Shown: one piece after another, positions 1 to 64,000 of the stretch
Numbering within the stretch: position 1 is the stretch's first letter
Layout: each line of letters begins with the position of its first letter
DNA from: Halopiger goleimassiliensis
GTDB taxonomy: Archaea; Halobacteriota; Halobacteria; Halobacteriales; Natrialbaceae
Reading direction: 5' to 3'
Length of the DNA stretch: 64,000 nt
NCBI RefSeq assembly: GCF_000455345.1
Contig: NZ_HG315690.1
Span: forward strand, 2,431,360-2,495,359
Program-made: the position numbers and the translations under genes
The notes under the pieces: generated by a model
Seen by the model: only the letters and a program-made list of their open reading frames with translations
The model's database searches: none
Told to the model about the DNA's origin: nothing

Positions 1-37
1 TTCCGCGCTTCCAATTTCGGTAGTCGGTGGCGCGCGC

Positions 38-73
38 TGTCGGCCAGCCGAGCGACGGCGAGGCTGGCCGACA
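38..73. repeat. 12-bp perfect inverted repeat
   Basis: Arms TGTCGGCCAGCC (38-49) and GGCTGGCCGACA (62-73) flank a 12-base loop. There is no T-run after it on either strand, so it is not a clear terminator. The rest of 1-279 has no convincing gene. It contains a run of GAGCGACCG/GGAGCGAG type sequence, common in haloarchaeal intergenic DNA, and a small dyad GACCAA-CTGA-TTGGTC at 210-225, downstream of the hydrolase gene that ends at 280. Confidence 0.5.
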
Positions 74-279
74 AAATCGTGCGAGGGATGAACGAGCGAC
101 CGACGGGAGCGAGTGAATCGGCTGGGGAGGGCGTGGCCACCCCCCGTGTCCACGATAGCAGGACGCTTCGTTTCGTCATCCTCCGTTCGAACTCACCGGT
201 CAGTTCGCAGACCAACTGATTGGTCAGATACGCACTGAAAGAGCCGTTCGAACTCGAGCCCCCGAGGGCCGTCCTCGGA

Positions 280-1014
280 TTACGACTCCGCGATCGTCGG
301 GACGCGGGCCTGCTCTTCGACCACGTCTGCACCCTCCTCGAGCGCCTCGAGCAGCAGGTCGACGTACCGGTCGCGGCTGATCGAGGAGAACAGTTCGTGG
401 CCGCCGTTGTAGAGGACGACGTGTTCGGCCGGGACGCGGTTGCCGATCGCCGCGAAGTCGATCAGCGGGTCGCGCAGCGACGCGAAGACGACCGCATCGT
501 GGTCGATGGCGAGCAGGTCCTGCTGTGCGTGGCGTGTCTCCCTGATGAACGCCGGGGAGACCCAGCGGGGCATCGTCGCGAGCTGGTGGTCGGTCGCCTT
601 CGTGCCGAGGACGGCCTCGTCCATCTCGCCGACCGGCAGACAGGGAAACGAGGTCGGCACTTTCGAGACGGCCTCGAGAACCTGCTCCGACGGGAACCGG
701 CTGCCGTAGCCCCACCAGGGGCTCAGGTAGACGTGGTTGTCGGCCCCGTCGAGCGCCTGGGCGACGAGCGCGCCCGCGCTGTGGCCGAGCAACTGGTACT
801 CCTCGAGGTCGCGGACGTACTCGGCGACCGGCTCGAGCCAGTCGGCCTTGAAGTCCTCGACGTTGGTGGGGAGTTCGAACGCGTGGACCCGGTAGCCGGC
901 CTCGGTCAGCGTCCCGATGAGCCAGCTGACGTTCTCGTGGGTCCAGCGGTTACCCCAGCCCATGACGAAGACGAGTTCCTTCTCACCGTCCTCGTTGAAG
1001 ACGCGGTGTCGCAT
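280..1014 (-). CDS. alpha/beta hydrolase family protein
   Basis: A 244-residue cytoplasmic protein with an alpha/beta hydrolase layout. The nucleophile elbow LLGHSAG puts the serine near residue 79. A likely acid lies in SLRDPLID (near 182) and the catalytic histidine in NGGHELF (near 206). No signal peptide or membrane segment is seen. The ATG at 1014 is chosen because the acidic, hydrolase-like sequence begins there, while upstream codons in the same frame read as arginine/proline-rich non-coding sequence. The substrate cannot be told from sequence; esterase or lipase-like activity is the family norm. It is transcribed alone, divergent from the gene at 1239. Confidence 0.85.
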   Translation of the reverse strand: MRHRVFNEDGEKELVFVMGWGNRWTHENVSWLIGTLTEAGYRVHAFELPTNVEDFKADWLEPVAEYVRDLEEYQLLGHSAGALVAQALDGADNHVYLSPWWGYGSRFPSEQVLEAVSKVPTSFPCLPVGEMDEAVLGTKATDHQLATMPRWVSPAFIRETRHAQQDLLAIDHDAVVFASLRDPLIDFAAIGNRVPAEHVVLYNGGHELFSSISRDRYVDLLLEALEEGADVVEEQARVPTIAES

Positions 1015-1238
1015 ATCCGTCCGTTGGCCGGGAACGGATAAAAAGGTGCTCTCTTGACACGTCCCTCGAGATCGGCGGTGATCGTAGCGAAATCGACGAT
1101 TCCACCGTGTTCCGACGGTCAGGATTCGTGATACGGACGGAAGCGGAACGGAGTCCGGGACGTCGATCCGGTCCGCTCCGGACCCCGGAGCCGGCACGCT
1201 GAGAAACGGTTTTGCGGCTCCGGGTCGAATCGCGACCG

Positions 1239-1904
1239 ATGACTGGACTGGACCGCACCGACGCGGTCGACCGCCTCGAGACGCTCGTCGAGACGGTCGA
1301 GTCAGAGCGCATGCCCGTCCCCGTCCGGGAGGTCTGGGCGTTCGGCGATATCGCGCTCGGTCTCGATCCGATCGACCGCCTGGACGTGTACCTGACGAAG
1401 GACCTGCTGGTCCGCGACGACAGCGACGTCGAGGGGGACCCCGACGAGCGATTCCGCGAGTCACACGGGATCGCGGGCGTCGGGAAATCGGTCCGGGCCG
1501 ACTGGGCCGTCGAACACCCCGAGTATCTCCGGGCCAACGCCAACGGTCACGCCGCCCCCGAGAAGTGTCTCGCGGCCCACCTGCTCGGCGAGGACGAACC
1601 GATCCACCTCGAGGTCTGTAACGCCTCCTTCGAGGACAACGTCACCCAGCGCCTGCGCGGGGCGAAACTGCGGGGCGATTACACCGAGTTGCTGGACCCG
1701 CGCGGCGTCTGTCTCTGGGTCGACGGCACCCGTAGCGACGAGGCGTTCCGCAAACTCCGCGAGAGCGAACTCGCCCTGCCGACACTGTCGGATTCGCTCG
1801 AGATGCTCGGCCTCGAGCGCGAAGAGGCCGACGAGGCGGCCCGGGAACTCCACGCCTGGCGGGAGCAACAGGAGGGCGTGACGGTCCGGGGCGACGTCGT
1901 CTAG
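1239..1904 (+). CDS. conserved haloarchaeal protein, nucleotidyltransferase-like N-terminus
   Basis: A 221-residue soluble acidic protein of a family I recognise only as widespread in haloarchaea. Residues 27-45 read VREVWAFGDIALGLDPIDR and lead into LDVYLTKD. This resembles the G-S...D-x-D region of minimal nucleotidyltransferases, but the acidic pair is not clearly spaced, so that link is inference. A Cys-containing block (APEKCLAAHLL...LEVCNASF) lies mid-protein, followed by a helical C-terminus. The ATG at 1239 opens the conserved-looking sequence. It ends two bases before the stop of the convergent permease gene. No function is assigned. Confidence 0.8.
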   Translation: MTGLDRTDAVDRLETLVETVESERMPVPVREVWAFGDIALGLDPIDRLDVYLTKDLLVRDDSDVEGDPDERFRESHGIAGVGKSVRADWAVEHPEYLRANANGHAAPEKCLAAHLLGEDEPIHLEVCNASFEDNVTQRLRGAKLRGDYTELLDPRGVCLWVDGTRSDEAFRKLRESELALPTLSDSLEMLGLEREEADEAARELHAWREQQEGVTVRGDVV

Positions 1905-1906
1905 AC

Positions 1907-2695
1907 CTAGATGTCTCGCCGGGAGAACCACAGTTGGCTGGCCACCAGCAAGGCCAGCGCCATTACGACCAGCACGCCGGCGCTCGTGAGATCGTAGGTA
2001 CCGTCGAGGAGGATCTCGTTCGGGTCGAAATACCGCGACGGCGCGACGAGTCCAAGGGCCTCGTAGTCGGTCTCGACCAGCAGCGACTCGAGGAAGTAGA
2101 GGACGAACGTGACGCCGAGAGCGGTCCGCTGGGCGATGCTGGCTCGGTCGAAGACGACCGACGCCAATAGGCCGACGCCGGCGCAGGCGAACAGGTAGGG
2201 GATCGACAGCAGATGAACAGCGAGCAAGTCACTCGCGGCAAGCGGTTCGTCGATCAGTTCGGCACCGACGTAGAGGACGACCGGCGTGAGGACGTTGACG
2301 GCCAGGATGGGGACGGCCAGCGCCGCGAACGTCTCGCCCACCAGTCGGGCGCGAGAGAGCGGCATCGCGAGCAGGATGTCGGTCCGACCACGGTCGACGT
2401 CGTCGGCGATCGTCCCGGCCGCGAGATACGCCAGATAGAGCCCCAGCAGGATGATCCAGCCGAAGACGTAGAGTTCGAACGCGAGAAACCCCTCGAGCGA
2501 CGTCATCGACTGGAGGTCGAACAGCCGGATCATCGCCTCGGGCATCGCCTCGAGGAGTTCTTCGTCGTCGCCGAACGCCTCGCTGTAGGAGGGGAACAGC
2601 CAGACCATGATCGCGGCGAGGACCGCCATCGCGAGCGAGAGGGAAAGGCTCCCACGGAATCGGCGTCTCCCGTCGTACCGCACGAATTCAAACAT
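1907..2695 (-). CDS. ABC transporter permease (ABC-2 type)
   Basis: A 262-residue integral membrane protein with about six hydrophobic segments: near 20-40, 75-100, 125-160, 175-200, 205-225 and 235-255. The order and the motif IADDVDRGRTDILLAMPLSRARL match ABC-2 type permeases that pair with a single ATPase. Its start ATGTTTGA overlaps the stop of the upstream ATPase gene by 8 bases (2688-2695), so the two are probably translationally coupled and form one exporter. The substrate is unknown; lipid, drug or peptide export are the usual options. Confidence 0.88.
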   Translation of the reverse strand: MFEFVRYDGRRRFRGSLSLSLAMAVLAAIMVWLFPSYSEAFGDDEELLEAMPEAMIRLFDLQSMTSLEGFLAFELYVFGWIILLGLYLAYLAAGTIADDVDRGRTDILLAMPLSRARLVGETFAALAVPILAVNVLTPVVLYVGAELIDEPLAASDLLAVHLLSIPYLFACAGVGLLASVVFDRASIAQRTALGVTFVLYFLESLLVETDYEALGLVAPSRYFDPNEILLDGTYDLTSAGVLVVMALALLVASQLWFSRRDI

Positions 2696-3683
2696 CGGTC
2701 TCGCCTCCGTCGGCCGCCTCACCCGGGCTCCCGGCACGCGTCGCCGAGGCGTCGTCCTCGCCGGGAACCGGTTCGTCGTCGCCATAGAACCGCAGGAAGA
2801 CGTCCTCCAGCGGGGCTTCTTCGATCGTACAGTCGAGCAACTCGAGGCCGCGGAGTCGCTCGAGGACGGCGTTGACGTCCCCGGTGTGGGTGAACGTGAC
2901 CTCGGTGACGGCATCCGCGTCGCCGGTACCGTCGTCGTGGACGGTCACCTCGAGGTCGTGGACGCCCTCGCCGTCGAACGTCGCGGGCGGGTGGTCGCCG
3001 AGCGCGCGCAGGCGGACGAGTTTGCCGCTGCGGTGTAACAGCGACTCGACGGGTTCGACGGCCACGAGTCGGCCGTTCCGGATGATCCCGACGCGGTCGC
3101 AGAGCCGACGGACCTCGCCGAGGACGTGCGAGGAGAAGAAGACGGTGAGCCCGCGCTCGCGTTCGTCCCGGAGGAAGGAGGCGAAGCGCTGTTTCATCAG
3201 CGGATCCAGGCCGCCGGTCGGTTCGTCGAGGATCACGAGGTCCGGATCGTGCATGAACGTCGTCACCAGGCCGAGTTTGCGGACGTTCCCGTGGGAGTAG
3301 TCCCGCACCGGGCGATCGAGCGGCGGGTCGAACAACTCGAGCAGTTCCGCGCTGCGCTCGTCGCCCTTGATCGACGCGTGTAACTCGAGGACCTGCCGGC
3401 CCGTCACCCCCTCGTCGAACGCCGGGTTGTCCGGCAGGTAGCCCAGTCGCCGTTTCGCCTCGATGAGTTGGCGCTCGTCGGTCACGTCCCGGCCGAAGAT
3501 GCGGGCGGTGCCCGCGGTCGGCGAGACGAACCCCAGTAGCGTCCGGATCGTCGTCGTCTTTCCCGCCCCGTTCGGACCGAGGTAGCCGAAGATCTCCCCC
3601 TCCTCGACGGTGAAGGTGACGCCGTCGGTGGCGAGCACCTCGCCGTACTCCTTCGTGAGCCCCTCGAGTTCGATCGCTGCCAT
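2688..3683 (-). CDS. ABC transporter ATP-binding protein
   Basis: A 331-residue ATPase of the ABC-2 exporter class. Walker A is GPNGAGKTT (36-44), Walker B is LVILDEPTGGLD (149-160) and the switch histidine is in FFSSHVLGE. The signature motif is unusual, reading DYSHGNVRKLGL instead of LSGGQ, a variant seen in this subfamily. The C-terminal ~40 residues are acidic and disordered-looking. A TATA-like TGTTTACATG on the minus strand (about 3704-3714) sits about 25 bases upstream of the ATG at 3683, so the transcript is probably leaderless. It is the first gene of a two-gene operon with the permease. The 173-base gap to the divergent amidohydrolase carries both promoters. Confidence 0.93.
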   Translation of the reverse strand: MAAIELEGLTKEYGEVLATDGVTFTVEEGEIFGYLGPNGAGKTTTIRTLLGFVSPTAGTARIFGRDVTDERQLIEAKRRLGYLPDNPAFDEGVTGRQVLELHASIKGDERSAELLELFDPPLDRPVRDYSHGNVRKLGLVTTFMHDPDLVILDEPTGGLDPLMKQRFASFLRDERERGLTVFFSSHVLGEVRRLCDRVGIIRNGRLVAVEPVESLLHRSGKLVRLRALGDHPPATFDGEGVHDLEVTVHDDGTGDADAVTEVTFTHTGDVNAVLERLRGLELLDCTIEEAPLEDVFLRFYGDDEPVPGEDDASATRAGSPGEAADGGETDV

Positions 3684-3856
3684 GCCCTAGGTCATGGGCG
3701 TCGATCCCCATGTAAACACCCGGTAACGTCCGGCGTTCGGAGCCGTCGACGCCGAGTCGCTCCCGTCTCGCTTCGACCGACGGAACCGGACGTGGCCGCC
3801 GGGCCGGCGTCGGCCCACGTCGAACGGTTGAAGGAATCGCCCACGAACACCCCGGT

Positions 3857-4882
3857 ATGGAACTGACCGGAACCGTACTCCGCGGTCGGGAGTTCGAGCC
3901 CGTCGAGGGACGGGTCGTCGTCGGGGACGACGGACGGATCGAAGCGGTCGAGGAGGCGTCGGTCGAGAGCACCGACATCGTGGTGCCGGCGTTCGTCAAC
4001 GCCCACACCCACGTCGGGGACTCGATCGCCAAGGAAGCCGGCGGCGGGCTCTCGCTCGAGGAACTCGTCGCGCCGCCGGACGGACTGAAACACCGGCTGC
4101 TCCGGCAGGCCTCGCGCGAGGAACTGATCGAGGGGATGCGCCGCTCTCTGCGGTACATGCGCCGCGGTGGCACCGCGGCCTGTCTCGACTTCCGGGAGGG
4201 CGACGTCGAGGGCGTCGAGATGCTCCGGGAGGCCGCCGACGGGATCGACCTCGACGCGCTGGCGTTCGCCCGCGGCTCGATCGAGGCGATGAAGGCAGGC
4301 GACGGTTTCGGTGCCAGCGGCGCGAACGATGCGACCTTCGACCGCGAGCGGGACGCGACGCGGGAGGCGGGCAAACCGTTCGGGATCCACGCCGGCGAGG
4401 TCGACGCCAGCGACGTCGACCCCGCGCTGGACCTCGAGCCGGACTTCCTCGTCCACGTGGTCCACCCCGAACCGGCCCACCTCGAGCGGATCGCCGCCCA
4501 GGAGGTGCCGGTCGTCGTCTGTCCGCGCTCCAATCTCGTCACCGACGTCGGGCTCTCACCCTACGAGGAACTCGCCGAGCGCACGATGCTCGCGCTGGGG
4601 ACGGACAACGTCTTCCTCAACTCGCCGTCGATGTTCCGTGAGATGGCCGTCCTCTCGAAGCTCTCGGACCTGCCCGCCGCGGAGATCCTCCGGATGGCGA
4701 CCGTCAACGGGGCCGAGATCGCCGACCTCGAGTACGGGCTGATCGAACCCGGCCGCGAGGCCAGACTGCTGGTGATAGACGGCGACTCGGACAACCTCGC
4801 CGGCGCGCAGGACCCGGTCCGTGCCGTCGTTCGTCGGGCGAGCGTCGACGACGTCCGGGACGTGATCACGCCGTCGGCGTGA
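3857..4882 (+). CDS. amidohydrolase family protein
   Basis: A 341-residue metal-dependent hydrolase with the TIM-barrel amidohydrolase pattern. It has the first metal site in VNAHTHVGDS (near 54-57), histidines in GIHAGE and LVHVVHPEP, and the catalytic aspartate in LALGTDN. The N- and C-terminal beta segments (VLRGREFEPVEGRVVVGDDGRIEAV and the ARLLVIDGDS end) form the usual composite domain. It resembles cytosine deaminase/chlorohydrolase-like enzymes, so deamination or hydrolysis of a nucleobase-like compound is plausible, but the substrate is not fixed. Single gene, plus strand. Confidence 0.88.
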   Translation: MELTGTVLRGREFEPVEGRVVVGDDGRIEAVEEASVESTDIVVPAFVNAHTHVGDSIAKEAGGGLSLEELVAPPDGLKHRLLRQASREELIEGMRRSLRYMRRGGTAACLDFREGDVEGVEMLREAADGIDLDALAFARGSIEAMKAGDGFGASGANDATFDRERDATREAGKPFGIHAGEVDASDVDPALDLEPDFLVHVVHPEPAHLERIAAQEVPVVVCPRSNLVTDVGLSPYEELAERTMLALGTDNVFLNSPSMFREMAVLSKLSDLPAAEILRMATVNGAEIADLEYGLIEPGREARLLVIDGDSDNLAGAQDPVRAVVRRASVDDVRDVITPSA

Positions 4883-4962
4883 CTCCAGGACGCCGGCTAC
4901 TTCTCTTGATGTTTCGTAGCAACACTTATGCTCGCTGGCGAGGTACGTGATGACATAGCACG

Positions 4963-5442
4963 ATGTACGATCGTATCCTCGTCCCCACGGACGGCTCGTC
5001 GGAGGTCGACCAGGCCCTCGAGTACGCCTTCGACCTCGCGCGCGAGCACGACGCGTCGATCCGGACGCTCTACGTCGTCAACGCGGCCGGCTACGGCGGC
5101 CTCCCGATGGAGACGGCCTGGGAGGGGATCAGCGAGGCGCTCAGGGACGAGGGAACGGCGGCGATCGAACACGTCGAGGCGATCGCCCCGCCGGACCTCG
5201 ACGTCGAGGGCGAGGTCCGCGAGGGATCGCCGAGTCGCGTCATCGCGGAGGAGGCCGACCGGCGCGACTGCGACCTGATCGTCATGGGCACCCACGGCCG
5301 CGGCGGCATCGACCGTCTCCTGCTCGGCAGCGTCACCGAACGCGTCGTCAGGTGCGCGCCCGTCCCTGTCCTCACGGTCCAGGTCGACGTCGACGCCGAC
5401 GACGAACCCCGCAAAACGTCCTCACAGGTCGCAGTCGAGTGA
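4963..5442 (+). CDS. universal stress protein UspA family
   Basis: A 159-residue single-domain Usp protein. It opens with YDRILVPTDGS and carries the ATP-binding pattern G-x2-G-x9-GS as GTHGRGGIDRLLLGS (about residues 107-121). The last ~20 residues are an acidic extension. A TATA-like CACTTATG lies at 4923-4930, giving a leader of about 10 bases before the ATG. It is likely a cytoplasmic ATP-binding stress protein; its partner is unknown. The following 193 bases, up to the birA stop, hold no gene I can support. Confidence 0.92.
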   Translation: MYDRILVPTDGSSEVDQALEYAFDLAREHDASIRTLYVVNAAGYGGLPMETAWEGISEALRDEGTAAIEHVEAIAPPDLDVEGEVREGSPSRVIAEEADRRDCDLIVMGTHGRGGIDRLLLGSVTERVVRCAPVPVLTVQVDVDADDEPRKTSSQVAVE

Positions 5443-5635
5443 GGTCCCGACCCGTTCGCGGCCAACAGCCGACAGACCGCCCAGCCGAACGTCCTGTATG
5501 CCGACCTGTCGTGGTCAGCGGCTACTTTACCCCCCGCGTACCGGCCGTCGGTGACCGCCCGCTGGCGACGTCGATTCTCGCCTGGCTGCTGTGGCACCGC
5601 CACCGCCGGACCCGGGACCTCCTCGAGTAGCGCGC

Positions 5636-6574
5636 TCAGACCGGCCGCAGGTGCTCGCAGTCGCCCGCCGCAACCGTCTCCCGACCGTCGTCGGTCTCGA
5701 GGACGAGCGCGCCCGCGTCGGTGACGTCGACGGCGTCGCCGACGACCTCGCCGGCCGGCCGCTCGACGCGAACGCGCTGGCCGAGCGTCAGCGCCAGGTC
5801 GCGCCAGGCGGGGACGACGGCTGCGAGGTCCGTCCGCAGGGCCTCGAACTCCTCGAGCAGGCGCTGGACGAACCGCCGGCGGTCGACGTCGCCGGCTTCC
5901 TCGCGGACGCTCGTCGCACCCTCGGGCAGTTCCTCGACGTCGAGGTTGGCGTTGACGCCGACGCCGACGACGAGCCACGCGACCCGGTCGGTCTCGCCCT
6001 CCATCTCCGTGAGGATGCCCGCGAGTTTCCGGTAGTCGCCGGCCTCGCCGACGGCGACGACGACGTCGTTGGGCCACTTGATCCGGGCGTCGACTCCGGC
6101 CTCGCGGGCGGCCCGTGCCGTCGCGACCGACGCCGCGAGCGTGTACAGCGGCGCTCGCGGGGGCGCGATCGTCGGACGGGTGACGACGCTCAGCCAGACG
6201 CCGCCCGAGGGGGCGGTCCACTCGCGCTCGAGCCGTCCCCGGCCCCCGGTCTGTTCGTCAGCGAGGACGACCACGTCCGCTGCGCCGTCGGTCGCCAGTT
6301 CGCGCGCTCGGTCGTTCGTGCTCCCGATTGCCTCGTGGTACTCGACCGCAAACGGCGCTTCGAGGTCGAACTCGACGGTCGCTCCGGTGTAATCGGCGAT
6401 CCCGGCGAGTCGATACCCGTCCGGGCCGCTCTCGATCTCGAAGCCCGCGTCCCGGAGTTCGTCGACGTGTTTCCAGACCGCGGCCCGCGAGATTTCGAGG
6501 TCCGTTGCGAGGTCGGGTCCCGTCACCGGGCCGTCGGCGACCGACTCGAGGATCGCCCGTCGCGTCTCCTGCAT
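5636..6574 (-). CDS. birA: biotin--[acetyl-CoA-carboxylase] ligase with HTH domain
   Basis: A 312-residue bifunctional BirA. An N-terminal winged helix (ETRRAILESVADGPVTGPDL through SRAAVWKHVDELRDAG) precedes the ligase core. The biotin and ATP loop is GGRGRLEREWTAPSGGVW, the KWPNDV motif is present, and a small C-terminal beta domain ends the protein. It attaches biotin to the biotin carrier of acyl-CoA carboxylases, and the helix-turn-helix suggests a repressor role too. The ATG at 6574 is chosen because upstream codons are arginine-rich and non-coding in character. Transcribed alone; it is divergent from the small gene at 6688. Confidence 0.95.
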   Translation of the reverse strand: MQETRRAILESVADGPVTGPDLATDLEISRAAVWKHVDELRDAGFEIESGPDGYRLAGIADYTGATVEFDLEAPFAVEYHEAIGSTNDRARELATDGAADVVVLADEQTGGRGRLEREWTAPSGGVWLSVVTRPTIAPPRAPLYTLAASVATARAAREAGVDARIKWPNDVVVAVGEAGDYRKLAGILTEMEGETDRVAWLVVGVGVNANLDVEELPEGATSVREEAGDVDRRRFVQRLLEEFEALRTDLAAVVPAWRDLALTLGQRVRVERPAGEVVGDAVDVTDAGALVLETDDGRETVAAGDCEHLRPV

Positions 6575-6687
6575 ACGTACCGAGGGGTGGCGGACCCATT
6601 TGAATCGCGTGGATCTGCCGGTCGGCCCCCCGTCACCGAAGCGAAACCGCCGGAACGCTGTAGTACCTCGTGGCTGTAGGTTCACAC

Positions 6688-6912
6688 ATGGCGTCCGACC
6701 ACGACGGCGACCACGAACACGAACTGGAAGCCGAGTACCTCTCGCCGAGCGACGCGACGGTCCTCGAAATCGAGGACGAAGACGGCGGGCTTCGGCTCGA
6801 GGTCGTCCTCCCGTGTCCGACGTGCAACGAACCGGTACGGGCGTCCGCACCCGTCGAGAGCGTCGTCGACGCGGACGTCGAACTCCCCGTCGACGATTCG
6901 ATCTACGACTAG
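6688..6912 (+). CDS. small acidic CxxC protein
   Basis: A 74-residue, strongly acidic protein with one knuckle CPTCNEPVRAS near residue 46, which may bind zinc with a partner or dimer. The N-terminus is histidine/aspartate-rich (MASDHDGDHEHELEAEYLSP). I recognise no family function. The ATG at 6688 is preferred over the in-frame GTG at 6670, which adds only six residues. It lies divergent from birA. Small zinc-knuckle proteins are abundant in haloarchaea and most are uncharacterised. Confidence 0.65.
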   Translation: MASDHDGDHEHELEAEYLSPSDATVLEIEDEDGGLRLEVVLPCPTCNEPVRASAPVESVVDADVELPVDDSIYD

Positions 6913-7035
6913 TCCCGTCGAACTCGAGTCGTCGCCGTCGAAGGGGCCGGTTCCTCTCCCGTTTTCGAGCCGTAATGACTCCCACCGACCGAAGAGACGA
7001 AACCGTGATGGACGGCCGTCGACAAGATCCCGGTG

Positions 7036-7998
7036 ATGGACTGTAATCGGTGTGACGAAGAGGCGGTCATGCACGCCGCCTACTCGGGGGCACACCTCTG
7101 TGCGGATCACTTCCGCGAGTCGGTGGAAAAGCGGGTCCGACGTCGGGTGCGCCGGGACGACCTCGTGCCGCGGGACGCATCGCCCGAGAACCCCCAGACG
7201 TGGGTGATCGGCCTCTCCGGCGGCAAGGACAGCGTCGTCCTCACGAAGATCCTCCACGACACCTTCGCCGAGGACCCCCGCATCGAACTCGTCGGCCTGA
7301 CGATCCACGAGGGCATCGAGGGCTACCGCGACAAGTCCGTCGACGCCTGCGTCGACCTCGCCGCGGACCTCGGAATCCGGCACGAACTGGTCTCTTACGC
7401 CGACGAGTTCGGCATCGAGATGGACGACGTCGTCGAGGACGACCCCGAGAACATGGCCGCCTGCGCCTACTGCGGGGTGTTCCGCCGGGACATCTTGGAG
7501 CGCTACGCCGACGACCTCGAGGCCGACCTCCTGCTGACGGGCCACAACCTCGACGACGAGGCCCAGACTGCGCTGATGAACTTCCTCGAGGGCGACGTCG
7601 CCCAGATCGCCAAACACTTCGACGCCAGCCTCGGCCCCCTCTCCGAGCGCGAGGAGCAGGACGACTTCGTCCCGCGCGCCAAGCCGCTCCGGGACGTCCC
7701 CGAGAAGGAGGTCGCCCTCTACGCCCACCTGGAGGATCTCCCCGCCCACATCACGGAGTGTCCCCACGCCAGCGAAGCGTATCGCGGCGAGATTCAGCAA
7801 CTCCTGTACGACTTAGAGGAGAACCACCCCGGAACGCGTCACTCGATCCTCTCGGGCTACGAGGAACTGGCCGGCATCGCCGCCGAAGAGTACAACGACG
7901 ACGCGACAAGCGCCGACCTCCAGGCGTGTGCCGAATGCGGCTCGATGACGACGCGCGAGGTCTGTCGGAAGTGTTCGTTACTCGAGTCGCTCGTCTGA
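7036..7998 (+). CDS. ncsA: tRNA 2-thiolation protein NcsA
   Basis: A 320-residue PP-loop ATPase of the TtuA/Ncs6 group. The N-terminal zinc site is MDCNRC...HLCADHF, the PP-loop is SGGKDS (61-66), the central pair is CAYCG, and the C-terminal zinc ribbon is CAECGSMTTREVCRKC. These enzymes adenylate uridine 34 (or 54) of tRNA and insert sulfur, in archaea with the ubiquitin-like SAMP proteins as sulfur carriers. An in-frame GTG sits one codon upstream (7033); the ATG at 7036 begins the conserved cysteine motif. Monocistronic by spacing. Confidence 0.93.
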   Translation: MDCNRCDEEAVMHAAYSGAHLCADHFRESVEKRVRRRVRRDDLVPRDASPENPQTWVIGLSGGKDSVVLTKILHDTFAEDPRIELVGLTIHEGIEGYRDKSVDACVDLAADLGIRHELVSYADEFGIEMDDVVEDDPENMAACAYCGVFRRDILERYADDLEADLLLTGHNLDDEAQTALMNFLEGDVAQIAKHFDASLGPLSEREEQDDFVPRAKPLRDVPEKEVALYAHLEDLPAHITECPHASEAYRGEIQQLLYDLEENHPGTRHSILSGYEELAGIAAEEYNDDATSADLQACAECGSMTTREVCRKCSLLESLV

Positions 7999-8101
7999 GG
8001 GGCTGTTCGATAGCGCCGTCGACCCGTTCAGGAAATCGTGAGTCGCCCGACAGGTGCAGGCACGCTCGCTTTCCCCTGACCGGGACTACTGGGAGTGAAC
8101 C

Positions 8102-8539
8102 ATGAGCGACACGCCGACCGACACCGAACCGACCGGCAGTACCGCACCGAATCGGACGACCCTGAACACGGATACGATGCAGTGGGTGAGCGCGATCGTC
8201 GCCCTGGCCGGACTGGGCCTCGTGGCCTACCCCTTCATGTTCGAGGCCACGGAGACGGCGATCTGGAACGATACCCTGGTGGGAACGGCGATCTTCCTGG
8301 CCGCCGGCTACAACTTCTACCGGCTCTCGAAAGACCGGTTGGCGAGCGTCGGTGCCGCCGTGCTGGCCGCGCTGCTCGGCCTGTGGGCGCTCGCCTCGCC
8401 TGCGGTCATCGAGATGGGCAGTAGCGAACTCGCGATAACTACCGCCGCCGGCGGACTGCTCGCCGCCGCCCTCTCGATCTACAACGCCTACGCGAACAAC
8501 CGCGCCGACACCCCCGAACACGCCCGCACTCGAGCGTAA
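8102..8539 (+). CDS. SPW repeat membrane protein
   Basis: A 145-residue membrane protein with four hydrophobic helices arranged as two pairs. Its repeats resemble the SPW family: MQWVSAIVALAGLGLVAYP followed by ETAIWNDTLVGTAIFLAAGYNFYR, then a second unit with ALASPAVIEMG. The N-terminal 25 residues are polar and threonine-rich, and the C-terminus is charged. The function of SPW proteins is not known. It starts at the ATG preceded by gtgaacc. The 163 bases downstream, to the stop of the convergent nucleotidyltransferase, hold nothing I can support. Confidence 0.75.
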   Translation: MSDTPTDTEPTGSTAPNRTTLNTDTMQWVSAIVALAGLGLVAYPFMFEATETAIWNDTLVGTAIFLAAGYNFYRLSKDRLASVGAAVLAALLGLWALASPAVIEMGSSELAITTAAGGLLAAALSIYNAYANNRADTPEHARTRA

Positions 8540-8702
8540 CCGACCGGATCCTCGTCCACAACTGCCCGCCTCGAATCGCCCGTTCGAGAACCGATTCGAC
8601 GCGTTCGTTCACCGTCGTACGCACGGCGACGGCCCGTTTTCGCGGCGTGTACGACACGTCATACGTTCGGCAGACTCTCGAAAACGATCGCGTTGGCGCG
8701 GA

Positions 8703-9536
8703 CTACGGCCGCCGAAACCGCCGTCGTGCCACCTCGAGGTCCGCCGGCGTGTTGACGTTCAGATGCCACCCCTCGAGTTCGACGCCGACGTAACGCGAGC
8801 CGCGATCGACCAGTCGCTCGAGGGCGTCCGTCAGTTCGTACTCGCCGCTCGCCGCGCGGTCGACCGTCCGACAGGCCTCGATCAGCGACGGTCCGTGGTG
8901 GGTCCGGACGCCGGCCGCGACGTAGCCACCCGTGGAATCATCGCCTCCGGCGTCGTCGCCTTCCGAGTCGAGTTCCCACCCGTCCGTCGGTGCGTCGTCG
9001 ATCGACGTCTCGAGGTGCCGTACCGTTCCGTCCGGGCCAACGTCACATCGGGCTTTCGCCGTCGCCTCGTTGCGACCGGCGCGGTCCAGCAAGATGGTGC
9101 CGTCGACGCCCGGTTCGGCGTGGTGTTCGCGAAGCCGTGAGAGGGCACAGTCGTCGAAAACGTTGTCGCCACAGACCGTCATGATGGCGTCGGGAACGTC
9201 CGGCGTCACAGCGAACGGATCCGCGCCACCGGACGGGATCGAAACGTCATACGCGTCTTCGGCCGCTCGACGGACGGCGTGAGCGAGTCCCTCTCGGTCG
9301 CGCTGGGAAGCGTACGTGACCGACGCGCCGCGAACGGAGTCACCGATCGCGTCGACGATTTCGTCGGCCCGATAACCGACGACGACCACGACGTGATCGA
9401 CCCCTGCGTCGACGACTGCGTCCAGACAGCGACGCAGGAGTGGCTCGCCCCCGACCTCGAGCAACGGTTTCGGCGTCTCGTCCGTCGCCGGGCGGAGACG
9501 CGTCCCACGGCCGGCGGCGAAAACGATCGCATCCAT
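8703..9536 (-). CDS. sugar-1-phosphate nucleotidyltransferase
   Basis: A 277-residue nucleotidyltransferase with the signature AAGRGTRLRPATDETPKPLL (7-26). R13 and K24 are at the catalytic positions, and CGDNVF supplies the metal-binding aspartate. The end WHLNVNTPADL matches glucose-1-phosphate thymidylyl/uridylyltransferases. It makes an NDP-sugar from NTP and a sugar-1-phosphate. A glycine/aspartate-rich insert (DSEGDDAGGDDSTGG) interrupts the usual DNTGY-type region. It could feed the glycosylation island from 12.6 kb, though it is not in the same operon. Which sugar is used is not decidable here. Confidence 0.88.
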   Translation of the reverse strand: MDAIVFAAGRGTRLRPATDETPKPLLEVGGEPLLRRCLDAVVDAGVDHVVVVVGYRADEIVDAIGDSVRGASVTYASQRDREGLAHAVRRAAEDAYDVSIPSGGADPFAVTPDVPDAIMTVCGDNVFDDCALSRLREHHAEPGVDGTILLDRAGRNEATAKARCDVGPDGTVRHLETSIDDAPTDGWELDSEGDDAGGDDSTGGYVAAGVRTHHGPSLIEACRTVDRAASGEYELTDALERLVDRGSRYVGVELEGWHLNVNTPADLEVARRRFRRP

Positions 9537-9670
9537 CCAACTGCTCGAGCATACGTACTCTACGCAAACGAAGGTTGTGACTGGCTGTAAACGGTAGTCG
9601 AAAACGAAGGGAACGGCGGTCGAAATCCGGATCGGTCGACGAAACGGTTCGCGATCGAAGACGGACCGGG

Positions 9671-10855
9671 TTAGCGAATGACGTCGACGCCGTTCTGTTT
9701 CTCGACTTCGCTCCGGCCGCCGTCGCTCTGGGCACCGAAGCCGCCGGCCCCCTCGACGTTGTTGCTCGCGTCGAAGTCCGTCTCGTCGATGCCTTCGATA
9801 CTCGCGCGGGACTTGTCGGCCTGCTTCTGGGTCGTCGGGCCCAGAACCTGCGCCGACTGGACGCCGGTCATGATCGCCATGACGCGGACCTTGCCCTTGT
9901 AGTTCTCCTGAATGCGCGCGCCCCAGATGACGTTCGCCGAGGCCTCGAGGCGCTCCGTGATGTTGTCCGCGATGCCCTCGGCCTCTTTGAGGGTGAGATC
10001 TGGGCCGCCGGTGATGTGGACCAGTCCGCCGGACGCGCCGCGGTAGTCGACGTCCAGCAGCGGGTGGTTCATCGCGTCCTTGACGACTTCGTCGGTCTTG
10101 TTCTTGTCCTGGGTCTCGCCGACCAGCATGACGGCGACGCCACCCTGGTTCATGATCGTCGACATGTCGGCGTAGTCCAGGTTGATCAGGGAGGGCTGGG
10201 TAATGGTCTCCGAGATTCCCTTGACGGTCTCGGCGATGATCTGGTCCATCACCGAGAACGCCTTGCCGATCGGGAGGTTCGGGACGTAATCGAGCAGTCG
10301 GTTGTTGTCGAGCACGATGATCGAGTCGGCCTGCTCGCGCAGTTTCTCGAGGCCTTCCTCGGCCTTCACCGTGCGGGCACGCTCGACGTTGAACGGCGTC
10401 GAGACCATGCCAACGACGATCGCGCCCTGCTCTTTGGCGATCTTCGAGACCACGGGGGCCGCACCGGTACCGGTGCCACCGCCCATCCCGGCGGTCACGA
10501 ACACGAGGTCCGCGTCGCCGAGGACCTCCTTGATCGTGCTCTGGGCCATCTCGGTCGCGCGTTCACCCATCGACGGGTCGCCACCGGCACCGAGGCCGTT
10601 GGTCAGCGACTTGCCGACCAGGATCTTCGTATCGGCCTCGATCATCTTCAGGTGCTGTTTGTCCGTGTTGATCGCCACGGTGTCAGCGCCGTCGACGCCG
10701 ATGTTGTACAAGCGGTTGATCGTGTTGTTCCCGGCACCGCCACAGCCGACGATGACGATCCGCGGGTCGCCGAACTCGTCGCCGTCGAGTTCGGCGTCCA
10801 TCTCGCGGGCCTCCTGTTCGGCGTTCTCGAGTGCGTCTTGAACGATATCCTGCAT
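9671..10855 (-). CDS. ftsZ2: tubulin-like cell division GTPase FtsZ2
   Basis: A 394-residue FtsZ. The tubulin signature is GGGTGTG (125-131), preceded by [16 protein letters not shown]. The T7 loop is in [12 protein letters not shown]. The N-terminal extension [20 protein letters not shown] and the adjacent ribbon-helix-helix genes identify it as FtsZ2 rather than FtsZ1. It polymerises with GTP at midcell, where haloarchaeal FtsZ2 acts in ring constriction. The C-terminal tail is glycine-rich and ends [11 protein letters not shown]. Its start lies two bases after the cdrS stop, so it is co-transcribed with cdrS from the promoter near 11190. Confidence 0.96.
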
Positions 10856-10857
10856 CG

Positions 10858-11043
10858 TTACACCTTGGCCCAGTTGCGCTGTTGTTTACCGGACTGCTCG
10901 GTCTGTCCATCGTACTGTTCGTTGATCATCTCACGGACGGCCGACCGGATCGCTTCGCTCCGGTTCGGGAACTCGCCCGAGTCGACGAGTTGTTCGACCT
11001 CCTCGATCTGCTGTTTCGGGATTCGCAGTGTCACACGCTCCAT
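10858..11043 (-). CDS. cdrS: ribbon-helix-helix regulator CdrS
   Basis: A 61-residue ribbon-helix-helix protein. The strand [19 protein letters not shown] is followed by helices with [20 protein letters not shown]. It matches CdrS, the short regulator encoded just upstream of ftsZ2 in Halobacterium and Haloferax, where it controls division genes. Such proteins bind DNA as dimers through the N-terminal strand. A second in-frame ATG at 11058 would add MGNTT; I prefer 11043 because the RHH strand begins there. A leader of roughly 120 bases with GTAAGAC dyads precedes it. Confidence 0.9.
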
Positions 11044-11060
11044 GGTTGTATTCCCCATTG

Positions 11061-11228
11061 GTAAGACGGCGCGCCCCTGTCAGACGCGGCGTGTCTTACA
11101 GCGGAAACGCCCTGTGACGGGCGATTTCGTCGTCATACGCCTGCTGTAAGACGACCGTCTTACGCGAGTAAACGGATTAGCAGCTTGGATAATAAAAGTT
11201 TCGTCAGACACGACTGTTCGTGTCTTAC
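11061..11228 (-). promoter_or_regulatory. cdrS-ftsZ2 promoter with GTAAGAC dyads
   Basis: On the minus strand a TATA-like CTTTTATTATC (about 11188-11198) points to a start site near 11165. Three dyads share the half-site GTAAGAC/GTCTTAC. They are 11203-11228 (11-bp arms, one mismatch, upstream of TATA and overlapping the cdrL stop), 11146-11163 (GTAAGACGGTCGTCTTAC, 8-bp arms around two bases, on the start site) and 11079-11099 (GTAAGAC then GTCTGAC). A lone half-site lies at 11061-11067. The two flanking genes encode RHH regulators, so these are their likely operators. Confidence 0.7.
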
Positions 11229-11815
11229 GACGGTCGCGAACTCCGACTGTCGGACTCCAAGACGTCCGCCGCAGGGGTCCGCCGGCCACAGCTGGGACAG
11301 AACGCCCAGTCCGACCGGAGTTCGTCCCCACACTCACAGAACAGTCGTCGCGAGGTCTTCTCCCCGCAGTTCGGACAGTACACGTGCTCGCCCGCGACGT
11401 GTTCGCCACACTGGTTACACCGCGTGACGTCCGCGTCCGCGCGCGAGCGATCGGTCGTAGTCGTCCGATCGTCGACGGCCGACGGCTCCCGGACCCGGGC
11501 GTCGTCAGACACCTGGCCGTCGACCCCCTCGAGCGAGATCGTGACGTTGACGTCCTGCGTCTCAGGTGTGTGCGTACGCGGTTGCCGTCGGGGATCACCC
11601 AGCCGCTCCCCGAGCAGGTCGTCGACGCGTTCGCGGACGAGGTCATCGATCGTCGTGTCCGACGCCTCCCGTTCCACGCACTCGTCGGACGCCTCCTCCG
11701 AGGACTCCCCGAGGTACGCCCGCAGGGCCTCCCGCATCGCCTCGCTCTTGGAGACCTCGAGCGCCTCGAGTTGCTCGACGAGATCGTCGTCGGCGCGGAA
11801 CGTGATCTTGCTCAT
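11225..11815 (-). CDS. cdrL: RHH plus double zinc-ribbon regulator CdrL
   Basis: A 196-residue protein. The N-terminal RHH domain (MSKITFRADDDLVEQLEALE...SEAMREALRAYL) is joined by an acidic linker to two zinc knuckle pairs, CNQCGEHVAGEHVYCPNCGE and CECGDELRSDWAFCPSCGRR. This matches CdrL, the long partner of CdrS, reported in Haloferax to bind the cdrS-ftsZ2 promoter. The ATG at 11815 is preferred over one at 11830, because the TATA-like GATTGAAATAGG at about 11845-11853 predicts a start site near 11824. It is followed directly by the cdrS promoter dyads. Confidence 0.88.
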   Translation of the reverse strand: MSKITFRADDDLVEQLEALEVSKSEAMREALRAYLGESSEEASDECVEREASDTTIDDLVRERVDDLLGERLGDPRRQPRTHTPETQDVNVTISLEGVDGQVSDDARVREPSAVDDRTTTTDRSRADADVTRCNQCGEHVAGEHVYCPNCGEKTSRRLFCECGDELRSDWAFCPSCGRRTPAADVLESDSRSSRPS

Positions 11816-11939
11816 GCGACTCGATGCCATTCTATTGGAAGGCCACCTATTTCAATCATTCCACTGTTCGGGACGGTTCGGACTCGTCGTTGCGAATGAT
11901 AACCCTTATGTCTCCCACAGCGGCTACGTTGAGGTGTAA

Positions 11940-12013
11940 CCGCCCTTAGCTCAGACTGGTAGAGCAGCCGACTGTAGATCGGCTTGCCCCCCGTTCAAAT
12001 CGGGGAGGGCGGA
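11940..12013 (+). tRNA. tRNA-Tyr (GTA)
   Basis: A complete cloverleaf of 74 bases. The acceptor stem CCGCCCT pairs with AGGGCGG, the D arm is GCTC/GAGC, and the anticodon loop CTGTAGA sits between GCCGA and TCGGC, giving anticodon GTA. The T arm is CCCCG-TTCAAAT-CGGGG. There is no encoded CCA and no intron. A TATA-like CCTTATG at 11904-11910 lies at the right distance upstream. A long inverted repeat follows immediately at 12016. Confidence 0.97.
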
Positions 12014-12015
12014 CT

Positions 12016-12063
12016 TTTCGTGATTCCAACCGACGAGCGAAGCGAATCGCCGGAATCACGAAA
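12016..12063. repeat. 12-bp inverted repeat after tRNA-Tyr
   Basis: Arms TTTCGTGATTCC (12016-12027) and GGAATCACGAAA (12052-12063) are perfect and enclose a 24-base loop with CGAGCGAAGCGAATCG. It begins three bases after the tRNA, on a TTTT run, so it may help end the tRNA transcript or mark an old insertion edge. The rest of 12064-12131 shows repeat-like sequence (GCGCGAACGCAGTGAGCGCG) and no gene. Confidence 0.55.
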
Positions 12064-12131
12064 CGGATATCCCGACACGATTGCGTCAGTCGCAGCGCGC
12101 GAACGCAGTGAGCGCGACCGTCTGGCATCTA

Positions 12132-12150
12132 TTCAAATCGGAGTGGGCGG
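12132..12150 (+). repeat. partial copy of tRNA-Tyr 3' end (att-like)
   Basis: TTCAAATCGGAGTGGGCGG matches the T-loop to acceptor end of tRNA-Tyr at 11994-12012 in 17 of 19 positions. It is in the same orientation and 138 bases further on. The sequence before it is unrelated to the tRNA. A displaced tRNA 3' end is what tyrosine-integrase elements leave behind, but no integrase gene is in the interval. Between here and 12263 I see only a TTAAGG-G-CCTTAA palindrome (12228-12240). Confidence 0.45.
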
Positions 12151-12263
12151 GCGTCCTCCGGAGCTCTAACAAGCCGCTGTCACTACCATACTGTCGTATA
12201 CACGGCGCTCGAAGCCCTGCACTACGTTTAAGGGCCTTAATCGAACGTGACTCGAGTCGCCGA

Positions 12264-12422
12264 TCACGCTATATCCCCCTCGTTCAGCGCAGCCGTTTCG
12301 GAGACGACGAACTTCGCGAGCGTCCGTTTCGAGTGCGATCCCACGAGGTGATCCTCGAGTCGCTGCTCGGCCGGGACGACCGTATGACAGAGCGGACACT
12401 CGACCGGTGGTCGGGATGCCAT
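12264..12422 (-). CDS. small C2H2-type zinc-finger protein
   Basis: A 52-residue protein read directly from the minus strand. It opens MASRPPVECPLCHTVVPAEQ and has C9, C12, H25 and H30, the spacing of a single C2H2 finger (C-x2-C-x12-H-x4-H). An alpha-helical C-terminus ends in NEGDIA. A TATA-like AACTTTTCC on the minus strand (about 12444-12452) is placed for a leaderless start at the ATG. It lies 144 bases downstream of aglB on the same strand but probably has its own promoter. A nucleic-acid or protein-binding role is the family norm; no target is known. Confidence 0.72.
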   Translation of the reverse strand: MASRPPVECPLCHTVVPAEQRLEDHLVGSHSKRTLAKFVVSETAALNEGDIA

Positions 12423-12566
12423 ACCGTACACAGCCGGATGACGAGGAAAAGTTCCGGGCCGGCACTCGCGGCCAGCGATACTGATCGGCCGTCGACAAAC
12501 GAACGTGCGACCGAGCAGCGAGACTCGCCGTGGGACGGAAAACGGGCCGTCGGATCGCCCGGTCAG

Positions 12567-15557
12567 TTAGGCGTCGCCGGAATCGGTTTCGTCGTCGGCA
12601 GCCGTCTCGTCGCCTCCGTCAGCGTCCGAGGACTCGTCCTCCGAGTCCGTCCCGTCATCTGCGTCGTCGCCGGATTCCCCGTCGGACGTGTCGACTGGCT
12701 CGAGGTCGACGTCGATCTCGCCACCCTCGACGACGTCGGATTCGGGGACCGAAACCTCGCCTTCGTAGACGGTGCCGTCGTCGGTCGTGACCACCACGGT
12801 GTACGCTCCGAGCGCTTCGACGGCGCTGTCCGTGTAGCCGTCCTCGACGTCGAGTTCGTCGTTGGTGGCGTAGGGGACGGTCAGCTCGAAGCTGCCGTCG
12901 GCCTCGAGCGAGACTTGCTGGCTGTAGCTCGTGTTCGAACCGCCGTTGGTCTGGAGGCCGAGCGCCGCCGTCACAGTCCCCTCCTCGGCTCCGTCGACAG
13001 CGCCGGTGAGCGTCGCGCCTTCGACGCGCTCGTACGTCTTGACTGCAGGTTCCTGGCGGACGTCGAAGACTTCGTACGTCGGACTCTGGGTGAGTTGCTG
13101 GTACTCGGCCTGCTCCGACCGATCGAACATATTGAACTGCCGGTTGACGACGACGATCGGTTGGCCCTGTCCGGGCGGTGCGATCTGCCCGTCGTCCGTG
13201 ACGTGCGTGACGTCACCGTCTTCGTAGCCGGCCGCCTGGTAGGCCTGCAGGAGCTGTTCCATCTGGGGATCCTGCTGGGCGGCCTGTTCGTAGTAGTCCT
13301 CGTCGAAGACGTCGGCGTAACTCGCGTACATCGACCGGTTGATGCCGTTCTCGTGGACGAGCCGGTAGTGTTCCATCCCGTCGGCGTCGTCGAAGTACAG
13401 CTGTGCCACCGTCGTGTTGTCGTACGGGAGGTCGCCGTAGATGTCGCCGACGTTGTCCCGGGTGACCGTCTCCTCGAGCGTGTCGGGCGTCGTGTAATAC
13501 TGGTAGTCGGGACCCGTCCACTGGGTGATCGCCGGGAACTTGTCGCCGGCCATCGCGTCGTCGATCATGACGTACCGGATCTCCTCGTCGGTGTTTTCGG
13601 CCGCGTCGACGATGTCACGGAGTTCCTCGTTCGTTTCCTCGTCGGGCTCTGCCCCCGTCGATATCGCCTCGAGGATCAGTTCGGCACGCTCCTCCGACTC
13701 GGCAGTGAGATAGGCAGAGGACGACTCCGCGTGTTGCTGGAACGGGTTCGAGTGCGGGATGCGTTCGGCCTGCGTCGTTATCAGGTGGCCGTAGTCCCAC
13801 CACGAGAGAACACCGTATGCGCCGTCTGGGTAGTCGTAATCCTCCCCTTCGGGGTAGTCGTAACTTCCGAAATACTCGAGTTCGGACGCGTTATCGGCCC
13901 CACCCCAATCGCCGGGTTCGGGCGAGTTGTCCGCGAGCCACTCGTTGGACTCTTGCCAGACGATCGAGTCACTGCTCGGGTTGGAGTTCGGCCCGAGTTC
14001 GGACTGTTCCCAGACGGGGCCGCCGGTTGCCGTCGCGGCGATCGGCGGCAACAACGGAGCGAACAGTAGTAAGACGATCATGAACACCACGATGATCTGA
14101 TACCCCTGAATCCGTCTGAGCGACGCGAGTGAGTCGCCGAGATCGAGGTTGACGAAGCGGGCGACGTCGGCGACGAAGACGGCATTGACGGCCGCGATCG
14201 CGAGAACGAGATAGTACGAGAACCGGATCTGTGTCGCGGCCATACTGGTCAGGAAGAGCGACCAGACGATCACCAGCGTATACTCGGTCCGGTATTCACG
14301 ACCGACGTACGGCCGCGCCGCGAGCAGAATCAGGCCGACGACCATCGTATAGAACGCCGCACCGTACTCACTGAACACGTACGTCGTGAGGAAGTCGGTC
14401 GGTTGCTGGGCTTCCTGAATCGTCGCCCGATGATCGGCCGGATCGAGTGGCATGATCCGTCCGGTCGCCTCGCTAACGAGCCGATCGAACAGGTCAGGCA
14501 TAACGACCGCCAGTGCGCCGAGCGCAAGGACGATCAATCCCAGCACAGCGACGGGGTAGTATCGCCTCTCGATTCCTCGGGTGTCCCACTGTCGTGCCAG
14601 CCAGGCCATCGTCACGAATCCGCCGACGCCGAGAATCGCCAGTGCCGGCTGAATGTAGCTGAAACTCGTCACGCTGAATCCGGGATCTTCGATCAGCAGG
14701 AGCGTGATAACTGCCGTGACGCCGAAACTCACCGCGCCGACGAACGCCAGGTGGTCCGGCGAGACGCCACGGAGATAGTCGATACAGAGAGCGACGATGA
14801 AGAACACGCCAAAGATACCGACCAACAGCACGGCGGGAGGCCACACCCAGATATACAGCGCCAGCGCCAGCCCGGCGAGTGCACTGTATATCGTCGGCGA
14901 TCTGAGAGCGTCCCAGTCACGATCGACGAGCAGTTCGTAGATCGGCTGTTCGCGTTCGCCAGCCCGGACCGCAACCATCATCGCGAGGACTGCGATCGAC
15001 ATGAACAGCACCTCCGCAACGTGGTGCTGGAGTTGGCCCGTCGTCGTCCGGTGGAGGAACTGCCCCGGGAGCAACGCGAGAACGAACACGGACGCGATAC
15101 CGCCCATCGTTCCCCCGAGTCGACGCCCGATATAAAACACGGGGATCGCCACGAGGGCGGCCATCACCGGCACCGCGAGAAGGGAGACGGTAAACAGCGT
15201 CTCCGTCGACGGATCGCCGAGACCGACGATCATCGCCGCCGTGACGATGAGCTGGTCGAACAGGGTCCCGAACTGGCCGACGTAGTCCCCCGTCGGGAAC
15301 CCGGTCCAGATCTCGTACGGCATCGTCCACGGGTAGTTCTGGGACGTCCATTCGACCGTTCGCCAGTGATACCAGGAGTCGATCGCTGCAAAGGCAGGAC
15401 TCCCGTCCTCCGTCACGAAATTCTCGTAAGGGAGGATCCGCACCAGGAACATAAACAGTACCACGGCCCCGACGATGGGGATGTGATACCACTCCCTCCA
15501 GGTTTCGAGGAAGGACGTCTCGGTCCCCTCCTCGATACGTTCAGTGTCCGTACTCAT
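12567..15557 (-). CDS. aglB: oligosaccharyltransferase AglB
   Basis: A 996-residue membrane oligosaccharyltransferase of the STT3 family. It transfers lipid-linked glycans to Asn in N-x-S/T on the outer face. About 13 hydrophobic helices fill the N-terminal half. The first loop carries the catalytic-type aspartate in FAAIDSWYHW, and the catalytic WWDYG motif lies near residue 586 at the start of the extracellular half. The C-terminus ends in a Ser/Asp/Glu-rich tail of about 50 residues. The ATG at 15557 (MSTDTERI) is preferred to one two codons earlier. Its promoter faces that of the aglG-like gene. Confidence 0.96.
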   Translation of the reverse strand: MSTDTERIEEGTETSFLETWREWYHIPIVGAVVLFMFLVRILPYENFVTEDGSPAFAAIDSWYHWRTVEWTSQNYPWTMPYEIWTGFPTGDYVGQFGTLFDQLIVTAAMIVGLGDPSTETLFTVSLLAVPVMAALVAIPVFYIGRRLGGTMGGIASVFVLALLPGQFLHRTTTGQLQHHVAEVLFMSIAVLAMMVAVRAGEREQPIYELLVDRDWDALRSPTIYSALAGLALALYIWVWPPAVLLVGIFGVFFIVALCIDYLRGVSPDHLAFVGAVSFGVTAVITLLLIEDPGFSVTSFSYIQPALAILGVGGFVTMAWLARQWDTRGIERRYYPVAVLGLIVLALGALAVVMPDLFDRLVSEATGRIMPLDPADHRATIQEAQQPTDFLTTYVFSEYGAAFYTMVVGLILLAARPYVGREYRTEYTLVIVWSLFLTSMAATQIRFSYYLVLAIAAVNAVFVADVARFVNLDLGDSLASLRRIQGYQIIVVFMIVLLLFAPLLPPIAATATGGPVWEQSELGPNSNPSSDSIVWQESNEWLADNSPEPGDWGGADNASELEYFGSYDYPEGEDYDYPDGAYGVLSWWDYGHLITTQAERIPHSNPFQQHAESSSAYLTAESEERAELILEAISTGAEPDEETNEELRDIVDAAENTDEEIRYVMIDDAMAGDKFPAITQWTGPDYQYYTTPDTLEETVTRDNVGDIYGDLPYDNTTVAQLYFDDADGMEHYRLVHENGINRSMYASYADVFDEDYYEQAAQQDPQMEQLLQAYQAAGYEDGDVTHVTDDGQIAPPGQGQPIVVVNRQFNMFDRSEQAEYQQLTQSPTYEVFDVRQEPAVKTYERVEGATLTGAVDGAEEGTVTAALGLQTNGGSNTSYSQQVSLEADGSFELTVPYATNDELDVEDGYTDSAVEALGAYTVVVTTDDGTVYEGEVSVPESDVVEGGEIDVDLEPVDTSDGESGDDADDGTDSEDESSDADGGDETAADDETDSGDA

Positions 15558-15581
15558 TAGCATGCACCAGACCCATGCGGG

Positions 15582-15711
15582 GAATAAGCCTTGTCATCTA
15601 TCCGCGACGTATGGCGGCCCGCGAGACAGTCAGGGATCACAGGAGAACACCGACGAGCCGACCGCTGCACGTGACGAGATCCGGCCACCACTCGAACGAA
15701 AAGGCTTATTC
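15582..15711. promoter_or_regulatory. divergent aglB / aglG-like promoters with identical boxes
   Basis: The same 11-mer AAGGCTTATTC occurs on the minus strand at 15592-15582, facing aglB, and on the plus strand at 15701-15711, facing the aglG-like gene. Each contains a TATA-like GCTTATT centred about 26-30 bases from the respective ATG, so both transcripts should be nearly leaderless. The identical boxes suggest matched expression of the two genes. The 108 bases between them hold no gene. Confidence 0.65.
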
Positions 15712-15736
15712 GCCGACCACGGGAATCGGTCGGACG

Positions 15737-16711
15737 ATGAAGGTCTCCGTCGTCATCTGTACCTACGCGATGGACCGCTACGACGTCTTTTCCGAATGCG
15801 TCGATAGCGTCCTCGCTCAAACGTACGAGCCGCTCGAGGTCGTCATCGTCGTCGACGGAAACGAGTCGGTCTTCGACCGCGTCTGTGAGGAGTACGGTGA
15901 CCGCGAGGGCGTCGTCCTCCACTGCAACGACGAGAACCAGGGAATCTCCTACAGTCGAACGCGGGGAGCCGAACTCGCGACCGGCGACGTCGTGGCGTTC
16001 ATCGACGACGACGCGGTCGCCGAACCCGACTGGATCGACGAGTTGGTGCGCGTCTACGAGGACACCGACGCAATCGCGGTCGGCGGCCACGTCAAACCCG
16101 ACTGGGTGACGGAGAAACCGGACTTCTTCCCCGAGGAGTTCTACTGGCTCGTCGGCTGTGACGAACGCGGGTTCGGCGAACACATGGAGGAACTGCGGAA
16201 TACGTACGGCTCGAACATCTCCTACCGCCGAGACGTGTTTCTCAACGTCGGTGGCTACGACGAAAACACCGGTCGGAAAGGCGATCGCCACATTCAGGCC
16301 CACGAGGCACCCGTCTGTATTCGGATCGCGAACAAGTACGGTAAGGGCGTGATTTACAACAAACGGGCGGTGGTGCACCACAAACTGTTCGACTATCGGG
16401 GCGACTTCCGCTGGCTGGTCGGCCGGTCGTTCTGGCAGGGGTACTCGAAACGCATCATGGACCTGCTGTTACCCGAGGCGAAAGGCGACAAGAACGAGTA
16501 TCTGAAGCAGTTGTTGCTCGAGTTCGTCCCACTACGGCTGTGGGACCTGGTTCGGTCGCCATCGAAGCCGGAAGCGAAACAACTCGTCACTGTTTTCGTC
16601 TTTACCGCGGCTGTCGGCTTCGGCTATCTGTACGGGTTGCTGGACGTCGATCGGTCGGAACTTCGCGGGGAGCAACCGGCAACGCCACCGGCCGATCCAT
16701 CCCAACAGTAG
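15737..16711 (+). CDS. aglG: GT2 glycosyltransferase, AglG-like
   Basis: A 324-residue family 2 glycosyltransferase. The N-terminal GT-A fold opens VSVVICTYAMDRYDVF, and the DxD-type site is FIDDDAV (near residue 95). One hydrophobic segment near the C-terminus (TVFVFTAAVGFGYLYGLL) may anchor it to the membrane. Sequence feel and its place next to aglB match Haloferax AglG, which adds glucuronic acid to glucosyl-dolichol phosphate. The sugar specificity here is inferred. The start ATG fits the promoter at 15701. Confidence 0.85.
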   Translation: MKVSVVICTYAMDRYDVFSECVDSVLAQTYEPLEVVIVVDGNESVFDRVCEEYGDREGVVLHCNDENQGISYSRTRGAELATGDVVAFIDDDAVAEPDWIDELVRVYEDTDAIAVGGHVKPDWVTEKPDFFPEEFYWLVGCDERGFGEHMEELRNTYGSNISYRRDVFLNVGGYDENTGRKGDRHIQAHEAPVCIRIANKYGKGVIYNKRAVVHHKLFDYRGDFRWLVGRSFWQGYSKRIMDLLLPEAKGDKNEYLKQLLLEFVPLRLWDLVRSPSKPEAKQLVTVFVFTAAVGFGYLYGLLDVDRSELRGEQPATPPADPSQQ

Positions 16712-17048
16712 CTCGACCGCGAAGCCAGCACGAGGCCGACGTCCGAATCGGGACGCCCTGGTAAACTCGACCGTCGTCACGGAAATCGAACGTCCGGAGG
16801 GTCCGAATTCGACGTTCGAAACGATCAGTTCCACCGACAGGATCGTGCCGAACGCAGTCGCAGTATCTCGAGCCCCACAGCGATCCGACTCGAGTGCGAT
16901 CGGTTCGCTCGGTAGCCCACTGCTATGGTGTACATCCGTCGAGGGACGACGTTCGATCGTGCCTTCACTACTCGCTTCTCAGGACTGTCTTCCGGTGACC
17001 ATACGCTTTCGAGGTGCTTTTGAAGGCGAGTCGCGAGGGTGTACGTAA
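16712..17048. other. 337-base intergenic region, no gene seen
   Basis: No reading frame here has coding character on either strand. Near its right end a TATA-like GTGCTTTTGAAG (about 17010-17021) is well placed for the epimerase start at 17049. The length suggests that the epimerase begins a separate transcription unit from the aglG-like gene. Confidence 0.5.
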
Positions 17049-18035
17049 ATGCGTATTCTCGTCACCGGCGGCGCGGGGTTCATCGGCGGCCACCTCGCGG
17101 AGCAATTCGTTCGAGACGGGCACGACGTCGTCGTACTCGACACGCTGGATCCGTTCTACGACGTCGGAATCAAGGAACGGACGATCGACGTCGCTCGAAC
17201 CGCCGCCACGCGTGGTGACGGCCAGTACGAATTCGTCGACGGGAGTATTACGGATGCAGAACTGGTTTCCGACGTCGTTGCCGACGTCGACGTCGTCTTC
17301 CATCAGGCTGCACAGGCCGGGGTACGGACGAGCGTCGATAATCCGGAGAAGACGACGCGGATCAACGTCGACGGGACGTTTACGCTCCTCGAGGCAGCGA
17401 GGGAACACGGGGTCGACCGATTCGTCAACGCCAGCTCCTCCTCGGTCTACGGCAAGCCCGAATACTTACCGTACGACGAGGACCATCCGACGAACCCGGT
17501 CAGTCCGTACGGCGCGTCCAAGGTCGCCGCCGAACACTACGCACGCGTCTATCACGAGGTGTACGGACTCCCGACCGTTTCACTGCGCTATTTCACGGTC
17601 TACGGTCCACGCATGCGTCCGAACATGGCCTTTACTAACTTCGTCTCACGGTGTCTCCACGGCGAGTCGCCCGTGATCTACGGCGACGGCTCGCAGACCC
17701 GGGATTTCACCTACGTATCGGATGTCGTCGATGCGAACCGACGGCTGCTGGAGACGGACGCCGCCGATGGCGAAGTCCTGAACATCGGTTCGACGGGGCG
17801 GATTACGATCGAGGAACTCGCACAGGTCATCCGGGACGAAATCGATCCGTCGATCGGGATCGAATACGGCGATCCGCGAGAGGGAGATGCGGAACACACC
17901 CACGCCGACGTCTCGAAGGCGACCGAGTTGATCGGCTACGAACCGAACGTCTCGATCAGGGACGGTGCGAAACGGTTCGTCGAGTGGTATCGAGAAAACG
18001 AGGACTGGTACGATCCCCTGGTTCGCCGATCGTAG
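17049..18035 (+). CDS. NAD-dependent epimerase/dehydratase (extended SDR)
   Basis: A 328-residue extended short-chain dehydrogenase. The NAD site is TGGAGFIGGHLAE (6-18), the active site is Y-x3-K in SPYGASK, and the substrate-domain motif LRYFTVYGPRMRPNMA follows. It resembles UDP-glucose/UDP-glucuronate 4-epimerases. With an AglG-like glucuronosyltransferase next door, UDP-hexuronate epimerisation is a reasonable but unproven role. It starts a run of six plus-strand genes that continues to 24556. Confidence 0.88.
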   Translation: MRILVTGGAGFIGGHLAEQFVRDGHDVVVLDTLDPFYDVGIKERTIDVARTAATRGDGQYEFVDGSITDAELVSDVVADVDVVFHQAAQAGVRTSVDNPEKTTRINVDGTFTLLEAAREHGVDRFVNASSSSVYGKPEYLPYDEDHPTNPVSPYGASKVAAEHYARVYHEVYGLPTVSLRYFTVYGPRMRPNMAFTNFVSRCLHGESPVIYGDGSQTRDFTYVSDVVDANRRLLETDAADGEVLNIGSTGRITIEELAQVIRDEIDPSIGIEYGDPREGDAEHTHADVSKATELIGYEPNVSIRDGAKRFVEWYRENEDWYDPLVRRS

Positions 18036-18113
18036 GCCCCGACCGCGAGCGGACGACACCGAACGGGAGAACGAAGCCTATAACCCATCACCGCGGGAAT
18101 CTCGGCCAACGGG

Positions 18114-19064
18114 ATGAGCAACGGCGACGGACTTCGCGTCCTCCACCTGGTAACGGCGAGAGAGATCTTCTTCGATCAGCAGATCGAAACCCTCGAGCGA
18201 AAGGGTATCGAGTGTACGGTCTGTGTCGTTCCCGGTGCGGAACAGATCGACGGCGACATGGGTACCCGTCGGGGAGTCAAAGAGTATCTCCAGTATCTCC
18301 CCCGCGTCCGCAGCGAACTCCGGAACGGGGACTACGACCTGATTCACGCAAACTACGGCCTGACTGCCCCGTACGCGATCACACAACTTCGACTTCCAGT
18401 CGTGTTGACGCTGTGGGGGTCGGACGTCGTCGGCTTCGACGGCCTCGTCACGAAAGCCTGTGCCTGGCGCTGTGACGCCGTGACCGTCCGCAGCGAGGAG
18501 ATGCGGGAGTTGCTCGGGAAAGACGACGCGTACATCGTCCCCAGCGGCATCGACCTCGAGAAGTTTCGCCCGATCGATCGGCAGGAAGCGAGGCGTCGCG
18601 TCGGCTGGGACACCGACGGGACCCACGTGCTGTTTCCCTACTCGCCGGAGTACGAGCGGAAAAACTATCCGCTGGCCGACCGCGTCGTGAACGGGGCCGA
18701 ACGAGAACTGGGAACGGAGATCACGTTACAGACGATCTCCGGTGTCCCCCACGAGGAAGTGCCGTATTACGTCAACGCGGCCGACGTGATGTTGCTGACC
18801 TCCGACCACGAGGGGTCGCCGAACACGGTCAAAGAAGCGATGGCGTGTAACGTCCCCGTCGTGTCTACCGACGTCGGTGACGTCCGGGAACGACTCGAGG
18901 ACGTTTCTCCGTCGGGAATCGGAACGACCGAGTCGGAACTAGTCGATCGACTCGTTACCGTGTTGCGCGCCGGTGAGCGATCGAACGGCCGCGACGCCGC
19001 CCGCGAGGTAAGCTGGGACCGGATCGGTGATCGTCTGATCGACATTTACGAATCCGTCTTGTAA
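18114..19064 (+). CDS. GT4 family glycosyltransferase
   Basis: A 316-residue GT-B glycosyltransferase. The acceptor half has DLIHANYGLTAPYAI and LWGSDVVG. The donor half has the E-x7-E motif in EGSPNTVKEAMAC, followed by VPVVSTDVGDV. Such enzymes add an NDP-sugar to a lipid-linked or glycan acceptor at the cytoplasmic face. A TATA-like GCCTATAACC (about 18077-18086) sits upstream of the ATG. It belongs to the glycan-assembly group with its neighbours; the sugar is unknown. Confidence 0.88.
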   Translation: MSNGDGLRVLHLVTAREIFFDQQIETLERKGIECTVCVVPGAEQIDGDMGTRRGVKEYLQYLPRVRSELRNGDYDLIHANYGLTAPYAITQLRLPVVLTLWGSDVVGFDGLVTKACAWRCDAVTVRSEEMRELLGKDDAYIVPSGIDLEKFRPIDRQEARRRVGWDTDGTHVLFPYSPEYERKNYPLADRVVNGAERELGTEITLQTISGVPHEEVPYYVNAADVMLLTSDHEGSPNTVKEAMACNVPVVSTDVGDVRERLEDVSPSGIGTTESELVDRLVTVLRAGERSNGRDAAREVSWDRIGDRLIDIYESVL

Positions 19065-19195
19065 CAGGAACCTACGCGGTGGCACGATTCGAGCAGGGAC
19101 TGCACACCCCACTGCGGCGCACCATGTGACGCTCTTCGCGGCTCCGCTCGTCCGTATCCAACAACTATTTTCGTTTCCACTGGACCTGTATTCAC

Positions 19196-21016
19196 ATGCC
19201 CGGAGTGACGGTCGTTGCCGGCCCCGAACGTCCACGTTCGTCGACTCTCGAGTCCGCCCACCGGCCTTGCCACTACGACGATCGGTACGCGTACCGAACG
19301 TACGACGGGGCGTCGTCAGCGCTCGTGACGGCCCGGTATCCGGCCTATCCGTTCGAGAGGATCGAGTTCGAGTCCGCGGAAACGACGGTTACCGTCGAAG
19401 GGGTCGTCTACAACCGGGATACGGACACTCTCCGAACGGAGATCGAACGCCATCTGGTCGGCGGAATCGACGTCGAAGACGTGTCCGAGTGGCTGGCGGA
19501 ACTCGACGGGGAATTCGTCTTCTACGTCCGGGACGACGCTCGTAACGAACTAACGATCGTACCGGATTTGCTCGGCCAGCTCCCGCTGTTCTACGCGACC
19601 GAAACGCCCGGGTACGCGGTAGTCGGACGAAACAAGTTCGTACTGTCCCGCCTCGTCGATTCGCCCGCACTCGATCGCCTAAGCGTCGCACAGTACCTTC
19701 GAATCGGATACACGTTGACCGGCCGAACCCTGTTCGAAGACGTCCGACGGGTCCCCGATGGAACGATCGTTCGAATCGACGCCGACACGGGAACACTCGA
19801 ACTCGAGCGGCACCACCAGTTCGACTTTTCGACGGAATCGAACGAGGAGCGATCGGTCGAATCGAACGCGCGGACGTTGGCAAAGAGATTCACTGCAGCA
19901 GCGCGTCGACGGGCAGCTTCGTGTCCGGGAACGAACGCCCTGTTGTTGAGCGGGGGGCTCGATTCCCGGGGCGTGATGGGCGCGTTCGAACGTGCCAACG
20001 TCGAGTACGTCGCTGCAACCCGTGACTTCGAACACGACTCCCGGGCGGACATCGAAGTCGCAGAAGAACTGGCCGCTGCAGTCGACGCCGATTGGAAGCG
20101 AATCGACACGCCCGCACCGACGGGCGCGGACCTGCTCGATCACCTCGACATGACCGCGGGGACAGACCCGTTCAACATCGCCCACATCCAGCCGTTTCTC
20201 AGGCGGGTCCGGTCTCACGCCGGCGAGTCGGTCTGGATGTATACCGGTGACGGTGGCGACAAACTCCTCCCCGACCTGTCTCCGCGCGTCGAACTCGAGA
20301 CGCGCTCCGATCTCGTCGACTACATCCTCAGGACCGAATCACAGTACGACGCCGCCGACGTCGAAGCGATGACCGGCGTCCCCGACGCCGAAATCAGGTC
20401 CGCAGTTCGGTCCCAACTCGAGGGGTATCCGGAGTCGACGCTCACGAAGCAGTATCTCCACTTCGAACTGTTCGAACGTGGGTTTTCCTGGCTGTTCGAG
20501 GCAACCGATACCAACCGCAACCACTCGTGGACGACGTCGCCGTACTACGCACTCGACGTCCTCGAGTACGCGATGAACTGCCCCGACGAGCAAAAACGGC
20601 GGTATCGGCTGTTTACCGCATTTCTCGAGGAACTCTCGCCGGAGTTGACCCGGATTCGCAACGCGAACGTCGGTGCGGCACCGGCGAGTCGGTCACATAC
20701 AGTGCGCTACTCGGTTCACGACGTACTGTTGCGGTATCCAAGAGTTCTCGATCGCGTACTCCCGCTCGTCAAACGGATGCTCGGCACCAAAACCGATTCG
20801 GACCCGAGTCCCGCTATGATCTCCTGTATCCGCGAACAACTCGAGCAAAACTCGAGTACCGCGATCGATCTCGAGGGTACGAAAGCGACTCTCCTCGAAA
20901 ACCCGACATCGTACTCGCGGTACAATCTGTGTCTAGCATTCACACTCCTGTCGGTATTGGATCAGTGGTCGGGGACGGACGTGCTGGAGGACTATCGGAA
21001 CGTTGAGTTCGGATAG
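19196..21016 (+). CDS. asparagine synthetase-like protein lacking the glutaminase Cys
   Basis: A 606-residue protein with the two-domain AsnB plan. The N-terminal half keeps glutaminase-like pieces (EGVVYNRDTD, ELDGEFVFYVRDD) but begins Met-Pro-Gly instead of Met-Cys-Gly, so the N-terminal nucleophile is absent. The synthetase half has a clear PP-loop, LLLSGGLDSRG (near 250-259), and a second site SVWMYTGDGGDKLL in place of GEGADE. It could amidate a carboxyl using free ammonia, or ligate another amine. AsnB homologues in bacterial O-antigen loci amidate uronic acids. The leaderless start is backed by a TATA-like CTATTTTC at about 19166. Confidence 0.85.
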   Translation: MPGVTVVAGPERPRSSTLESAHRPCHYDDRYAYRTYDGASSALVTARYPAYPFERIEFESAETTVTVEGVVYNRDTDTLRTEIERHLVGGIDVEDVSEWLAELDGEFVFYVRDDARNELTIVPDLLGQLPLFYATETPGYAVVGRNKFVLSRLVDSPALDRLSVAQYLRIGYTLTGRTLFEDVRRVPDGTIVRIDADTGTLELERHHQFDFSTESNEERSVESNARTLAKRFTAAARRRAASCPGTNALLLSGGLDSRGVMGAFERANVEYVAATRDFEHDSRADIEVAEELAAAVDADWKRIDTPAPTGADLLDHLDMTAGTDPFNIAHIQPFLRRVRSHAGESVWMYTGDGGDKLLPDLSPRVELETRSDLVDYILRTESQYDAADVEAMTGVPDAEIRSAVRSQLEGYPESTLTKQYLHFELFERGFSWLFEATDTNRNHSWTTSPYYALDVLEYAMNCPDEQKRRYRLFTAFLEELSPELTRIRNANVGAAPASRSHTVRYSVHDVLLRYPRVLDRVLPLVKRMLGTKTDSDPSPAMISCIREQLEQNSSTAIDLEGTKATLLENPTSYSRYNLCLAFTLLSVLDQWSGTDVLEDYRNVEFG

Positions 21017-21076
21017 CAGTAGCAGTGGCTAACCTGGAAGGAAATGCTTACGACGAAGAGTTAACTGTGGTAGAAC

Positions 21077-22120
21077 ATGGCAATTCCGATCCGGACCGGG
21101 ATACGAAAACTCCGAGAGGAAGGAATCGGCCCGTTTACTGCCCGAACGTGCCAGTACCTCGGCCTCCCGGTTTGGAATACGATCACGTCCCGTTATCCAA
21201 CCGGAACGAACGTCTTCGAGCGGGAGTGGGATCTCCTTATTGTCCTCGATTCGGGGCGTGTGGATGCGTTTCGCGAGGTCGCCGAGTCGACGGTTCTACC
21301 CGAAGAAATCGGACAGATCCGATCTGTGGGGAGTGCCTCCTCAGAATGGACCTTGCAGACGTTCAGGGAGGAATTCCGCGACGAAATCGAGAAGACGGCA
21401 CTCGTCACTCGTAACGGATGGCCCGACCACGTACTCGCCGAAAACCTCCACAACGATGAAGAGAACTTCGAAAGTCAAAGCCAGCGTGGATTCCCCAACT
21501 GGTCTCCCGTCTCGTCCGATGCGTTCGCCCACTACGAGCGGATTCAGTCGGTCGCGAATCAGGACGATCGAATCCATCCCCAGAGTTCACACGTTCCACA
21601 TATCCTCACTGATCGAGCGATTTCCATAGCTCGGCGGGAAGAGTTCGATCGGATGATACTCTGGTATATGATGCCACACTATAAGTTTATCGCGGACGCG
21701 CTTGACTGGACGCCAGGAGAGCACTCGATCGAGGAGTTGATGGACGGTCTGGAGCCGACCCGGCACCTCCGTCCCGAGGAAGAATCGTACGGTCCCGCGA
21801 GACGTGGCGAGGTATCGGCCGAGAAGGTCCGGGAACTCTACGTAGCGAACCTTCGGTTGGTCCTCGAGTATATCGAGGTTCTGCTCGAAAACGTGGATGC
21901 TGAACGCGTCGTCATCAGCGCAGATCACGGTGAAGCACACGGAGAGAAGGGAGTGTGGTCACATCCCTTCGGATGGCCGTTCGCACCGGTCAAAACCGTC
22001 CCCTGGGCGGAGACGACGGCAACCGACGAGGAGACGTACGAACCCAGGTACGAGGCGCTAGAACGGGAGGTCAACCAAGAAGAACAGAAACAAATCCTCA
22101 AAGACCTGGGGTATCTGTAA
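21077..22120 (+). CDS. alkaline phosphatase superfamily (sulfatase-like) protein
   Basis: A 347-residue protein with the ends of the alkaline phosphatase fold. A metal aspartate lies in WDLLIVLDSGRVDAF (near 51-65). The C-terminal metal site is VVISADHGEAHGE, with a further histidine in WSHPFG. Members act as sulfatases, phosphodiesterases or phosphoglycerol/phosphoethanolamine transferases. Cytoplasmic forms without a signal are common in haloarchaeal glycan loci. The N-terminal 50 residues are basic and lack a signal peptide. A TATA-like ATGCTTACG near 21048 fits a leaderless ATG. It may trim or decorate the glycan; the substrate is unknown. Confidence 0.8.
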   Translation: MAIPIRTGIRKLREEGIGPFTARTCQYLGLPVWNTITSRYPTGTNVFEREWDLLIVLDSGRVDAFREVAESTVLPEEIGQIRSVGSASSEWTLQTFREEFRDEIEKTALVTRNGWPDHVLAENLHNDEENFESQSQRGFPNWSPVSSDAFAHYERIQSVANQDDRIHPQSSHVPHILTDRAISIARREEFDRMILWYMMPHYKFIADALDWTPGEHSIEELMDGLEPTRHLRPEEESYGPARRGEVSAEKVRELYVANLRLVLEYIEVLLENVDAERVVISADHGEAHGEKGVWSHPFGWPFAPVKTVPWAETTATDEETYEPRYEALEREVNQEEQKQILKDLGYL

Positions 22121-22199
22121 CTGCAATGAGGATCCGTGAGAGGACCAGTTGATAACCGGTTCCATTTTCAGCCTGCTCACTAACTATTCGAATACCTAT

Positions 22200-23036
22200 A
22201 TGGAGATCTCTCTACGGCGAATTACACACGAATATCGGAAGGCGGGACTGCTTCATCTACTCACTGGTGGGATAGAAGCCGCCACGATCGAATTACTTTC
22301 TAGGGTGCCACGAATTTATTGGAAAGCCGTTCCCAAGTATTACGAATGGCGTTCGTCGAACGATATCTATGACTACGAGTATCCACCCCACCCGTTCAAG
22401 ATCGAATACGTAAATCCGGATGACATCAGGAGAGTAACCGATCGATCGAACAAAGATGTGAACAGACGACTAAAGTTCGGCGCAGTCCGAGACGGTTCCT
22501 GGGATCAGACGGGCAAGAAGTTCACAGACCAGGAAGTATATAAAATAGCCAAGGAGCACTTTGTAGAGGGACGGCCATGGGAGGAAACGACCATTTATCC
22601 ACGGTTGGTAAAGAAAGCAGAAAATGACGAGTACAGTACGTGGAAATACACCTCCCGAGAGGACGTTCTGAACCATCTCGAGCGATTCGATAGCTTATAT
22701 CATCGGATCGAAACGAACGGATACCACCAACAACGAGACTTACTTGAAGGTCCGAAAGGCGCAACGGGCGGTATCTTTCTAGAAACCCTGGATGAGGTAA
22801 CGGTCGACGTCGGTCGTGATGGTGAGTTGCTGTTTGCTGATGGGTTACACAGACTCGTAATTGCAAAGCTACTCGAACTGGATTCGATACCTGTCGTCTT
22901 CCTGGTTCGGCATCCGCACTGGATGGAAACACGCGATCGCATCGCCTCTGGAAACGATATTCCGGATCATCCCGATCTCAGAGACCTCACGCGGGAGACG
23001 CCGAAAGACCGATGGAAGCCGAACGTCGGTGATTGA
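22200..23036 (+). CDS. ParB/sulfiredoxin-like domain protein of glycan locus
   Basis: A 278-residue protein with unusual, AT-richer codon use. The C-terminal third contains GELLFADGLHRLVIAKLLEL followed by IPVVFLVRHPHW. This resembles the nucleotide-binding DGHHR patch of ParB/sulfiredoxin-fold domains, some of which are kinases or nucleases. The rest is a charged, aromatic-rich region I do not recognise. The ATG at 22200 (MEISLRRI) is chosen over an in-frame TTG at 22149. Base composition and codon use unlike the flanking genes suggest transfer into the locus. No function is assigned. Confidence 0.75.
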   Translation: MEISLRRITHEYRKAGLLHLLTGGIEAATIELLSRVPRIYWKAVPKYYEWRSSNDIYDYEYPPHPFKIEYVNPDDIRRVTDRSNKDVNRRLKFGAVRDGSWDQTGKKFTDQEVYKIAKEHFVEGRPWEETTIYPRLVKKAENDEYSTWKYTSREDVLNHLERFDSLYHRIETNGYHQQRDLLEGPKGATGGIFLETLDEVTVDVGRDGELLFADGLHRLVIAKLLELDSIPVVFLVRHPHWMETRDRIASGNDIPDHPDLRDLTRETPKDRWKPNVGD

Positions 23037-23113
23037 AACGGCCTTTCCACCCCTAGTAACCGGCTACGAGAATGTACGTGACTTGAAGTAGCTCGACTGC
23101 TGAACTGGAGGTA

Positions 23114-24556
23114 ATGAAGGTCGGGCAGAGTTCTGCCGTATACTTTTTTTCGAAATTCAGCTCGTCGATCATCGGTTTCGCCGCTACCTTCTACATCGCC
23201 CGAGTTCTCGGGGCGAGCGGGTACGGAAGCTATACGCTCGCATTGACCGTGCTCGCCTGGCTGAAAATCGGCGGCCGCATCGGGTTGGGTTCGGCGATTA
23301 CGAAGCGAATGAGCGAGGGAGACGAGCCAGCGGCGTATTTCGTTACCGGATTCGGGATGATGGCTGCCGTATTCGCGATTGCCGCCACGCTCGCGCTCGC
23401 GTTTCGAACCCCCATCGAAAGCTACGTCGGAGCGTCAGTGCTCTCGATCCTGCTGGTGCTTTTGGGTGCCGAACTCTTCCGATCGTTCACCGCTGCCGCA
23501 CTCAAAGGACAGCACCTCGTTCACGTCTACGCCGTTCTCGACCCGATCAACGTCACGGCTCGGAGCGTCCTTCAGATCGGGATCATCGCCGTCGGCTTCG
23601 GAGTCGGTGGACTGCTGGCTGCGTACGCGTTCGCTTCCGTGGCTATCGGACTGGTAAGCCTGATTTTCCTCTCGGTCGGCCTCGCACGGCCGACCGTACG
23701 ACACGCCAGGAGCCTCTTCGACTACGCGAAGTACGCCTGGCTCGGTAACCTGAAGAAAATGTCGTTTAGCTGGATCGACGTCACCGTCCTCGGCTTTTTC
23801 GTCTCACAGTCGCTCGTCGGAATCTACTCGATCGCGTGGAGCGTCGCTGCGCTGCTGACGATCTTCAGCAAGGGAATCAGCGAGACGTTGTTCCCCGAGA
23901 TCAGCAAACTCTCGACGCGTGACGACCTTTCGATGGTCCAGAATCTCGTCACCGACTCACTCCGGTACAACGGACTGTTCATGATACCAGGACTGGTCGG
24001 CGCTGCAATCATCGGCGAACGCGTCCTGTTGATCTACGGGCCGGAATTCGTCGGCGGTGCGACAGTACTTATCATCCTGATCTTCGCCCGAACGATCTAT
24101 AGCTACCAGAAACAGCTCGTCAACACGATTAACGGACTCGACAAACCGAACATCGCGTTCCGAATCAACGCAGTTTTCGTCGTCGTGAACGTCGTTTTCA
24201 ACGTCGTGCTCATCTGGCAGTATGAACTACTGGGCGCAGCAGTCGCGACGGCGCTCGCAGCGACGGTGAGTCTCGGCTATGCTTACGTGGCGCTCGAGGG
24301 ACTCCTCGAGTTCGAGATTCCTATGATCGACGTCGTCCACCAGTGTCTGGCTGCCCTCGTAATGGGTCTCGCTACCTATGGGCTCGCTACGTTGGCACCG
24401 CCGATGGAGGACTCGGTTTCCGGCCACTTGATTACGGTCGCGATCATCGGCATCGGCGCGGGGATCTACTTTCTCACGTTGCTTGCCATTTCGAGTCAGT
24501 TCCGATCGACCGTCGAACGAAACCTCCCGTTCGACGTGCCGGCGATCGGCCGGTAG
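23114..24556 (+). CDS. oligosaccharide flippase (Wzx/MATE-like)
   Basis: A 480-residue membrane protein with about 14 hydrophobic helices. The N-terminus reads YFFSKFSSSIIGFAATFYIARVLGASGYG, typical of the polysaccharide flippase family. It should move dolichol-linked glycan to the outer membrane face for AglB, as AglR is proposed to do in Haloferax. A strong Shine-Dalgarno-like GGAGGT sits just upstream of the ATG (about 23107-23112). This is unusual among the leaderless genes around it and suggests internal translation in a polycistronic message with the gene before. Confidence 0.92.
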   Translation: MKVGQSSAVYFFSKFSSSIIGFAATFYIARVLGASGYGSYTLALTVLAWLKIGGRIGLGSAITKRMSEGDEPAAYFVTGFGMMAAVFAIAATLALAFRTPIESYVGASVLSILLVLLGAELFRSFTAAALKGQHLVHVYAVLDPINVTARSVLQIGIIAVGFGVGGLLAAYAFASVAIGLVSLIFLSVGLARPTVRHARSLFDYAKYAWLGNLKKMSFSWIDVTVLGFFVSQSLVGIYSIAWSVAALLTIFSKGISETLFPEISKLSTRDDLSMVQNLVTDSLRYNGLFMIPGLVGAAIIGERVLLIYGPEFVGGATVLIILIFARTIYSYQKQLVNTINGLDKPNIAFRINAVFVVVNVVFNVVLIWQYELLGAAVATALAATVSLGYAYVALEGLLEFEIPMIDVVHQCLAALVMGLATYGLATLAPPMEDSVSGHLITVAIIGIGAGIYFLTLLAISSQFRSTVERNLPFDVPAIGR

Positions 24557-24652
24557 CCGGCCGAGTCTGACCAGTGATTCTATTGCGTCTCGTTGAGCGA
24601 CCAGCAGACTCGAGGTCAGGTCGCCGTTGCAGTGGTTATTCGGTATCCACCG

Positions 24653-25444
24653 CTATCGCGGCTCTTCGACCCGTCGAACGAACCGGCGCACAGCGTCCGT
24701 AAACGCTTCGGGTCGGTGGAGGTTGCAGATGTGGCCGGCACCCTCGAGGACCACTACCTCCGCACCGCCGGCCGCTGCGTGCTCGTCCTCGCCGCTGCGC
24801 ATGAGTTTGTCGTTCTCACCGTTGATCACCAGCACCGGCCCGGGGTAGGACTCGAGCTTCGCCCGGAAGTCCCGGCCCGCGACGTCGGGCCCAGGCGTGC
24901 CGAACTCCTGCGGGAAGATGCCCGACTCGAGGATCTCGCGCTCGTGTTCCGGGGCCAGCCCCCGGTTTCGCACCCATCGCTCGCCGAGCCGCCGGACGGC
25001 GTTCTCGAGCGTTTCACTGCGGGTGGCCAGGCGAACGAGCGCTCCGGTCGCCCGGGTCATGACGTCGAACGTTCGAACGGGGTTGACGCTGCTGCCGGCG
25101 ATCACGAGCCCGTCGACCTTTTCGGGGTAGCGGCTCGCGTACTCCGTGATCGCGTAGCCGCCCAGCGAGAGCCCCACCAGTATTGCCCGGCCGCCGGCTT
25201 CGGACTCGACGACCGCGTCGAGGGCGTCGATGGCCGGTTCGAGGTCGAACTCCGCGTCCGCCCACGTCCCGTGGCCGGGGAGGTCAGGTGCGATGACGCG
25301 AAACTCGTCGGCGAGGGCGTCCCGCTGTGGGGCCCACATCTTGCGAGTGAACATCGCACCGTGAACGAACACGATCGGCTGGGCGTCCGGGGGGCCGGCG
25401 ACGTCGATGCCGCGGACCGCTTGGGAGGTGGTCGCGTCGGACAT
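24653..25444 (-). CDS. alpha/beta fold hydrolase
   Basis: A 263-residue alpha/beta hydrolase of the 3-oxoadipate enol-lactonase/epoxide hydrolase type. The oxyanion strand is VFVHGAMFTRKMW, the nucleophile elbow is LVGLSLGGYA, the acid is in NGENDKLM, and the catalytic histidine is in GAGHICN. No signal peptide or membrane segment is seen. The ATG at 25444 (MSDATTSQAVRG) is chosen because upstream codons lose coding character. It is convergent with the flippase gene and divergent from valS. Confidence 0.88.
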   Translation of the reverse strand: MSDATTSQAVRGIDVAGPPDAQPIVFVHGAMFTRKMWAPQRDALADEFRVIAPDLPGHGTWADAEFDLEPAIDALDAVVESEAGGRAILVGLSLGGYAITEYASRYPEKVDGLVIAGSSVNPVRTFDVMTRATGALVRLATRSETLENAVRRLGERWVRNRGLAPEHEREILESGIFPQEFGTPGPDVAGRDFRAKLESYPGPVLVINGENDKLMRSGEDEHAAAGGAEVVVLEGAGHICNLHRPEAFTDAVRRFVRRVEEPR

Positions 25445-25591
25445 ACACACACCGAACGGGGCTGTGAACCGTAACGGTGGTGCCGGCAGATCGAACCCGG
25501 GGCTCGAGCCAGCCGCCCAAGCCCACTGACGTCCGTCCCGAGAGCGCCGAACACGAAACACCTAACACGGGTGGCTGGAGTACAACCGAAC

Positions 25592-25681
25592 ATGAACGAC
25601 GCCAGCGCGGCCCGGGACGATTGCGTCCTCGAGCCGTGTGACGCCGTTTTCGTAGGGGCTCCCTAGCCCCGCATCCCCTAC
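25592..25681 (+). promoter_or_regulatory. valS leader: 24-codon ORF and competing hairpins
   Basis: Within the 366-base gap before valS, an ATG at 25592 opens 24 codons ending in TAG at 25666, with valines at 12, 19 and 21. Its last codons overlap two mutually exclusive stems. One is GGGGCT-CCCT-AGCCCC (25655-25670); the other is GTAGGGG (25652-25658) with CCCCTAC (25675-25681). The layout recalls an attenuator, but there is no T-run and the peptide may not be made. The rest of the gap shows no gene. Confidence 0.3.
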
Positions 25682-25810
25682 CCCGTTTCGACGGATGTAT
25701 TGTCGCCGATCAGTATTCACCGACCAACGGTCAGTACGCACGATGACAGCCCGATCACCGCGACGTTCGATCCCGACGTACCGACGACGCCCGCTCCGGG
25801 CGGTGAGACT

Positions 25811-28600
25811 ATGAGCATGGACGCACCCGAACGGGAAGCCGACAACGACGCCGCCCACGAGGAGCCGAGCCTCGAGGGCGAGTACGAGCCCGAGGCGGTC
25901 GAGAGCCGCTGGCAGCGACGGTGGGTCGACGAGGAGGTCTACGCCTACGAGAGCGACCCCGAACGCGACCCCAACACGGTGTACGCCATCGACACGCCGC
26001 CGCCGACGGTCTCGGGGAGTCTCCACATGGGCCACCTCTACGGCCACACGCTACAGGACTTCGCGGCCCGCTTCCAGCGGATGGCCGACGGCGAGGTCCT
26101 GTTTCCCTTCGGCTACGACGACAACGGCATCGCCAGCGAGCGCCTGACCGAGCAGGAACTGGACATTCGCCACCAGGACTACGAGCGCCGCGAGTTCCAG
26201 GAACTCTGCCGCGAGGTCTGTCAGGAGTACGAGGCCGAGTTCACCGAGAAGATGCAGGGCCTGGGCTGTTCGATCGACTGGAACAACACGTACAAGACGA
26301 TCGAACCCCGCGTCCAGCGGGTCTCTCAGCTTTCGTTCATCGATCTCTACGAACAGGGCCGCGAGTACCGCAAGAAGGCCCCCGCGATCTGGTGTCCCGA
26401 CTGCGAGACGGCCATCTCACAGGTCGAGATGGAGGACGACGAGCGCGGCTCGCACTTCAACGACATCGCGTTCGAGGTGGCCAGCGACGGGACTGACCGC
26501 GACGAGTTCGTCATCTCGACGACCCGGCCGGAGCTGATTCCGGCCTGCGTCTCGGTCTTCGTCCACCCGGACGACGACGAGAACCAGGATCTGGTGGGCG
26601 AGACCGCCCGCATCCCGATCTTCGGCCACGAGGTGCCGATCATCGCGGACGACCGCGTCGACATGGAGAAAGGCAGCGGGATCGTGATGTGCTGTACCTT
26701 CGGCGACCAGAAGGACATCGAGTGGTACCAGGCCCACGACCTCCCGCTGCGGGTGGCCATCGACGAGTCCGCGACGATGACCGACCTCGCCGGCGATTAC
26801 GAGGGCCTCTCGACGGAGGAGGCCCGCGAGGCCATCGTCGAGGACTTAGAGGACGAGGGCTACCTGCGGGACCGCTGGGAGATCTCCCACACCGTCCAGG
26901 TTCACGAGCGCTGCGAGACGCCCGTCGAGTTCCGCGTCTCCAAGCAGTGGTACGTCGAGATCCTCGATCACAAGGAGGAGTACCTCGAGGCCGGCCGGGA
27001 GATGGACTGGTACCCCGAGAAGATGTTCACGCGGTACAAACACTGGATCGAAGGCCTCGAGTGGGACTGGCTGATCTCCCGCCAGCGCGACTCGGGGATC
27101 CCGTTCCCGGTCTGGTACTGCGCCGACTGTGACACCGAAATCGTCGCCGAGAAGGCAGAGCTGCCGGTCGATCCCCTGAGCGACGAGCCGCCGGTGGATA
27201 GCTGTCCGGAGTGCGGCCACGACGAGTTCGTCCCCGAGGACGACGTCTTCGACACGTGGGCCACCTCCTCGCTAACGCCGCTGATCAACGCCGGCTGGGA
27301 CTGGGACGCCGACGCGGAGGAGTTCCGGATGGAGAAGCCGGAGCTGTACCCGTTCGACCTGCGCCCGCAGGGCCACGACATCATCTCGTTCTGGCTGTTC
27401 CACACCGTCGTCAAGTGCTACGAGCACACCGGCGAGGTGCCCTTCGACGCGACGATGATCAACGGCCACGTCTTGGACGAGAACCGCGAGAAGATGTCCA
27501 AATCGAAGGGCAACATCGTGGCTCCGGACGAGGTGCTCGCGGACTACCCCGTCGACGCCGTCCGCTTCTGGGCCGCCAGCGCCGCCGTCGGCGACGACTT
27601 CCCGTACCAGGAGAAGGACCTACGAGCGGGTGAGAAGCTCCTGCGAAAGCTCTGGAACGCCTCGAAGCTCACCGACACCCTCGCACCCCGTGATCCCGAG
27701 GAACCCGAGGAACTCGAGCCGATCGACCGCTGGCTGCTCGCGGAACTCGACGACGCGATCGCGGAGCTGACGGCCCACTTCGAGGAGTACGAGTTCGCGA
27801 AGGCTCGCGACCGCCTCCGGACCTTCTTCTGGAACACCTTCTGCGACGACTACCTCGAGATCGCCAAAGGACGGGAGGACAACCCCTCGACGCAGTACGC
27901 GCTGCGGACGGCTCACCGAACCTTCCTCGAGCTGTGGGCACCGTTCCTGCCCCACGCGACCGAGGAGATCTGGCAGGCCGTCTACACTGACGACGGTGCC
28001 GATCTCGAGGACAGCAGTATCCACACCCGCGACTGGCCCACTCCGCAGGGGTACGAGGCCGATCTCGAGGCCGGCGAGACCGCCATGGAGGTCATCTCGG
28101 CGTTGCGACGCTACAAGAGCGAGCACCAGTTGCCGCTGAACGCCGACCTCGAGTCCGTCTCGGTGTACGGCCCCATCGAGGGCTTCGAGGACGCGATCCA
28201 GAACGTGATGCACGTCCGGGAGCTGACGGTTCTCGAGGACGAGCCCGAAGTGACGACCGAGGTCGCCTCGATCGACCTCGACTACTCGACGCTCGGGCCG
28301 AAATTCGGCTCGAAGGTCGGCGAGATCGATTCCGGTATCGAGAACGGCGAGTACGAAATCGTCGAGGACGGCGCGGAGCCACGCTCCGCGGATAGCTCGA
28401 GTAGCGCGGAACGGAGTTCCGCGGACAGTCACGCGGCGAAGCCGCGAGACGACGGCGATGAGCCGCGAGAGGGGCGCGTCCTGCGAGTCGCCGGCGAGGA
28501 ACTCGGCGAGGACCTCTTCGAGGTCGAGTACGAGCGGACCTACTCCGGCGAGGGCGAGATGATCGAGACCGAGTCGGCGGTCGTCATCCTCGAGGACTAA
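25811..28600 (+). CDS. valS: valyl-tRNA synthetase
   Basis: A 929-residue class I synthetase that charges tRNA-Val. The HIGH motif is HMGH (72-75) and the KMSKS motif is near 561-565. The CP1 editing domain includes TTRPELIPACVSVFV, and the C-terminal anticodon-binding domain begins about 650. Zinc-knuckle pairs CPDCET, CADCDT and CPECGH are present. The ATG at 25811 is chosen because conserved sequence follows closely and further upstream codons are low quality. Residues about 854-887 are a Ser/Ala/Asp-rich insertion encoded by repeat DNA. The stop overlaps that of the convergent kinase gene by four bases. Confidence 0.95.
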   Translation: MSMDAPEREADNDAAHEEPSLEGEYEPEAVESRWQRRWVDEEVYAYESDPERDPNTVYAIDTPPPTVSGSLHMGHLYGHTLQDFAARFQRMADGEVLFPFGYDDNGIASERLTEQELDIRHQDYERREFQELCREVCQEYEAEFTEKMQGLGCSIDWNNTYKTIEPRVQRVSQLSFIDLYEQGREYRKKAPAIWCPDCETAISQVEMEDDERGSHFNDIAFEVASDGTDRDEFVISTTRPELIPACVSVFVHPDDDENQDLVGETARIPIFGHEVPIIADDRVDMEKGSGIVMCCTFGDQKDIEWYQAHDLPLRVAIDESATMTDLAGDYEGLSTEEAREAIVEDLEDEGYLRDRWEISHTVQVHERCETPVEFRVSKQWYVEILDHKEEYLEAGREMDWYPEKMFTRYKHWIEGLEWDWLISRQRDSGIPFPVWYCADCDTEIVAEKAELPVDPLSDEPPVDSCPECGHDEFVPEDDVFDTWATSSLTPLINAGWDWDADAEEFRMEKPELYPFDLRPQGHDIISFWLFHTVVKCYEHTGEVPFDATMINGHVLDENREKMSKSKGNIVAPDEVLADYPVDAVRFWAASAAVGDDFPYQEKDLRAGEKLLRKLWNASKLTDTLAPRDPEEPEELEPIDRWLLAELDDAIAELTAHFEEYEFAKARDRLRTFFWNTFCDDYLEIAKGREDNPSTQYALRTAHRTFLELWAPFLPHATEEIWQAVYTDDGADLEDSSIHTRDWPTPQGYEADLEAGETAMEVISALRRYKSEHQLPLNADLESVSVYGPIEGFEDAIQNVMHVRELTVLEDEPEVTTEVASIDLDYSTLGPKFGSKVGEIDSGIENGEYEIVEDGAEPRSADSSSSAERSSADSHAAKPRDDGDEPREGRVLRVAGEELGEDLFEVEYERTYSGEGEMIETESAVVILED
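28371..28470. repeat. hairpin-rich repeat insertion inside valS
   Basis: Three adjacent small stems lie in frame in the valS C-terminal region: CGCGGAG-CCACG-CTCCGCG (28372-28390), CGCGGAAC-GGA-GTTCCGCG (28405-28423) and CGCGGC-GAA-GCCGCG (28432-28446). A GAGCCGCGAGAGG tail follows. This is the style of haloarchaeal intergenic palindromic repeats. It encodes a low-complexity loop in an otherwise conserved enzyme, and it keeps the frame. Confidence 0.6.
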
Positions 28601-30777
28601 CCTGCGGGCGTCCGGTTCTCGTCCGCGTCGTCGGCACTCGTCTCCGCCGCCGGTAACGTAACCGAGAACGTCGTGCCGCCCCCAGGCTCGGACTCGACGC
28701 GGATGTCGCCACCGTGGCGTTCGACGATACGCCGGCAGACCGCCAGTCCGATGCCGGTCCCGGGGTGTTCCTCGTGGCTGTGGAGTCGCTGGAAGACCTC
28801 GAAGATCCGATCCTGATCGTCGGGGTCGATGCCGACCCCCTCGTCGCGAACCGATATTTCCCACATCGCTCCCGTTCGCTCAGCGCCGACCCGTACGTGC
28901 GGCGGGTCGTCGCCGCTGTACTGGATCGCATTGCTGAGCAGGTTCTGGAAGACCTGCCGCAACTGGCTGGCGTCGCCGTCGACGCGAGGCAGTTCTTCGG
29001 CCACGACGTCGGCGTCGCTCTCCTCGATCCGTACCCCGAGGTCGTCGCGGACGTCCGCGAGAATCGCGTTCAGGTCGACCGGCTCGAGGGGGTCCCCCTG
29101 CGTTTCGACCCGCGAGTACTCCAGCAGCCCCTCGATCATCTCGCGCATGCGCTCGGCCCCGTCGACGGCGAAGTCGATAAACTCCAGCGCGTCAGCATCG
29201 AGGTCGTCGCCGTAGCGGCGCTCGAGTAGTTGCAGATAGCTCGTCACCATCCGGAGTGGCTCCTGCAGATCGTGGGAGGCCGCGTAGGCGAACTGCTCGA
29301 GTCGCTCGTTCGAAGCCTCGAGTTTTCGCTCGTACTCCTTGCGTTCGGTAATATCGCGGAAGTAGACCGACAGCCCCGACTCGGAGGGGTAGGCGGTAAA
29401 CTCCAGCCAGGCGTCGAACGTCGCGGCCTCGACGTCGAAGCTGACGGGTTCCTGGGTCTCCATCGCCGTCTGGTACTTTTCACGGAACAGCGGCTCCGTC
29501 GGCTCGGGAATCGTCTCCCAGACGGGCCGGCCGAGCAGTTCGTCCCGTGAGCGGTCGATGATCGCGGCCGCCCGTTCGTTGAGGTGGGTGTACCGCCACT
29601 CCTCGTCGAGCGCGTAGAACGCGTCCGAGATGCGACCGAGAATCTCGCTCAACTCCGTCTCGAGTTCGGCCTTTCGCTGCTGGAGCTGCCGTTCCCGGGC
29701 CTTGAGTTGGGTCACGTCCTTGGCCGCGGTGACGATCCGTTCGATCTCGCCGTCGGGGCCGTAGACCGGTGCCGTATTTACGCGGAAGTGGAGCCGTTCG
29801 CCGCTCGGCGGTTCGAACACCAACTCCTCGTCGAAGACCGGTTCGCCGGTCGCTACCACGCGCGCCGACGTCGTCTCCGTCGAGTCCAGCAGCTCCCCGT
29901 CTTCGTCGTAGATCCTCCACTCGCCGGTATCGACGGGGTTCTCGCGGAACTCCGCCTCGGAGAGTCCGAACGCCTCCTGTGCGCGCTGGTTCGCCCGGAT
30001 CGTCTCGCGCTCGGCGTTCTGGACGGCGATCGCGATCGGTGCCGTCTCGAGCAGCTTTTCGGTCTGATCGGACTCCCGTCGGAGTTTCCGTTCGCGCTCC
30101 TTGCGCTCGGTGATGTCGTCGACCGAAATCGCGATGAGCGCGTCGCCGTCGTCGCCCGCGATCGGTGTAGCGGTAATCGACCGCCAGCGGCGGTCGCCGG
30201 ACGGCCGTTCGACCTGACACTCGTAGTCGGTGACCGACTCTCCGGTATCGAGGGCCCGCGTCCACGGTCGGTCATCGTGTGGAATCGGGTCGCCGTCGTC
30301 ATCGTAGAGCGTCCAGCCTTCGACGGTGGCAGCCGAACGATCGTCGTCCAGATAGGGTAGTTGGTCGAAGAGCTGTCCGTTCCCTCGGACGATCGTCCCG
30401 TCGGCCGCGACGATGCCGATACCGACCGGCACGGTTTCGAGGACTCGCTCGGCGAGCGAGCGGTCGTCTTCCTGTCCCTGGCCGGCCCTATCTCCCCCTG
30501 GCGACTCGTCCCGAATCGGCCGCCGGCTTCCATCGACGCGTCCGTCGTACGGCTCTCCCGCCGGTCGCCACCAGACGGTGGTGCCGTCGATTTGCTTGGT
30601 TCGAAGCTCGTTGCTCTCGGTCAGTTCGTTCAGCGCGAGTCGGGCCGCCCGTGTGTGACACGCGAGCCGCTCGGCGACTTCTCCGGCCGTGACCGGGACG
30701 CCAGGAGGGCCTGACTCGGCGAGGACGTTCCGCACGTCCTCGAGTGAGACGTCCGGGCCTGAACCGGGAACTCCCAT
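28597..30777 (-). CDS. multi-PAS sensor histidine kinase
   Basis: A 726-residue soluble kinase. Residues 8-75 form a winged-helix-like domain (VTAGEVAERLACHTRAARLAL). Three PAS domains follow (about 110-225, 235-355 and 370-490), two of them linked by DITERKE motifs. The HisKA site is SHDLQEP with the phospho-acceptor His near 503. The ATPase domain has N box FQNLLSNAIQYS, G1 DEGVGIDPDD and G2 GTGIGLAVCRRI. There is no membrane segment, so it senses a cytoplasmic cue. No response regulator lies nearby. Its C-terminal half is closely similar to the kinase at 60902. Confidence 0.93.
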   Translation of the reverse strand: MGVPGSGPDVSLEDVRNVLAESGPPGVPVTAGEVAERLACHTRAARLALNELTESNELRTKQIDGTTVWWRPAGEPYDGRVDGSRRPIRDESPGGDRAGQGQEDDRSLAERVLETVPVGIGIVAADGTIVRGNGQLFDQLPYLDDDRSAATVEGWTLYDDDGDPIPHDDRPWTRALDTGESVTDYECQVERPSGDRRWRSITATPIAGDDGDALIAISVDDITERKERERKLRRESDQTEKLLETAPIAIAVQNAERETIRANQRAQEAFGLSEAEFRENPVDTGEWRIYDEDGELLDSTETTSARVVATGEPVFDEELVFEPPSGERLHFRVNTAPVYGPDGEIERIVTAAKDVTQLKARERQLQQRKAELETELSEILGRISDAFYALDEEWRYTHLNERAAAIIDRSRDELLGRPVWETIPEPTEPLFREKYQTAMETQEPVSFDVEAATFDAWLEFTAYPSESGLSVYFRDITERKEYERKLEASNERLEQFAYAASHDLQEPLRMVTSYLQLLERRYGDDLDADALEFIDFAVDGAERMREMIEGLLEYSRVETQGDPLEPVDLNAILADVRDDLGVRIEESDADVVAEELPRVDGDASQLRQVFQNLLSNAIQYSGDDPPHVRVGAERTGAMWEISVRDEGVGIDPDDQDRIFEVFQRLHSHEEHPGTGIGLAVCRRIVERHGGDIRVESEPGGGTTFSVTLPAAETSADDADENRTPAG

Positions 30778-30893
30778 GGGACTCCCTAGCGACAGATGAA
30801 TAAACGTGTGGCGCTCGGCTCGAGACCGTGTCGACGGCTGACGTAGCTTTCAGCGTCGTTTCCGTCAGTCGCTGTCGAACGATGCCGGGCGGG

Positions 30894-31607
30894 TTACGAC
30901 CCCTGGTCCGGCGTCGTTCCGTCGTCGACCCGAAGTGCGAGCTTCTTCGCGTGGATGGCGAGTGCGAAAAAGAGCGCGAGCAGCGTGAACGTCACCTCAC
31001 CGGCGGCGATGACCCCGAGCGCGTCAGCGCCGAGAAACAGAGGCGTGTCACGCGACACCGGGACGGACGTGTGGTGTAGCTCGCCGAGGATCGGTACGAA
31101 GTAGTCGACGACGAGGTTGCTGGCGTACCACACGAGCGCGACCGCGACGCCCCCGACGGAGAAGTCGGTGATCCGGTGGAGCACCAGCGCCTGGACGACC
31201 ATCGCGAGGTGGCTCCAGAAGAGGAACTGGTACATCAGCGGATGGGTCTGCGCGGTATAGGTCTCGTGGAAGACCAGCAGCGTGTACGGCGTCCACAGCC
31301 CCAGAATGACGTTCCCGAAGAACGCAAGCGCCGTCAGCCAGGGCTGCTCGCGACCGAGTTTCCACGCGGCGATCGCCAGCGCGATCAGCAGCGTCGCCAT
31401 CGGGCTGTCCGGCACCCACGGCCACATGGCGGTCGGCGTCCCGGCGAACTGGCCCGAGTAGTACCAGAAGCCAAAGGCCGTCCCCGCGAGGTTGATCGCG
31501 ACCACGAGCCACGCGAACCGGAGTCCGAGGTCCTCGATCGTCTTCGGGACGGGGGCGAGATATCGCGGCAACGGATCGCGGTCGGGCAGCCCGGTCGACG
31601 AAAGCAT
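30894..31607 (-). CDS. DUF1405 membrane protein
   Basis: A 237-residue membrane protein with six or seven helices (near 28-50, 67-85, 90-110, 130-148, 150-172 and 195-222). Tryptophan- and histidine-rich turns such as [13 protein letters not shown] and [14 protein letters not shown] are characteristic of the DUF1405 family, whose function is not known. It is transcribed toward the kinase gene, 116 bases away. The 139-base gap upstream also carries the pdxS promoter on the other strand. Confidence 0.85.
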
Positions 31608-31746
31608 CGTTCGGCCTCACGGACGGTACGTGCAAAACGATAGTGGTCTCGGTCGAGAGGTCGGGGACTGCCGTCGTCGGGTCGGCTACCGGACCGACAG
31701 GTGGTCAAAGGACACCTGTAAGTGGAGGCGGTTCGAACGCCCACTC

Positions 31747-32655
31747 ATGCCAGAGAGCACCGATCTCGAGGAGCTTCGGCGGGGAACCGACCTCGTCAAG
31801 CGTGGGTTCGCCCGAATGCAGAAAGGCGGCGTCATCATGGACGTCGTCGATCCCGAACAGGCCCGCATCGCCGAGGAGGCCGGTGCGGTGGCCGTAATGG
31901 CGCTCGAGGCCGTCCCCGCGGACATCCGCAAACGCGGCGGCGTCGCCCGGATGGCCGACCCGGCGGACGTCGAGGAGATCGTCGACGCCGTCTCGATTCC
32001 GGTGATGGGGAAGGCCCGCATCGGCCACACCAAGGAAGCCCAGATCCTCGAGGCCGTCGGCGTCGACATGATCGACGAGTCGGAGGTACTCACCCCGGCC
32101 GACGACGCCTACCACATCGACAAGCGCGACTTTACCGCACCGTTCGTCTGCGGTGCGCGCAACCTCGGCGAGGCCCTCCGGCGCATCGACGAGGGTGCGG
32201 CGATGATCCGCACGAAGGGCGAAGCGGGAACGGGCGACGTCAACCAGGCGGTCCACCACCAGCGCAACATCAAGAGCGCGATCCGGAAGATCGAAGGGAT
32301 GACCCACGAGGAACGGGAGGCCTACGCCCGCGAGATCGAAGCGCCCGCCGAGTTGGTCCACGAAACTGCCGAACTCGGTCGCCTGCCGGTCGTCAACTTC
32401 GCGGCCGGCGGCATCGCGACGCCCGCCGACGCCGCGCTGATGATGCACCACGAGTGTGACGGCATCTTCGTCGGCAGCGGCATCTTCGGCGCGGAGAACC
32501 CGCCCGCGATGGCCGAAGCCATCGTCGAGGCCGTCAACAACTGGGACGACCCCGAGGCACTCGCCGAGATTTCGAAGAACCTCGGCAAGGGGATGAAAGG
32601 CGACGCGAACGTCGACCTCCCTGACGAAGAGAAGTTGCAGGGTCGGGGCGTCTAA
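31747..32655 (+). CDS. pdxS: pyridoxal 5'-phosphate synthase lyase subunit
   Basis: A 302-residue TIM-barrel enzyme that makes PLP from ribose-5-phosphate, glyceraldehyde-3-phosphate and ammonia, with PdxT as glutaminase partner. The pentose-binding lysine region is [10 protein letters not shown], the phosphate loop is [16 protein letters not shown], and GSGIF follows. [17 protein letters not shown] is diagnostic of the family. Length is normal. No pdxT gene is adjacent. The ATG at 31747 fits the family N-terminus, [19 protein letters not shown]. Confidence 0.97.
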
Positions 32656-32712
32656 AGCGGAACCACTACGTTCGCCGTCGAACGGCGATGATACCGGAAG
32701 CCGACGGCTCTG

Positions 32713-33057
32713 TTACTGAACGGCCACCGTTCCGACCAGATACGCGAGATACGTCACGAGCGACCCGAGCGCGAACGAGAGGACGCTCGAGGGAGCGATC
32801 ACCGCCCCGGCAGCGACGCCGACGAGCGCGAGGACCACGCTAGCACCCTGTACGACCGGCCGCTCCCAGTAGAAGCGAACGGTCCCGTGGGCTCGAGTCG
32901 CGGCGAGTTCGAACGCGATCGTCCCGAGACCGCCGACCGCGGCGGCCGGCCACCGGATCGACGCGTCGACGGCGGCGACCGCGATGACGACGGCGGCGAG
33001 AACGACGGTTGCGAGCGCAGCGTCGGTTCGTGAAACCATCGTCGATTCCACGGGCAT
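32713..33057 (-). CDS. small membrane protein next to thrB
   Basis: A 114-residue protein with three or four hydrophobic segments (about 14-32, 35-50, 68-88 and 93-112) and a single charged loop, TRAHGTVRFYWERP. No family is recognised. It begins 18 bases after the thrB stop on the same strand, so the two are likely co-transcribed. A second in-frame ATG six codons in (MVSRTD) is a possible start. Confidence 0.65.
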   Translation of the reverse strand: MPVESTMVSRTDAALATVVLAAVVIAVAAVDASIRWPAAAVGGLGTIAFELAATRAHGTVRFYWERPVVQGASVVLALVGVAAGAVIAPSSVLSFALGSLVTYLAYLVGTVAVQ

Positions 33058-33075
33058 AGCGTCCGTTGACCGCCC

Positions 33076-33957
33076 TCAGTCGCGATACAACCGTGCCCCG
33101 TCTCCCACCGCGGTCTGGTAGGCCCGACTGTCGACGCCGGCCGCGTCGAAGGCGTCGATCATCGCCGACGCGACCGCGCGGCGACTCGAGCGCCGACAGA
33201 CCGCGAGCACGCCCGGACCGGCACCGCTGACGGTGACGCCGGTCGCGCCGGCCTCGAGGGCGGACTCGCGGACGGCCTCGTAGCCCTCGATGAGCGCGGC
33301 CCGTTCCGGGGTGACGATCTCGTCTTCCATCCCGCGGCCGACGAGCACCGGATCGTCTCTGGTCATCCCGACGGTGAGCGTGGCCGCGCTGCCGACGGTG
33401 TCGACGACGTCCGACAGCGCGGCGCGCTCGGGGACGACGTCGCGAGCGTCGCGCGTCGAGACGGTCGTCTCCGGGAGACAGACCACGAGCGGAATCGAGG
33501 CGTCGACCTGCGTCACGCCGTCGGCAGTCGCGACGGTGAACCCGCCAAGCAGGGACGGCGCGACGTTGTCCGCGTGGGCTTCGCCCGAGACGAGCGCTTC
33601 GCCTTCGGCGGCGATCGGTACGAGTTCCTCGCGCGAGAGGCCACGGTCGTACAGTTCGTTCAACGCCAGGGCAGCCGCGGCCGCGCTCGCGGCCGACGAT
33701 CCCAGCCCCGACGAGGGACGAACGCCTTTGTCGATGCTGATCCGCGCGGGGGCGTCGAGCGCGTCGGCAACCGCACCGACGGTGTTCTTTTCGGGGTCCT
33801 CCGGGATGTACTGGCTCCCGGTTCCGGTGACGGAGATCGTCGTCTCGGGCGCGCGTTCGACCCGAACGACGTCCGCGGGCGTCTCGAGTGCGACCCCGAA
33901 GACGTCGAAGCCGCTCCCGAGGTTCGCGCTCGTCGCCGGGGCCCGAACGGTGAGCAT
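33076..33957 (-). CDS. thrB: homoserine kinase
   Basis: A 293-residue GHMP kinase that phosphorylates homoserine in threonine synthesis. The N-terminal substrate strand is VRAPATSANLGSGFDVFGVAL, the ATP-binding loop is PSSGLGSSAASA (about 82-93), and the C-terminal GHMP motif is VSGAGPGVLAV. Length is typical. The ATG at 33957 fits the family start MLTVRAPATSANLG. A T-rich CCTTTTTGCG on the minus strand about 27 bases upstream is a probable promoter element for a leaderless message. Confidence 0.95.
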   Translation of the reverse strand: MLTVRAPATSANLGSGFDVFGVALETPADVVRVERAPETTISVTGTGSQYIPEDPEKNTVGAVADALDAPARISIDKGVRPSSGLGSSAASAAAAALALNELYDRGLSREELVPIAAEGEALVSGEAHADNVAPSLLGGFTVATADGVTQVDASIPLVVCLPETTVSTRDARDVVPERAALSDVVDTVGSAATLTVGMTRDDPVLVGRGMEDEIVTPERAALIEGYEAVRESALEAGATGVTVSGAGPGVLAVCRRSSRRAVASAMIDAFDAAGVDSRAYQTAVGDGARLYRD

Positions 33958-34056
33958 GGGGAGTGCTTGCCACAGTGTACGCAAAAAGGTAGCGACCGAC
34001 GGCAGCGACCCGCCTCGAGCGCCGAGTCGGCGACCGCGAATCGGCTCGTGCCGAGG

Positions 34057-37000
34057 TTACTCGTCGTCGTCGGTTTCGCCGAACGTGAAGACGTCGTCCG
34101 TGGTCGACGAGTCGGCTTCGTCGGCGTCCGTCTCCTCGGGTGCGTCGTCCGCGTCGGTCGACGCCGTCGCTTCTGCGTCCGCATCGTCGTCCGCGTCCTG
34201 GCTCCCGTCGTCGGTATCGTCCGCGTCGGCGGGTGCGAGGGGATCGGCCCCGTCGTCGCCTTCGTCCGTCTCGTCGTCGACCGGTGCGAGCGGGTCCGCC
34301 GCACCGTCGTCGGTCTCGGGTTCCTCGTCCGCGACTGAACCCTCGGCCGCCTCGATCAGGTCGTCGCCGTCAGTTGCCTCGTCGTCCGCGTCGGCCGCCT
34401 CGTCGTCTGTCGTCTCCGACTCGTCGGACTCGGCCGTGCCTTCCTCCGTCGTCGGCTCGAGTTCGATCGCGTTCTCGGCGAGCGGATCGCTGGAATCGTC
34501 GGCCGTCGACTGGGCCGGCTCCGCCGCCGACGCATCCGCCCCATCGAGCGTCTGCTCCTCATCGTTCGCGTCCGAACGTGCGATCGGGTCGTCCGTGTCG
34601 CCGTCCTCGACGTCGTCGGTCGACTCCGATTCGAGATCGATCGCGCCGACGTCGTCGGTAGCGGACGCCTCCACGTCGGCGTCGGACGACGCGTCGGTCC
34701 CAGCCGCGTCGTTCTCCGGCGCGGGCGCTTCGATCGCGTCGTCCGTCGCGGGTGCCCCAGCGGTCTCGTCCGCGGATGCCTCGCCGTCGTCGACCTCGTC
34801 CGACGAATCGGCGTCGTCGTCCTCGTCGAAGCCGAGGATTTCGTCGGCGTCGATTTCGTCGGCCGTCGACTCCTCGTCCCCTGGGGCGGACGCCTCGATC
34901 GCGTCGTCGGACTCGAGCGTGATGCCGTCGCCACCGGAGTCGTCGGCATCGTCGTCGCCATCTTCCGGCTCGACGAGTCGACCGCGTCGGTCCTCGACGT
35001 CGGTCTCGAAGCGGTCCAGCGCCGTCGAGAGCTGCGTGGACTGCGAAGAGAGGTTCGACGCCGCCTTCGTCACTTCCGTCAGGGCGGTCGTCTGTTCCTC
35101 CGCGGCGGCGGCGACGTTCTGGGCCTCCGAGGTCGTCTGTTCGGACACCGTCGCCGCCTCGTCGACCATGGCGACGACCTCCTGGGTCGAGGCCGCCTGC
35201 TCTTCGGTCGCCGCGGAGATCTCCTGGACGCCCACGTTCGTCTCGCGGGCGAGGTCGGCGATCTCTTCGAGGGCCTCGACGGCCTCCTGGACGCGGTCGC
35301 CGGCGTCCTCGACGTCCTCGCTCGTGCCTTCGACCTCGGCGGTCGACTGTTCGGTCCGCTCGCGGATCGCCTCGAGTCGCTGTTCGGCCTCGTCCGCGGC
35401 GTCGGCGACGTCCTCGGAGAGGGCCTTGACCTCCTGGGCGACGACGGCGAACCCTTCTTCGTCCTCGCCGCTGGCCGAGCGGGAGGCCTCGATGTTGGCG
35501 TTGAGCGCCAGCATGTTGGTCTGGCGGGCGATCTCGGAGATCGAGTTGATCAGTTCGTCGATCTGCTGGACCTCCTCTTCGAGGCGGCGCATCTCGGCGA
35601 CCGCGTCTTCGGCCTCCGATTCGACCGCGTCCATCGCCTCGATGGCTGCCCGGGCGGCCGCCTGTCCTTCCTTGCCGGTTTCGACGGTCCGTTCGGCGAT
35701 GTCGGCGACCTCGTTCGAGGAAGCGGCGATCTCCTCGGTGGTCGTCGAGAGGCCGCTCATCTCCTGGTTGACCGACTGGAGCGACTCGTTCTGTCGTTCT
35801 GCCCCGTCGGAAATCTCCTGGATCGACTCGGTCACCTGCTCGGAGGCCGACTGGACCTCCTCGCTCGAGGCCGTCACCTGCTCGGAGGCGGTCGCGACGT
35901 CGGTCGCGAACTGGCTCAGTTCGGCGACGGTGGTCTCGATCTCCTCGAGCATCTCGTTGAAGTCCTCGGCGATCGCTTCCATCGCCTCGTTCTCGCTCTC
36001 TGCGTCCATCCGCGCCGTGAGGTCACCTTCCGCGGCGGCCTCCATCACCTCGCTGTACTCGTCGGCCTTGTGCTCGAGGTGGTCGTTGATCTGTTGGGTG
36101 CGTTCGCGTTCCTGTTCGGCCTCCTGGCGGGCCTGTTCGGCCTCCTCGATCTGTTCGCGCAAGGCGACGCGCATCGAGTCGAAGCCCTCGTAGAGCCGGC
36201 CGATGTTGTCGATCCGTTTCGTCTCGAGGTCGACGTCGAGGTTGCCCTCTTCCATCTCGCCGGCCTTGCGGGTCAGCCGGTCGATCGAGACGGCGGTGTT
36301 GCGTCCCAGTACCGCACCGATCAGGCCGATCAGGAGCACGCCGCCGGCAGTCGCGTACGTCCCCCAGTCGTTGACGGTCTGGACGAACCCGTAGGCCTGA
36401 GTCGCCGGTTCGTGGGTGACGATCACCCAGTCGGTGCCGTGGACGCGTGCCGCGCTGACGACGTAATCTTCGTCGGGGAAGTCGTACGCGTCGAGGACGG
36501 ACGCCGTCCCCGCATCCACCTGTCGGGTCGTCGGCCCCTTGGTCCGGGCGTCGTCCGTAATCGCGGTGTCGTCGTAGGATTCGCCGAGCATCTCGTACGA
36601 ATCGAGACCCTCGATGTCCGCGCCGTAGCCGGCGTTGTCGAGGATGATCTCGTTATCGCCGTCGACGACGATCGACCGAACGCCCTCGGCGTCTTCGAGT
36701 CGGTTGCCGTAGGCCTCGAGTTCGGCCGTGTAGATGACCGCGCGATCCTCGGCGTCGGGAACCGACAGGACGTACGTGATGACCGCGGACTCCTCACCGA
36801 GTTCGCCCTCGGCGACGTACGGCTCCGAGACCCAGGGGATCTGGGTCGTCGCTTCGGCGAACGAGTCGTCGTCGACGGCCTGGAGGTCGTCGACCGACGC
36901 CTGTCGGAGCGAGTCGTCGGTACTCGCGAGCACCGTTCCCGCCGCCGTGTCGACGTAACTGATCGCGAAGCCGTCGTCGGCGATGTGTTCGTCCCACTCG

Positions 37001-37293
37001 AGGAACCGCTCCTCGATCGCCGCGGGATCGTCGCGGGTGACGACGTCCGAGTACGCGATGTTGGTTATCATACGCTCGTTCTGTTCGTTCCACATCTGCA
37101 GACCCTGGGCTTCCTGACTGGCGAATGAGGTCTGGTCCGTCTCGACACGGTCCTCGACCTCCGCAGTGATCCCAGCAGTCGCGACGAATCCGATCAGCCC
37201 GACCGACAGCCCGAGAATCAGGAGAACGATCCCGAATTTGACCGCATACCTGCGTCGAATGGCTGCCGGTACCAACCGTCGAGCAATATCCAT
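34057..37293 (-). CDS. Htr-like methyl-accepting transducer with acidic tail
   Basis: A 1078-residue taxis receptor. TM1 lies near 18-40. An extracellular sensor of about 260 residues, Cache-like (ISYVDTAAGTVLAST), ends at TM2 near 312-332. Two HAMP segments, a coiled coil and the signalling hairpin (INSISEIARQTNMLALNANI) follow. From about residue 773 to the end (34057-34975) there is a ~305-residue tail of Asp, Glu, Ser, Thr and Ala with a single Arg and no Lys, ending FTFGETDDDE. It is divergent from two solute-binding proteins that may present ligand to it. The TATA-like CAATTTATGTG at 37330-37320 fits a leaderless start. Confidence 0.93.
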   Translation of the reverse strand: MDIARRLVPAAIRRRYAVKFGIVLLILGLSVGLIGFVATAGITAEVEDRVETDQTSFASQEAQGLQMWNEQNERMITNIAYSDVVTRDDPAAIEERFLEWDEHIADDGFAISYVDTAAGTVLASTDDSLRQASVDDLQAVDDDSFAEATTQIPWVSEPYVAEGELGEESAVITYVLSVPDAEDRAVIYTAELEAYGNRLEDAEGVRSIVVDGDNEIILDNAGYGADIEGLDSYEMLGESYDDTAITDDARTKGPTTRQVDAGTASVLDAYDFPDEDYVVSAARVHGTDWVIVTHEPATQAYGFVQTVNDWGTYATAGGVLLIGLIGAVLGRNTAVSIDRLTRKAGEMEEGNLDVDLETKRIDNIGRLYEGFDSMRVALREQIEEAEQARQEAEQERERTQQINDHLEHKADEYSEVMEAAAEGDLTARMDAESENEAMEAIAEDFNEMLEEIETTVAELSQFATDVATASEQVTASSEEVQSASEQVTESIQEISDGAERQNESLQSVNQEMSGLSTTTEEIAASSNEVADIAERTVETGKEGQAAARAAIEAMDAVESEAEDAVAEMRRLEEEVQQIDELINSISEIARQTNMLALNANIEASRSASGEDEEGFAVVAQEVKALSEDVADAADEAEQRLEAIRERTEQSTAEVEGTSEDVEDAGDRVQEAVEALEEIADLARETNVGVQEISAATEEQAASTQEVVAMVDEAATVSEQTTSEAQNVAAAAEEQTTALTEVTKAASNLSSQSTQLSTALDRFETDVEDRRGRLVEPEDGDDDADDSGGDGITLESDDAIEASAPGDEESTADEIDADEILGFDEDDDADSSDEVDDGEASADETAGAPATDDAIEAPAPENDAAGTDASSDADVEASATDDVGAIDLESESTDDVEDGDTDDPIARSDANDEEQTLDGADASAAEPAQSTADDSSDPLAENAIELEPTTEEGTAESDESETTDDEAADADDEATDGDDLIEAAEGSVADEEPETDDGAADPLAPVDDETDEGDDGADPLAPADADDTDDGSQDADDDADAEATASTDADDAPEETDADEADSSTTDDVFTFGETDDDE

Positions 37294-37319
37294 GGATATC
37301 GGACGGGTGCCCTTGGTGG

Positions 37320-37432
37320 CACATAAATTGTAATCCCCAATTATCGCCCCTGATAATTCGATCCGGATTCAGGGACGCATATTGCACGGTTCTGTAGGAG
37401 CGAGTACAGTAGTTCATCCCGAAATATTAAAA
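37320..37432. promoter_or_regulatory. divergent transducer / binding-protein promoters
   Basis: The 165-base gap is AT-rich compared with its surroundings. CAATTTATGTG on the minus strand (37330-37320) faces the transducer ATG at 37293. AAATATTAAAA on the plus strand (37422-37432) faces the lipoprotein ATG at 37459. Both spacings fit leaderless transcripts. The two genes are therefore placed for joint control. Confidence 0.6.
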
Positions 37433-37458
37433 GAGCTGGATGGGTATTCCAGAATGAC

Positions 37459-38778
37459 ATGACCAACAGTGCGCGGGCGGACCCCGACGACGACGGTCGG
37501 AACGAGCGGGACGGATCGACGCGACGGCGCATGCTGCAGGCGTCGGCGGGAACGGCGACGGTCGCCCTGGCTGGCTGTCTGGACACGGTCGACGTTTTCG
37601 GCGGAACTCCCGAAGCGGACGAGACTGTCACAGTCGGCGTTCTCGCCCCGAATCCGGAGAAGGACGTCAGCGGACGGGCGATCGAACGCTCGGCACGTGT
37701 TGCCGTCGAACTGCTCAACGAGAACGACGGCATCGACGGGACGGACGTCGAACTCGTCGTCGGGAACACCGCCGGCGACCCCCTTGAGGCGCGCCGGGAG
37801 TACCACCGACTCGTCCTCGACGAAGAAGTCGACGTCACCGTCGGAATCTCGACGAGCGAGGTCCTCGAACACCTCATCGACGACATCGCCGAGCAGGAGA
37901 CGGTCCACATTACGGCCGGCGCGGCGACGACGGCCCCAACCGACCTCGTTCGAGACGAGTACGAGGACTACAAGTACCACTTCCGGGCCGGCCCGATCAA
38001 CGAGTACGACCTCGGACAGGCACAGATCGACTTCCTCAACGACATGGCTCCGGACATGGGCTGGGAGTCGATCGCCCTGCTCGCGGAGGATTATAGCTGG
38101 TCGCAAGGGGCCTGGGACACATTCCAGACCCGTCGGGACGAACTCCCCGTCGAGATCGTGATGGATCGACGGTACGCGCCGGCGATCGACGACTTCACCG
38201 ACCTCTACGACGAGGTCGAAGCCGCCGGTGCCGACGCGGTCTTCATCTCGACGGCACACACCGGAAACGCGGCCGTGCTCGACTGGCAGGCCGACGAACG
38301 GCCGTTCGAGTTCGGCGGCATTCACGTTCCGATGCAGTACCCCAACTATTACGACGCACTCGGCGGTGCCTGCGAGTTCGGCATCGGCCAAAGTAGTGCG
38401 CCGATGGGGGCCGAACTCACCGAGGAAACGCCGCGGTTCGAATCGGCCTACGAGGAGCGATACGGCGTCTCCATGCCCGTCTATACCGGCTATTTCGCGT
38501 ACGACGCCGTCTCGCTGTTCGCCGAAGCCGTCGAACAGGCCGGCAGCCTCGAGTCCGGTGAGATCGTCGAAGCCCTCGAGGAGATCGAAGGGTTCGACGG
38601 CAGCGCCGGCACGATCGAGTTCTACGGTCGCGATCACGAGTACCCGCACGATCTGGTGTACGAGACCGGTGAAACGCTGTACTTCCAGTGGCAAGAACAA
38701 AACGGCGAGGGCACACAGGAGGTCATCTGGCCCGAGGAACACGCCACGTCCGACTACGTCGAACCCGACTGGTTCTAG
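37459..38778 (+). CDS. Tat lipoprotein solute-binding protein, Leu/Ile/Val-type
   Basis: A 439-residue periplasmic-binding-protein fold type I protein. The twin-arginine signal STRRRMLQASAGTATVALAGC ends in a lipobox with Cys40, so it should be exported folded and lipid-anchored outside. The mature part (TVTVGVLAPNPEKDVSG, ELVVGNTAGDPLEARREY) matches amino-acid/amide/urea-binding proteins. No permease or ATPase gene is near, but a transducer is divergent from it. This fits a chemotactic binding protein like BasB or CosB rather than a transporter part. Its closest relative in view is the next gene. Confidence 0.9.
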   Translation: MTNSARADPDDDGRNERDGSTRRRMLQASAGTATVALAGCLDTVDVFGGTPEADETVTVGVLAPNPEKDVSGRAIERSARVAVELLNENDGIDGTDVELVVGNTAGDPLEARREYHRLVLDEEVDVTVGISTSEVLEHLIDDIAEQETVHITAGAATTAPTDLVRDEYEDYKYHFRAGPINEYDLGQAQIDFLNDMAPDMGWESIALLAEDYSWSQGAWDTFQTRRDELPVEIVMDRRYAPAIDDFTDLYDEVEAAGADAVFISTAHTGNAAVLDWQADERPFEFGGIHVPMQYPNYYDALGGACEFGIGQSSAPMGAELTEETPRFESAYEERYGVSMPVYTGYFAYDAVSLFAEAVEQAGSLESGEIVEALEEIEGFDGSAGTIEFYGRDHEYPHDLVYETGETLYFQWQEQNGEGTQEVIWPEEHATSDYVEPDWF

Positions 38779-38805
38779 ACGGCGCGGTTCGCTCGCTCAG
38801 CACCG

Positions 38806-38825
38806 CTTCTCTTCCGGTCTTTTTA
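38806..38825 (+). terminator. pyrimidine/T-run terminator
   Basis: CTTCTCTTCCGGTCTTTTTA lies about 30 bases after the stop of the first binding protein. It ends in a five-T run, the usual archaeal intrinsic signal. It separates the two paralogous binding-protein genes, which would then have separate promoters; a TATA-like GTTAAGATACG lies at about 38949-38959. Confidence 0.5.
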
Positions 38826-38977
38826 CGGCAACCGTTCGTCGGGCGTCAGCACGCAGTCACCGTGTCGAATCCGCTGAACGGCAGCGACAGCACGTCGGTA
38901 CCGTGTCGATCGGTGAGTGCCGATCGCCACCTCCGAGCGCCACAAAGGTTAAGATACGTAATTAAGTGAATGATAAT

Positions 38978-40321
38978 ATGGGAGAATTTCCTCGGGGTAG
39001 AGGGGATGCTGCGGGCAAGCGAGCGACGAACGGTCGCCGACGGCTTCTGACGACGGCAGCAGGGATCGGCACGGCGTCGCTTGCGGGCTGTCTGGGCGAC
39101 CGGGATTTGGGGGACATCGTCGTCGGTTCGACCGACGGAAGCGAGGAACCGGTGACGATCGGGGTACTCGCGCCGGATCCGGACGGCGACTTCATCGGCC
39201 GCTCCATGGCGCAGGCGGCCAGCGTCGCCGTCGACGAACTCCGTAACCGGGGAGGCATCGACGGCCACGACGTCGAGTTGGTCGTCGGGGACACCGCCGC
39301 GAACCCGCTCGAGGCGCGCCGGGAGTACCACCGCCTGATCCTCGAGGAGGGGGCGGACGTGACGGTCGGCGTTTTCGACAGTCCGTCGCTCGAGTATCTC
39401 ATGGACGACATCGCGGAGCAGGAGACGCTCCACCTGACGACGGGGGCGGCGACCGCCAGGGCGAGCGAACTGGTCCGGGAGGAGTACGATCGGTACAAGT
39501 ACCACTTCCGGGTGGGGCCGACCAACGAGTACGACCTCGGTCTCAGCGTCGTCGATTTCGTCAACGAGATGGGGCCGGAAATCGGCTGGGATACGATCGC
39601 CGTCCTCGTCGAGGACTACCCCTGGGCGGACGGACCGTGGCAGGTCTACCACGAACAGTTCCCGTGGACGAGCGTCGACGTCGTCCTCGAGGAGCGGTAT
39701 CCGCCGGCGATCGACGACTTCGAGGGTCTGTACGACCGAGTAGCCGAGGCCGGTGCCGACGCCGCACTCGTGGGAACGGCACACACCGGCACCGAAGCGT
39801 TGCTGGACTGGTCCTATCCGAACCGTCCCGACCCCGACCCGGAGCCCTACGGGTTCGCGTTCGGCGGCACGCACGTCCCGATGCAACTGCCGACGTACTG
39901 GGAACGGACCGGGGGCGCGTGTCGATACGGGTTCAGCAACGTCAGTGCGACGGCGACCAGCGACGTCGGCGCTCTCACCCAACAGTTCGTCAGCGACTAC
40001 GAGGACGCGTTCGGCAGCACGCCCATCTACACCGGCTATCACACCTACGAAGCGATCCTCATGTACGCCGAGGCCGTCGAACAGGAGGGGTCGCTCGACG
40101 CGGACGACCTCGTTCCGGCCCTCGAGACGATGTCGTTCGACGGCGCGACGGGGACGATCGAGTTCTACGACCGCGACCACGACTATCCCCACGACCTCGA
40201 GTACAGGAAGTCGGAGACGCTGTTCTTCCAGTGGCAGGAGCGCGACGGCGAGGGCGTCCAGGAAGTGATCTGGCCCGAGAAACACGCCACGTCCGACTAC
40301 GTCCACCCACACTGGGTCTGA
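38978..40321 (+). CDS. second Tat lipoprotein solute-binding protein
   Basis: A 447-residue paralogue of the preceding gene, sharing blocks such as EARREYHRL, DDIAEQET, YKYHFR and the end EEHATSDYV/EKHATSDYV. The Tat lipoprotein signal is GRRRLLTTAAGIGTASLAGC with Cys38. The N-terminus and the ligand cleft differ, so the two copies may bind different solutes. The ATG at 38978 is chosen; an in-frame GTG four codons earlier is possible. No transporter subunits follow. Two binding lipoproteins next to one transducer suggest that one receptor reads two ligand classes. Confidence 0.9.
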   Translation: MGEFPRGRGDAAGKRATNGRRRLLTTAAGIGTASLAGCLGDRDLGDIVVGSTDGSEEPVTIGVLAPDPDGDFIGRSMAQAASVAVDELRNRGGIDGHDVELVVGDTAANPLEARREYHRLILEEGADVTVGVFDSPSLEYLMDDIAEQETLHLTTGAATARASELVREEYDRYKYHFRVGPTNEYDLGLSVVDFVNEMGPEIGWDTIAVLVEDYPWADGPWQVYHEQFPWTSVDVVLEERYPPAIDDFEGLYDRVAEAGADAALVGTAHTGTEALLDWSYPNRPDPDPEPYGFAFGGTHVPMQLPTYWERTGGACRYGFSNVSATATSDVGALTQQFVSDYEDAFGSTPIYTGYHTYEAILMYAEAVEQEGSLDADDLVPALETMSFDGATGTIEFYDRDHDYPHDLEYRKSETLFFQWQERDGEGVQEVIWPEKHATSDYVHPHWV

Positions 40322-40353
40322 GCCCCATCGACGGGTCGTCGTCCGACGACCGA

Positions 40354-41622
40354 TCAGTCGTCGGCTCCCGTCTCGAGCGCCCGATTCTCACCGACGAACC
40401 GATCCAGGCCGACGACCAGCGCCGCCGACAGGAGCGCGCCGGCGACGGCGAACCCCGCGACGACCAGGAAGAAGGCCCCGGTCGAGAACCCGCCCAGGAC
40501 GAAGCCACCGATGGCGATGCTCGCCGCACCGAACCCGAACTCGCCGAGATAGGTGTAGCCGTAGGAGAGCCCGCGCGTATCCGCCGGCGTGTAGACGGCG
40601 ACGGCGTCCTGGTAGAACGGCTGGATGGCAAAGAGGAAGAAGCCGAAGACGCCACAGAGGGCGACGACCGACGCGAGGCCCATCCCCGTGACGGGGACGA
40701 ACGCGACCGCGAGGGCCGCGAGGACCGCAAACAGCGCCGCGAGGCCGCGTGCCGGTTCGAGCCGGTCGGTCAGTTTCCCGCCGGCGTACTGGCCGGCCAT
40801 CCCGACGACGAGCAGGCCGACGTAGATGTAGTCGGCGGGTTCGATCCCCTCGAGGCCTGCCGGCAGCGCGAGCGCGTCCATCGCGGGCAGCCCGTGGAGG
40901 ATTTCGGGGAGGTACGTGAGCATCCCGCGGTAGTAGAGGCCCTCGAAGGTGACGATGACGAAAACGATGGCGAACGCGCTGGCGAACAACGCCCTGGAGT
41001 TCGAGACGAGTTCGGACAGCGACAGCGACTCGGCGGGGGCGGCGTCGACGTCGTTCTCGACCGCCGCAGTCGGATCGAACTCCGCACTGAGACCGTACGC
41101 CAGCGCGATCACCCCCGGTATCGCGAGAATCGCGGCGACGAACTGCCACTCGAGGCCGATCAACAGCGTCGCGGCGACGAAGGGACCGAGCGCGATACCG
41201 ACGTTCCCGGCGATGCCGTGCCAGGCGAAGACGGTGCCGCGTTCCTCGACGCCCGTACTGATCAGCGCCAGACCCGCGGGGTGGTAGATGCTCGCGGCGA
41301 CGCCCCACAGCACCAGGCCGAGCGCGATGCCGTAGATCGACGGGCTGGCCGCGATGACGAGAAAGGCCGCGCTCATCCCCCCGAGACAGACGAGCACGAG
41401 CCGTTTGGGTCCGTACCGATCCGCGAGGATGCCGGCCGGGAGCGCCCCGAGACCGAAGGGCGCGTAGCCCAGCGCGACGACGAGGCCCATCAGCGCGACG
41501 CCGATCTCGTCGAACTCGGCGAGCCAGACCACCAGAAAGATCGGAATCGACGTCTCGAACCAGTGGACCAGCGCGTGCCCCGCCATCGTAAAGCCCGCGA
41601 TCGCTCGATCGTTTCCCTCCAT
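40354..41622 (-). CDS. MFS transporter
   Basis: A 422-residue major facilitator with twelve helices. The loop 2-3 motif is LPAGILADRYGPKRLV, and a central acidic loop (EFDPTAAVENDVDAAPAESL) separates the two halves. The sequence FAWHGIAGNVGIALGPFVAATL resembles the fosmidomycin-resistance (Fsr) type of drug:proton antiporter. The substrate is unproven. A TATA-like GGCTAAGTAGG near 41655 on the minus strand fits the ATG at 41622. It is convergent with the second binding-protein gene. Confidence 0.88.
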   Translation of the reverse strand: MEGNDRAIAGFTMAGHALVHWFETSIPIFLVVWLAEFDEIGVALMGLVVALGYAPFGLGALPAGILADRYGPKRLVLVCLGGMSAAFLVIAASPSIYGIALGLVLWGVAASIYHPAGLALISTGVEERGTVFAWHGIAGNVGIALGPFVAATLLIGLEWQFVAAILAIPGVIALAYGLSAEFDPTAAVENDVDAAPAESLSLSELVSNSRALFASAFAIVFVIVTFEGLYYRGMLTYLPEILHGLPAMDALALPAGLEGIEPADYIYVGLLVVGMAGQYAGGKLTDRLEPARGLAALFAVLAALAVAFVPVTGMGLASVVALCGVFGFFLFAIQPFYQDAVAVYTPADTRGLSYGYTYLGEFGFGAASIAIGGFVLGGFSTGAFFLVVAGFAVAGALLSAALVVGLDRFVGENRALETGADD

Positions 41623-41750
41623 ACTCGGTGTTGAATCCGCACCGCTGGGCCTACTTAGCCGCTTGGAAGCGGGCCGCGTCTGCCGCTGCCCGTCCCGGAC
41701 GGCGCGACAGACGGTGGGTCACGTCGTCGGCGACCAGCCTCGGGGTCGGT

Positions 41751-42329
41751 TCACTCGTCCACGCCGACGGCCTCGTCGGCGTCCACGTCGGCCGGTTCCT
41801 CCTGCCCCCCGACGACGAGGTCGCCGTCCTCGGTTTCGACGTAGACGTCGTCGGCGAACCCGCCCTCCGCGTGGGGATGTTCGGGATCCTCGAGGTTCTC
41901 GGGGGTCGAGGGGGCCTCGGGCAGGCCCTCCGGCGGCGCGAACTGCCCGAGGGGGTCGTCGATCGTCACGTCCCACGTCTCGAAGAACTCGCGGTAGCGA
42001 TCGTAGTGGGCCTCGAGTTCGTCGGTCGGGAACTCCATCATCTCGGTCCAGCCGTGGTTGTAGAAGTCGAAGTTGGCCTGGATGTGGGTGATCTCGCGGG
42101 CCTCGGCCTCGCTGTAGCCGTCCTGGAGGGCCCGGAGGTAGGCGTCGACGGTCGCGTCGAACAGGGCGTCGAGGTGGGCCTCGCGCTCGTCGGCGTGGTC
42201 CGGATCGGCCTTGCCGAGGAACACCCGCGTGTGGAGTCGGACGAGCCCCGACTTGGCGACCGAGCGGACGCCTGGCGTCTCGAGAGCCTTGCGGGACGCG
42301 AAGTGGCGCGCGTTCTGACGGAGTTTCAT
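41751..42329 (-). CDS. conserved haloarchaeal protein (DUF6149-like)
   Basis: A 192-residue soluble protein. The N-terminal basic helix MKLRQNARHFASRKALETPG is followed by a helical core with ITHIQANFDFYNHGWTEMMEFP, and by a 55-residue acidic C-terminal extension. I believe it belongs to a haloarchaeal family listed as DUF6149, from memory only. No catalytic motif is seen. The ATG at 42329 begins the conserved-looking helix; codons upstream are not coding-like. The 276-base gap to the flavoprotein gene shows only a TATA-like CACTTTAACC near 42576. Confidence 0.75.
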   Translation of the reverse strand: MKLRQNARHFASRKALETPGVRSVAKSGLVRLHTRVFLGKADPDHADEREAHLDALFDATVDAYLRALQDGYSEAEAREITHIQANFDFYNHGWTEMMEFPTDELEAHYDRYREFFETWDVTIDDPLGQFAPPEGLPEAPSTPENLEDPEHPHAEGGFADDVYVETEDGDLVVGGQEEPADVDADEAVGVDE

Positions 42330-42605
42330 ACCCCATCGTAGGGCGGGTGTGGTAAAGAACGTACGGACGATACGGGACCTCGAAACGGGAGCGACGGCAG
42401 TACGTAGGGTCGACGTCGGCTTCCGTGGGCGTCGAAGACGGAGGCAAACGTTGCAATCCGAAAATCGATATCGGAACCGGGCCGTTTCGAAAACGATGGT
42501 AACTTGGACGCCGGAATTTGCGACGACTGTAACGTCGGTTCGGCCGTCGAGGCAAAAGCGACGAGATAGCAACCCACTTTAACCCGCATTACGAACCATC
42601 CGATC

Positions 42606-43844
42606 ATGACTCAGTACGTTATCATCGGGGACGGTATTTCCGGCAGTTCGGCTGCCGAGACGCTCCGGGAAGAGGACCCGGACGCGGATATTACCGTCAT
42701 CACCGATGAGGGAGAGCCACTGTACAATCGCATTCTCATCAAGGAACACGCGAAAGGCAAACTCCCCGAGGCCCCCATCTCGATCCACGACGAGGAGTGG
42801 TACGACGAACGCGACATCGACCTCTCGCTGAACACCCACGTCACCTCCGTCGATACCGACGCGAAGACCGTCCGTACCCACGAGGGCGAGGACCACGAGT
42901 ACGACAAACTGCTGATCGCCACCGGCGGGACGCCGACGCAACTGCCCGTCGAGAACAGCGACGCCGATGGCATCCACCACTTCTGGACGTTCCAGGACGC
43001 CCGCCGGATCCGCGAGGCGGCCGAGAACTCCGAGCAGGCGGTCATCGTCGGTGCCGGCCTGCTCGGCATCGACTTCGCCGCGGTCTGTGGCGCGCAGGGC
43101 ATCGAGGGCAAGTACCTGATGCGCGGCGACCGCTGGTGGCGCTACGCCCTCTCCGCCGACGGCGCGGAGATCATGCACGAGGGAATGCGCGAGAAGGGCG
43201 TCGAACCCGTCTTCGACAGCGGCGTCGACCGCTTCGAGGTCGACGACGACGGTCACGTCGAAGCCGCCGTCGACCCGAACGGCGAGCGCTTCGAGTGTGA
43301 CTGGGCCGGCGTCGCCATCGGCCTGACGTTCAACACCGAATTCCTCCGCGGGAGCGGGATCGAACGGGACAACGGCATCGTCGTCGACGAGTACATGCAG
43401 ACCAACCTCGAGGACGTCTACGCGGCCGGCGACATCACGAGGTTCTACGACGTCCTGCTGGGCGAGCAGGCCCAGAACGGCTCCTGGGGCTCGGCCAAGG
43501 AACAGGGTCGGGTCGCCGCGGTCAACATGGCCGCCGACGCCGAAGAAGAGGAGTTCGAGTGGGTCTCCTCCTACTCCATCACGCACTTCGACTTCCCGTT
43601 CCTCTCCTTTGGCCACCCGACGCTGGGCGACGAACACGTCGAGCGCAAGTACAGCGACACCGAGTGGCGACGCATCGCCTTCAAGGACGGCAAGATCGTC
43701 GGCGGCGTCCTCATCGGCGACCTCTCGCCCCAGAGCAAGTTCAAGCAACTGATGCGCGAACAGCGGGTCGTCGCCGACCAGGCCGAGGTCCTCCTGGAGC
43801 AGTCGGTCGACCTCGACGAACTCGCACCCGCTCAGGAGCAGTAA
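42606..43844 (+). CDS. FAD-dependent NAD(P)-disulfide-type oxidoreductase
   Basis: A 412-residue flavoprotein. The FAD site is YVIIGDGISGSSAAE (4-18), the NAD(P) site is AVIVGAGLLGIDFAA (about 144-158), and the second FAD motif is VYAAGDI. No redox-active CxxC pair is seen, so it is of the ferredoxin/rubredoxin reductase or nitrite-reductase-N-terminal type. The C-terminus is an extra ~110-residue domain with ITHFDFPFLSFGHP. It precedes the NrfD-type gene by 170 bases on the same strand; whether they cooperate is open. Confidence 0.88.
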   Translation: MTQYVIIGDGISGSSAAETLREEDPDADITVITDEGEPLYNRILIKEHAKGKLPEAPISIHDEEWYDERDIDLSLNTHVTSVDTDAKTVRTHEGEDHEYDKLLIATGGTPTQLPVENSDADGIHHFWTFQDARRIREAAENSEQAVIVGAGLLGIDFAAVCGAQGIEGKYLMRGDRWWRYALSADGAEIMHEGMREKGVEPVFDSGVDRFEVDDDGHVEAAVDPNGERFECDWAGVAIGLTFNTEFLRGSGIERDNGIVVDEYMQTNLEDVYAAGDITRFYDVLLGEQAQNGSWGSAKEQGRVAAVNMAADAEEEEFEWVSSYSITHFDFPFLSFGHPTLGDEHVERKYSDTEWRRIAFKDGKIVGGVLIGDLSPQSKFKQLMREQRVVADQAEVLLEQSVDLDELAPAQEQ

Positions 43845-44014
43845 CGACCCCCTCGTTTTCGACGTCGCAGTTCGGGTTCCGTCCCCGATAGGCAGTCTTT
43901 CGCCCTCAACTGATCCGTCCCTGCGACCGGACGGTCCGTCCCAGACAGGGCTGCTTGCGATGACAGGCTATCAAACGAGGTGGGTGGCCAGGGTACGTTT
44001 CGGGCGCTTCGGGA

Positions 44015-45355
44015 ATGAGTACCAAAACGCCAAGCGAGGCCGACATCCTTCGGCCGATACGCAAGACGTCAAAGACGTATTACGTGGTGTTCGCTATCGC
44101 CGCCCTGGCACTGGGGGTGTTCCTGGTCGGCTGGTTCTACCAACTCGCCGAGGGGATGGCCGTGACTGGCCTCTCCGACTGGGGGACCGGCGGCGGCGTC
44201 ACCTGGGGGGTGTACATCGGCGCGTTCATCTGGTGGGTCGGCATCGCCCACGGCGGGATCATCCTCTCCGCCGCGGTTCGCCTGCTGGGGATGGACCGGT
44301 ACATGCCGGTCGCACGGCTGGCCGAACTGCTGACGATCGCCGGCCTCTCCGCGGCCGGCTTCTACATCATCGTCCACATGGGCCGGCCCGACCGGATGGT
44401 CACCAGCGTCATCGGTCACTACCACATCACGGTCCACAACTCGCCGCTGGTGTGGGACGTGACGGTCATCACGGCCTACTTCGTGCTGACGGCGACCTAC
44501 CTCGCGCTGACGCTTCGCTACGACGTTTCCCGGCTCCGTGACGACCTGCCCGGCCACTTCGGCCCGGTCTACAGCATGCTGACGATCGGCTACAGCGAGC
44601 GGGAGGACGAGATCGTCCAGCGGATGGTCTGGTGGCTCGCGCTGGCGATCATCATCATGGCCCCGCTGTTGCTCCACGGCGGCGTCATTCCCTGGTTGTT
44701 CGCCGTCCTGCCGACCTACCCGCGCTGGTTCGGCGGCGTCCAGGGGCCGCAGTTCCTGACGATCGCGCTCACGTCGGCGATCAGCGGCGTCATCCTGCTG
44801 TCGTTTGCCTTCCGGCGCGCCTACGACTGGGAGCACATCATCACGGACGACGTCTTCCGCGGCCTGTTGCTCTGGCTCGGCTTCTTCTGTCTGCTCTTCC
44901 TCTGGCTCCAGCTCCAGCAGGTCACCACCGGGACGTTCAAGCCGCCCGTCGACCTCGACGCCGCCTGGCACGCCACCCTCGAGGAGCCACTGTACGGCGT
45001 CGCGATGGCGATGGTCGCGACCGTCCTCGCGTTCATCTTCGCCCAGACGATCCGGCCGTCGCTGTTCACCAAGGGACGAGCCGTCGTCTGTGGCGTCGCC
45101 GTGTTGCTGGCGACGCTGACCGAGAAGGTGCTGTTCGTCATCGAGGGCTTTCTGCACCCCTCGTTCGAAATCTACCGCGCGACGCCCGGCGAGTACGTCC
45201 CGAGCCTCATCGAAATTTCGTCCATTCTCGGTACCATCGGGCTGGTGGTACTGTTCTTCCTCACCGTCGCGAAGGTGTTCCCGGTCGTCGAACTCCACGC
45301 GATCGAACACCTCCGGGAGGACCACACCCACGAGGAACCGGCGACCCACGACTGA
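44015..45355 (+). CDS. NrfD/PsrC-type membrane quinol protein
   Basis: A 446-residue membrane protein with about ten helices. It begins with GGVTWGVYIGAFIWWVGIAHGGIILSAAVRLL and contains FYIIVHMGRPDRM. These match the NrfD/polysulfide reductase membrane subunit, which exchanges electrons or protons with the quinone pool. Its usual partner, a four-cluster iron-sulfur protein, and a molybdopterin subunit are not present here. Histidine-rich ends (HAIEHLREDHTHEEPATHD) face the cytoplasm. The only redox neighbour is the upstream flavoprotein. Confidence 0.88.
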   Translation: MSTKTPSEADILRPIRKTSKTYYVVFAIAALALGVFLVGWFYQLAEGMAVTGLSDWGTGGGVTWGVYIGAFIWWVGIAHGGIILSAAVRLLGMDRYMPVARLAELLTIAGLSAAGFYIIVHMGRPDRMVTSVIGHYHITVHNSPLVWDVTVITAYFVLTATYLALTLRYDVSRLRDDLPGHFGPVYSMLTIGYSEREDEIVQRMVWWLALAIIIMAPLLLHGGVIPWLFAVLPTYPRWFGGVQGPQFLTIALTSAISGVILLSFAFRRAYDWEHIITDDVFRGLLLWLGFFCLLFLWLQLQQVTTGTFKPPVDLDAAWHATLEEPLYGVAMAMVATVLAFIFAQTIRPSLFTKGRAVVCGVAVLLATLTEKVLFVIEGFLHPSFEIYRATPGEYVPSLIEISSILGTIGLVVLFFLTVAKVFPVVELHAIEHLREDHTHEEPATHD

Positions 45356-45495
45356 CAGCCCCCGTCTCGCCGTTCGCTCGACGATACCAGCCCGCAGGCG
45401 ATCGATCGTCTCGGCGATCGCCAGCCCGGCCGAACCTGCCGTCTACGGGGACGTCTTTCCATTGCCCAGGAACGAGTACGCGAGCCCCGTCGCGG

Positions 45496-45645
45496 CTACT
45501 CGGAGTACCCCTCCTGGAGGAACGCACCCTCGGTCTCGTAGATCGAGACGAGTTCCTCGACGAACTCCTCGCGCGACTGCTCTTCGTCGCGGTGACTGTC
45601 GATTCGCTCCACGAGCTCCTCGCTGAGTTCGAGCGTGTGTGTCAT
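45496..45645 (-). CDS. 49-residue ribbon-helix-helix-like protein
   Basis: Read directly from the minus strand. The protein starts MTHTLELSEELVERIDSHRD and continues with a short charged helix to FLQEGYSE. A beta strand followed by two helices with EEFVEELVSIYE is the pattern of small RHH or antitoxin-like proteins common in haloarchaea. No toxin-like gene flanks it. It is convergent with the NrfD-type gene. The start is the only ATG in frame, and codon use is typical for the organism. Target unknown. Confidence 0.68.
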   Translation of the reverse strand: MTHTLELSEELVERIDSHRDEEQSREEFVEELVSIYETEGAFLQEGYSE

Positions 45646-45915
45646 GACCAACCCCTACCGGAACGTCGATCCCACTGGTCAAATACCCCCGGGTCGCAGC
45701 CTCCGGGGACAGGACGAGCGAGAGACGGCCCTCGAGCGAGCGGACGTACGTAGCGGGGAAAACGGAGCCATGGAGCGTGTGACAGGGTCCGTGGCTCCAC
45801 GGGTGAGTACGCTCCGTTCGGCGAAAAGCTTCACGCCGCGAGAGACCGCGATCCGGTCCCGACGGCAGCGCCCGTCGAACCTGCTCGTGTCACCGCTCGA
45901 GAACGGGCACCCAAA

Positions 45916-45983
45916 GATAGATTACGGGACCGTCCTAGCACAGAACCATGTCCGGAGTCGAACCCGGGACTCCCGAGGGGTGA
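45916..45983 (+). promoter_or_regulatory. cheC promoter with 11-codon upstream ORF
   Basis: In the 342-base gap before the CheC gene, a TATA-like ATAGATTAC (45916-45924) predicts a start near 45946. An ATG at 45948 opens MSGVEPGTPEG, and its stop TGA (45981-45983) overlaps a Shine-Dalgarno-like GGGGTGA, four bases before the CheC ATG at 45988. The arrangement would couple CheC translation to the short frame. The rest of 45646-45915 shows no gene. Confidence 0.45.
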
Positions 45984-45987
45984 CGCG

Positions 45988-47190
45988 ATGGAGATCGACA
46001 TCCAGTCCCTCGAGACGTACAACGACCTCGCCCGGGAGGGAAGCCAGTCGGCGGCGGACGCGCTCTCGGAACTGACGGGGAGCGAGACCCACGTCGAGGT
46101 GACCGGCGTCTCGATACAGTCGCCCTCGGACCTACGGAGCGCGTTCGGTGACGGCGAGTTCGGCGGCGTGCGCGTCTCGCTGAGCGACCCGCTGGCCGGC
46201 GAAACGGTGCTCGCGTTCGACGAGCGAGCGCGAAACGCGATCACGAACCAACTGGTCGACGGGGACGATCCCGACCGGGCCGAAAGCGCCGTCGTCGAGG
46301 TCGGCAACATCGTCGTCAACGGCTTCGTCAGCGGCTGGGCCGATCACCTCGAGACGAAGGTCGAGACTTCGCCCCCGACCTACGTCGAGGGGACCGGCGT
46401 CGACGTCCTGCCGGACGGAACGGTCGCCGACGAGGAGACAGTGCTGGTCTTTCGGAGTCGCGTCCACCTCGTCGACGCCGACGTCGCGTTCCGCATCCTG
46501 TTGCTCCCGAACGTCGACGCTCTCGAGGGCCTGCTCGAGCGCGGCACCGACGGCGGCGTCTCCGTCGAGAAACTCCGGGTGTTCACCGAGATGACCGAAC
46601 GCGGCGCGGCCCGGGCCGCCGAGAACATCGGAACGATGACCGGCCTCGCGGCCGACGTCGAAGTCAACCGGCTGACCTTTACGCCGATCACGGACATCCC
46701 CCACCAGGTGGGGGACGACCGACGCGTCGGCGCGGTCGTCACCTACGCCGGCACGCCGAGTGGCTATCTGGCGGTACTGTTCGATCCCCCGTCGGCGCGG
46801 ACGAGCGTCGAGGCCCTCGGCCCGGTCGCGTTCGACGACGACGGGGAGTGGGGGCCGACCCAGCGCGAGGCGCTCGAGGAACTCTGTAACGTGATCGTCA
46901 GCGGCTTCCTCGACGGCTGGGCGAACGTCCTCGAGACGTCGATCAGACACTCGCCGCCCGAGTTCGTCGACGACATGGGCTCCTCTATCGTCAGCCCGAT
47001 GGTCGCCGACGTCGCTCGAACCGAGAGCCACGCCTTCCTGCTGGATTCGACCATCGAAACCGCCGACGCCGAGGCGATCCGGTGTCAGCTGTTCGCGTTG
47101 CCCCGTCCGGGCGAACTCGAGGCGGCGCTCGGCGACCTCCTGGTCGAGCGGGCCGAACGGACGCGGGCCGATCCCGACGAGGTCTTCTGA
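45988..47190 (+). CDS. cheC: tandem CheC-type chemotaxis phosphatase
   Basis: A 400-residue protein made of two CheC-like halves (about 1-190 and 195-390). CheC removes phosphate from CheY and works with CheD. The second active site of each half is intact, with E-x2-N at E104/N107 and E298/N301, each followed by a proline about 22-25 residues on (SPP). The first site of each half lacks the asparagine, so each half keeps one site. Its Shine-Dalgarno overlaps an upstream short ORF. CheD lies 0.7 kb away on the other strand. Confidence 0.85.
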   Translation: MEIDIQSLETYNDLAREGSQSAADALSELTGSETHVEVTGVSIQSPSDLRSAFGDGEFGGVRVSLSDPLAGETVLAFDERARNAITNQLVDGDDPDRAESAVVEVGNIVVNGFVSGWADHLETKVETSPPTYVEGTGVDVLPDGTVADEETVLVFRSRVHLVDADVAFRILLLPNVDALEGLLERGTDGGVSVEKLRVFTEMTERGAARAAENIGTMTGLAADVEVNRLTFTPITDIPHQVGDDRRVGAVVTYAGTPSGYLAVLFDPPSARTSVEALGPVAFDDDGEWGPTQREALEELCNVIVSGFLDGWANVLETSIRHSPPEFVDDMGSSIVSPMVADVARTESHAFLLDSTIETADAEAIRCQLFALPRPGELEAALGDLLVERAERTRADPDEVF

Positions 47191-47243
47191 CGGACGCGCC
47201 GCTCGCGAACAGTTCGAACCGCGACCGAAAAGGTGGTGCCTCG

Positions 47244-47648
47244 TTACAGTTTTCGGTAGCCGCTCGCACCGCCTGCGATCAGTGCGATGCCGGAAGCGAC
47301 CGTGACATAGATCCCGATCCCCGCGAACTGGAGCCCATCTGCGACCGTAAGCACGGCGAGGATCGAGGTCAGAGCCCCGGCCGCGACCGTGACGAGCATC
47401 GATATCTTATCGAAGTCTCGATAATACGCCAGACCACCGGCCACGATTGCGATAACGGCTACGAGCTGACCAACCCGTGACTGGTATCCCGGCGTCGCCG
47501 CGAGCCCCATGACCGACACCCACGGCAAGAGCACGCCGACGATCGTTCCGACGGCCCCGCCCAGAATGATCTTGGCCTCGAGACCGAGGTCCGTGTCGGT
47601 TGCCGCTCCACTTGCAATACCTCCCCCAGTTGTTGTGTCAGTTCCCAT
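47244..47648 (-). CDS. small membrane protein
   Basis: A 134-residue protein with four hydrophobic segments (about 25-48, 62-82, 85-105 and 108-128). The N-terminus is Thr/Gly-rich, and the loop PWVSVMGLAATPGYQ is suggestive of a small archaeal membrane family I cannot name. The ATG at 47648 (MGTDTTTGGG) is favoured, because a TATA-like TTTAATTAGG near 47676 fits a leaderless start. The gene lies between cheC and cheD, convergent with cheC. Confidence 0.7.
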   Translation of the reverse strand: MGTDTTTGGGIASGAATDTDLGLEAKIILGGAVGTIVGVLLPWVSVMGLAATPGYQSRVGQLVAVIAIVAGGLAYYRDFDKISMLVTVAAGALTSILAVLTVADGLQFAGIGIYVTVASGIALIAGGASGYRKL

Positions 47649-47882
47649 GACAGCCACAAAACAGCAATCCTAATTAAATGTTGTGTTCGAAGTAGTTGGT
47701 GAAGAAAATCAACCAGTTGAAAGTGAATAGAAAACCGTTCTGAATTCCCCTCCGACGGAACGGATCGACGTCCGCCAACGCTGTGAAGGGCGACGCGTCC
47801 GCCGTGGGACAGCAGGCCGTTCTCGGGTCCCCATAGGTTCCCTGACCAGCCCAGATCAGGTTGGCCGTAGCCGAATCGGGAG

Positions 47883-48374
47883 TCACACCGTCCGGAGCAT
47901 CCCGTTTGCCGTCTTGATCTCGAGGTCGCCGGTCACCGGATCGAACGTCACCATACGTCCGGCGTCGCCGCCGACGTCGACGCTCTCGACGGGGATCCCC
48001 TCTCGCTCGAGGACGGTGCGTGCGGCCTCGACGTTTCGCTCGCCGATCGGCCGCTCGAACGTGTCGAACTCGAGCATCGTCGCCCCGCCGGCGAGTTTCG
48101 CCCAGGCCCGGTTCGGATTCCCGCCCCAGGCTTCGAACTCGACGAGCATCGCCTCGATGCCTACGTCGGCGAACTTCGCGGCCGGTTCGGGGTCCGACCG
48201 CCCCGTCGCTTCCGGGAGCATGAAGTGCAACAGGCTGCTGACGGTCGCCCGCTCGTCGTGGACGACGACGACGCCACAGGACCCGACGCCGCTCGTCCGG
48301 AGCGGCCGCTCCTCGTCCGTGACCGCGTACTCCGCCACACCGACCGGGATCACCCCGGATTTCCTGCGTGCCAC
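47883..48374 (-). CDS. cheD: chemoreceptor glutamine deamidase CheD
   Basis: A 163-residue CheD. The catalytic triad is Thr27, Cys33 and His50 in RTSGVGSCGVVVVHD and LLHFMLP, with spacing identical to that of known CheD proteins (T-x5-C-x16-H). It deamidates receptor glutamines and binds CheC. The start is a GTG at 48374, preceded by the Shine-Dalgarno-like GAGGTGG; no ATG is available before the conserved region. The 234-base AT-richer gap downstream has no supported gene. It is divergent from the aminotransferase. Confidence 0.93.
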   Translation of the reverse strand: MARRKSGVIPVGVAEYAVTDEERPLRTSGVGSCGVVVVHDERATVSSLLHFMLPEATGRSDPEPAAKFADVGIEAMLVEFEAWGGNPNRAWAKLAGGATMLEFDTFERPIGERNVEAARTVLEREGIPVESVDVGGDAGRMVTFDPVTGDLEIKTANGMLRTV

Positions 48375-48548
48375 CTGACCACCTCGGGGGACGACGACTG
48401 TCGGATGCACATCGTCGGTTCCGTGTGGTAGTAGTTCCGGCCGATGACGGCCGGTTCGGGGACGATCGGTCATTCGGTTCGGTGACGAGCGGCGGCGTCG
48501 CCCGCCGGTTCCACCAGACCGAATAGCCGGCGGATCGACCTGGACGGT

Positions 48549-49661
48549 ATGGATCTGCGCACGCTCCGCGAGGCGATTCCAGCCCTCGAGGACGGCGTCT
48601 ACTGCAACTGGGGTGCCGGCGGACCGAGTCCGCGACCCGTCGTCGAGGCGGCCACGGACGCGCTCGAAGATCACGAGTACGTGGCTCCCACCGGGGAGGG
48701 ACAGTACCCCGCGGCCTTCGAGGCCGACGATCGGGCGCGTGAGGCGGTCGCGGACCTCGTCGGCGGTGCGCCCGACGAGATCGCCCTGACCGAGAGTACG
48801 ACCGACGGGATCACCCGCGTCGCGGGCGCGTTCGACTGGGACGAGGACGACGTCGTCGTCCGGACGGACCTCGAGCACGCCGCGGGCGTCCTCCCCTGGG
48901 AGCGACTCGAGCGCAGGTACGGCGTCGACGTGCGCGTCCTCGAGACCGAAGACGGGCGACTCGATCTCGAGGACGTGAAAGCGATTGCGAGCGAGGCGAC
49001 GCTGCTCTGTGTGAGTTCGCTCACCTGGACCCACGGGACGCGGCTGCCGGTGTCCGAAATCGTCGAGATCGTCCACGACGCCGGTGCGCTGGCCCTGGTC
49101 GACGCCGTCCAGTCGGTCGGCCAGACTCCGGTCGACGTCACCGACTGGAACGCCGACTTCGTCGCCGCAGCGGGCCACAAGTGGTGCGTCGCACCGTTCG
49201 GTTCGGGCTTCCTCCACGTCCGGGACGGCGTCGCGACCGAGCACGACCTCTCCCCGGCGGCGATCGGCTACCGCAGCGTCGTCGACCCGGACGTCGCCGA
49301 CTACGAGTACGCGCCGGGCGCTCGCCGATTCGAGGTCGGCACCTCGAGCCCGGCACCGCACGCCGGACTCGTCGAGGCGATCGACCTGCTCGAGGAAATC
49401 GGTCTCGAGCGGATCGAAGCGCGCATCGAGTCGTTGACCGATCGGCTGAAGGCTGGCCTCGAGGACGAACGGCTCTACAGTCCTCGCGCGTTCGAATCGG
49501 GACTCGTGACGATCGCCGTGGACGATCCCGACGCAACCGTCGAGCGACTGGCCGAGAACGATATCGTCGTCAGGTCGATCCCCGGATACGACGCCATCCG
49601 GGCGTCGATCCACGCGTTCAACACCGACGGTGACGTGGACGCGCTGCTCGAGGCGCTGTAA
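48549..49661 (+). CDS. class V aminotransferase
   Basis: A 370-residue PLP enzyme of the cysteine desulfurase/isopenicillin epimerase-like group. The PLP lysine is in AAGHKWCVAPFGSGFLHVR, and the aspartate stacking on the ring is in ALALVDAVQSVGQ. ESTTDGITRVAG forms the phosphate-binding turn. It lacks the mobile-loop cysteine region of SufS, so an aminotransferase role is more likely. Substrate not known. The ATG at 48549 fits the N-terminus MDLRTLREAIPALED. Confidence 0.87.
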   Translation: MDLRTLREAIPALEDGVYCNWGAGGPSPRPVVEAATDALEDHEYVAPTGEGQYPAAFEADDRAREAVADLVGGAPDEIALTESTTDGITRVAGAFDWDEDDVVVRTDLEHAAGVLPWERLERRYGVDVRVLETEDGRLDLEDVKAIASEATLLCVSSLTWTHGTRLPVSEIVEIVHDAGALALVDAVQSVGQTPVDVTDWNADFVAAAGHKWCVAPFGSGFLHVRDGVATEHDLSPAAIGYRSVVDPDVADYEYAPGARRFEVGTSSPAPHAGLVEAIDLLEEIGLERIEARIESLTDRLKAGLEDERLYSPRAFESGLVTIAVDDPDATVERLAENDIVVRSIPGYDAIRASIHAFNTDGDVDALLEAL

Positions 49662-49685
49662 TCGCGTTCGACGCCGGAGTGGCGG

Positions 49686-50054
49686 TCAGACGCTCTCGTC
49701 GGGGTCGTGGCGCGCTTTCATCCGCTCGGCTTCCCTGGCGTACCGGTCGCGGGTCTCGTCGTCGGCGACCGGCGCGAGTCGATCGGCGTCGACGTCGACC
49801 GCCGCGGTGACGGTCGGGGCACCCCGCGCCCCGAACCGGTTGTAGGCGCGTTCCTGCTGGTAGTAGCGAGCGCCGTCGGTCGTCGCGTAGGTGATCATCA
49901 TGATGTTCGGCGAGTCCGCGGAGAAGGTGCGCTCGACCATCCAGACCCGCACGAGGTCGTCCGCATCGTCGTCGGCGTCGACCGCCGTCTCGCCGTCGAC
50001 ATCGGTTTCGGAACCCGTCCGACTCCCGTCTACCATTCGCACGCTATCGCTCAT
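49686..50054 (-). CDS. conserved haloarchaeal acidic protein
   Basis: A 122-residue soluble protein. An acidic N-terminal ~35 residues precede a compact core, VRVWMVERTFSADSPNIMMITYATTDGARYYQQERAYN being the conserved-looking part (quoted here by its ends VRVWMVER and QQERAYN in mind). A helical charged C-terminus follows. No known motif is seen. It lies convergent with the aminotransferase gene by 24 bases. Function unassigned. Confidence 0.68.
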   Translation of the reverse strand: MSDSVRMVDGSRTGSETDVDGETAVDADDDADDLVRVWMVERTFSADSPNIMMITYATTDGARYYQQERAYNRFGARGAPTVTAAVDVDADRLAPVADDETRDRYAREAERMKARHDPDESV

Positions 50055-50170
50055 ACGCGGAGGTTGGAAACCGACGGGATCAATCGTCCCCGAGTTCCCG
50101 TGTTGCGGGAACGACCCGTGATACGACGGCGGTTTTCGGGAGGGCTGCTCCTCGAGCCCCGTCCCGGTGG

Positions 50171-50689
50171 TTACGCGTCCTCTCCGTCGTCCTCGTCGGC
50201 CGCTTCGGCGGCCGCCTCGACGAGCGTCTGCCGATCCTGCTCCTGAAAGTAGGCGGGCGCGTCGTTGTCGGCCTCGAACTGGACCACGCGCTGGAAGGCC
50301 GTCGCGTCGTCCTCGACCGACGACTCGAGTTCCTCCGCGAGGTCGGTGTAGCCCGCGGCCAGATCCTGGAACGCCTGCATCCGGGCCTGTTTGGCCTCGA
50401 CCACCGACTGGGTCTCCTCGAGTTCGTCCTGGAGCGTCTCGAGTTCCGCCACGTCGACGTCCGCGTCGGGGCCGCCCGCCGACTCGGGCGACTCCGTTCC
50501 CGCAACTGCGTTCCGGTGGTCCTCGAGGCGGGCGCGGATCTCGCTGACTCGCTCGTCGATTTCGGCCAGCAGGTCGTCGGCCTCCTCACCCATCCGTTCG
50601 ACCTGCCCCGAGAGCAGGCCCGCCTGAATGCGACAGTACTCGACGAACTCCGCGACCGACACCCCATCGCTGTTCGCGTCGTCGTTCAT
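50171..50689 (-). CDS. acidic coiled-coil protein divergent from uvrA
   Basis: A 172-residue, Glu/Asp/Ala-rich protein that is helical almost throughout. Heptad-like stretches lie at about 35-60 ([20 protein letters not shown]) and 75-125. A cysteine sits at 19 ([12 protein letters not shown]). No family is recognised. It is divergent from uvrA across 216 bases, which hold promoters but no gene. A link to DNA repair is only suggested by position. Confidence 0.68.
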
Positions 50690-50905
50690 ACCCCTCCTTG
50701 GAACTGCCCCGCGAAGTTACTTTGGTCCGTTTCGCACCCGGTGGGGAACCCAGCGCTCGCCGAGTTGGCGTCGAGGCGCGACGCGTCTCGTGCTAGCATC
50801 ACACAGATAAACCCGCTTTCAGACCCGTTAAGTCCTTCCGGCCACTGACACACCCACAGTGTATCGAGCAGCGAGTCGCGCGAGCAGACTGTCACCAACC
50901 GAGCC

Positions 50906-53869
<2,964 letters not shown>

Positions 53870-54004
53870 TCGCCGCCGCTCGGTCGGGTTCGGTTCTCGT
53901 GGGCCGTCGTCTCCGTTCGATCACCCCGTCGGAGGGCGCGTAATCGAGTGACGGACGATTTATGTATCCATAGCAGTGAGGGTTTCGAAAGCACTGGCTT
54001 CCGT

Positions 54005-54832
54005 ATGTGTACGCAGACGGTGTCGGAACTGGAGTCGGAGTACCGATCCAACCCGTCGATCGAGCTGATCGAGCGGTTTGCCGAGACGTTGGGCACCGCG
54101 GCAACCGACGGGTTCGCCGCGACGGAGTACGACGGGAGTCTACCCAGAATGTACGGCGACGAGCCGTTGGTCCGGGCCAAACAGTGCCAGGAGCGCCTGT
54201 GGGAACTCTACGAGAGCCACCCGGACGTCGAGGCAGTCGCCACCGCGTTAGTCGAGGTCCAGCAGGAGGCGATCCGTGCGTACTGTCGCATGGAACGGCG
54301 GGATCAAGGACTGCTACGGGAAGCATTGCAATCGCTCGGCGAACTCGGCGACGACGGGGTCGACGGCGTCGACGAAGCCCTCGAGGACGTCGCGGAGCCG
54401 ATCGTCGAGCGGTATACGTCGTTCGACCCGGAGACGTACATCGACGAGGACGAACTCTGGCCCACCCCGGAGACGCTGCGCGGGATCATCACCGTACTCG
54501 AGGACCTCGAGGAGGCAAACGACGGCGCTGCCCTCGAGGAGGCGATCGACGCGCTCCGTGAACACGAAGAGAGAGTACGGACGGCCCGGGAAGAAGCGGA
54601 GCCACGCTTTCCCCGCATCAACGAGGCCACGGTTTTCGTTGCCAGTCTCTTCGGGACGCCGATGCTCGTCAACTTCTGGATCATCTGGTCACTCGAAGGC
54701 CACGGGCCGCTGTTCGCCCTCTACAACCTGGTGATCCTCGAGAACCTCTCTTTCGGATATCGTGTCGCACAGTTGGCCGGAGCGGCCGTCTTCGTCGCGC
54801 ATATCGGATTCCTCTTTTACGTCGTCGACTGA
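54005..54832 (+). CDS. membrane protein with acidic helical N-terminal domain
   Basis: A 275-residue protein. The first ~200 residues are acidic and helical (CTQTVSELESEYRSNPSIEL), with a possible coiled coil near 165-190. Two C-terminal hydrophobic helices follow (ATVFVASLFGTPMLVNFWII and AQLAGAAVFVAHIGFLFYVV). The ATG at 54005 is chosen because a TATA-like ATTTATGTA at about 53956-53964 would fall inside the gene if the upstream GTG at 53948 were used. Family and role are unknown. Confidence 0.7.
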   Translation: MCTQTVSELESEYRSNPSIELIERFAETLGTAATDGFAATEYDGSLPRMYGDEPLVRAKQCQERLWELYESHPDVEAVATALVEVQQEAIRAYCRMERRDQGLLREALQSLGELGDDGVDGVDEALEDVAEPIVERYTSFDPETYIDEDELWPTPETLRGIITVLEDLEEANDGAALEEAIDALREHEERVRTAREEAEPRFPRINEATVFVASLFGTPMLVNFWIIWSLEGHGPLFALYNLVILENLSFGYRVAQLAGAAVFVAHIGFLFYVVD

Positions 54833-54954
54833 GCAGAATCAGGGCTCTCCACGAGGATCCACGCGACGGTCGTTCCGGTGTGAGAGGGTATCTACGCGCC
54901 TCGTGCCGAACAGGGGGTGGGGCAGTTCCGACAGACCGGAAACACGGAGGGAGG

Positions 54955-57900
54955 TTAGACGACGCGGTCCCGGAGGCCGTCGAGCGACGCCAGTCGTGGC
55001 GGTTCGTCGGGAGCGGTCGGTTCGATCCAGGTCTCCTCGAAGTCGACGCCGTTGAGACGATCCACGGCCCTCGTCCCACGGATCGCCTTGGTTCCCAGCC
55101 CTTCGACGCACTCTACGGTCGACTCGCCGTGTTCCGTTCCGATCGCACCACTACACTCGGCGCTGACGGCGTCGTAGTACGCACACTTGAGCGTCGCGTC
55201 GTCGTGGTCTCCGGACGGGATCGAGCCGACGATACCCCCGATGCTCTCGAAGATCGTCATCGAACTCCCGGTTTCGCCGAGGGCAACTGCGGCCGTCACG
55301 GAACCGGCGTGCTTCCCGACGACGCCGCCCACGGACTGCTGGCCGCTGACGTCGCAGCGGGAGACGGCGTCGGCGATCGATCCGACGTTCGTGCCGGCGA
55401 CGCCACCGACGGTTGACATACCCGCGATCGACCCCGCAGCAGCAACCTCGGTGACTGTCCCCTCGTTCTGTCCGACGACTCCGCCACAGTTGGTCGTGCT
55501 GCCCGTCTGGACGAACGCGATCGACCGTTCGATCCGCTCGCCGTTGACGCCCGCGATTCCGCCGACGAGCGTTGCTTCTTCGAGGTCGGCTGACGCCGCG
55601 ATCCGTTCGATCGTACCAGCGTTAAGCCCGACGATACCGCCTGCCTTCCGCTGGGCATCGATCGTTACCTGAACGGTCGTCTCCGCGATCGATCCTGTCG
55701 AGATGCCCACGAGTCCGCCGACGGATTCGTTCGCCGAAACCGCCCCATCGACCGATCCCCCACGGACCGATCCGGATTCGTTGTTCGTGCCCGTGAGCAG
55801 CCCCACCGTGTTCTGGCCGGCGACCGTCCCGGTGATGGTCACGTCGACGATCGATCCATCCGACGCGCCACAGAGGCCACCAACGCCAGTGAACCCCGAA
55901 ATCGAAACATCGTCCAGGATCAGGTCCCGGACGTGACCATCACTGATCTCCGCGAACAATCCGACTCGAACCCGCTGGCGATCGATTTCGAGGCCAGTGA
56001 TTCGATGGCCCGAACCATCCAACTCCCCACTGAACGGTTGATCCTCGTCGTCGCGAGAACCGATGGGGGCGAATCCGTCGCCGTCGTTCCACCCTGCGGT
56101 TGTGCGTGCGTCGATGTCACAGCCGAGTACGTAGTGGGCCTCTACGTCAGCGTCGATCGCCTGGAGTTCCCTGACGTCCGTGATCACGTACGGATCGTCC
56201 TCGGTGCCCGTTCCGTCGGCCGCCGCGAGGAGGTCCGCGTACCGCTCGGGATCGGGTGCCGGCGTGGACGGCTCGTCGTCACACCTGCTCTCGGGAACGC
56301 GTGGCTCCGGATACTCGTCGGGGACCGTCACCCACGCTTCGTCGAACGCGAAGGCCGTGAGCGTTTCCTCGGCAGTCGAGCCACTGAGAGCGTTTGAATC
56401 GAACCCATCGACCGACTCAACGACCAGTTCGCCGTCGCCGCGGGTACCGACGGCGTCGTCCGTGCCAGCAACGTCGCGGTCCCAGTAGGACGTTTCGACG
56501 ACGGCCCGGTTCGGTGAACCCGTGGACGGTCGACCCAGACGACCGATGCAGCCGCCGACGGTGCCCTGACCGTACAGCGAGGTCGCTGCGAGCGATCGAG
56601 CGACGGTCCCGTGATTCGTTCCGCTGATCCCGCCGACGAACCGATCGCCGATCACATCGCCGGTAGCACGCGACCGCTCGATCGTCCCGTCGTTCGTCCC
56701 GGCGATACCCCCGGCCTTGTTCCAGTTACCCAACAACTCTCCGGAGGCACGACACCGATCGATCGTGCCGTCGTTCTCGGCTACGAAGCCGCCACCACTC
56801 CGTCCCTCGCCGCGGACGTCGACCGACACAGTCGACGTACTGATCTCGCCGTCGTTCGTGCCGGCGAACCCTCCGGCCCTGTTGACGACCCCTTCGATGG
56901 TCCCGTCGGCGTTACATCGGGCAATATCGCCGCTGTTCTGTCCGACGAATCCGCCGGCGTACATCGACTCCGGGTCCGCCTCGACGGTCGCAGAACAGTC
57001 CGCAATTCGGCCATCATTGCTCCCAGCAACCCCGCCAACGCTCATCGCATTTCCAGTGAGGGCGCTCGAGGCGGTCGAGTCGACGATAGACGCTCGCGTG
57101 GCAGCGTTCGTACCAACGATCCCGCCGACTAGGGAATTGCCCTCCACGGGTCCGAGCGCCTTGGCCTCCTCGATCGTTCCCTCGTTCGTGCCGGCGATGC
57201 TGCCGGTCCGTTTCCCGCCCGTGATCGATCCGCTGGCCGTTGCCGACGTGACGACGCCACCAGCGTTGATACCGACTACACCGCCGAGATTGGCGTCTGT
57301 GGTAAAATCGAGTTGGTCGTCGGCGCTCGAGGTCACGTCCACGTCCGCGTCCGCCGCTTCGAGGACGCCGTTTCCACGATTCTTGCCCACGATCCCGCCG
57401 GCGTTACTCGGTGCTTCCACCGTTCCCTCGGCCGAGACGCCACGAACGGTGCCAGCGTTCGATCCGAGAACGGTCCCGACGATCCTGTCCCCCCTGACGT
57501 CGCCGCAGGCAGTCACGTTAGCGATCGTTCCCTGGTTGATGCCGGCAATGACGCCCCCATACCCTTTGCACGAGACGGTCGCGTCGACTATGTCGACGTT
57601 GTGGACCTCTCCATCGCCGACGACGGCGAACAGTCCTGCTGGATACGACTCCGGACGGTCGATCGTCAAACCGATAATCTCGTGGCTGTCGCCGTCGAAC
57701 GTTCCGCAGAACCGGCGTTCGTTGTCCGGTTCGAAGTCGCCGATCGGATCGAACCCGGCCCCGTCGTTCCACTCGCCGGTCGCACTGGCGTCGATGTCAC
57801 AGCCCAGCACGTAGTGGGCATCTAGATCGTGGTCGATGGCCGTGAGGTCACGAACGCTTGTGATAACGTATGGATCAGCGGGAGTCCCATCGCCGTCGAG

Positions 57901-57960
57901 ATGCTCCAAAACCTCGTTGGGGTCGGACGGTTCCGTCAGATCGACGTCGTCACCGGTCAT
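54955..57960 (-). CDS. two-module GLUG-repeat protein without signal peptide
   Basis: A 1001-residue beta-solenoid-like protein. Two homologous modules each open with a header (DPYVIT-VR-L-AID-D--AHYVLGCDIDA, then WNDG-GF-PIG), about residues 28-110 and 590-660. GLUG-type repeats of the form GGIVGxNxGTI follow, about 13 in the first module and 9 in the second. GLUG repeats usually belong to secreted adhesins or peptidases. Here the start MTGDDVDLTEPSDPNE has no Tat or Sec signal and there is no C-terminal anchor. A TATA-like TTAGATATTC (about 58000) supports this start. Confidence 0.85.
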   Translation of the reverse strand: MTGDDVDLTEPSDPNEVLEHLDGDGTPADPYVITSVRDLTAIDHDLDAHYVLGCDIDASATGEWNDGAGFDPIGDFEPDNERRFCGTFDGDSHEIIGLTIDRPESYPAGLFAVVGDGEVHNVDIVDATVSCKGYGGVIAGINQGTIANVTACGDVRGDRIVGTVLGSNAGTVRGVSAEGTVEAPSNAGGIVGKNRGNGVLEAADADVDVTSSADDQLDFTTDANLGGVVGINAGGVVTSATASGSITGGKRTGSIAGTNEGTIEEAKALGPVEGNSLVGGIVGTNAATRASIVDSTASSALTGNAMSVGGVAGSNDGRIADCSATVEADPESMYAGGFVGQNSGDIARCNADGTIEGVVNRAGGFAGTNDGEISTSTVSVDVRGEGRSGGGFVAENDGTIDRCRASGELLGNWNKAGGIAGTNDGTIERSRATGDVIGDRFVGGISGTNHGTVARSLAATSLYGQGTVGGCIGRLGRPSTGSPNRAVVETSYWDRDVAGTDDAVGTRGDGELVVESVDGFDSNALSGSTAEETLTAFAFDEAWVTVPDEYPEPRVPESRCDDEPSTPAPDPERYADLLAAADGTGTEDDPYVITDVRELQAIDADVEAHYVLGCDIDARTTAGWNDGDGFAPIGSRDDEDQPFSGELDGSGHRITGLEIDRQRVRVGLFAEISDGHVRDLILDDVSISGFTGVGGLCGASDGSIVDVTITGTVAGQNTVGLLTGTNNESGSVRGGSVDGAVSANESVGGLVGISTGSIAETTVQVTIDAQRKAGGIVGLNAGTIERIAASADLEEATLVGGIAGVNGERIERSIAFVQTGSTTNCGGVVGQNEGTVTEVAAAGSIAGMSTVGGVAGTNVGSIADAVSRCDVSGQQSVGGVVGKHAGSVTAAVALGETGSSMTIFESIGGIVGSIPSGDHDDATLKCAYYDAVSAECSGAIGTEHGESTVECVEGLGTKAIRGTRAVDRLNGVDFEETWIEPTAPDEPPRLASLDGLRDRVV

Positions 57961-58148
57961 GGCACGACTCAACGAAGGCCCCTCTGATAATCATGACGAA
58001 TATCTAATGAGTTGGTCGAGATGAGAGGTCGGATCAAGCAGTTGGGACGTCGGTAGACCACCTGCCTACCAGCCAGTAGGCGACTGCTCCGCTGGACGCT
58101 CGAGCCGAAACCCGAACCGTTACCGAGGTCGGCGCGAAACGGCCGATC

Positions 58149-58559
58149 GTGACCGACAAGGAGAGCGTCCGACGACGGCTGGTGGGCGGCGGGGTCGTCT
58201 CGATCGGAATGCTGGCTCTGCTCCTAGTCGTGGTCGGCGCACCGGCCACGGTACCGGAAGCGATCCCGTTCGCGTGGTTCGGCGTCGGTGGCCTCGCGCT
58301 GCTCGTGGCTGGGCGACGGGAACGAGTCTCACTCGGGGGAACCAGCGTCGGCTGGCCGCGCGTGGCTGGCGTCGGATTGGCAGTTCTGGCGCTCGGCTCG
58401 AGCGTTCTCGGCTTCGCCTATCTGCTCGTCGCACCGGACGCGTGGAGCCTCCTCCGGGCGGCGCTCGCGTTGCTGGTCGGACTCCTGCTGTCGTTCGGCG
58501 CGCTCGAGTGTCTGCTGGGCGGTGTGGGCCTCGACGAGGAAACCTTCGCCGTGGAGTGA
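58149..58559 (+). CDS. small four-helix membrane protein
   Basis: A 136-residue protein with a short charged N-terminus (TDKESVRRRL) and four hydrophobic segments (about 12-32, 38-54, 68-95 and 100-125). It starts with GTG at 58149; the next ATG lies inside the first helix. No family is recognised. The 176-base region before it also holds the promoter of the GLUG gene on the other strand. Confidence 0.68.
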   Translation: MTDKESVRRRLVGGGVVSIGMLALLLVVVGAPATVPEAIPFAWFGVGGLALLVAGRRERVSLGGTSVGWPRVAGVGLAVLALGSSVLGFAYLLVAPDAWSLLRAALALLVGLLLSFGALECLLGGVGLDEETFAVE

Positions 58560-58682
58560 TCCCGCGGAGGGCGCGGAGGGGCCGATTCGGGACGCCTCGA
58601 GTGGTCCGGGAGCGCCGTCGACGTCCCTGTGACGTAGCTATTAACAGCATCGAGTCCGTATCAACGACTGGAGGTCAACGCC

Positions 58683-58799
58683 ATGCCATACGTTCCGGAC
58701 TTCCCGTCGGAAGACCGTGACGAGGAGGATGGCCGACCGAATCGCGGCATCATCGACCGCATCATCGACGGCGGCTTCCCCACGCCGTCGCGCGGCTGA
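58683..58799 (+). CDS. 38-residue protein with strong SD and promoter
   Basis: A short frame MPYVPDFPSEDRDEEDGRPN, then RGIIDRIIDGGFPTPSRG. A Shine-Dalgarno-like GGAGGTCA lies seven bases before the ATG, and a promoter-like TAGCTATTAACAG sits about 40 bases upstream. A T6 run follows 16 bases after the stop. Codon use is GC-ending as in neighbours. The sequence is Pro/Asp-rich with one amphipathic helix, and I recognise no family. These signals together make it a likely real gene. Confidence 0.62.
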   Translation: MPYVPDFPSEDRDEEDGRPNRGIIDRIIDGGFPTPSRG

Positions 58800-58815
58800 G
58801 CCGTCCGTTCGAGCG

Positions 58816-58821
58816 TTTTTT
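58816..58821 (+). terminator. T6 terminator after the 38-residue gene
   Basis: Six consecutive T residues following GAGCG, 16 bases after the stop at 58799, are unusual in this GC-rich sequence. T-runs end transcription in archaea without needing a hairpin. Confidence 0.5.
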
Positions 58822-58870
58822 GACGGCGTCGTCCTCGAGAGGGGTCGGTAGCGAGTTCCTCGAGCCCGGT

Positions 58871-59311
58871 TCAGCGTTCGAGCCAGCCGTCGTCGGCCAG
58901 CGACGCCGCTGGCGGTTCGGCGTCGACGAACTCGAGCGGGCGACGGGTGCCGTGGCGGTCGAACGCTCCGAAGGAGTCCTCCTCGAGTGTCCAGGGCGGG
59001 ACGGCGACGAAGATCACCTGTGCGAGGTCGTCGCGTTTGGTGACCGACAGTTCCCTGAGGGGATGAGAGACGAACAGCCCCTCGGCCGAACGCGCCGGCG
59101 TCGAGAGATCGATCCCGAAGACGGCGTCGAGGGCGTCGCCGGCCGTCGGGAAGTAGAAGTCGGTGAACACGGGCGTCTCCGGCGGCAAGCCGTCGGCTCC
59201 CTCGAGTTCCCCTGCGGGGGTGATCGACACTCCGGTCGTCACGCGATCGGGGTCCGAGTCCGCCGCGAGGTCGACCAACACCTCGGCGAGGGCGCGCGTG
59301 ATGTGGACCAC
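58871..59311 (-). CDS. conserved haloarchaeal protein
   Basis: A 146-residue soluble protein starting with GTG (VHITRALAEVLVDLA). The core has PPETPVFTDFYFPTAGDALDAVFGID (positions about 43-68) and then LFVSHPLRELSVTKRDDLAQ with an aliphatic strand VIFVAVPPW. I have a sense of close relatives across haloarchaea but no function. It follows the MBL-like gene by 51 bases on the same strand and may be co-transcribed. Confidence 0.72.
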   Translation of the reverse strand: MVHITRALAEVLVDLAADSDPDRVTTGVSITPAGELEGADGLPPETPVFTDFYFPTAGDALDAVFGIDLSTPARSAEGLFVSHPLRELSVTKRDDLAQVIFVAVPPWTLEEDSFGAFDRHGTRRPLEFVDAEPPAASLADDGWLER

Positions 59312-59362
59312 GTCACTGCATTCGAGGGCGATACAGTTAGCTGTGTGCCCCGACGGCGTCGG

Positions 59363-60046
59363 TCAAACGGGCAGCGCGTTCCGTAGCGTCTTCGCGAACA
59401 GCCGCGGCGTTCGCCGGCGGGCGGTCGCCAGCGCCTTCTCGAGTGCGGCCGTCGCGTCCTCCTGGATGCCGGGCCCGTGCCCGACGAGGATCCGGTCGGG
59501 TTCGAACCCGCGCAGTTGCTCGCGGGGCGGGACGAGTCTGCGCATCGGGTGGACGCCCAGTCGTTCGTCGTCGACGCGGAAGTACGGCGACGTCCCGACC
59601 GATTCGGGGACGACGAGCGTCCCGTCGGCAGGATCGTAGAGGGCGACCTCCTGCCAGAACCGGTTGTCGACGACCGTGTGAGCCTCGAGACCGGTGTCCC
59701 CGAGTTCGTCCTCGAACCGAACCACCGGCGCACCGAGCGAATCGGTGACGCCGTCGAAGTGGTGAGGGAGCGAAACGGGAACGTCGTGCCGTTGCGCGAT
59801 GGTGCCAGCGTCGCGGGCGTGTCGGTCCAGCAGAACCGTGACGCCGGCGACCTCGCCGTACTCCGAGAGCAAGTCGTCGAGTCCGTCGGCGTCGACGGGA
59901 TCGATCAGCCAGACGTCGCCGTCGACGGCGATGGCGTGACTGGCACGCTGCATGCGCTCCTCGGGGTGGGCGATCCAACCGACGCCGCGGTCGTACCGAT
60001 CGATCACCGCGACGTCGCTCGCGCGCTCGTCGATCCGGAAGGTCAT
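59363..60046 (-). CDS. degenerate metallo-beta-lactamase-fold protein
   Basis: A 227-residue protein with the strand order of metallo-beta-lactamases: HAIAVDGDVWLIDPVD, then VTVLLDRHARDAG where HxHxDH would be, then YDPADGTLVVPES and RILVGHGPGI near the end. Several metal ligands appear replaced (DRHARDA lacks the first two His), so it may bind metal weakly or not at all. The ATG at 60046 begins MTFRIDERASDVAVI; further upstream codons are non-coding in style. Function unknown. Confidence 0.72.
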   Translation of the reverse strand: MTFRIDERASDVAVIDRYDRGVGWIAHPEERMQRASHAIAVDGDVWLIDPVDADGLDDLLSEYGEVAGVTVLLDRHARDAGTIAQRHDVPVSLPHHFDGVTDSLGAPVVRFEDELGDTGLEAHTVVDNRFWQEVALYDPADGTLVVPESVGTSPYFRVDDERLGVHPMRRLVPPREQLRGFEPDRILVGHGPGIQEDATAALEKALATARRRTPRLFAKTLRNALPV

Positions 60047-60176
60047 ACGAACCCGTACGTCCACCAGTTGCTTAAACGCACGTCGATTCGTCCCACTCGT
60101 TCGCGCCTCGTCCCCAGCGGTGACGCTATCGTCTACCGGCGACGCTCCTTTGTCGATTCCCCGCGTAGCCGGGGAC

Positions 60177-60860
60177 ATGCTCACCGGCCTCTCCTGGCTC
60201 GCGCTCGAGGTCAAATACCTCGAGCGCGCCCGGTCGTTCTACGCGGACGCCCTCGAGCTGACCGTTCGGGACCGTCGCGAGGACGAACTCGTCTTCGCCG
60301 CGGGCGAGACGGATCTCGTCTGTCGGCGTCCCACCGGCGTCCCTCGCGGCGGCCTGCACACCCACTACGCGTTCTCGATCCCCGCAGAGGAGTACGACGA
60401 CTGGTGGAACCGACTCGAGGAGGACCACGACCTCGAGGAGGCAAAGTTCGGCTCCTCGCGCTCGCTATACCTGTACGATCCCGACGGCAACTGCGTCGAA
60501 CTCGGCCAGCGCGACGTGGCGGGACCGGGCATCGACGGCGTCTTCGAGGTCGTCCTCGAGGTGGAAGACCTCGACCGTGCGACGTCGTTCTACGCGGACC
60601 TGGGCTTCGAGACGGTCGACGAGGGCGAGAACCGCCGCCGCGTCCGGATGGCGGGGCCGATGGCCCTCGAACTGTGGGAACCCCACCTCGGCCTCGCGGA
60701 CGCTCGTGGAGGCGTCCACGTCGACCTCGGCTTCGAGACGAGCGAGCCGACCGCCGCGCTCGAGGCGGTCTCGGATCGGGTCGCGACCGTCGACCGCGTC
60801 GGCGACGAGGAAGTCGTCGTCCGGGACCCGGACGGTCACGTGTTGACGTTCCGGACGTGA
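60177..60860 (+). CDS. two-domain VOC (glyoxalase-like) protein
   Basis: A 227-residue protein with two vicinal-oxygen-chelate domains (about 4-118 and 122-225). Each has a strand opening LSWLALEVKYLERARSFYA or FEVVLEVEDLDRATSFYA and closing YLYDPDGNCVELGQ or VVRDPDGHVLTFRT. The first domain keeps His and Glu at metal positions; the second ends in Thr-Phe where a Glu is usual. Members are dioxygenases, lyases or resistance proteins. A fragment similar to its 3' end occurs at 63178. Confidence 0.85.
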   Translation: MLTGLSWLALEVKYLERARSFYADALELTVRDRREDELVFAAGETDLVCRRPTGVPRGGLHTHYAFSIPAEEYDDWWNRLEEDHDLEEAKFGSSRSLYLYDPDGNCVELGQRDVAGPGIDGVFEVVLEVEDLDRATSFYADLGFETVDEGENRRRVRMAGPMALELWEPHLGLADARGGVHVDLGFETSEPTAALEAVSDRVATVDRVGDEEVVVRDPDGHVLTFRT

Positions 60861-60901
60861 CTCCGGGACGTCCCGGCTCGTGGCCGCCGGACCGAGCGGA
60901 A

Positions 60902-62527
60902 TCACTCCGCCTCGTGCTCGTCGCTCCGATCGGTCCGACGCGGTGACGAGTCGGGAAGCGTCGGTCGCCCGTCCTCGACGGCCGGGATCGTGAAGTAAAA
61001 CGTCGCACCCTCCCCCGGTTCGGACTCGACCCAGATCTCCCCGCCGTGACGTTCGACGATCCGCCGGCAGAGCGCCAGCCCGATCCCCGACTCAGAGCCC
61101 TCCTCGGCCGTGTGGACGGTTTCGAAGACTTCGAAGATCCGCTCGCGCTGGTCCGGATCGATGCCGATCCCCTGATCGGCGACCGCGAACTGCCAGCCGT
61201 CGCTCGTGCGTTCGACGCCGACGTGGACCTGCGGCGGGTCGTCGCCGCTGTACTTGAGCGCGTTCGAGACGAGATTGCGAAAGACCTGGGCGAGCTGATC
61301 TGCGTCCGCAGTGACCGTCGGCAGGTCCTCGTAGGTGACCGTCGCGTCGGTCTCGTCGATCCGCGGCCGCAGATCCGTGAGGACGTCCTCGAGGACCGCC
61401 TCGGCGTCGGTCGGCTCCAGGGGTGACCCCCGGGTCGTCACCCGCGAGTACTCGAGCAAGTGGTCGATCATCGCCCGCATCCGGTCGGCCCCGTCGACCG
61501 CGAACGCGATGAACTCCTCGGCGTCCTCGTCGAGTTCGTCCTCGTAACGGTCCTCGAGCAGTCCCAGGTAGCTCGAGACCATCCGGAGGGGTTCCTGGAG
61601 GTCGTGGGAGACGGCGTAGGCGAACTGCTCTAAGCGCTCGTTCGACCCCTCGAGGCGTTCGACGCTTCGCTCCAGTTCCTGCTGGGTCCGCCTGAGTTCC
61701 GTCACGTCGGTGTAGAGGGCGAACGCGCGCTCGGCCTCGGTCCCCTCGTCGTCGGTCCCGACGTCGTAGGGGATCACCCGGAGCTTGTAGTGGCCCCGTT
61801 CCTCGGGGCCGTCGACGGTGACCTCGCCCTGGTAGATCTCGTTGTCGGCGACGTGTCTCGCGACGTTCGCCTCCGTCTCCGTCTCCTCGAGCGGGACCAC
61901 CTCGAACAGGTTCTCGCCCTCGGCGTCCGCGCTCGTGTGCTCGAGGAGGTCCTCGAAGACGTCGTTGGCGCGCTCGACCGTCGGTTCGCCGCCCGCGTAC
62001 CGGAGGTCGGCGATCGCCGACGGGGCGTTCTGGAACAGCGACTCGAAGCGCCGCTTCTCGGTTTCGGTCTCCGCCCGGGCGGCCTCGAGTTCACGGGTCG
62101 TCTCCTCGAGGTCGGCGATGGAGCGCTTGCGCCGGGCCTTCTCGTAGCCGACTGCCACACCGGCCGTTCCGCCGACGAGCGCGACGAACAGCGCCTGGAA
62201 CAGCACCACGTCGGCCTCGATGGTGGCCTCCGGCGTCAGGTACTGGTGCGTCGCGTAGCCGCCGGAGGCCACTCCCGCGAGCACGTAGCCGGCCGCCGCG
62301 TAGCCGCCGACGGTCGCCCGGTCGGTCGGCGACTCGAGGTTCGAGAGGGCGTAGGTGCCGACGGCACCGAACACGATCGAGAGGACGAGCAGCGACACCT
62401 GGCCGAGCAGGGTCGCCAGTACCGGGGCGTCGTGGACGAGGAGGTGATACACCGAGAGGGCCAGCGAGACGACGACGATCGACGCGACGCCGCCGGTGCC
62501 GAGCCACCCGGGGGCCCGTCCGTCCAT
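60902..62527 (-). CDS. membrane PAS sensor histidine kinase
   Basis: A 541-residue kinase. Four hydrophobic helices (about 12-32, 38-60, 72-92 and 105-126) lead into a coiled coil and one PAS domain (about 160-280). The HisKA site is AVSHDLQEP with His near 308. The ATPase domain has FRNLVSNALKYS, DQGIGIDPDQ and SGIGLALCRRI. Its last ~250 residues are very like those of the kinase at 28597, so they share ancestry. No response regulator is adjacent. Promoter: a clear minus-strand TATA at 62551. Confidence 0.93.
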   Translation of the reverse strand: MDGRAPGWLGTGGVASIVVVSLALSVYHLLVHDAPVLATLLGQVSLLVLSIVFGAVGTYALSNLESPTDRATVGGYAAAGYVLAGVASGGYATHQYLTPEATIEADVVLFQALFVALVGGTAGVAVGYEKARRKRSIADLEETTRELEAARAETETEKRRFESLFQNAPSAIADLRYAGGEPTVERANDVFEDLLEHTSADAEGENLFEVVPLEETETEANVARHVADNEIYQGEVTVDGPEERGHYKLRVIPYDVGTDDEGTEAERAFALYTDVTELRRTQQELERSVERLEGSNERLEQFAYAVSHDLQEPLRMVSSYLGLLEDRYEDELDEDAEEFIAFAVDGADRMRAMIDHLLEYSRVTTRGSPLEPTDAEAVLEDVLTDLRPRIDETDATVTYEDLPTVTADADQLAQVFRNLVSNALKYSGDDPPQVHVGVERTSDGWQFAVADQGIGIDPDQRERIFEVFETVHTAEEGSESGIGLALCRRIVERHGGEIWVESEPGEGATFYFTIPAVEDGRPTLPDSSPRRTDRSDEHEAE

Positions 62528-62550
62528 AGGCGGTATTCCTGCGGGGTGCA

Positions 62551-62560
62551 GTTATAAATT
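62551..62560 (-). promoter_or_regulatory. TATA box of the membrane histidine kinase
   Basis: GAATTTATAAC on the minus strand lies about 28 bases upstream of the ATG at 62527, so the message should begin at or next to the start codon. On the other strand, GTTTATC at about 62638-62644 is similarly placed for the ferritin-like gene's ATG at 62668. Confidence 0.65.
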
Positions 62561-62667
62561 CGGCCGAACGGGACGTGACTAAAACCGGACGGTCGTTCAG
62601 GTGCGGACGCGCCACGGGCCGCCGAGTGCAAGCCCGTCGTTTATCGAAGCCAGTGCTGTTCCAACTG

Positions 62668-63177
62668 ATGGATCACGCCATGAGCATCGACTCAACCGAG
62701 GACCTCTTCGTCTCCGGACTGAAACACGCCTACCACACCGAACAGCGACTCGTCGACGCGCTCGACGAGCTCGAGCAGACGGCCTCGAACGAGGAACTCA
62801 AGTCGGGCTTCGCCGAGCATCGCGAGGAAACCAAACAGCACATCGACCGCATCGAACAGGTGTTCGACCAGCTCGACGCCGACGCCGAGGCCGAGGAGGA
62901 TCCCGTCGTCGAGGGGATGATCCAGGCCCACGAGGAGTTCATGGAGAAGGACCCCAGCGACGAGGCCATCGACCGGTTCAACATCGCCGCCGGACAGAAG
63001 GCCGAACACTACGAGATCGCCACCTACGGCAACCTCATCCCGATGGCCGACCAGATCGGGCTGGACGACGTCGCCGACACGCTGGAGGAGACGCTCCGGG
63101 AGGAGCAGGACGAACTCGAGACGCTCTCGGAGAAGGGCGAGCAGTTCGACTACGGCGAACTCGAAGCGACGGAGTAG
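62668..63177 (+). CDS. DUF892 (YciE/YciF) ferritin-like protein
   Basis: A 169-residue four-helix protein. STEDLFVSGLKHAYHTEQRLVDALDEL is the family opening (given here by its first part STEDLFVSGLKHAYH). Metal-type residues lie in FAEHREETKQHIDRIEQVF and QKAEHYEIATYG. DUF892 proteins are ferritin-like and linked to stress. The ATG at 62668 is chosen because the TATA-like GTTTATC about 26 bases upstream predicts a leaderless start there; MSIDSTED at 62680 is the alternative. Confidence 0.87.
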   Translation: MDHAMSIDSTEDLFVSGLKHAYHTEQRLVDALDELEQTASNEELKSGFAEHREETKQHIDRIEQVFDQLDADAEAEEDPVVEGMIQAHEEFMEKDPSDEAIDRFNIAAGQKAEHYEIATYGNLIPMADQIGLDDVADTLEETLREEQDELETLSEKGEQFDYGELEATE

Positions 63178-63275
63178 CCCTCGAGTCGGTCTCGGATCGG
63201 GTCGCGAGGGTCGACCACGTCGACGATGAAGCGGTCGTCGTCCGGGATCCGAACGGGCACGTACTGATGCGTTCG
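63178..63275 (+). pseudogene. fragment of a VOC-protein 3' end
   Basis: Right after the ferritin-like stop the sequence reads LESVSDRVARVDHVDDEAVV, then VRDPNGHVL. It parallels the C-terminus of the VOC protein ending at 60860 (LEAVSDRVATVDRVGDEEVV, then VRDPDGHVL). There is no start or N-terminal part, so it is a remnant of a duplicated or transferred copy. The region 63276-63397 holds no other gene. Confidence 0.65.
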
Positions 63276-63397
63276 AGGGAACCGTCCCAAACGGGACGCC
63301 CCGTCTGTTTGCGGTCGTGATCGACGCGCCGAGTCGGCACGACACACATGTGACAGATTCGGAACCTAAAAGTAGGGGTGAACGAGTTCGATAGACG

Positions 63398-63466
63398 ATG
63401 GGCCGGGACGACCGAACTGCCGATTTCCGGAGCGAAGCTTCCTCAGAGCACGGCGGCTGTACATGA
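63398..63466 (+). other. 22-codon upstream ORF overlapping the next start
   Basis: A TATA-like CCTAAAAGTAGG (63365-63376) predicts transcription from about 63394, four bases before this ATG. The frame MGRDDRTADFRSEASSEHGG ends at a TGA overlapping the ATG of the next gene as ATGA. It may be a coupling leader like the one before cheC, or untranslated. Product not recognised. Confidence 0.35.
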
Positions 63467-64000
63467 CGAATACGCCAGAGTCCGATCTCGAGACGGATCC
63501 GCCGGCGTCCGAACTCGACCGTCTCGGTTCCCGAATCGAGTCCGACCTCGGACCGGCGTCCAGCCCGTTCAATCCCGTGGCCGAAGGGTCGGATCGGTTG
63601 GCGGTGGAGATCGCCGCAGAAACCGACGTTCGGGAGGTCTTTCGGATGATCGAAGCCGAACCGGACGTCACGGGCACGATCGCCGTCGTGAGGTTCGGAG
63701 GACACGCACAGTGGACGATCACCTGTGAAAACGGCGATATCGTCTCCGTCGAGTACGAAACCGACGACCACTGGCGTCCGCGACGAACCGTCGACGTGTG
63801 GTTCGCAGACAGTCTCGTCTTCGTCGGTATCGGTGTCGTTCTGGTCGGTCTCCTGACCGCCGTCCTCGGAGTCGCGGTCCCGACGCCGATGTCCGGTTCA
63901 AACGCACTTCTCGCGGTCGGACTCGGAGGGGTACTGTTACTGGCTGGTGTCCTGCTCCGGATACTGCGGGCGCTGCTGGGCTGGCATCGCTCGAATCTCC
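63463..64000 (+). CDS. membrane protein, cut by window end
   Basis: An open frame from the ATG at 63463 to the window edge (179 codons seen). The N-terminal ~115 residues are acidic and soluble (MTNTPESDLETDPPASELDR; then a small alpha/beta-looking part with GTIAVVRFGGHAQWTITCEN). Two hydrophobic helices follow at about 121-143 (LVFVGIGVVLVGLLTAVLGV) and 150-170 (ALLAVGLGGVLLLAGVLLRI). Family not recognised. The real C-terminus lies outside the window. Confidence 0.65.
   Translation, partial: MTNTPESDLETDPPASELDRLGSRIESDLGPASSPFNPVAEGSDRLAVEIAAETDVREVFRMIEAEPDVTGTIAVVRFGGHAQWTITCENGDIVSVEYETDDHWRPRRTVDVWFADSLVFVGIGVVLVGLLTAVLGVAVPTPMSGSNALLAVGLGGVLLLAGVLLRILRALLGWHRSNL

Follow-up and report, generated by a model that had tools for sequence, protein, structure and literature searches.

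The window, that is the whole 64,000-nucleotide stretch of Halopiger goleimassiliensis DNA analysed here, contains AglB, AglG and a Wzx-type flippase in a single locus (Table 1). The original prediction had named a set of glycan genes beside aglB, and profile searches of the window (Pfam and family profiles), together with predicted structures, recover every one of them at about the predicted positions, as one co-directional run lying next to the divergent aglB–aglG pair. The plus-strand genes are separated by 28-337 bp. The longest aglG reading frame opens at 15575, but the start is most likely at 15737, because the NF041394 match begins at residue 55, a methionine; aglG is also the only copy in its own genome that passes the NF041394 cut-off. 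For the ParB-like gene, sequence and alignment make the ATG at 22200 the likely start, rather than the TTG at 22149.

Table 1. Features of the aglB locus (positions in the window).
Feature	Coordinates	Strand	Evidence
AglF-like relative of UTP--glucose-1-phosphate uridylyltransferase	8703..9536	-	intact single frame; NF041313 (AglF equivalog) 196 bits over residues 1-93, below the cut-off of 400
aglB, oligosaccharyltransferase	12567..15563	-	TIGR04154 834 bits; Pfam STT3, AglB core, AglB_L1
Probable divergent promoter region, aglB to the likely aglG start	15564..15736	.	from the start of the NF041394 match
aglG, glucosyl-dolichyl-phosphate glucuronosyltransferase	15737..16711	+	NF041394 equivalog 534 bits (cut-off 440)
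SDR epimerase, probable UDP-glucuronate 4-epimerase	17049..18035	+	197 bits to 6zl6
GT4 glycosyltransferase	18114..19064	+	Pfam GT4/GT1 domains
Asparagine-synthetase-like (AsnB-like) putative amide ligase without the glutaminase Cys2	19196..21016	+	Pfam Asn_synthase, GATase_7
AlkP-like, alkaline-phosphatase-superfamily protein	21077..22120	+	AF2 model pLDDT 79.5; Z 14.7 to EptA
ParB-like, ParB/sulfiredoxin-fold protein	22149..23036	+	AF2 model pLDDT 83.7; Foldseek
Wzx/MurJ-type flippase, far end of the cassette	23114..24556	+	Pfam Polysacc_synt_3 (63 bits), Polysacc_synt

The first gene of the run encodes a likely UDP-GlcA 4-epimerase, judging from its alignment to 6zl6, which we take to be the Bacillus cereus enzyme: RYFTVYGPRMRPNMAF stands against RYFTVYGPRQRPDMAF, and the equivalents of Tyr149 and Arg185 are both kept. 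A Y149F form has been described (PMC7984243), which supports the identity given to 6zl6. The catalytic Tyr, and Arg185 within the RYFTVYGPxxRPxMA motif, are found in the alignment to 6zl6 and to the Tyr-to-Phe form 6zlj, and Arg185 is known as the carboxylate-binding residue of UDP-glucuronate 4-epimerase (PMC12338863).

The SGG-DS ATP-pyrophosphatase loop of AsnB-fold ligases is present in 24/24 aligned asparagine-synthetase-like proteins (the window protein, with SGGLDS, and 23 relatives), and none of these has the N-terminal catalytic Cys2 of glutamine-dependent asparagine synthetases (class II amidotransferases), position 2 being Val or Pro (MPG at the start of the window protein). A canonical AsnB encoded elsewhere in the same genome does carry Cys2 (MCGI). 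The amidation of a uronic acid in the original prediction, if taken as glutamine-dependent, is not supported, given this loss, and the synthesis of a hexuronamide from glutamine is for that reason no longer our leading idea. Because the ATP loop is kept and Cys2 is missing, the protein appears to be a glutamine-independent amide ligase, and we give even chances to its being an amide ligase of the glycan. A version of the original prediction in which a glutamine-dependent amidotransferase yields a hexuronamide and the AlkP-like protein adds or removes phosphate could draw on the AglG-type uronate and on the AsnB-like WbpS enzymes, which produce uronamides in bacterial glycans (PMC7468200); ammonia might also come from another source. 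However, the whole family departs from it at Cys2, and the window protein scores only 62.8 bits against TIGR03108 (eps_aminotran_1, the family containing WbpS), far under the cut-off of 816.9, so that we regard this version as very unlikely. The bacterial uronamide synthases WbpS and WbqG resemble the window protein as AsnB-like ligases of a glycan locus, beside a flippase and acting on uronic acids, but differ from it in Cys2 and in this score. Beta-lactam synthetase and hydroxyamidotransferase (1jgt, 7ylz), which are among its best PDB profile matches, share the AsnB fold and the SGG-DS loop, but their overall sequence similarity to it is low and their context and substrates are other ones. 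An AsnB-like ligase without glutaminase is a candidate enzyme type for amide-linked substituents on uronates; a 2010 review still had no enzyme for the attachment of threonine to the N-glycan of Methanococcus maripaludis (PMC2952790).

The AlkP-like protein matches no Pfam family, and its predicted structure places it in the alkaline phosphatase superfamily. Six residues (D58, S88, H201, D283, H284 and H296) are invariant in 30/30 members, the nucleophile position is present and so are all the metal ligands. Structurally it comes closest to the phosphoethanolamine transferase EptA: four of the six invariant positions align with EptA, and the Asp-His-x11-His spacing is common to both. The formylglycine motif (C/S)-X-(P/A)-X-R is missing, the invariant S88 being followed by x-E-W-x and not by x-P-x-R. 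In the aglB cluster of Halobacterium salinarum, two AlkP-type proteins, Agl30 and Agl31, have been proven in vivo to be N-glycan sulfotransferases (PMC11980604), and the window protein is likewise an AlkP-superfamily protein encoded in an aglB cluster. The missing motif and this precedent led us to drop a phosphatase or a formylglycine sulfatase. With the H. salinarum proteins being sulfotransferases, sulfation of the Agl30/Agl31 type is the likeliest role of the AlkP-like protein, and one to which we lean by analogy. Homology to Agl30/Agl31 (VNG1056C, VNG1057C) is argued from fold, from position and from relatives that probably belong to the same genus: AlkP-like relatives occur in aglB loci of a genus inferred to be Halobacterium, and relatives with 29-33% identity lie near aglB in loci L213, L221 and L231. 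Agl30 is membrane-bound, whereas the window protein has no transmembrane segment. A phosphotransferase or phosphodiesterase role resembling that of EptA, as the structural ranking and the shared spacing would have it, seems unlikely to us, since sulfatases score within 1 Z unit of EptA and the AlkP-type proteins of the H. salinarum cluster transfer sulfate. Of the phosphate or sulfate handling in the original prediction, that of sulfate is made plausible by the H. salinarum precedent; phosphate may be handled as well. Among sulfotransferase families only Sulfotransfer_3 (PF13469) was searched for in the window's own genome, with no match. AlkP-type sulfotransferases have been newly described in Halobacterium, and this locus suggests that a great many species have counterparts of them.

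The ParB-like protein, annotated as hypothetical, is the truly new item of the locus: it belongs to an unannotated haloarchaeal family, found in 109/292 sampled haloarchaeal genomes, that matches no Pfam family (at E 0.01, Pfam ParB hits 0/33 members). Phage records gave no match, and genome contigs returned nothing, either by alignment, for want of a conserved stretch, or by the single protein. The leading Foldseek matches of the model are Srx, SbnI, Noc, ParB and SerK, the first four at E < 0.2; fold matches, which also include KorB, reach Z values of at most 5.3 over about 77-95 residues. The phosphate loop of the ParB/sulfiredoxin fold (GxHR or GxRR) is present as GxHR, with G232 in 31/33 members, H234 in 32/33 and R235 in 33/33, and the residue before it is Asp in 10/33. 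A SerK profile matches one of the 33 members (E 0.0011). The Pfam result and the model, in which no helix-turn-helix, no dimerisation domain and indeed no domain at all follows the fold, led us to drop a partition protein. A DNA-binding or regulatory ParB relative taking no part in glycan chemistry, as the ParB, Noc and KorB matches might indicate, is hard to reconcile with this domain make-up, with the concentration of the copies in glycan loci and with the nearest sequence leads, which are the serine kinases SbnI and SerK; we hold it to be quite improbable. The protein is probably a nucleotide-using tailoring enzyme and possibly, on a more tentative reading, a kinase-like one. It shares with the free serine kinases SerK and SbnI and with sulfiredoxin the ParB/Srx fold, the GxHR loop and the lack of a helix-turn-helix, but differs from them by an insertion of about 120 residues after the first strands, by extra N-terminal helices and by its glycan-locus context. 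An unannotated family is named here as a likely source of tailoring activity.

Within Natrialbaceae, the cassette from aglG to the flippase occupies a hypervariable slot. Loci of this group repeatedly have the order aglB-aglG-[variable]-flippase, and the protein families seen in the window are shuffled from one locus to another. The slot keeps its position across many genera. A flippase is found in 46/60 aglB loci and orthologues of the GT4 enzyme lie near aglG in 9/60. The AlkP-like and ParB-like families are concentrated near aglB beyond chance, with 55 of 255 genome-wide AlkP-like copies (1.1 expected) and 33 of 127 ParB-like copies (0.58 expected) within 18 kb 5' of aglB, spread over 13/22 and 12/22 genera, respectively. 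The two families tend to replace each other at aglB, occurring together in 5/60 loci (Fisher p 0.006, and 0.04 once the largest genus is left out). The co-occurrence with aglB that the original prediction had put up for testing in three families holds for these two and was not found for the window's own AsnB-like subfamily, which normally lies away from aglB: 0 of 32 other sampled matches fall within 18 kb 5' of aglB, the closest being at about 19 kb. A distant AsnB-like group, also devoid of Cys2, occurs in 5/60 loci, and two further aglB loci have an AsnB-like gene directly adjoining a ParB-like one, beside the flippase. All three families together were seen in 0/60 loci examined, and our literature search found no description of the AsnB/AlkP/ParB mix. 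The three families are also found in other glycan loci, and are therefore not dedicated to N-glycans.

Gene content, folds, the conserved or lost catalytic residues and the recurrence at aglB are direct observations, from which we infer each chemical step and the order of the following scheme. AglG would extend a dolichol-phosphate-linked hexose with glucuronate. The SDR enzyme would convert UDP-GlcA and UDP-GalA into each other, and a third sugar would probably come from the GT4 enzyme. The lipid-linked glycan would then be decorated by three tailoring enzymes of the cytosol: the AlkP-like protein would probably transfer sulfate, the AsnB-like protein without Cys2 would probably adenylate a uronate carboxylate and join it to a free amine, and the ParB/sulfiredoxin-fold protein would probably be a modifying enzyme that uses ATP or ADP. 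Outward transport of the lipid-linked glycan would fall to the flippase, and its transfer to surface proteins to AglB. A further proposal, which we consider doubtful, is that the ParB/sulfiredoxin-fold family forms a new glycan-modifying class, whose members, as kinases or comparable nucleotide-dependent transferases of the cytosol, would phosphorylate haloarchaeal lipid-linked surface glycans as an alternative to AlkP-type sulfation; the mutual replacement of the two families at aglB would fit it.

That the island serves N-glycosylation is very likely, and the original reading as a glycan-tailoring set anchored at aglB is borne out; for the full scheme of assembly and tailoring our confidence is moderate. 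The cassette could make another surface polysaccharide or a glycolipid and merely lie beside aglB, a case for which one may cite the occurrence of the same families, together with flippases and glycosyltransferases, at places other than aglB, where the AsnB-like subfamily is usually located. Nevertheless, the conserved position of the slot over many genera and the dedication of AglG to the dolichol-linked N-glycan make this improbable.

Haloarchaeal N-glycans are diverse in the manner of bacterial serotypes, and the enzymes that make this diversity are known in few species. The locus shows a possible route to such variety, with tailoring genes swapped into a fixed slot running from aglB-aglG to the flippase. 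The last four genes had been said to lie outside the described Haloferax pathway. This does not apply to the flippase, as the known pathways have AglR and Agl15 (PMC3871713) and Agl29 (PMC11980604). The pathway of Halobacterium, moreover, has known AlkP-type proteins. For Haloferax, the sources consulted describe no AlkP-, AsnB- or ParB-like component. The Haloferax volcanii Agl pathways (the aglB cluster and Agl5-Agl15) share with the window AglB, AglG, an AglF-like protein and flippases (AglR and Agl15), but their hexuronate is methyl-esterified by AglP. The Halobacterium salinarum aglB cluster (Agl25-Agl32) is alike in its aglB anchor, its AglG-type step, its flippase Agl29 and its AlkP-superfamily tailoring proteins, whereas the window has, instead of the mix described there, a UDP-GlcA 4-epimerase-like SDR protein, an AsnB-like ligase and a ParB/Srx-fold protein.

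The locus belongs to a known kind of tailoring island anchored at aglB, and its gene content is new. It lies in a haloarchaeal chromosome segment (positions 2431360-2495359), where the intergenic gaps of the plus-strand run are 28 to 337 bp. The protein of the AglF-like gene matches the AglF profile below the cut-off and over residues 1-93 only. The longest aglG open reading frame (15575-16711) begins 11 bp from the aglB start, but its similarity to the aglG family sets in at Met55; an annotation based on the longest frame would therefore carry a wrong start, which should be moved to 15737. Likewise, the predicted start of the ParB-like gene should move to 22200.

Genes around aglB in the window
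Feature	Positions	Strand	Remarks
AglF-like nucleotidyltransferase	8703-9536		past ftsZ, some 3 kb from aglB; reading frame intact
aglB	12567-15563	minus	
aglG, SDR epimerase, GT4, AsnB-like, AlkP-like, ParB-like, flippase (in this order)		plus	co-directional, divergent from aglB

We compared the 5′ side of aglB from 60 other genomes, with genes called and labelled using profiles of the window proteins. A good aglG match was found in 48 of these 60 loci and a flippase in 46, and the gene content is shuffled between the two: AlkP-like (alkaline-phosphatase-superfamily) genes are present in 30, ParB-like (ParB/sulfiredoxin-fold) genes in 21, the epimerase and the GT4 at orthologue level in 10 and 9, respectively, and an AsnB-like (asparagine-synthetase-like) gene in 5. 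The AlkP-like, ParB-like and AsnB-like trio of the window occurs in none of the 60. Genome-wide, these genomes carry at least 127 ParB-like and at least 255 AlkP-like copies, with 33 and 55 inside the 18-kb stretch, respectively, where chance alone predicts 0.58 and 1.1; the p-values for this clustering are overstated, the genomes being related to each other, and by genus it is still seen in 12/22 (ParB-like) and 13/22 (AlkP-like). Co-occurrence with aglB elsewhere, on which the original prediction depended, is therefore found for these two families. They tend, moreover, toward mutual exclusion (Fisher p 0.006; 0.04 without the largest genus). In the window the pair looks recently acquired, because G+C falls sharply there (21077-23036): compared with about 0.65 for the window, it is 0.57 in the AlkP-like gene and 0.49 in the ParB-like one, and third-position G+C drops from about 0.8-0.9 in flanking genes to 0.66 and 0.54.

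The observation of an unusual enzyme mix stands; its interpretation was half right, the tailoring island at aglB being retained and glutamine-dependent amidation and a novel flippase being abandoned. Formation of an amide on the uronic acid is possible, and the glutamine route is unsupported: the position of Cys2, the class II amidotransferase nucleophile, is Val or Pro in 24/24 aligned AsnB-like proteins, in which the SGG-DS ATP loop is invariant, whereas the canonical asparagine synthetase of the window's genome, taken as the control, starts MCGI. Profile searches of the PDB gave a hydroxyamidotransferase, asparagine synthetases and beta-lactam synthetase as best matches. The protein is thus more likely to couple a free amine, as an amide ligase, than to be a WbpS-type uronamide synthase that depends on glutamine (PMC7468200). 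An amino-acid substituent on an N-glycan uronate is known in Methanococcus, as Thr on ManNAcA (PMC2952790).

Close AsnB-like relatives (E < 1e-60) occur in some 30 other sampled genomes. We saw none within 18 kb 5′ of aglB, the nearest being about 19 kb off; they belong to other loci, where a flippase often accompanies them and the window's GT4 does so in four cases. A distant Cys2-less group is present at five aglB loci. In two of them, L103 (7700-10428) and L113 (7583-10309), the AsnB-like gene overlaps or abuts a ParB-like gene beside the flippase, which suggests joint action of the two proteins. On the Natronorubrum daqingense plasmid NZ_CP019328.1 (69-75 kb; L162, L193), a Cys2-less AsnB-like gene has a Phosphodiest-family AlkP gene and a flippase as neighbours; this parallel trio lies away from aglB, with an archaetidylserine decarboxylase of the sorting system nearby.

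The alignment of the SDR epimerase with PDB 6zl6, the Bacillus UDP-glucuronate 4-epimerase, spans the whole protein, which keeps the equivalents of Tyr149 and Arg185; the mutant form 6zlj differs from 6zl6 at the matching Tyr. UDP-glucose dehydrogenase-type genes, needed for UDP-GlcA, were found in the genome.

The ParB-like protein is the least known part of the island, and its family the item worth following. None of 33 members matches Pfam ParB, one weakly matches the SerK profile, and annotated plasmid genes under the match read "hypothetical protein". Its AlphaFold model (pLDDT 83.7) shows modest similarity to sulfiredoxin, SbnI, Noc, ParB, KorB and SerK (Foldseek E ≥ 0.04; Z ≤ 5.3). SbnI serine kinases are the sole PDB profile matches (E 0.7) and share its G-x-H-R loop; it has no helix-turn-helix. 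Trp118, Asp119, Trp144, Arg223, Arg254 and His255 are invariant. Members were found in 109 of 292 sampled Halobacteria, with up to 10 copies per genome, and in two further genomes of the phylum that lie outside the Halobacteria. Most examined copies away from aglB, though not all, lie near flippase, GT4 or epimerase genes or annotated glycosyltransferases. We infer a nucleotide-using, glycan-modifying role.

The AlkP-like protein matches no Pfam family, and 14/30 relatives weakly match Sulfatase. Its AlphaFold model (pLDDT 79.5) matches the phosphoethanolamine transferase EptA (Z 14.7, 3.4 Å, 213 residues), with sulfatases within one Z unit. D58, S88, H201, D283, H284 and H296 are invariant in 30/30; the last four fall on the matching His, Asp-His and His of EptA in the profile alignment, while D58 and S88 were assigned by place in the fold. 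The protein lacks the formylglycine motif. Of the phosphate or sulfate handling originally proposed, sulfate is more likely. The aglB cluster of Halobacterium salinarum encodes VNG1056C and VNG1057C, annotated as alkaline-phosphatase-domain proteins and since renamed Agl30 and Agl31; both are sulfotransferases that act on the N-glycan, and their expression in Haloferax leads to sulfation of that host's glycan (PMC11980604). Proteins 29-33% identical to ours lie in aglB loci of probable Halobacterium; in one, which also contains AglJ, the relative is directly beside a second, sulfatase-like gene and a flippase, an order resembling the published one. One such locus (L231, 8003-13158) holds three AlkP-superfamily genes, two overlapping, in an arrangement resembling VNG1056C/VNG1057C/VNG1063H. 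The Agl30/Agl31 precedent is a strong lead, not proof, because the comparison uses probable Halobacterium relatives rather than the Hbt. salinarum sequences. The flippase is ordinary, the same role being filled by AglR and Agl15 in Haloferax (PMC3871713) and by Agl29 in Halobacterium (PMC11980604).
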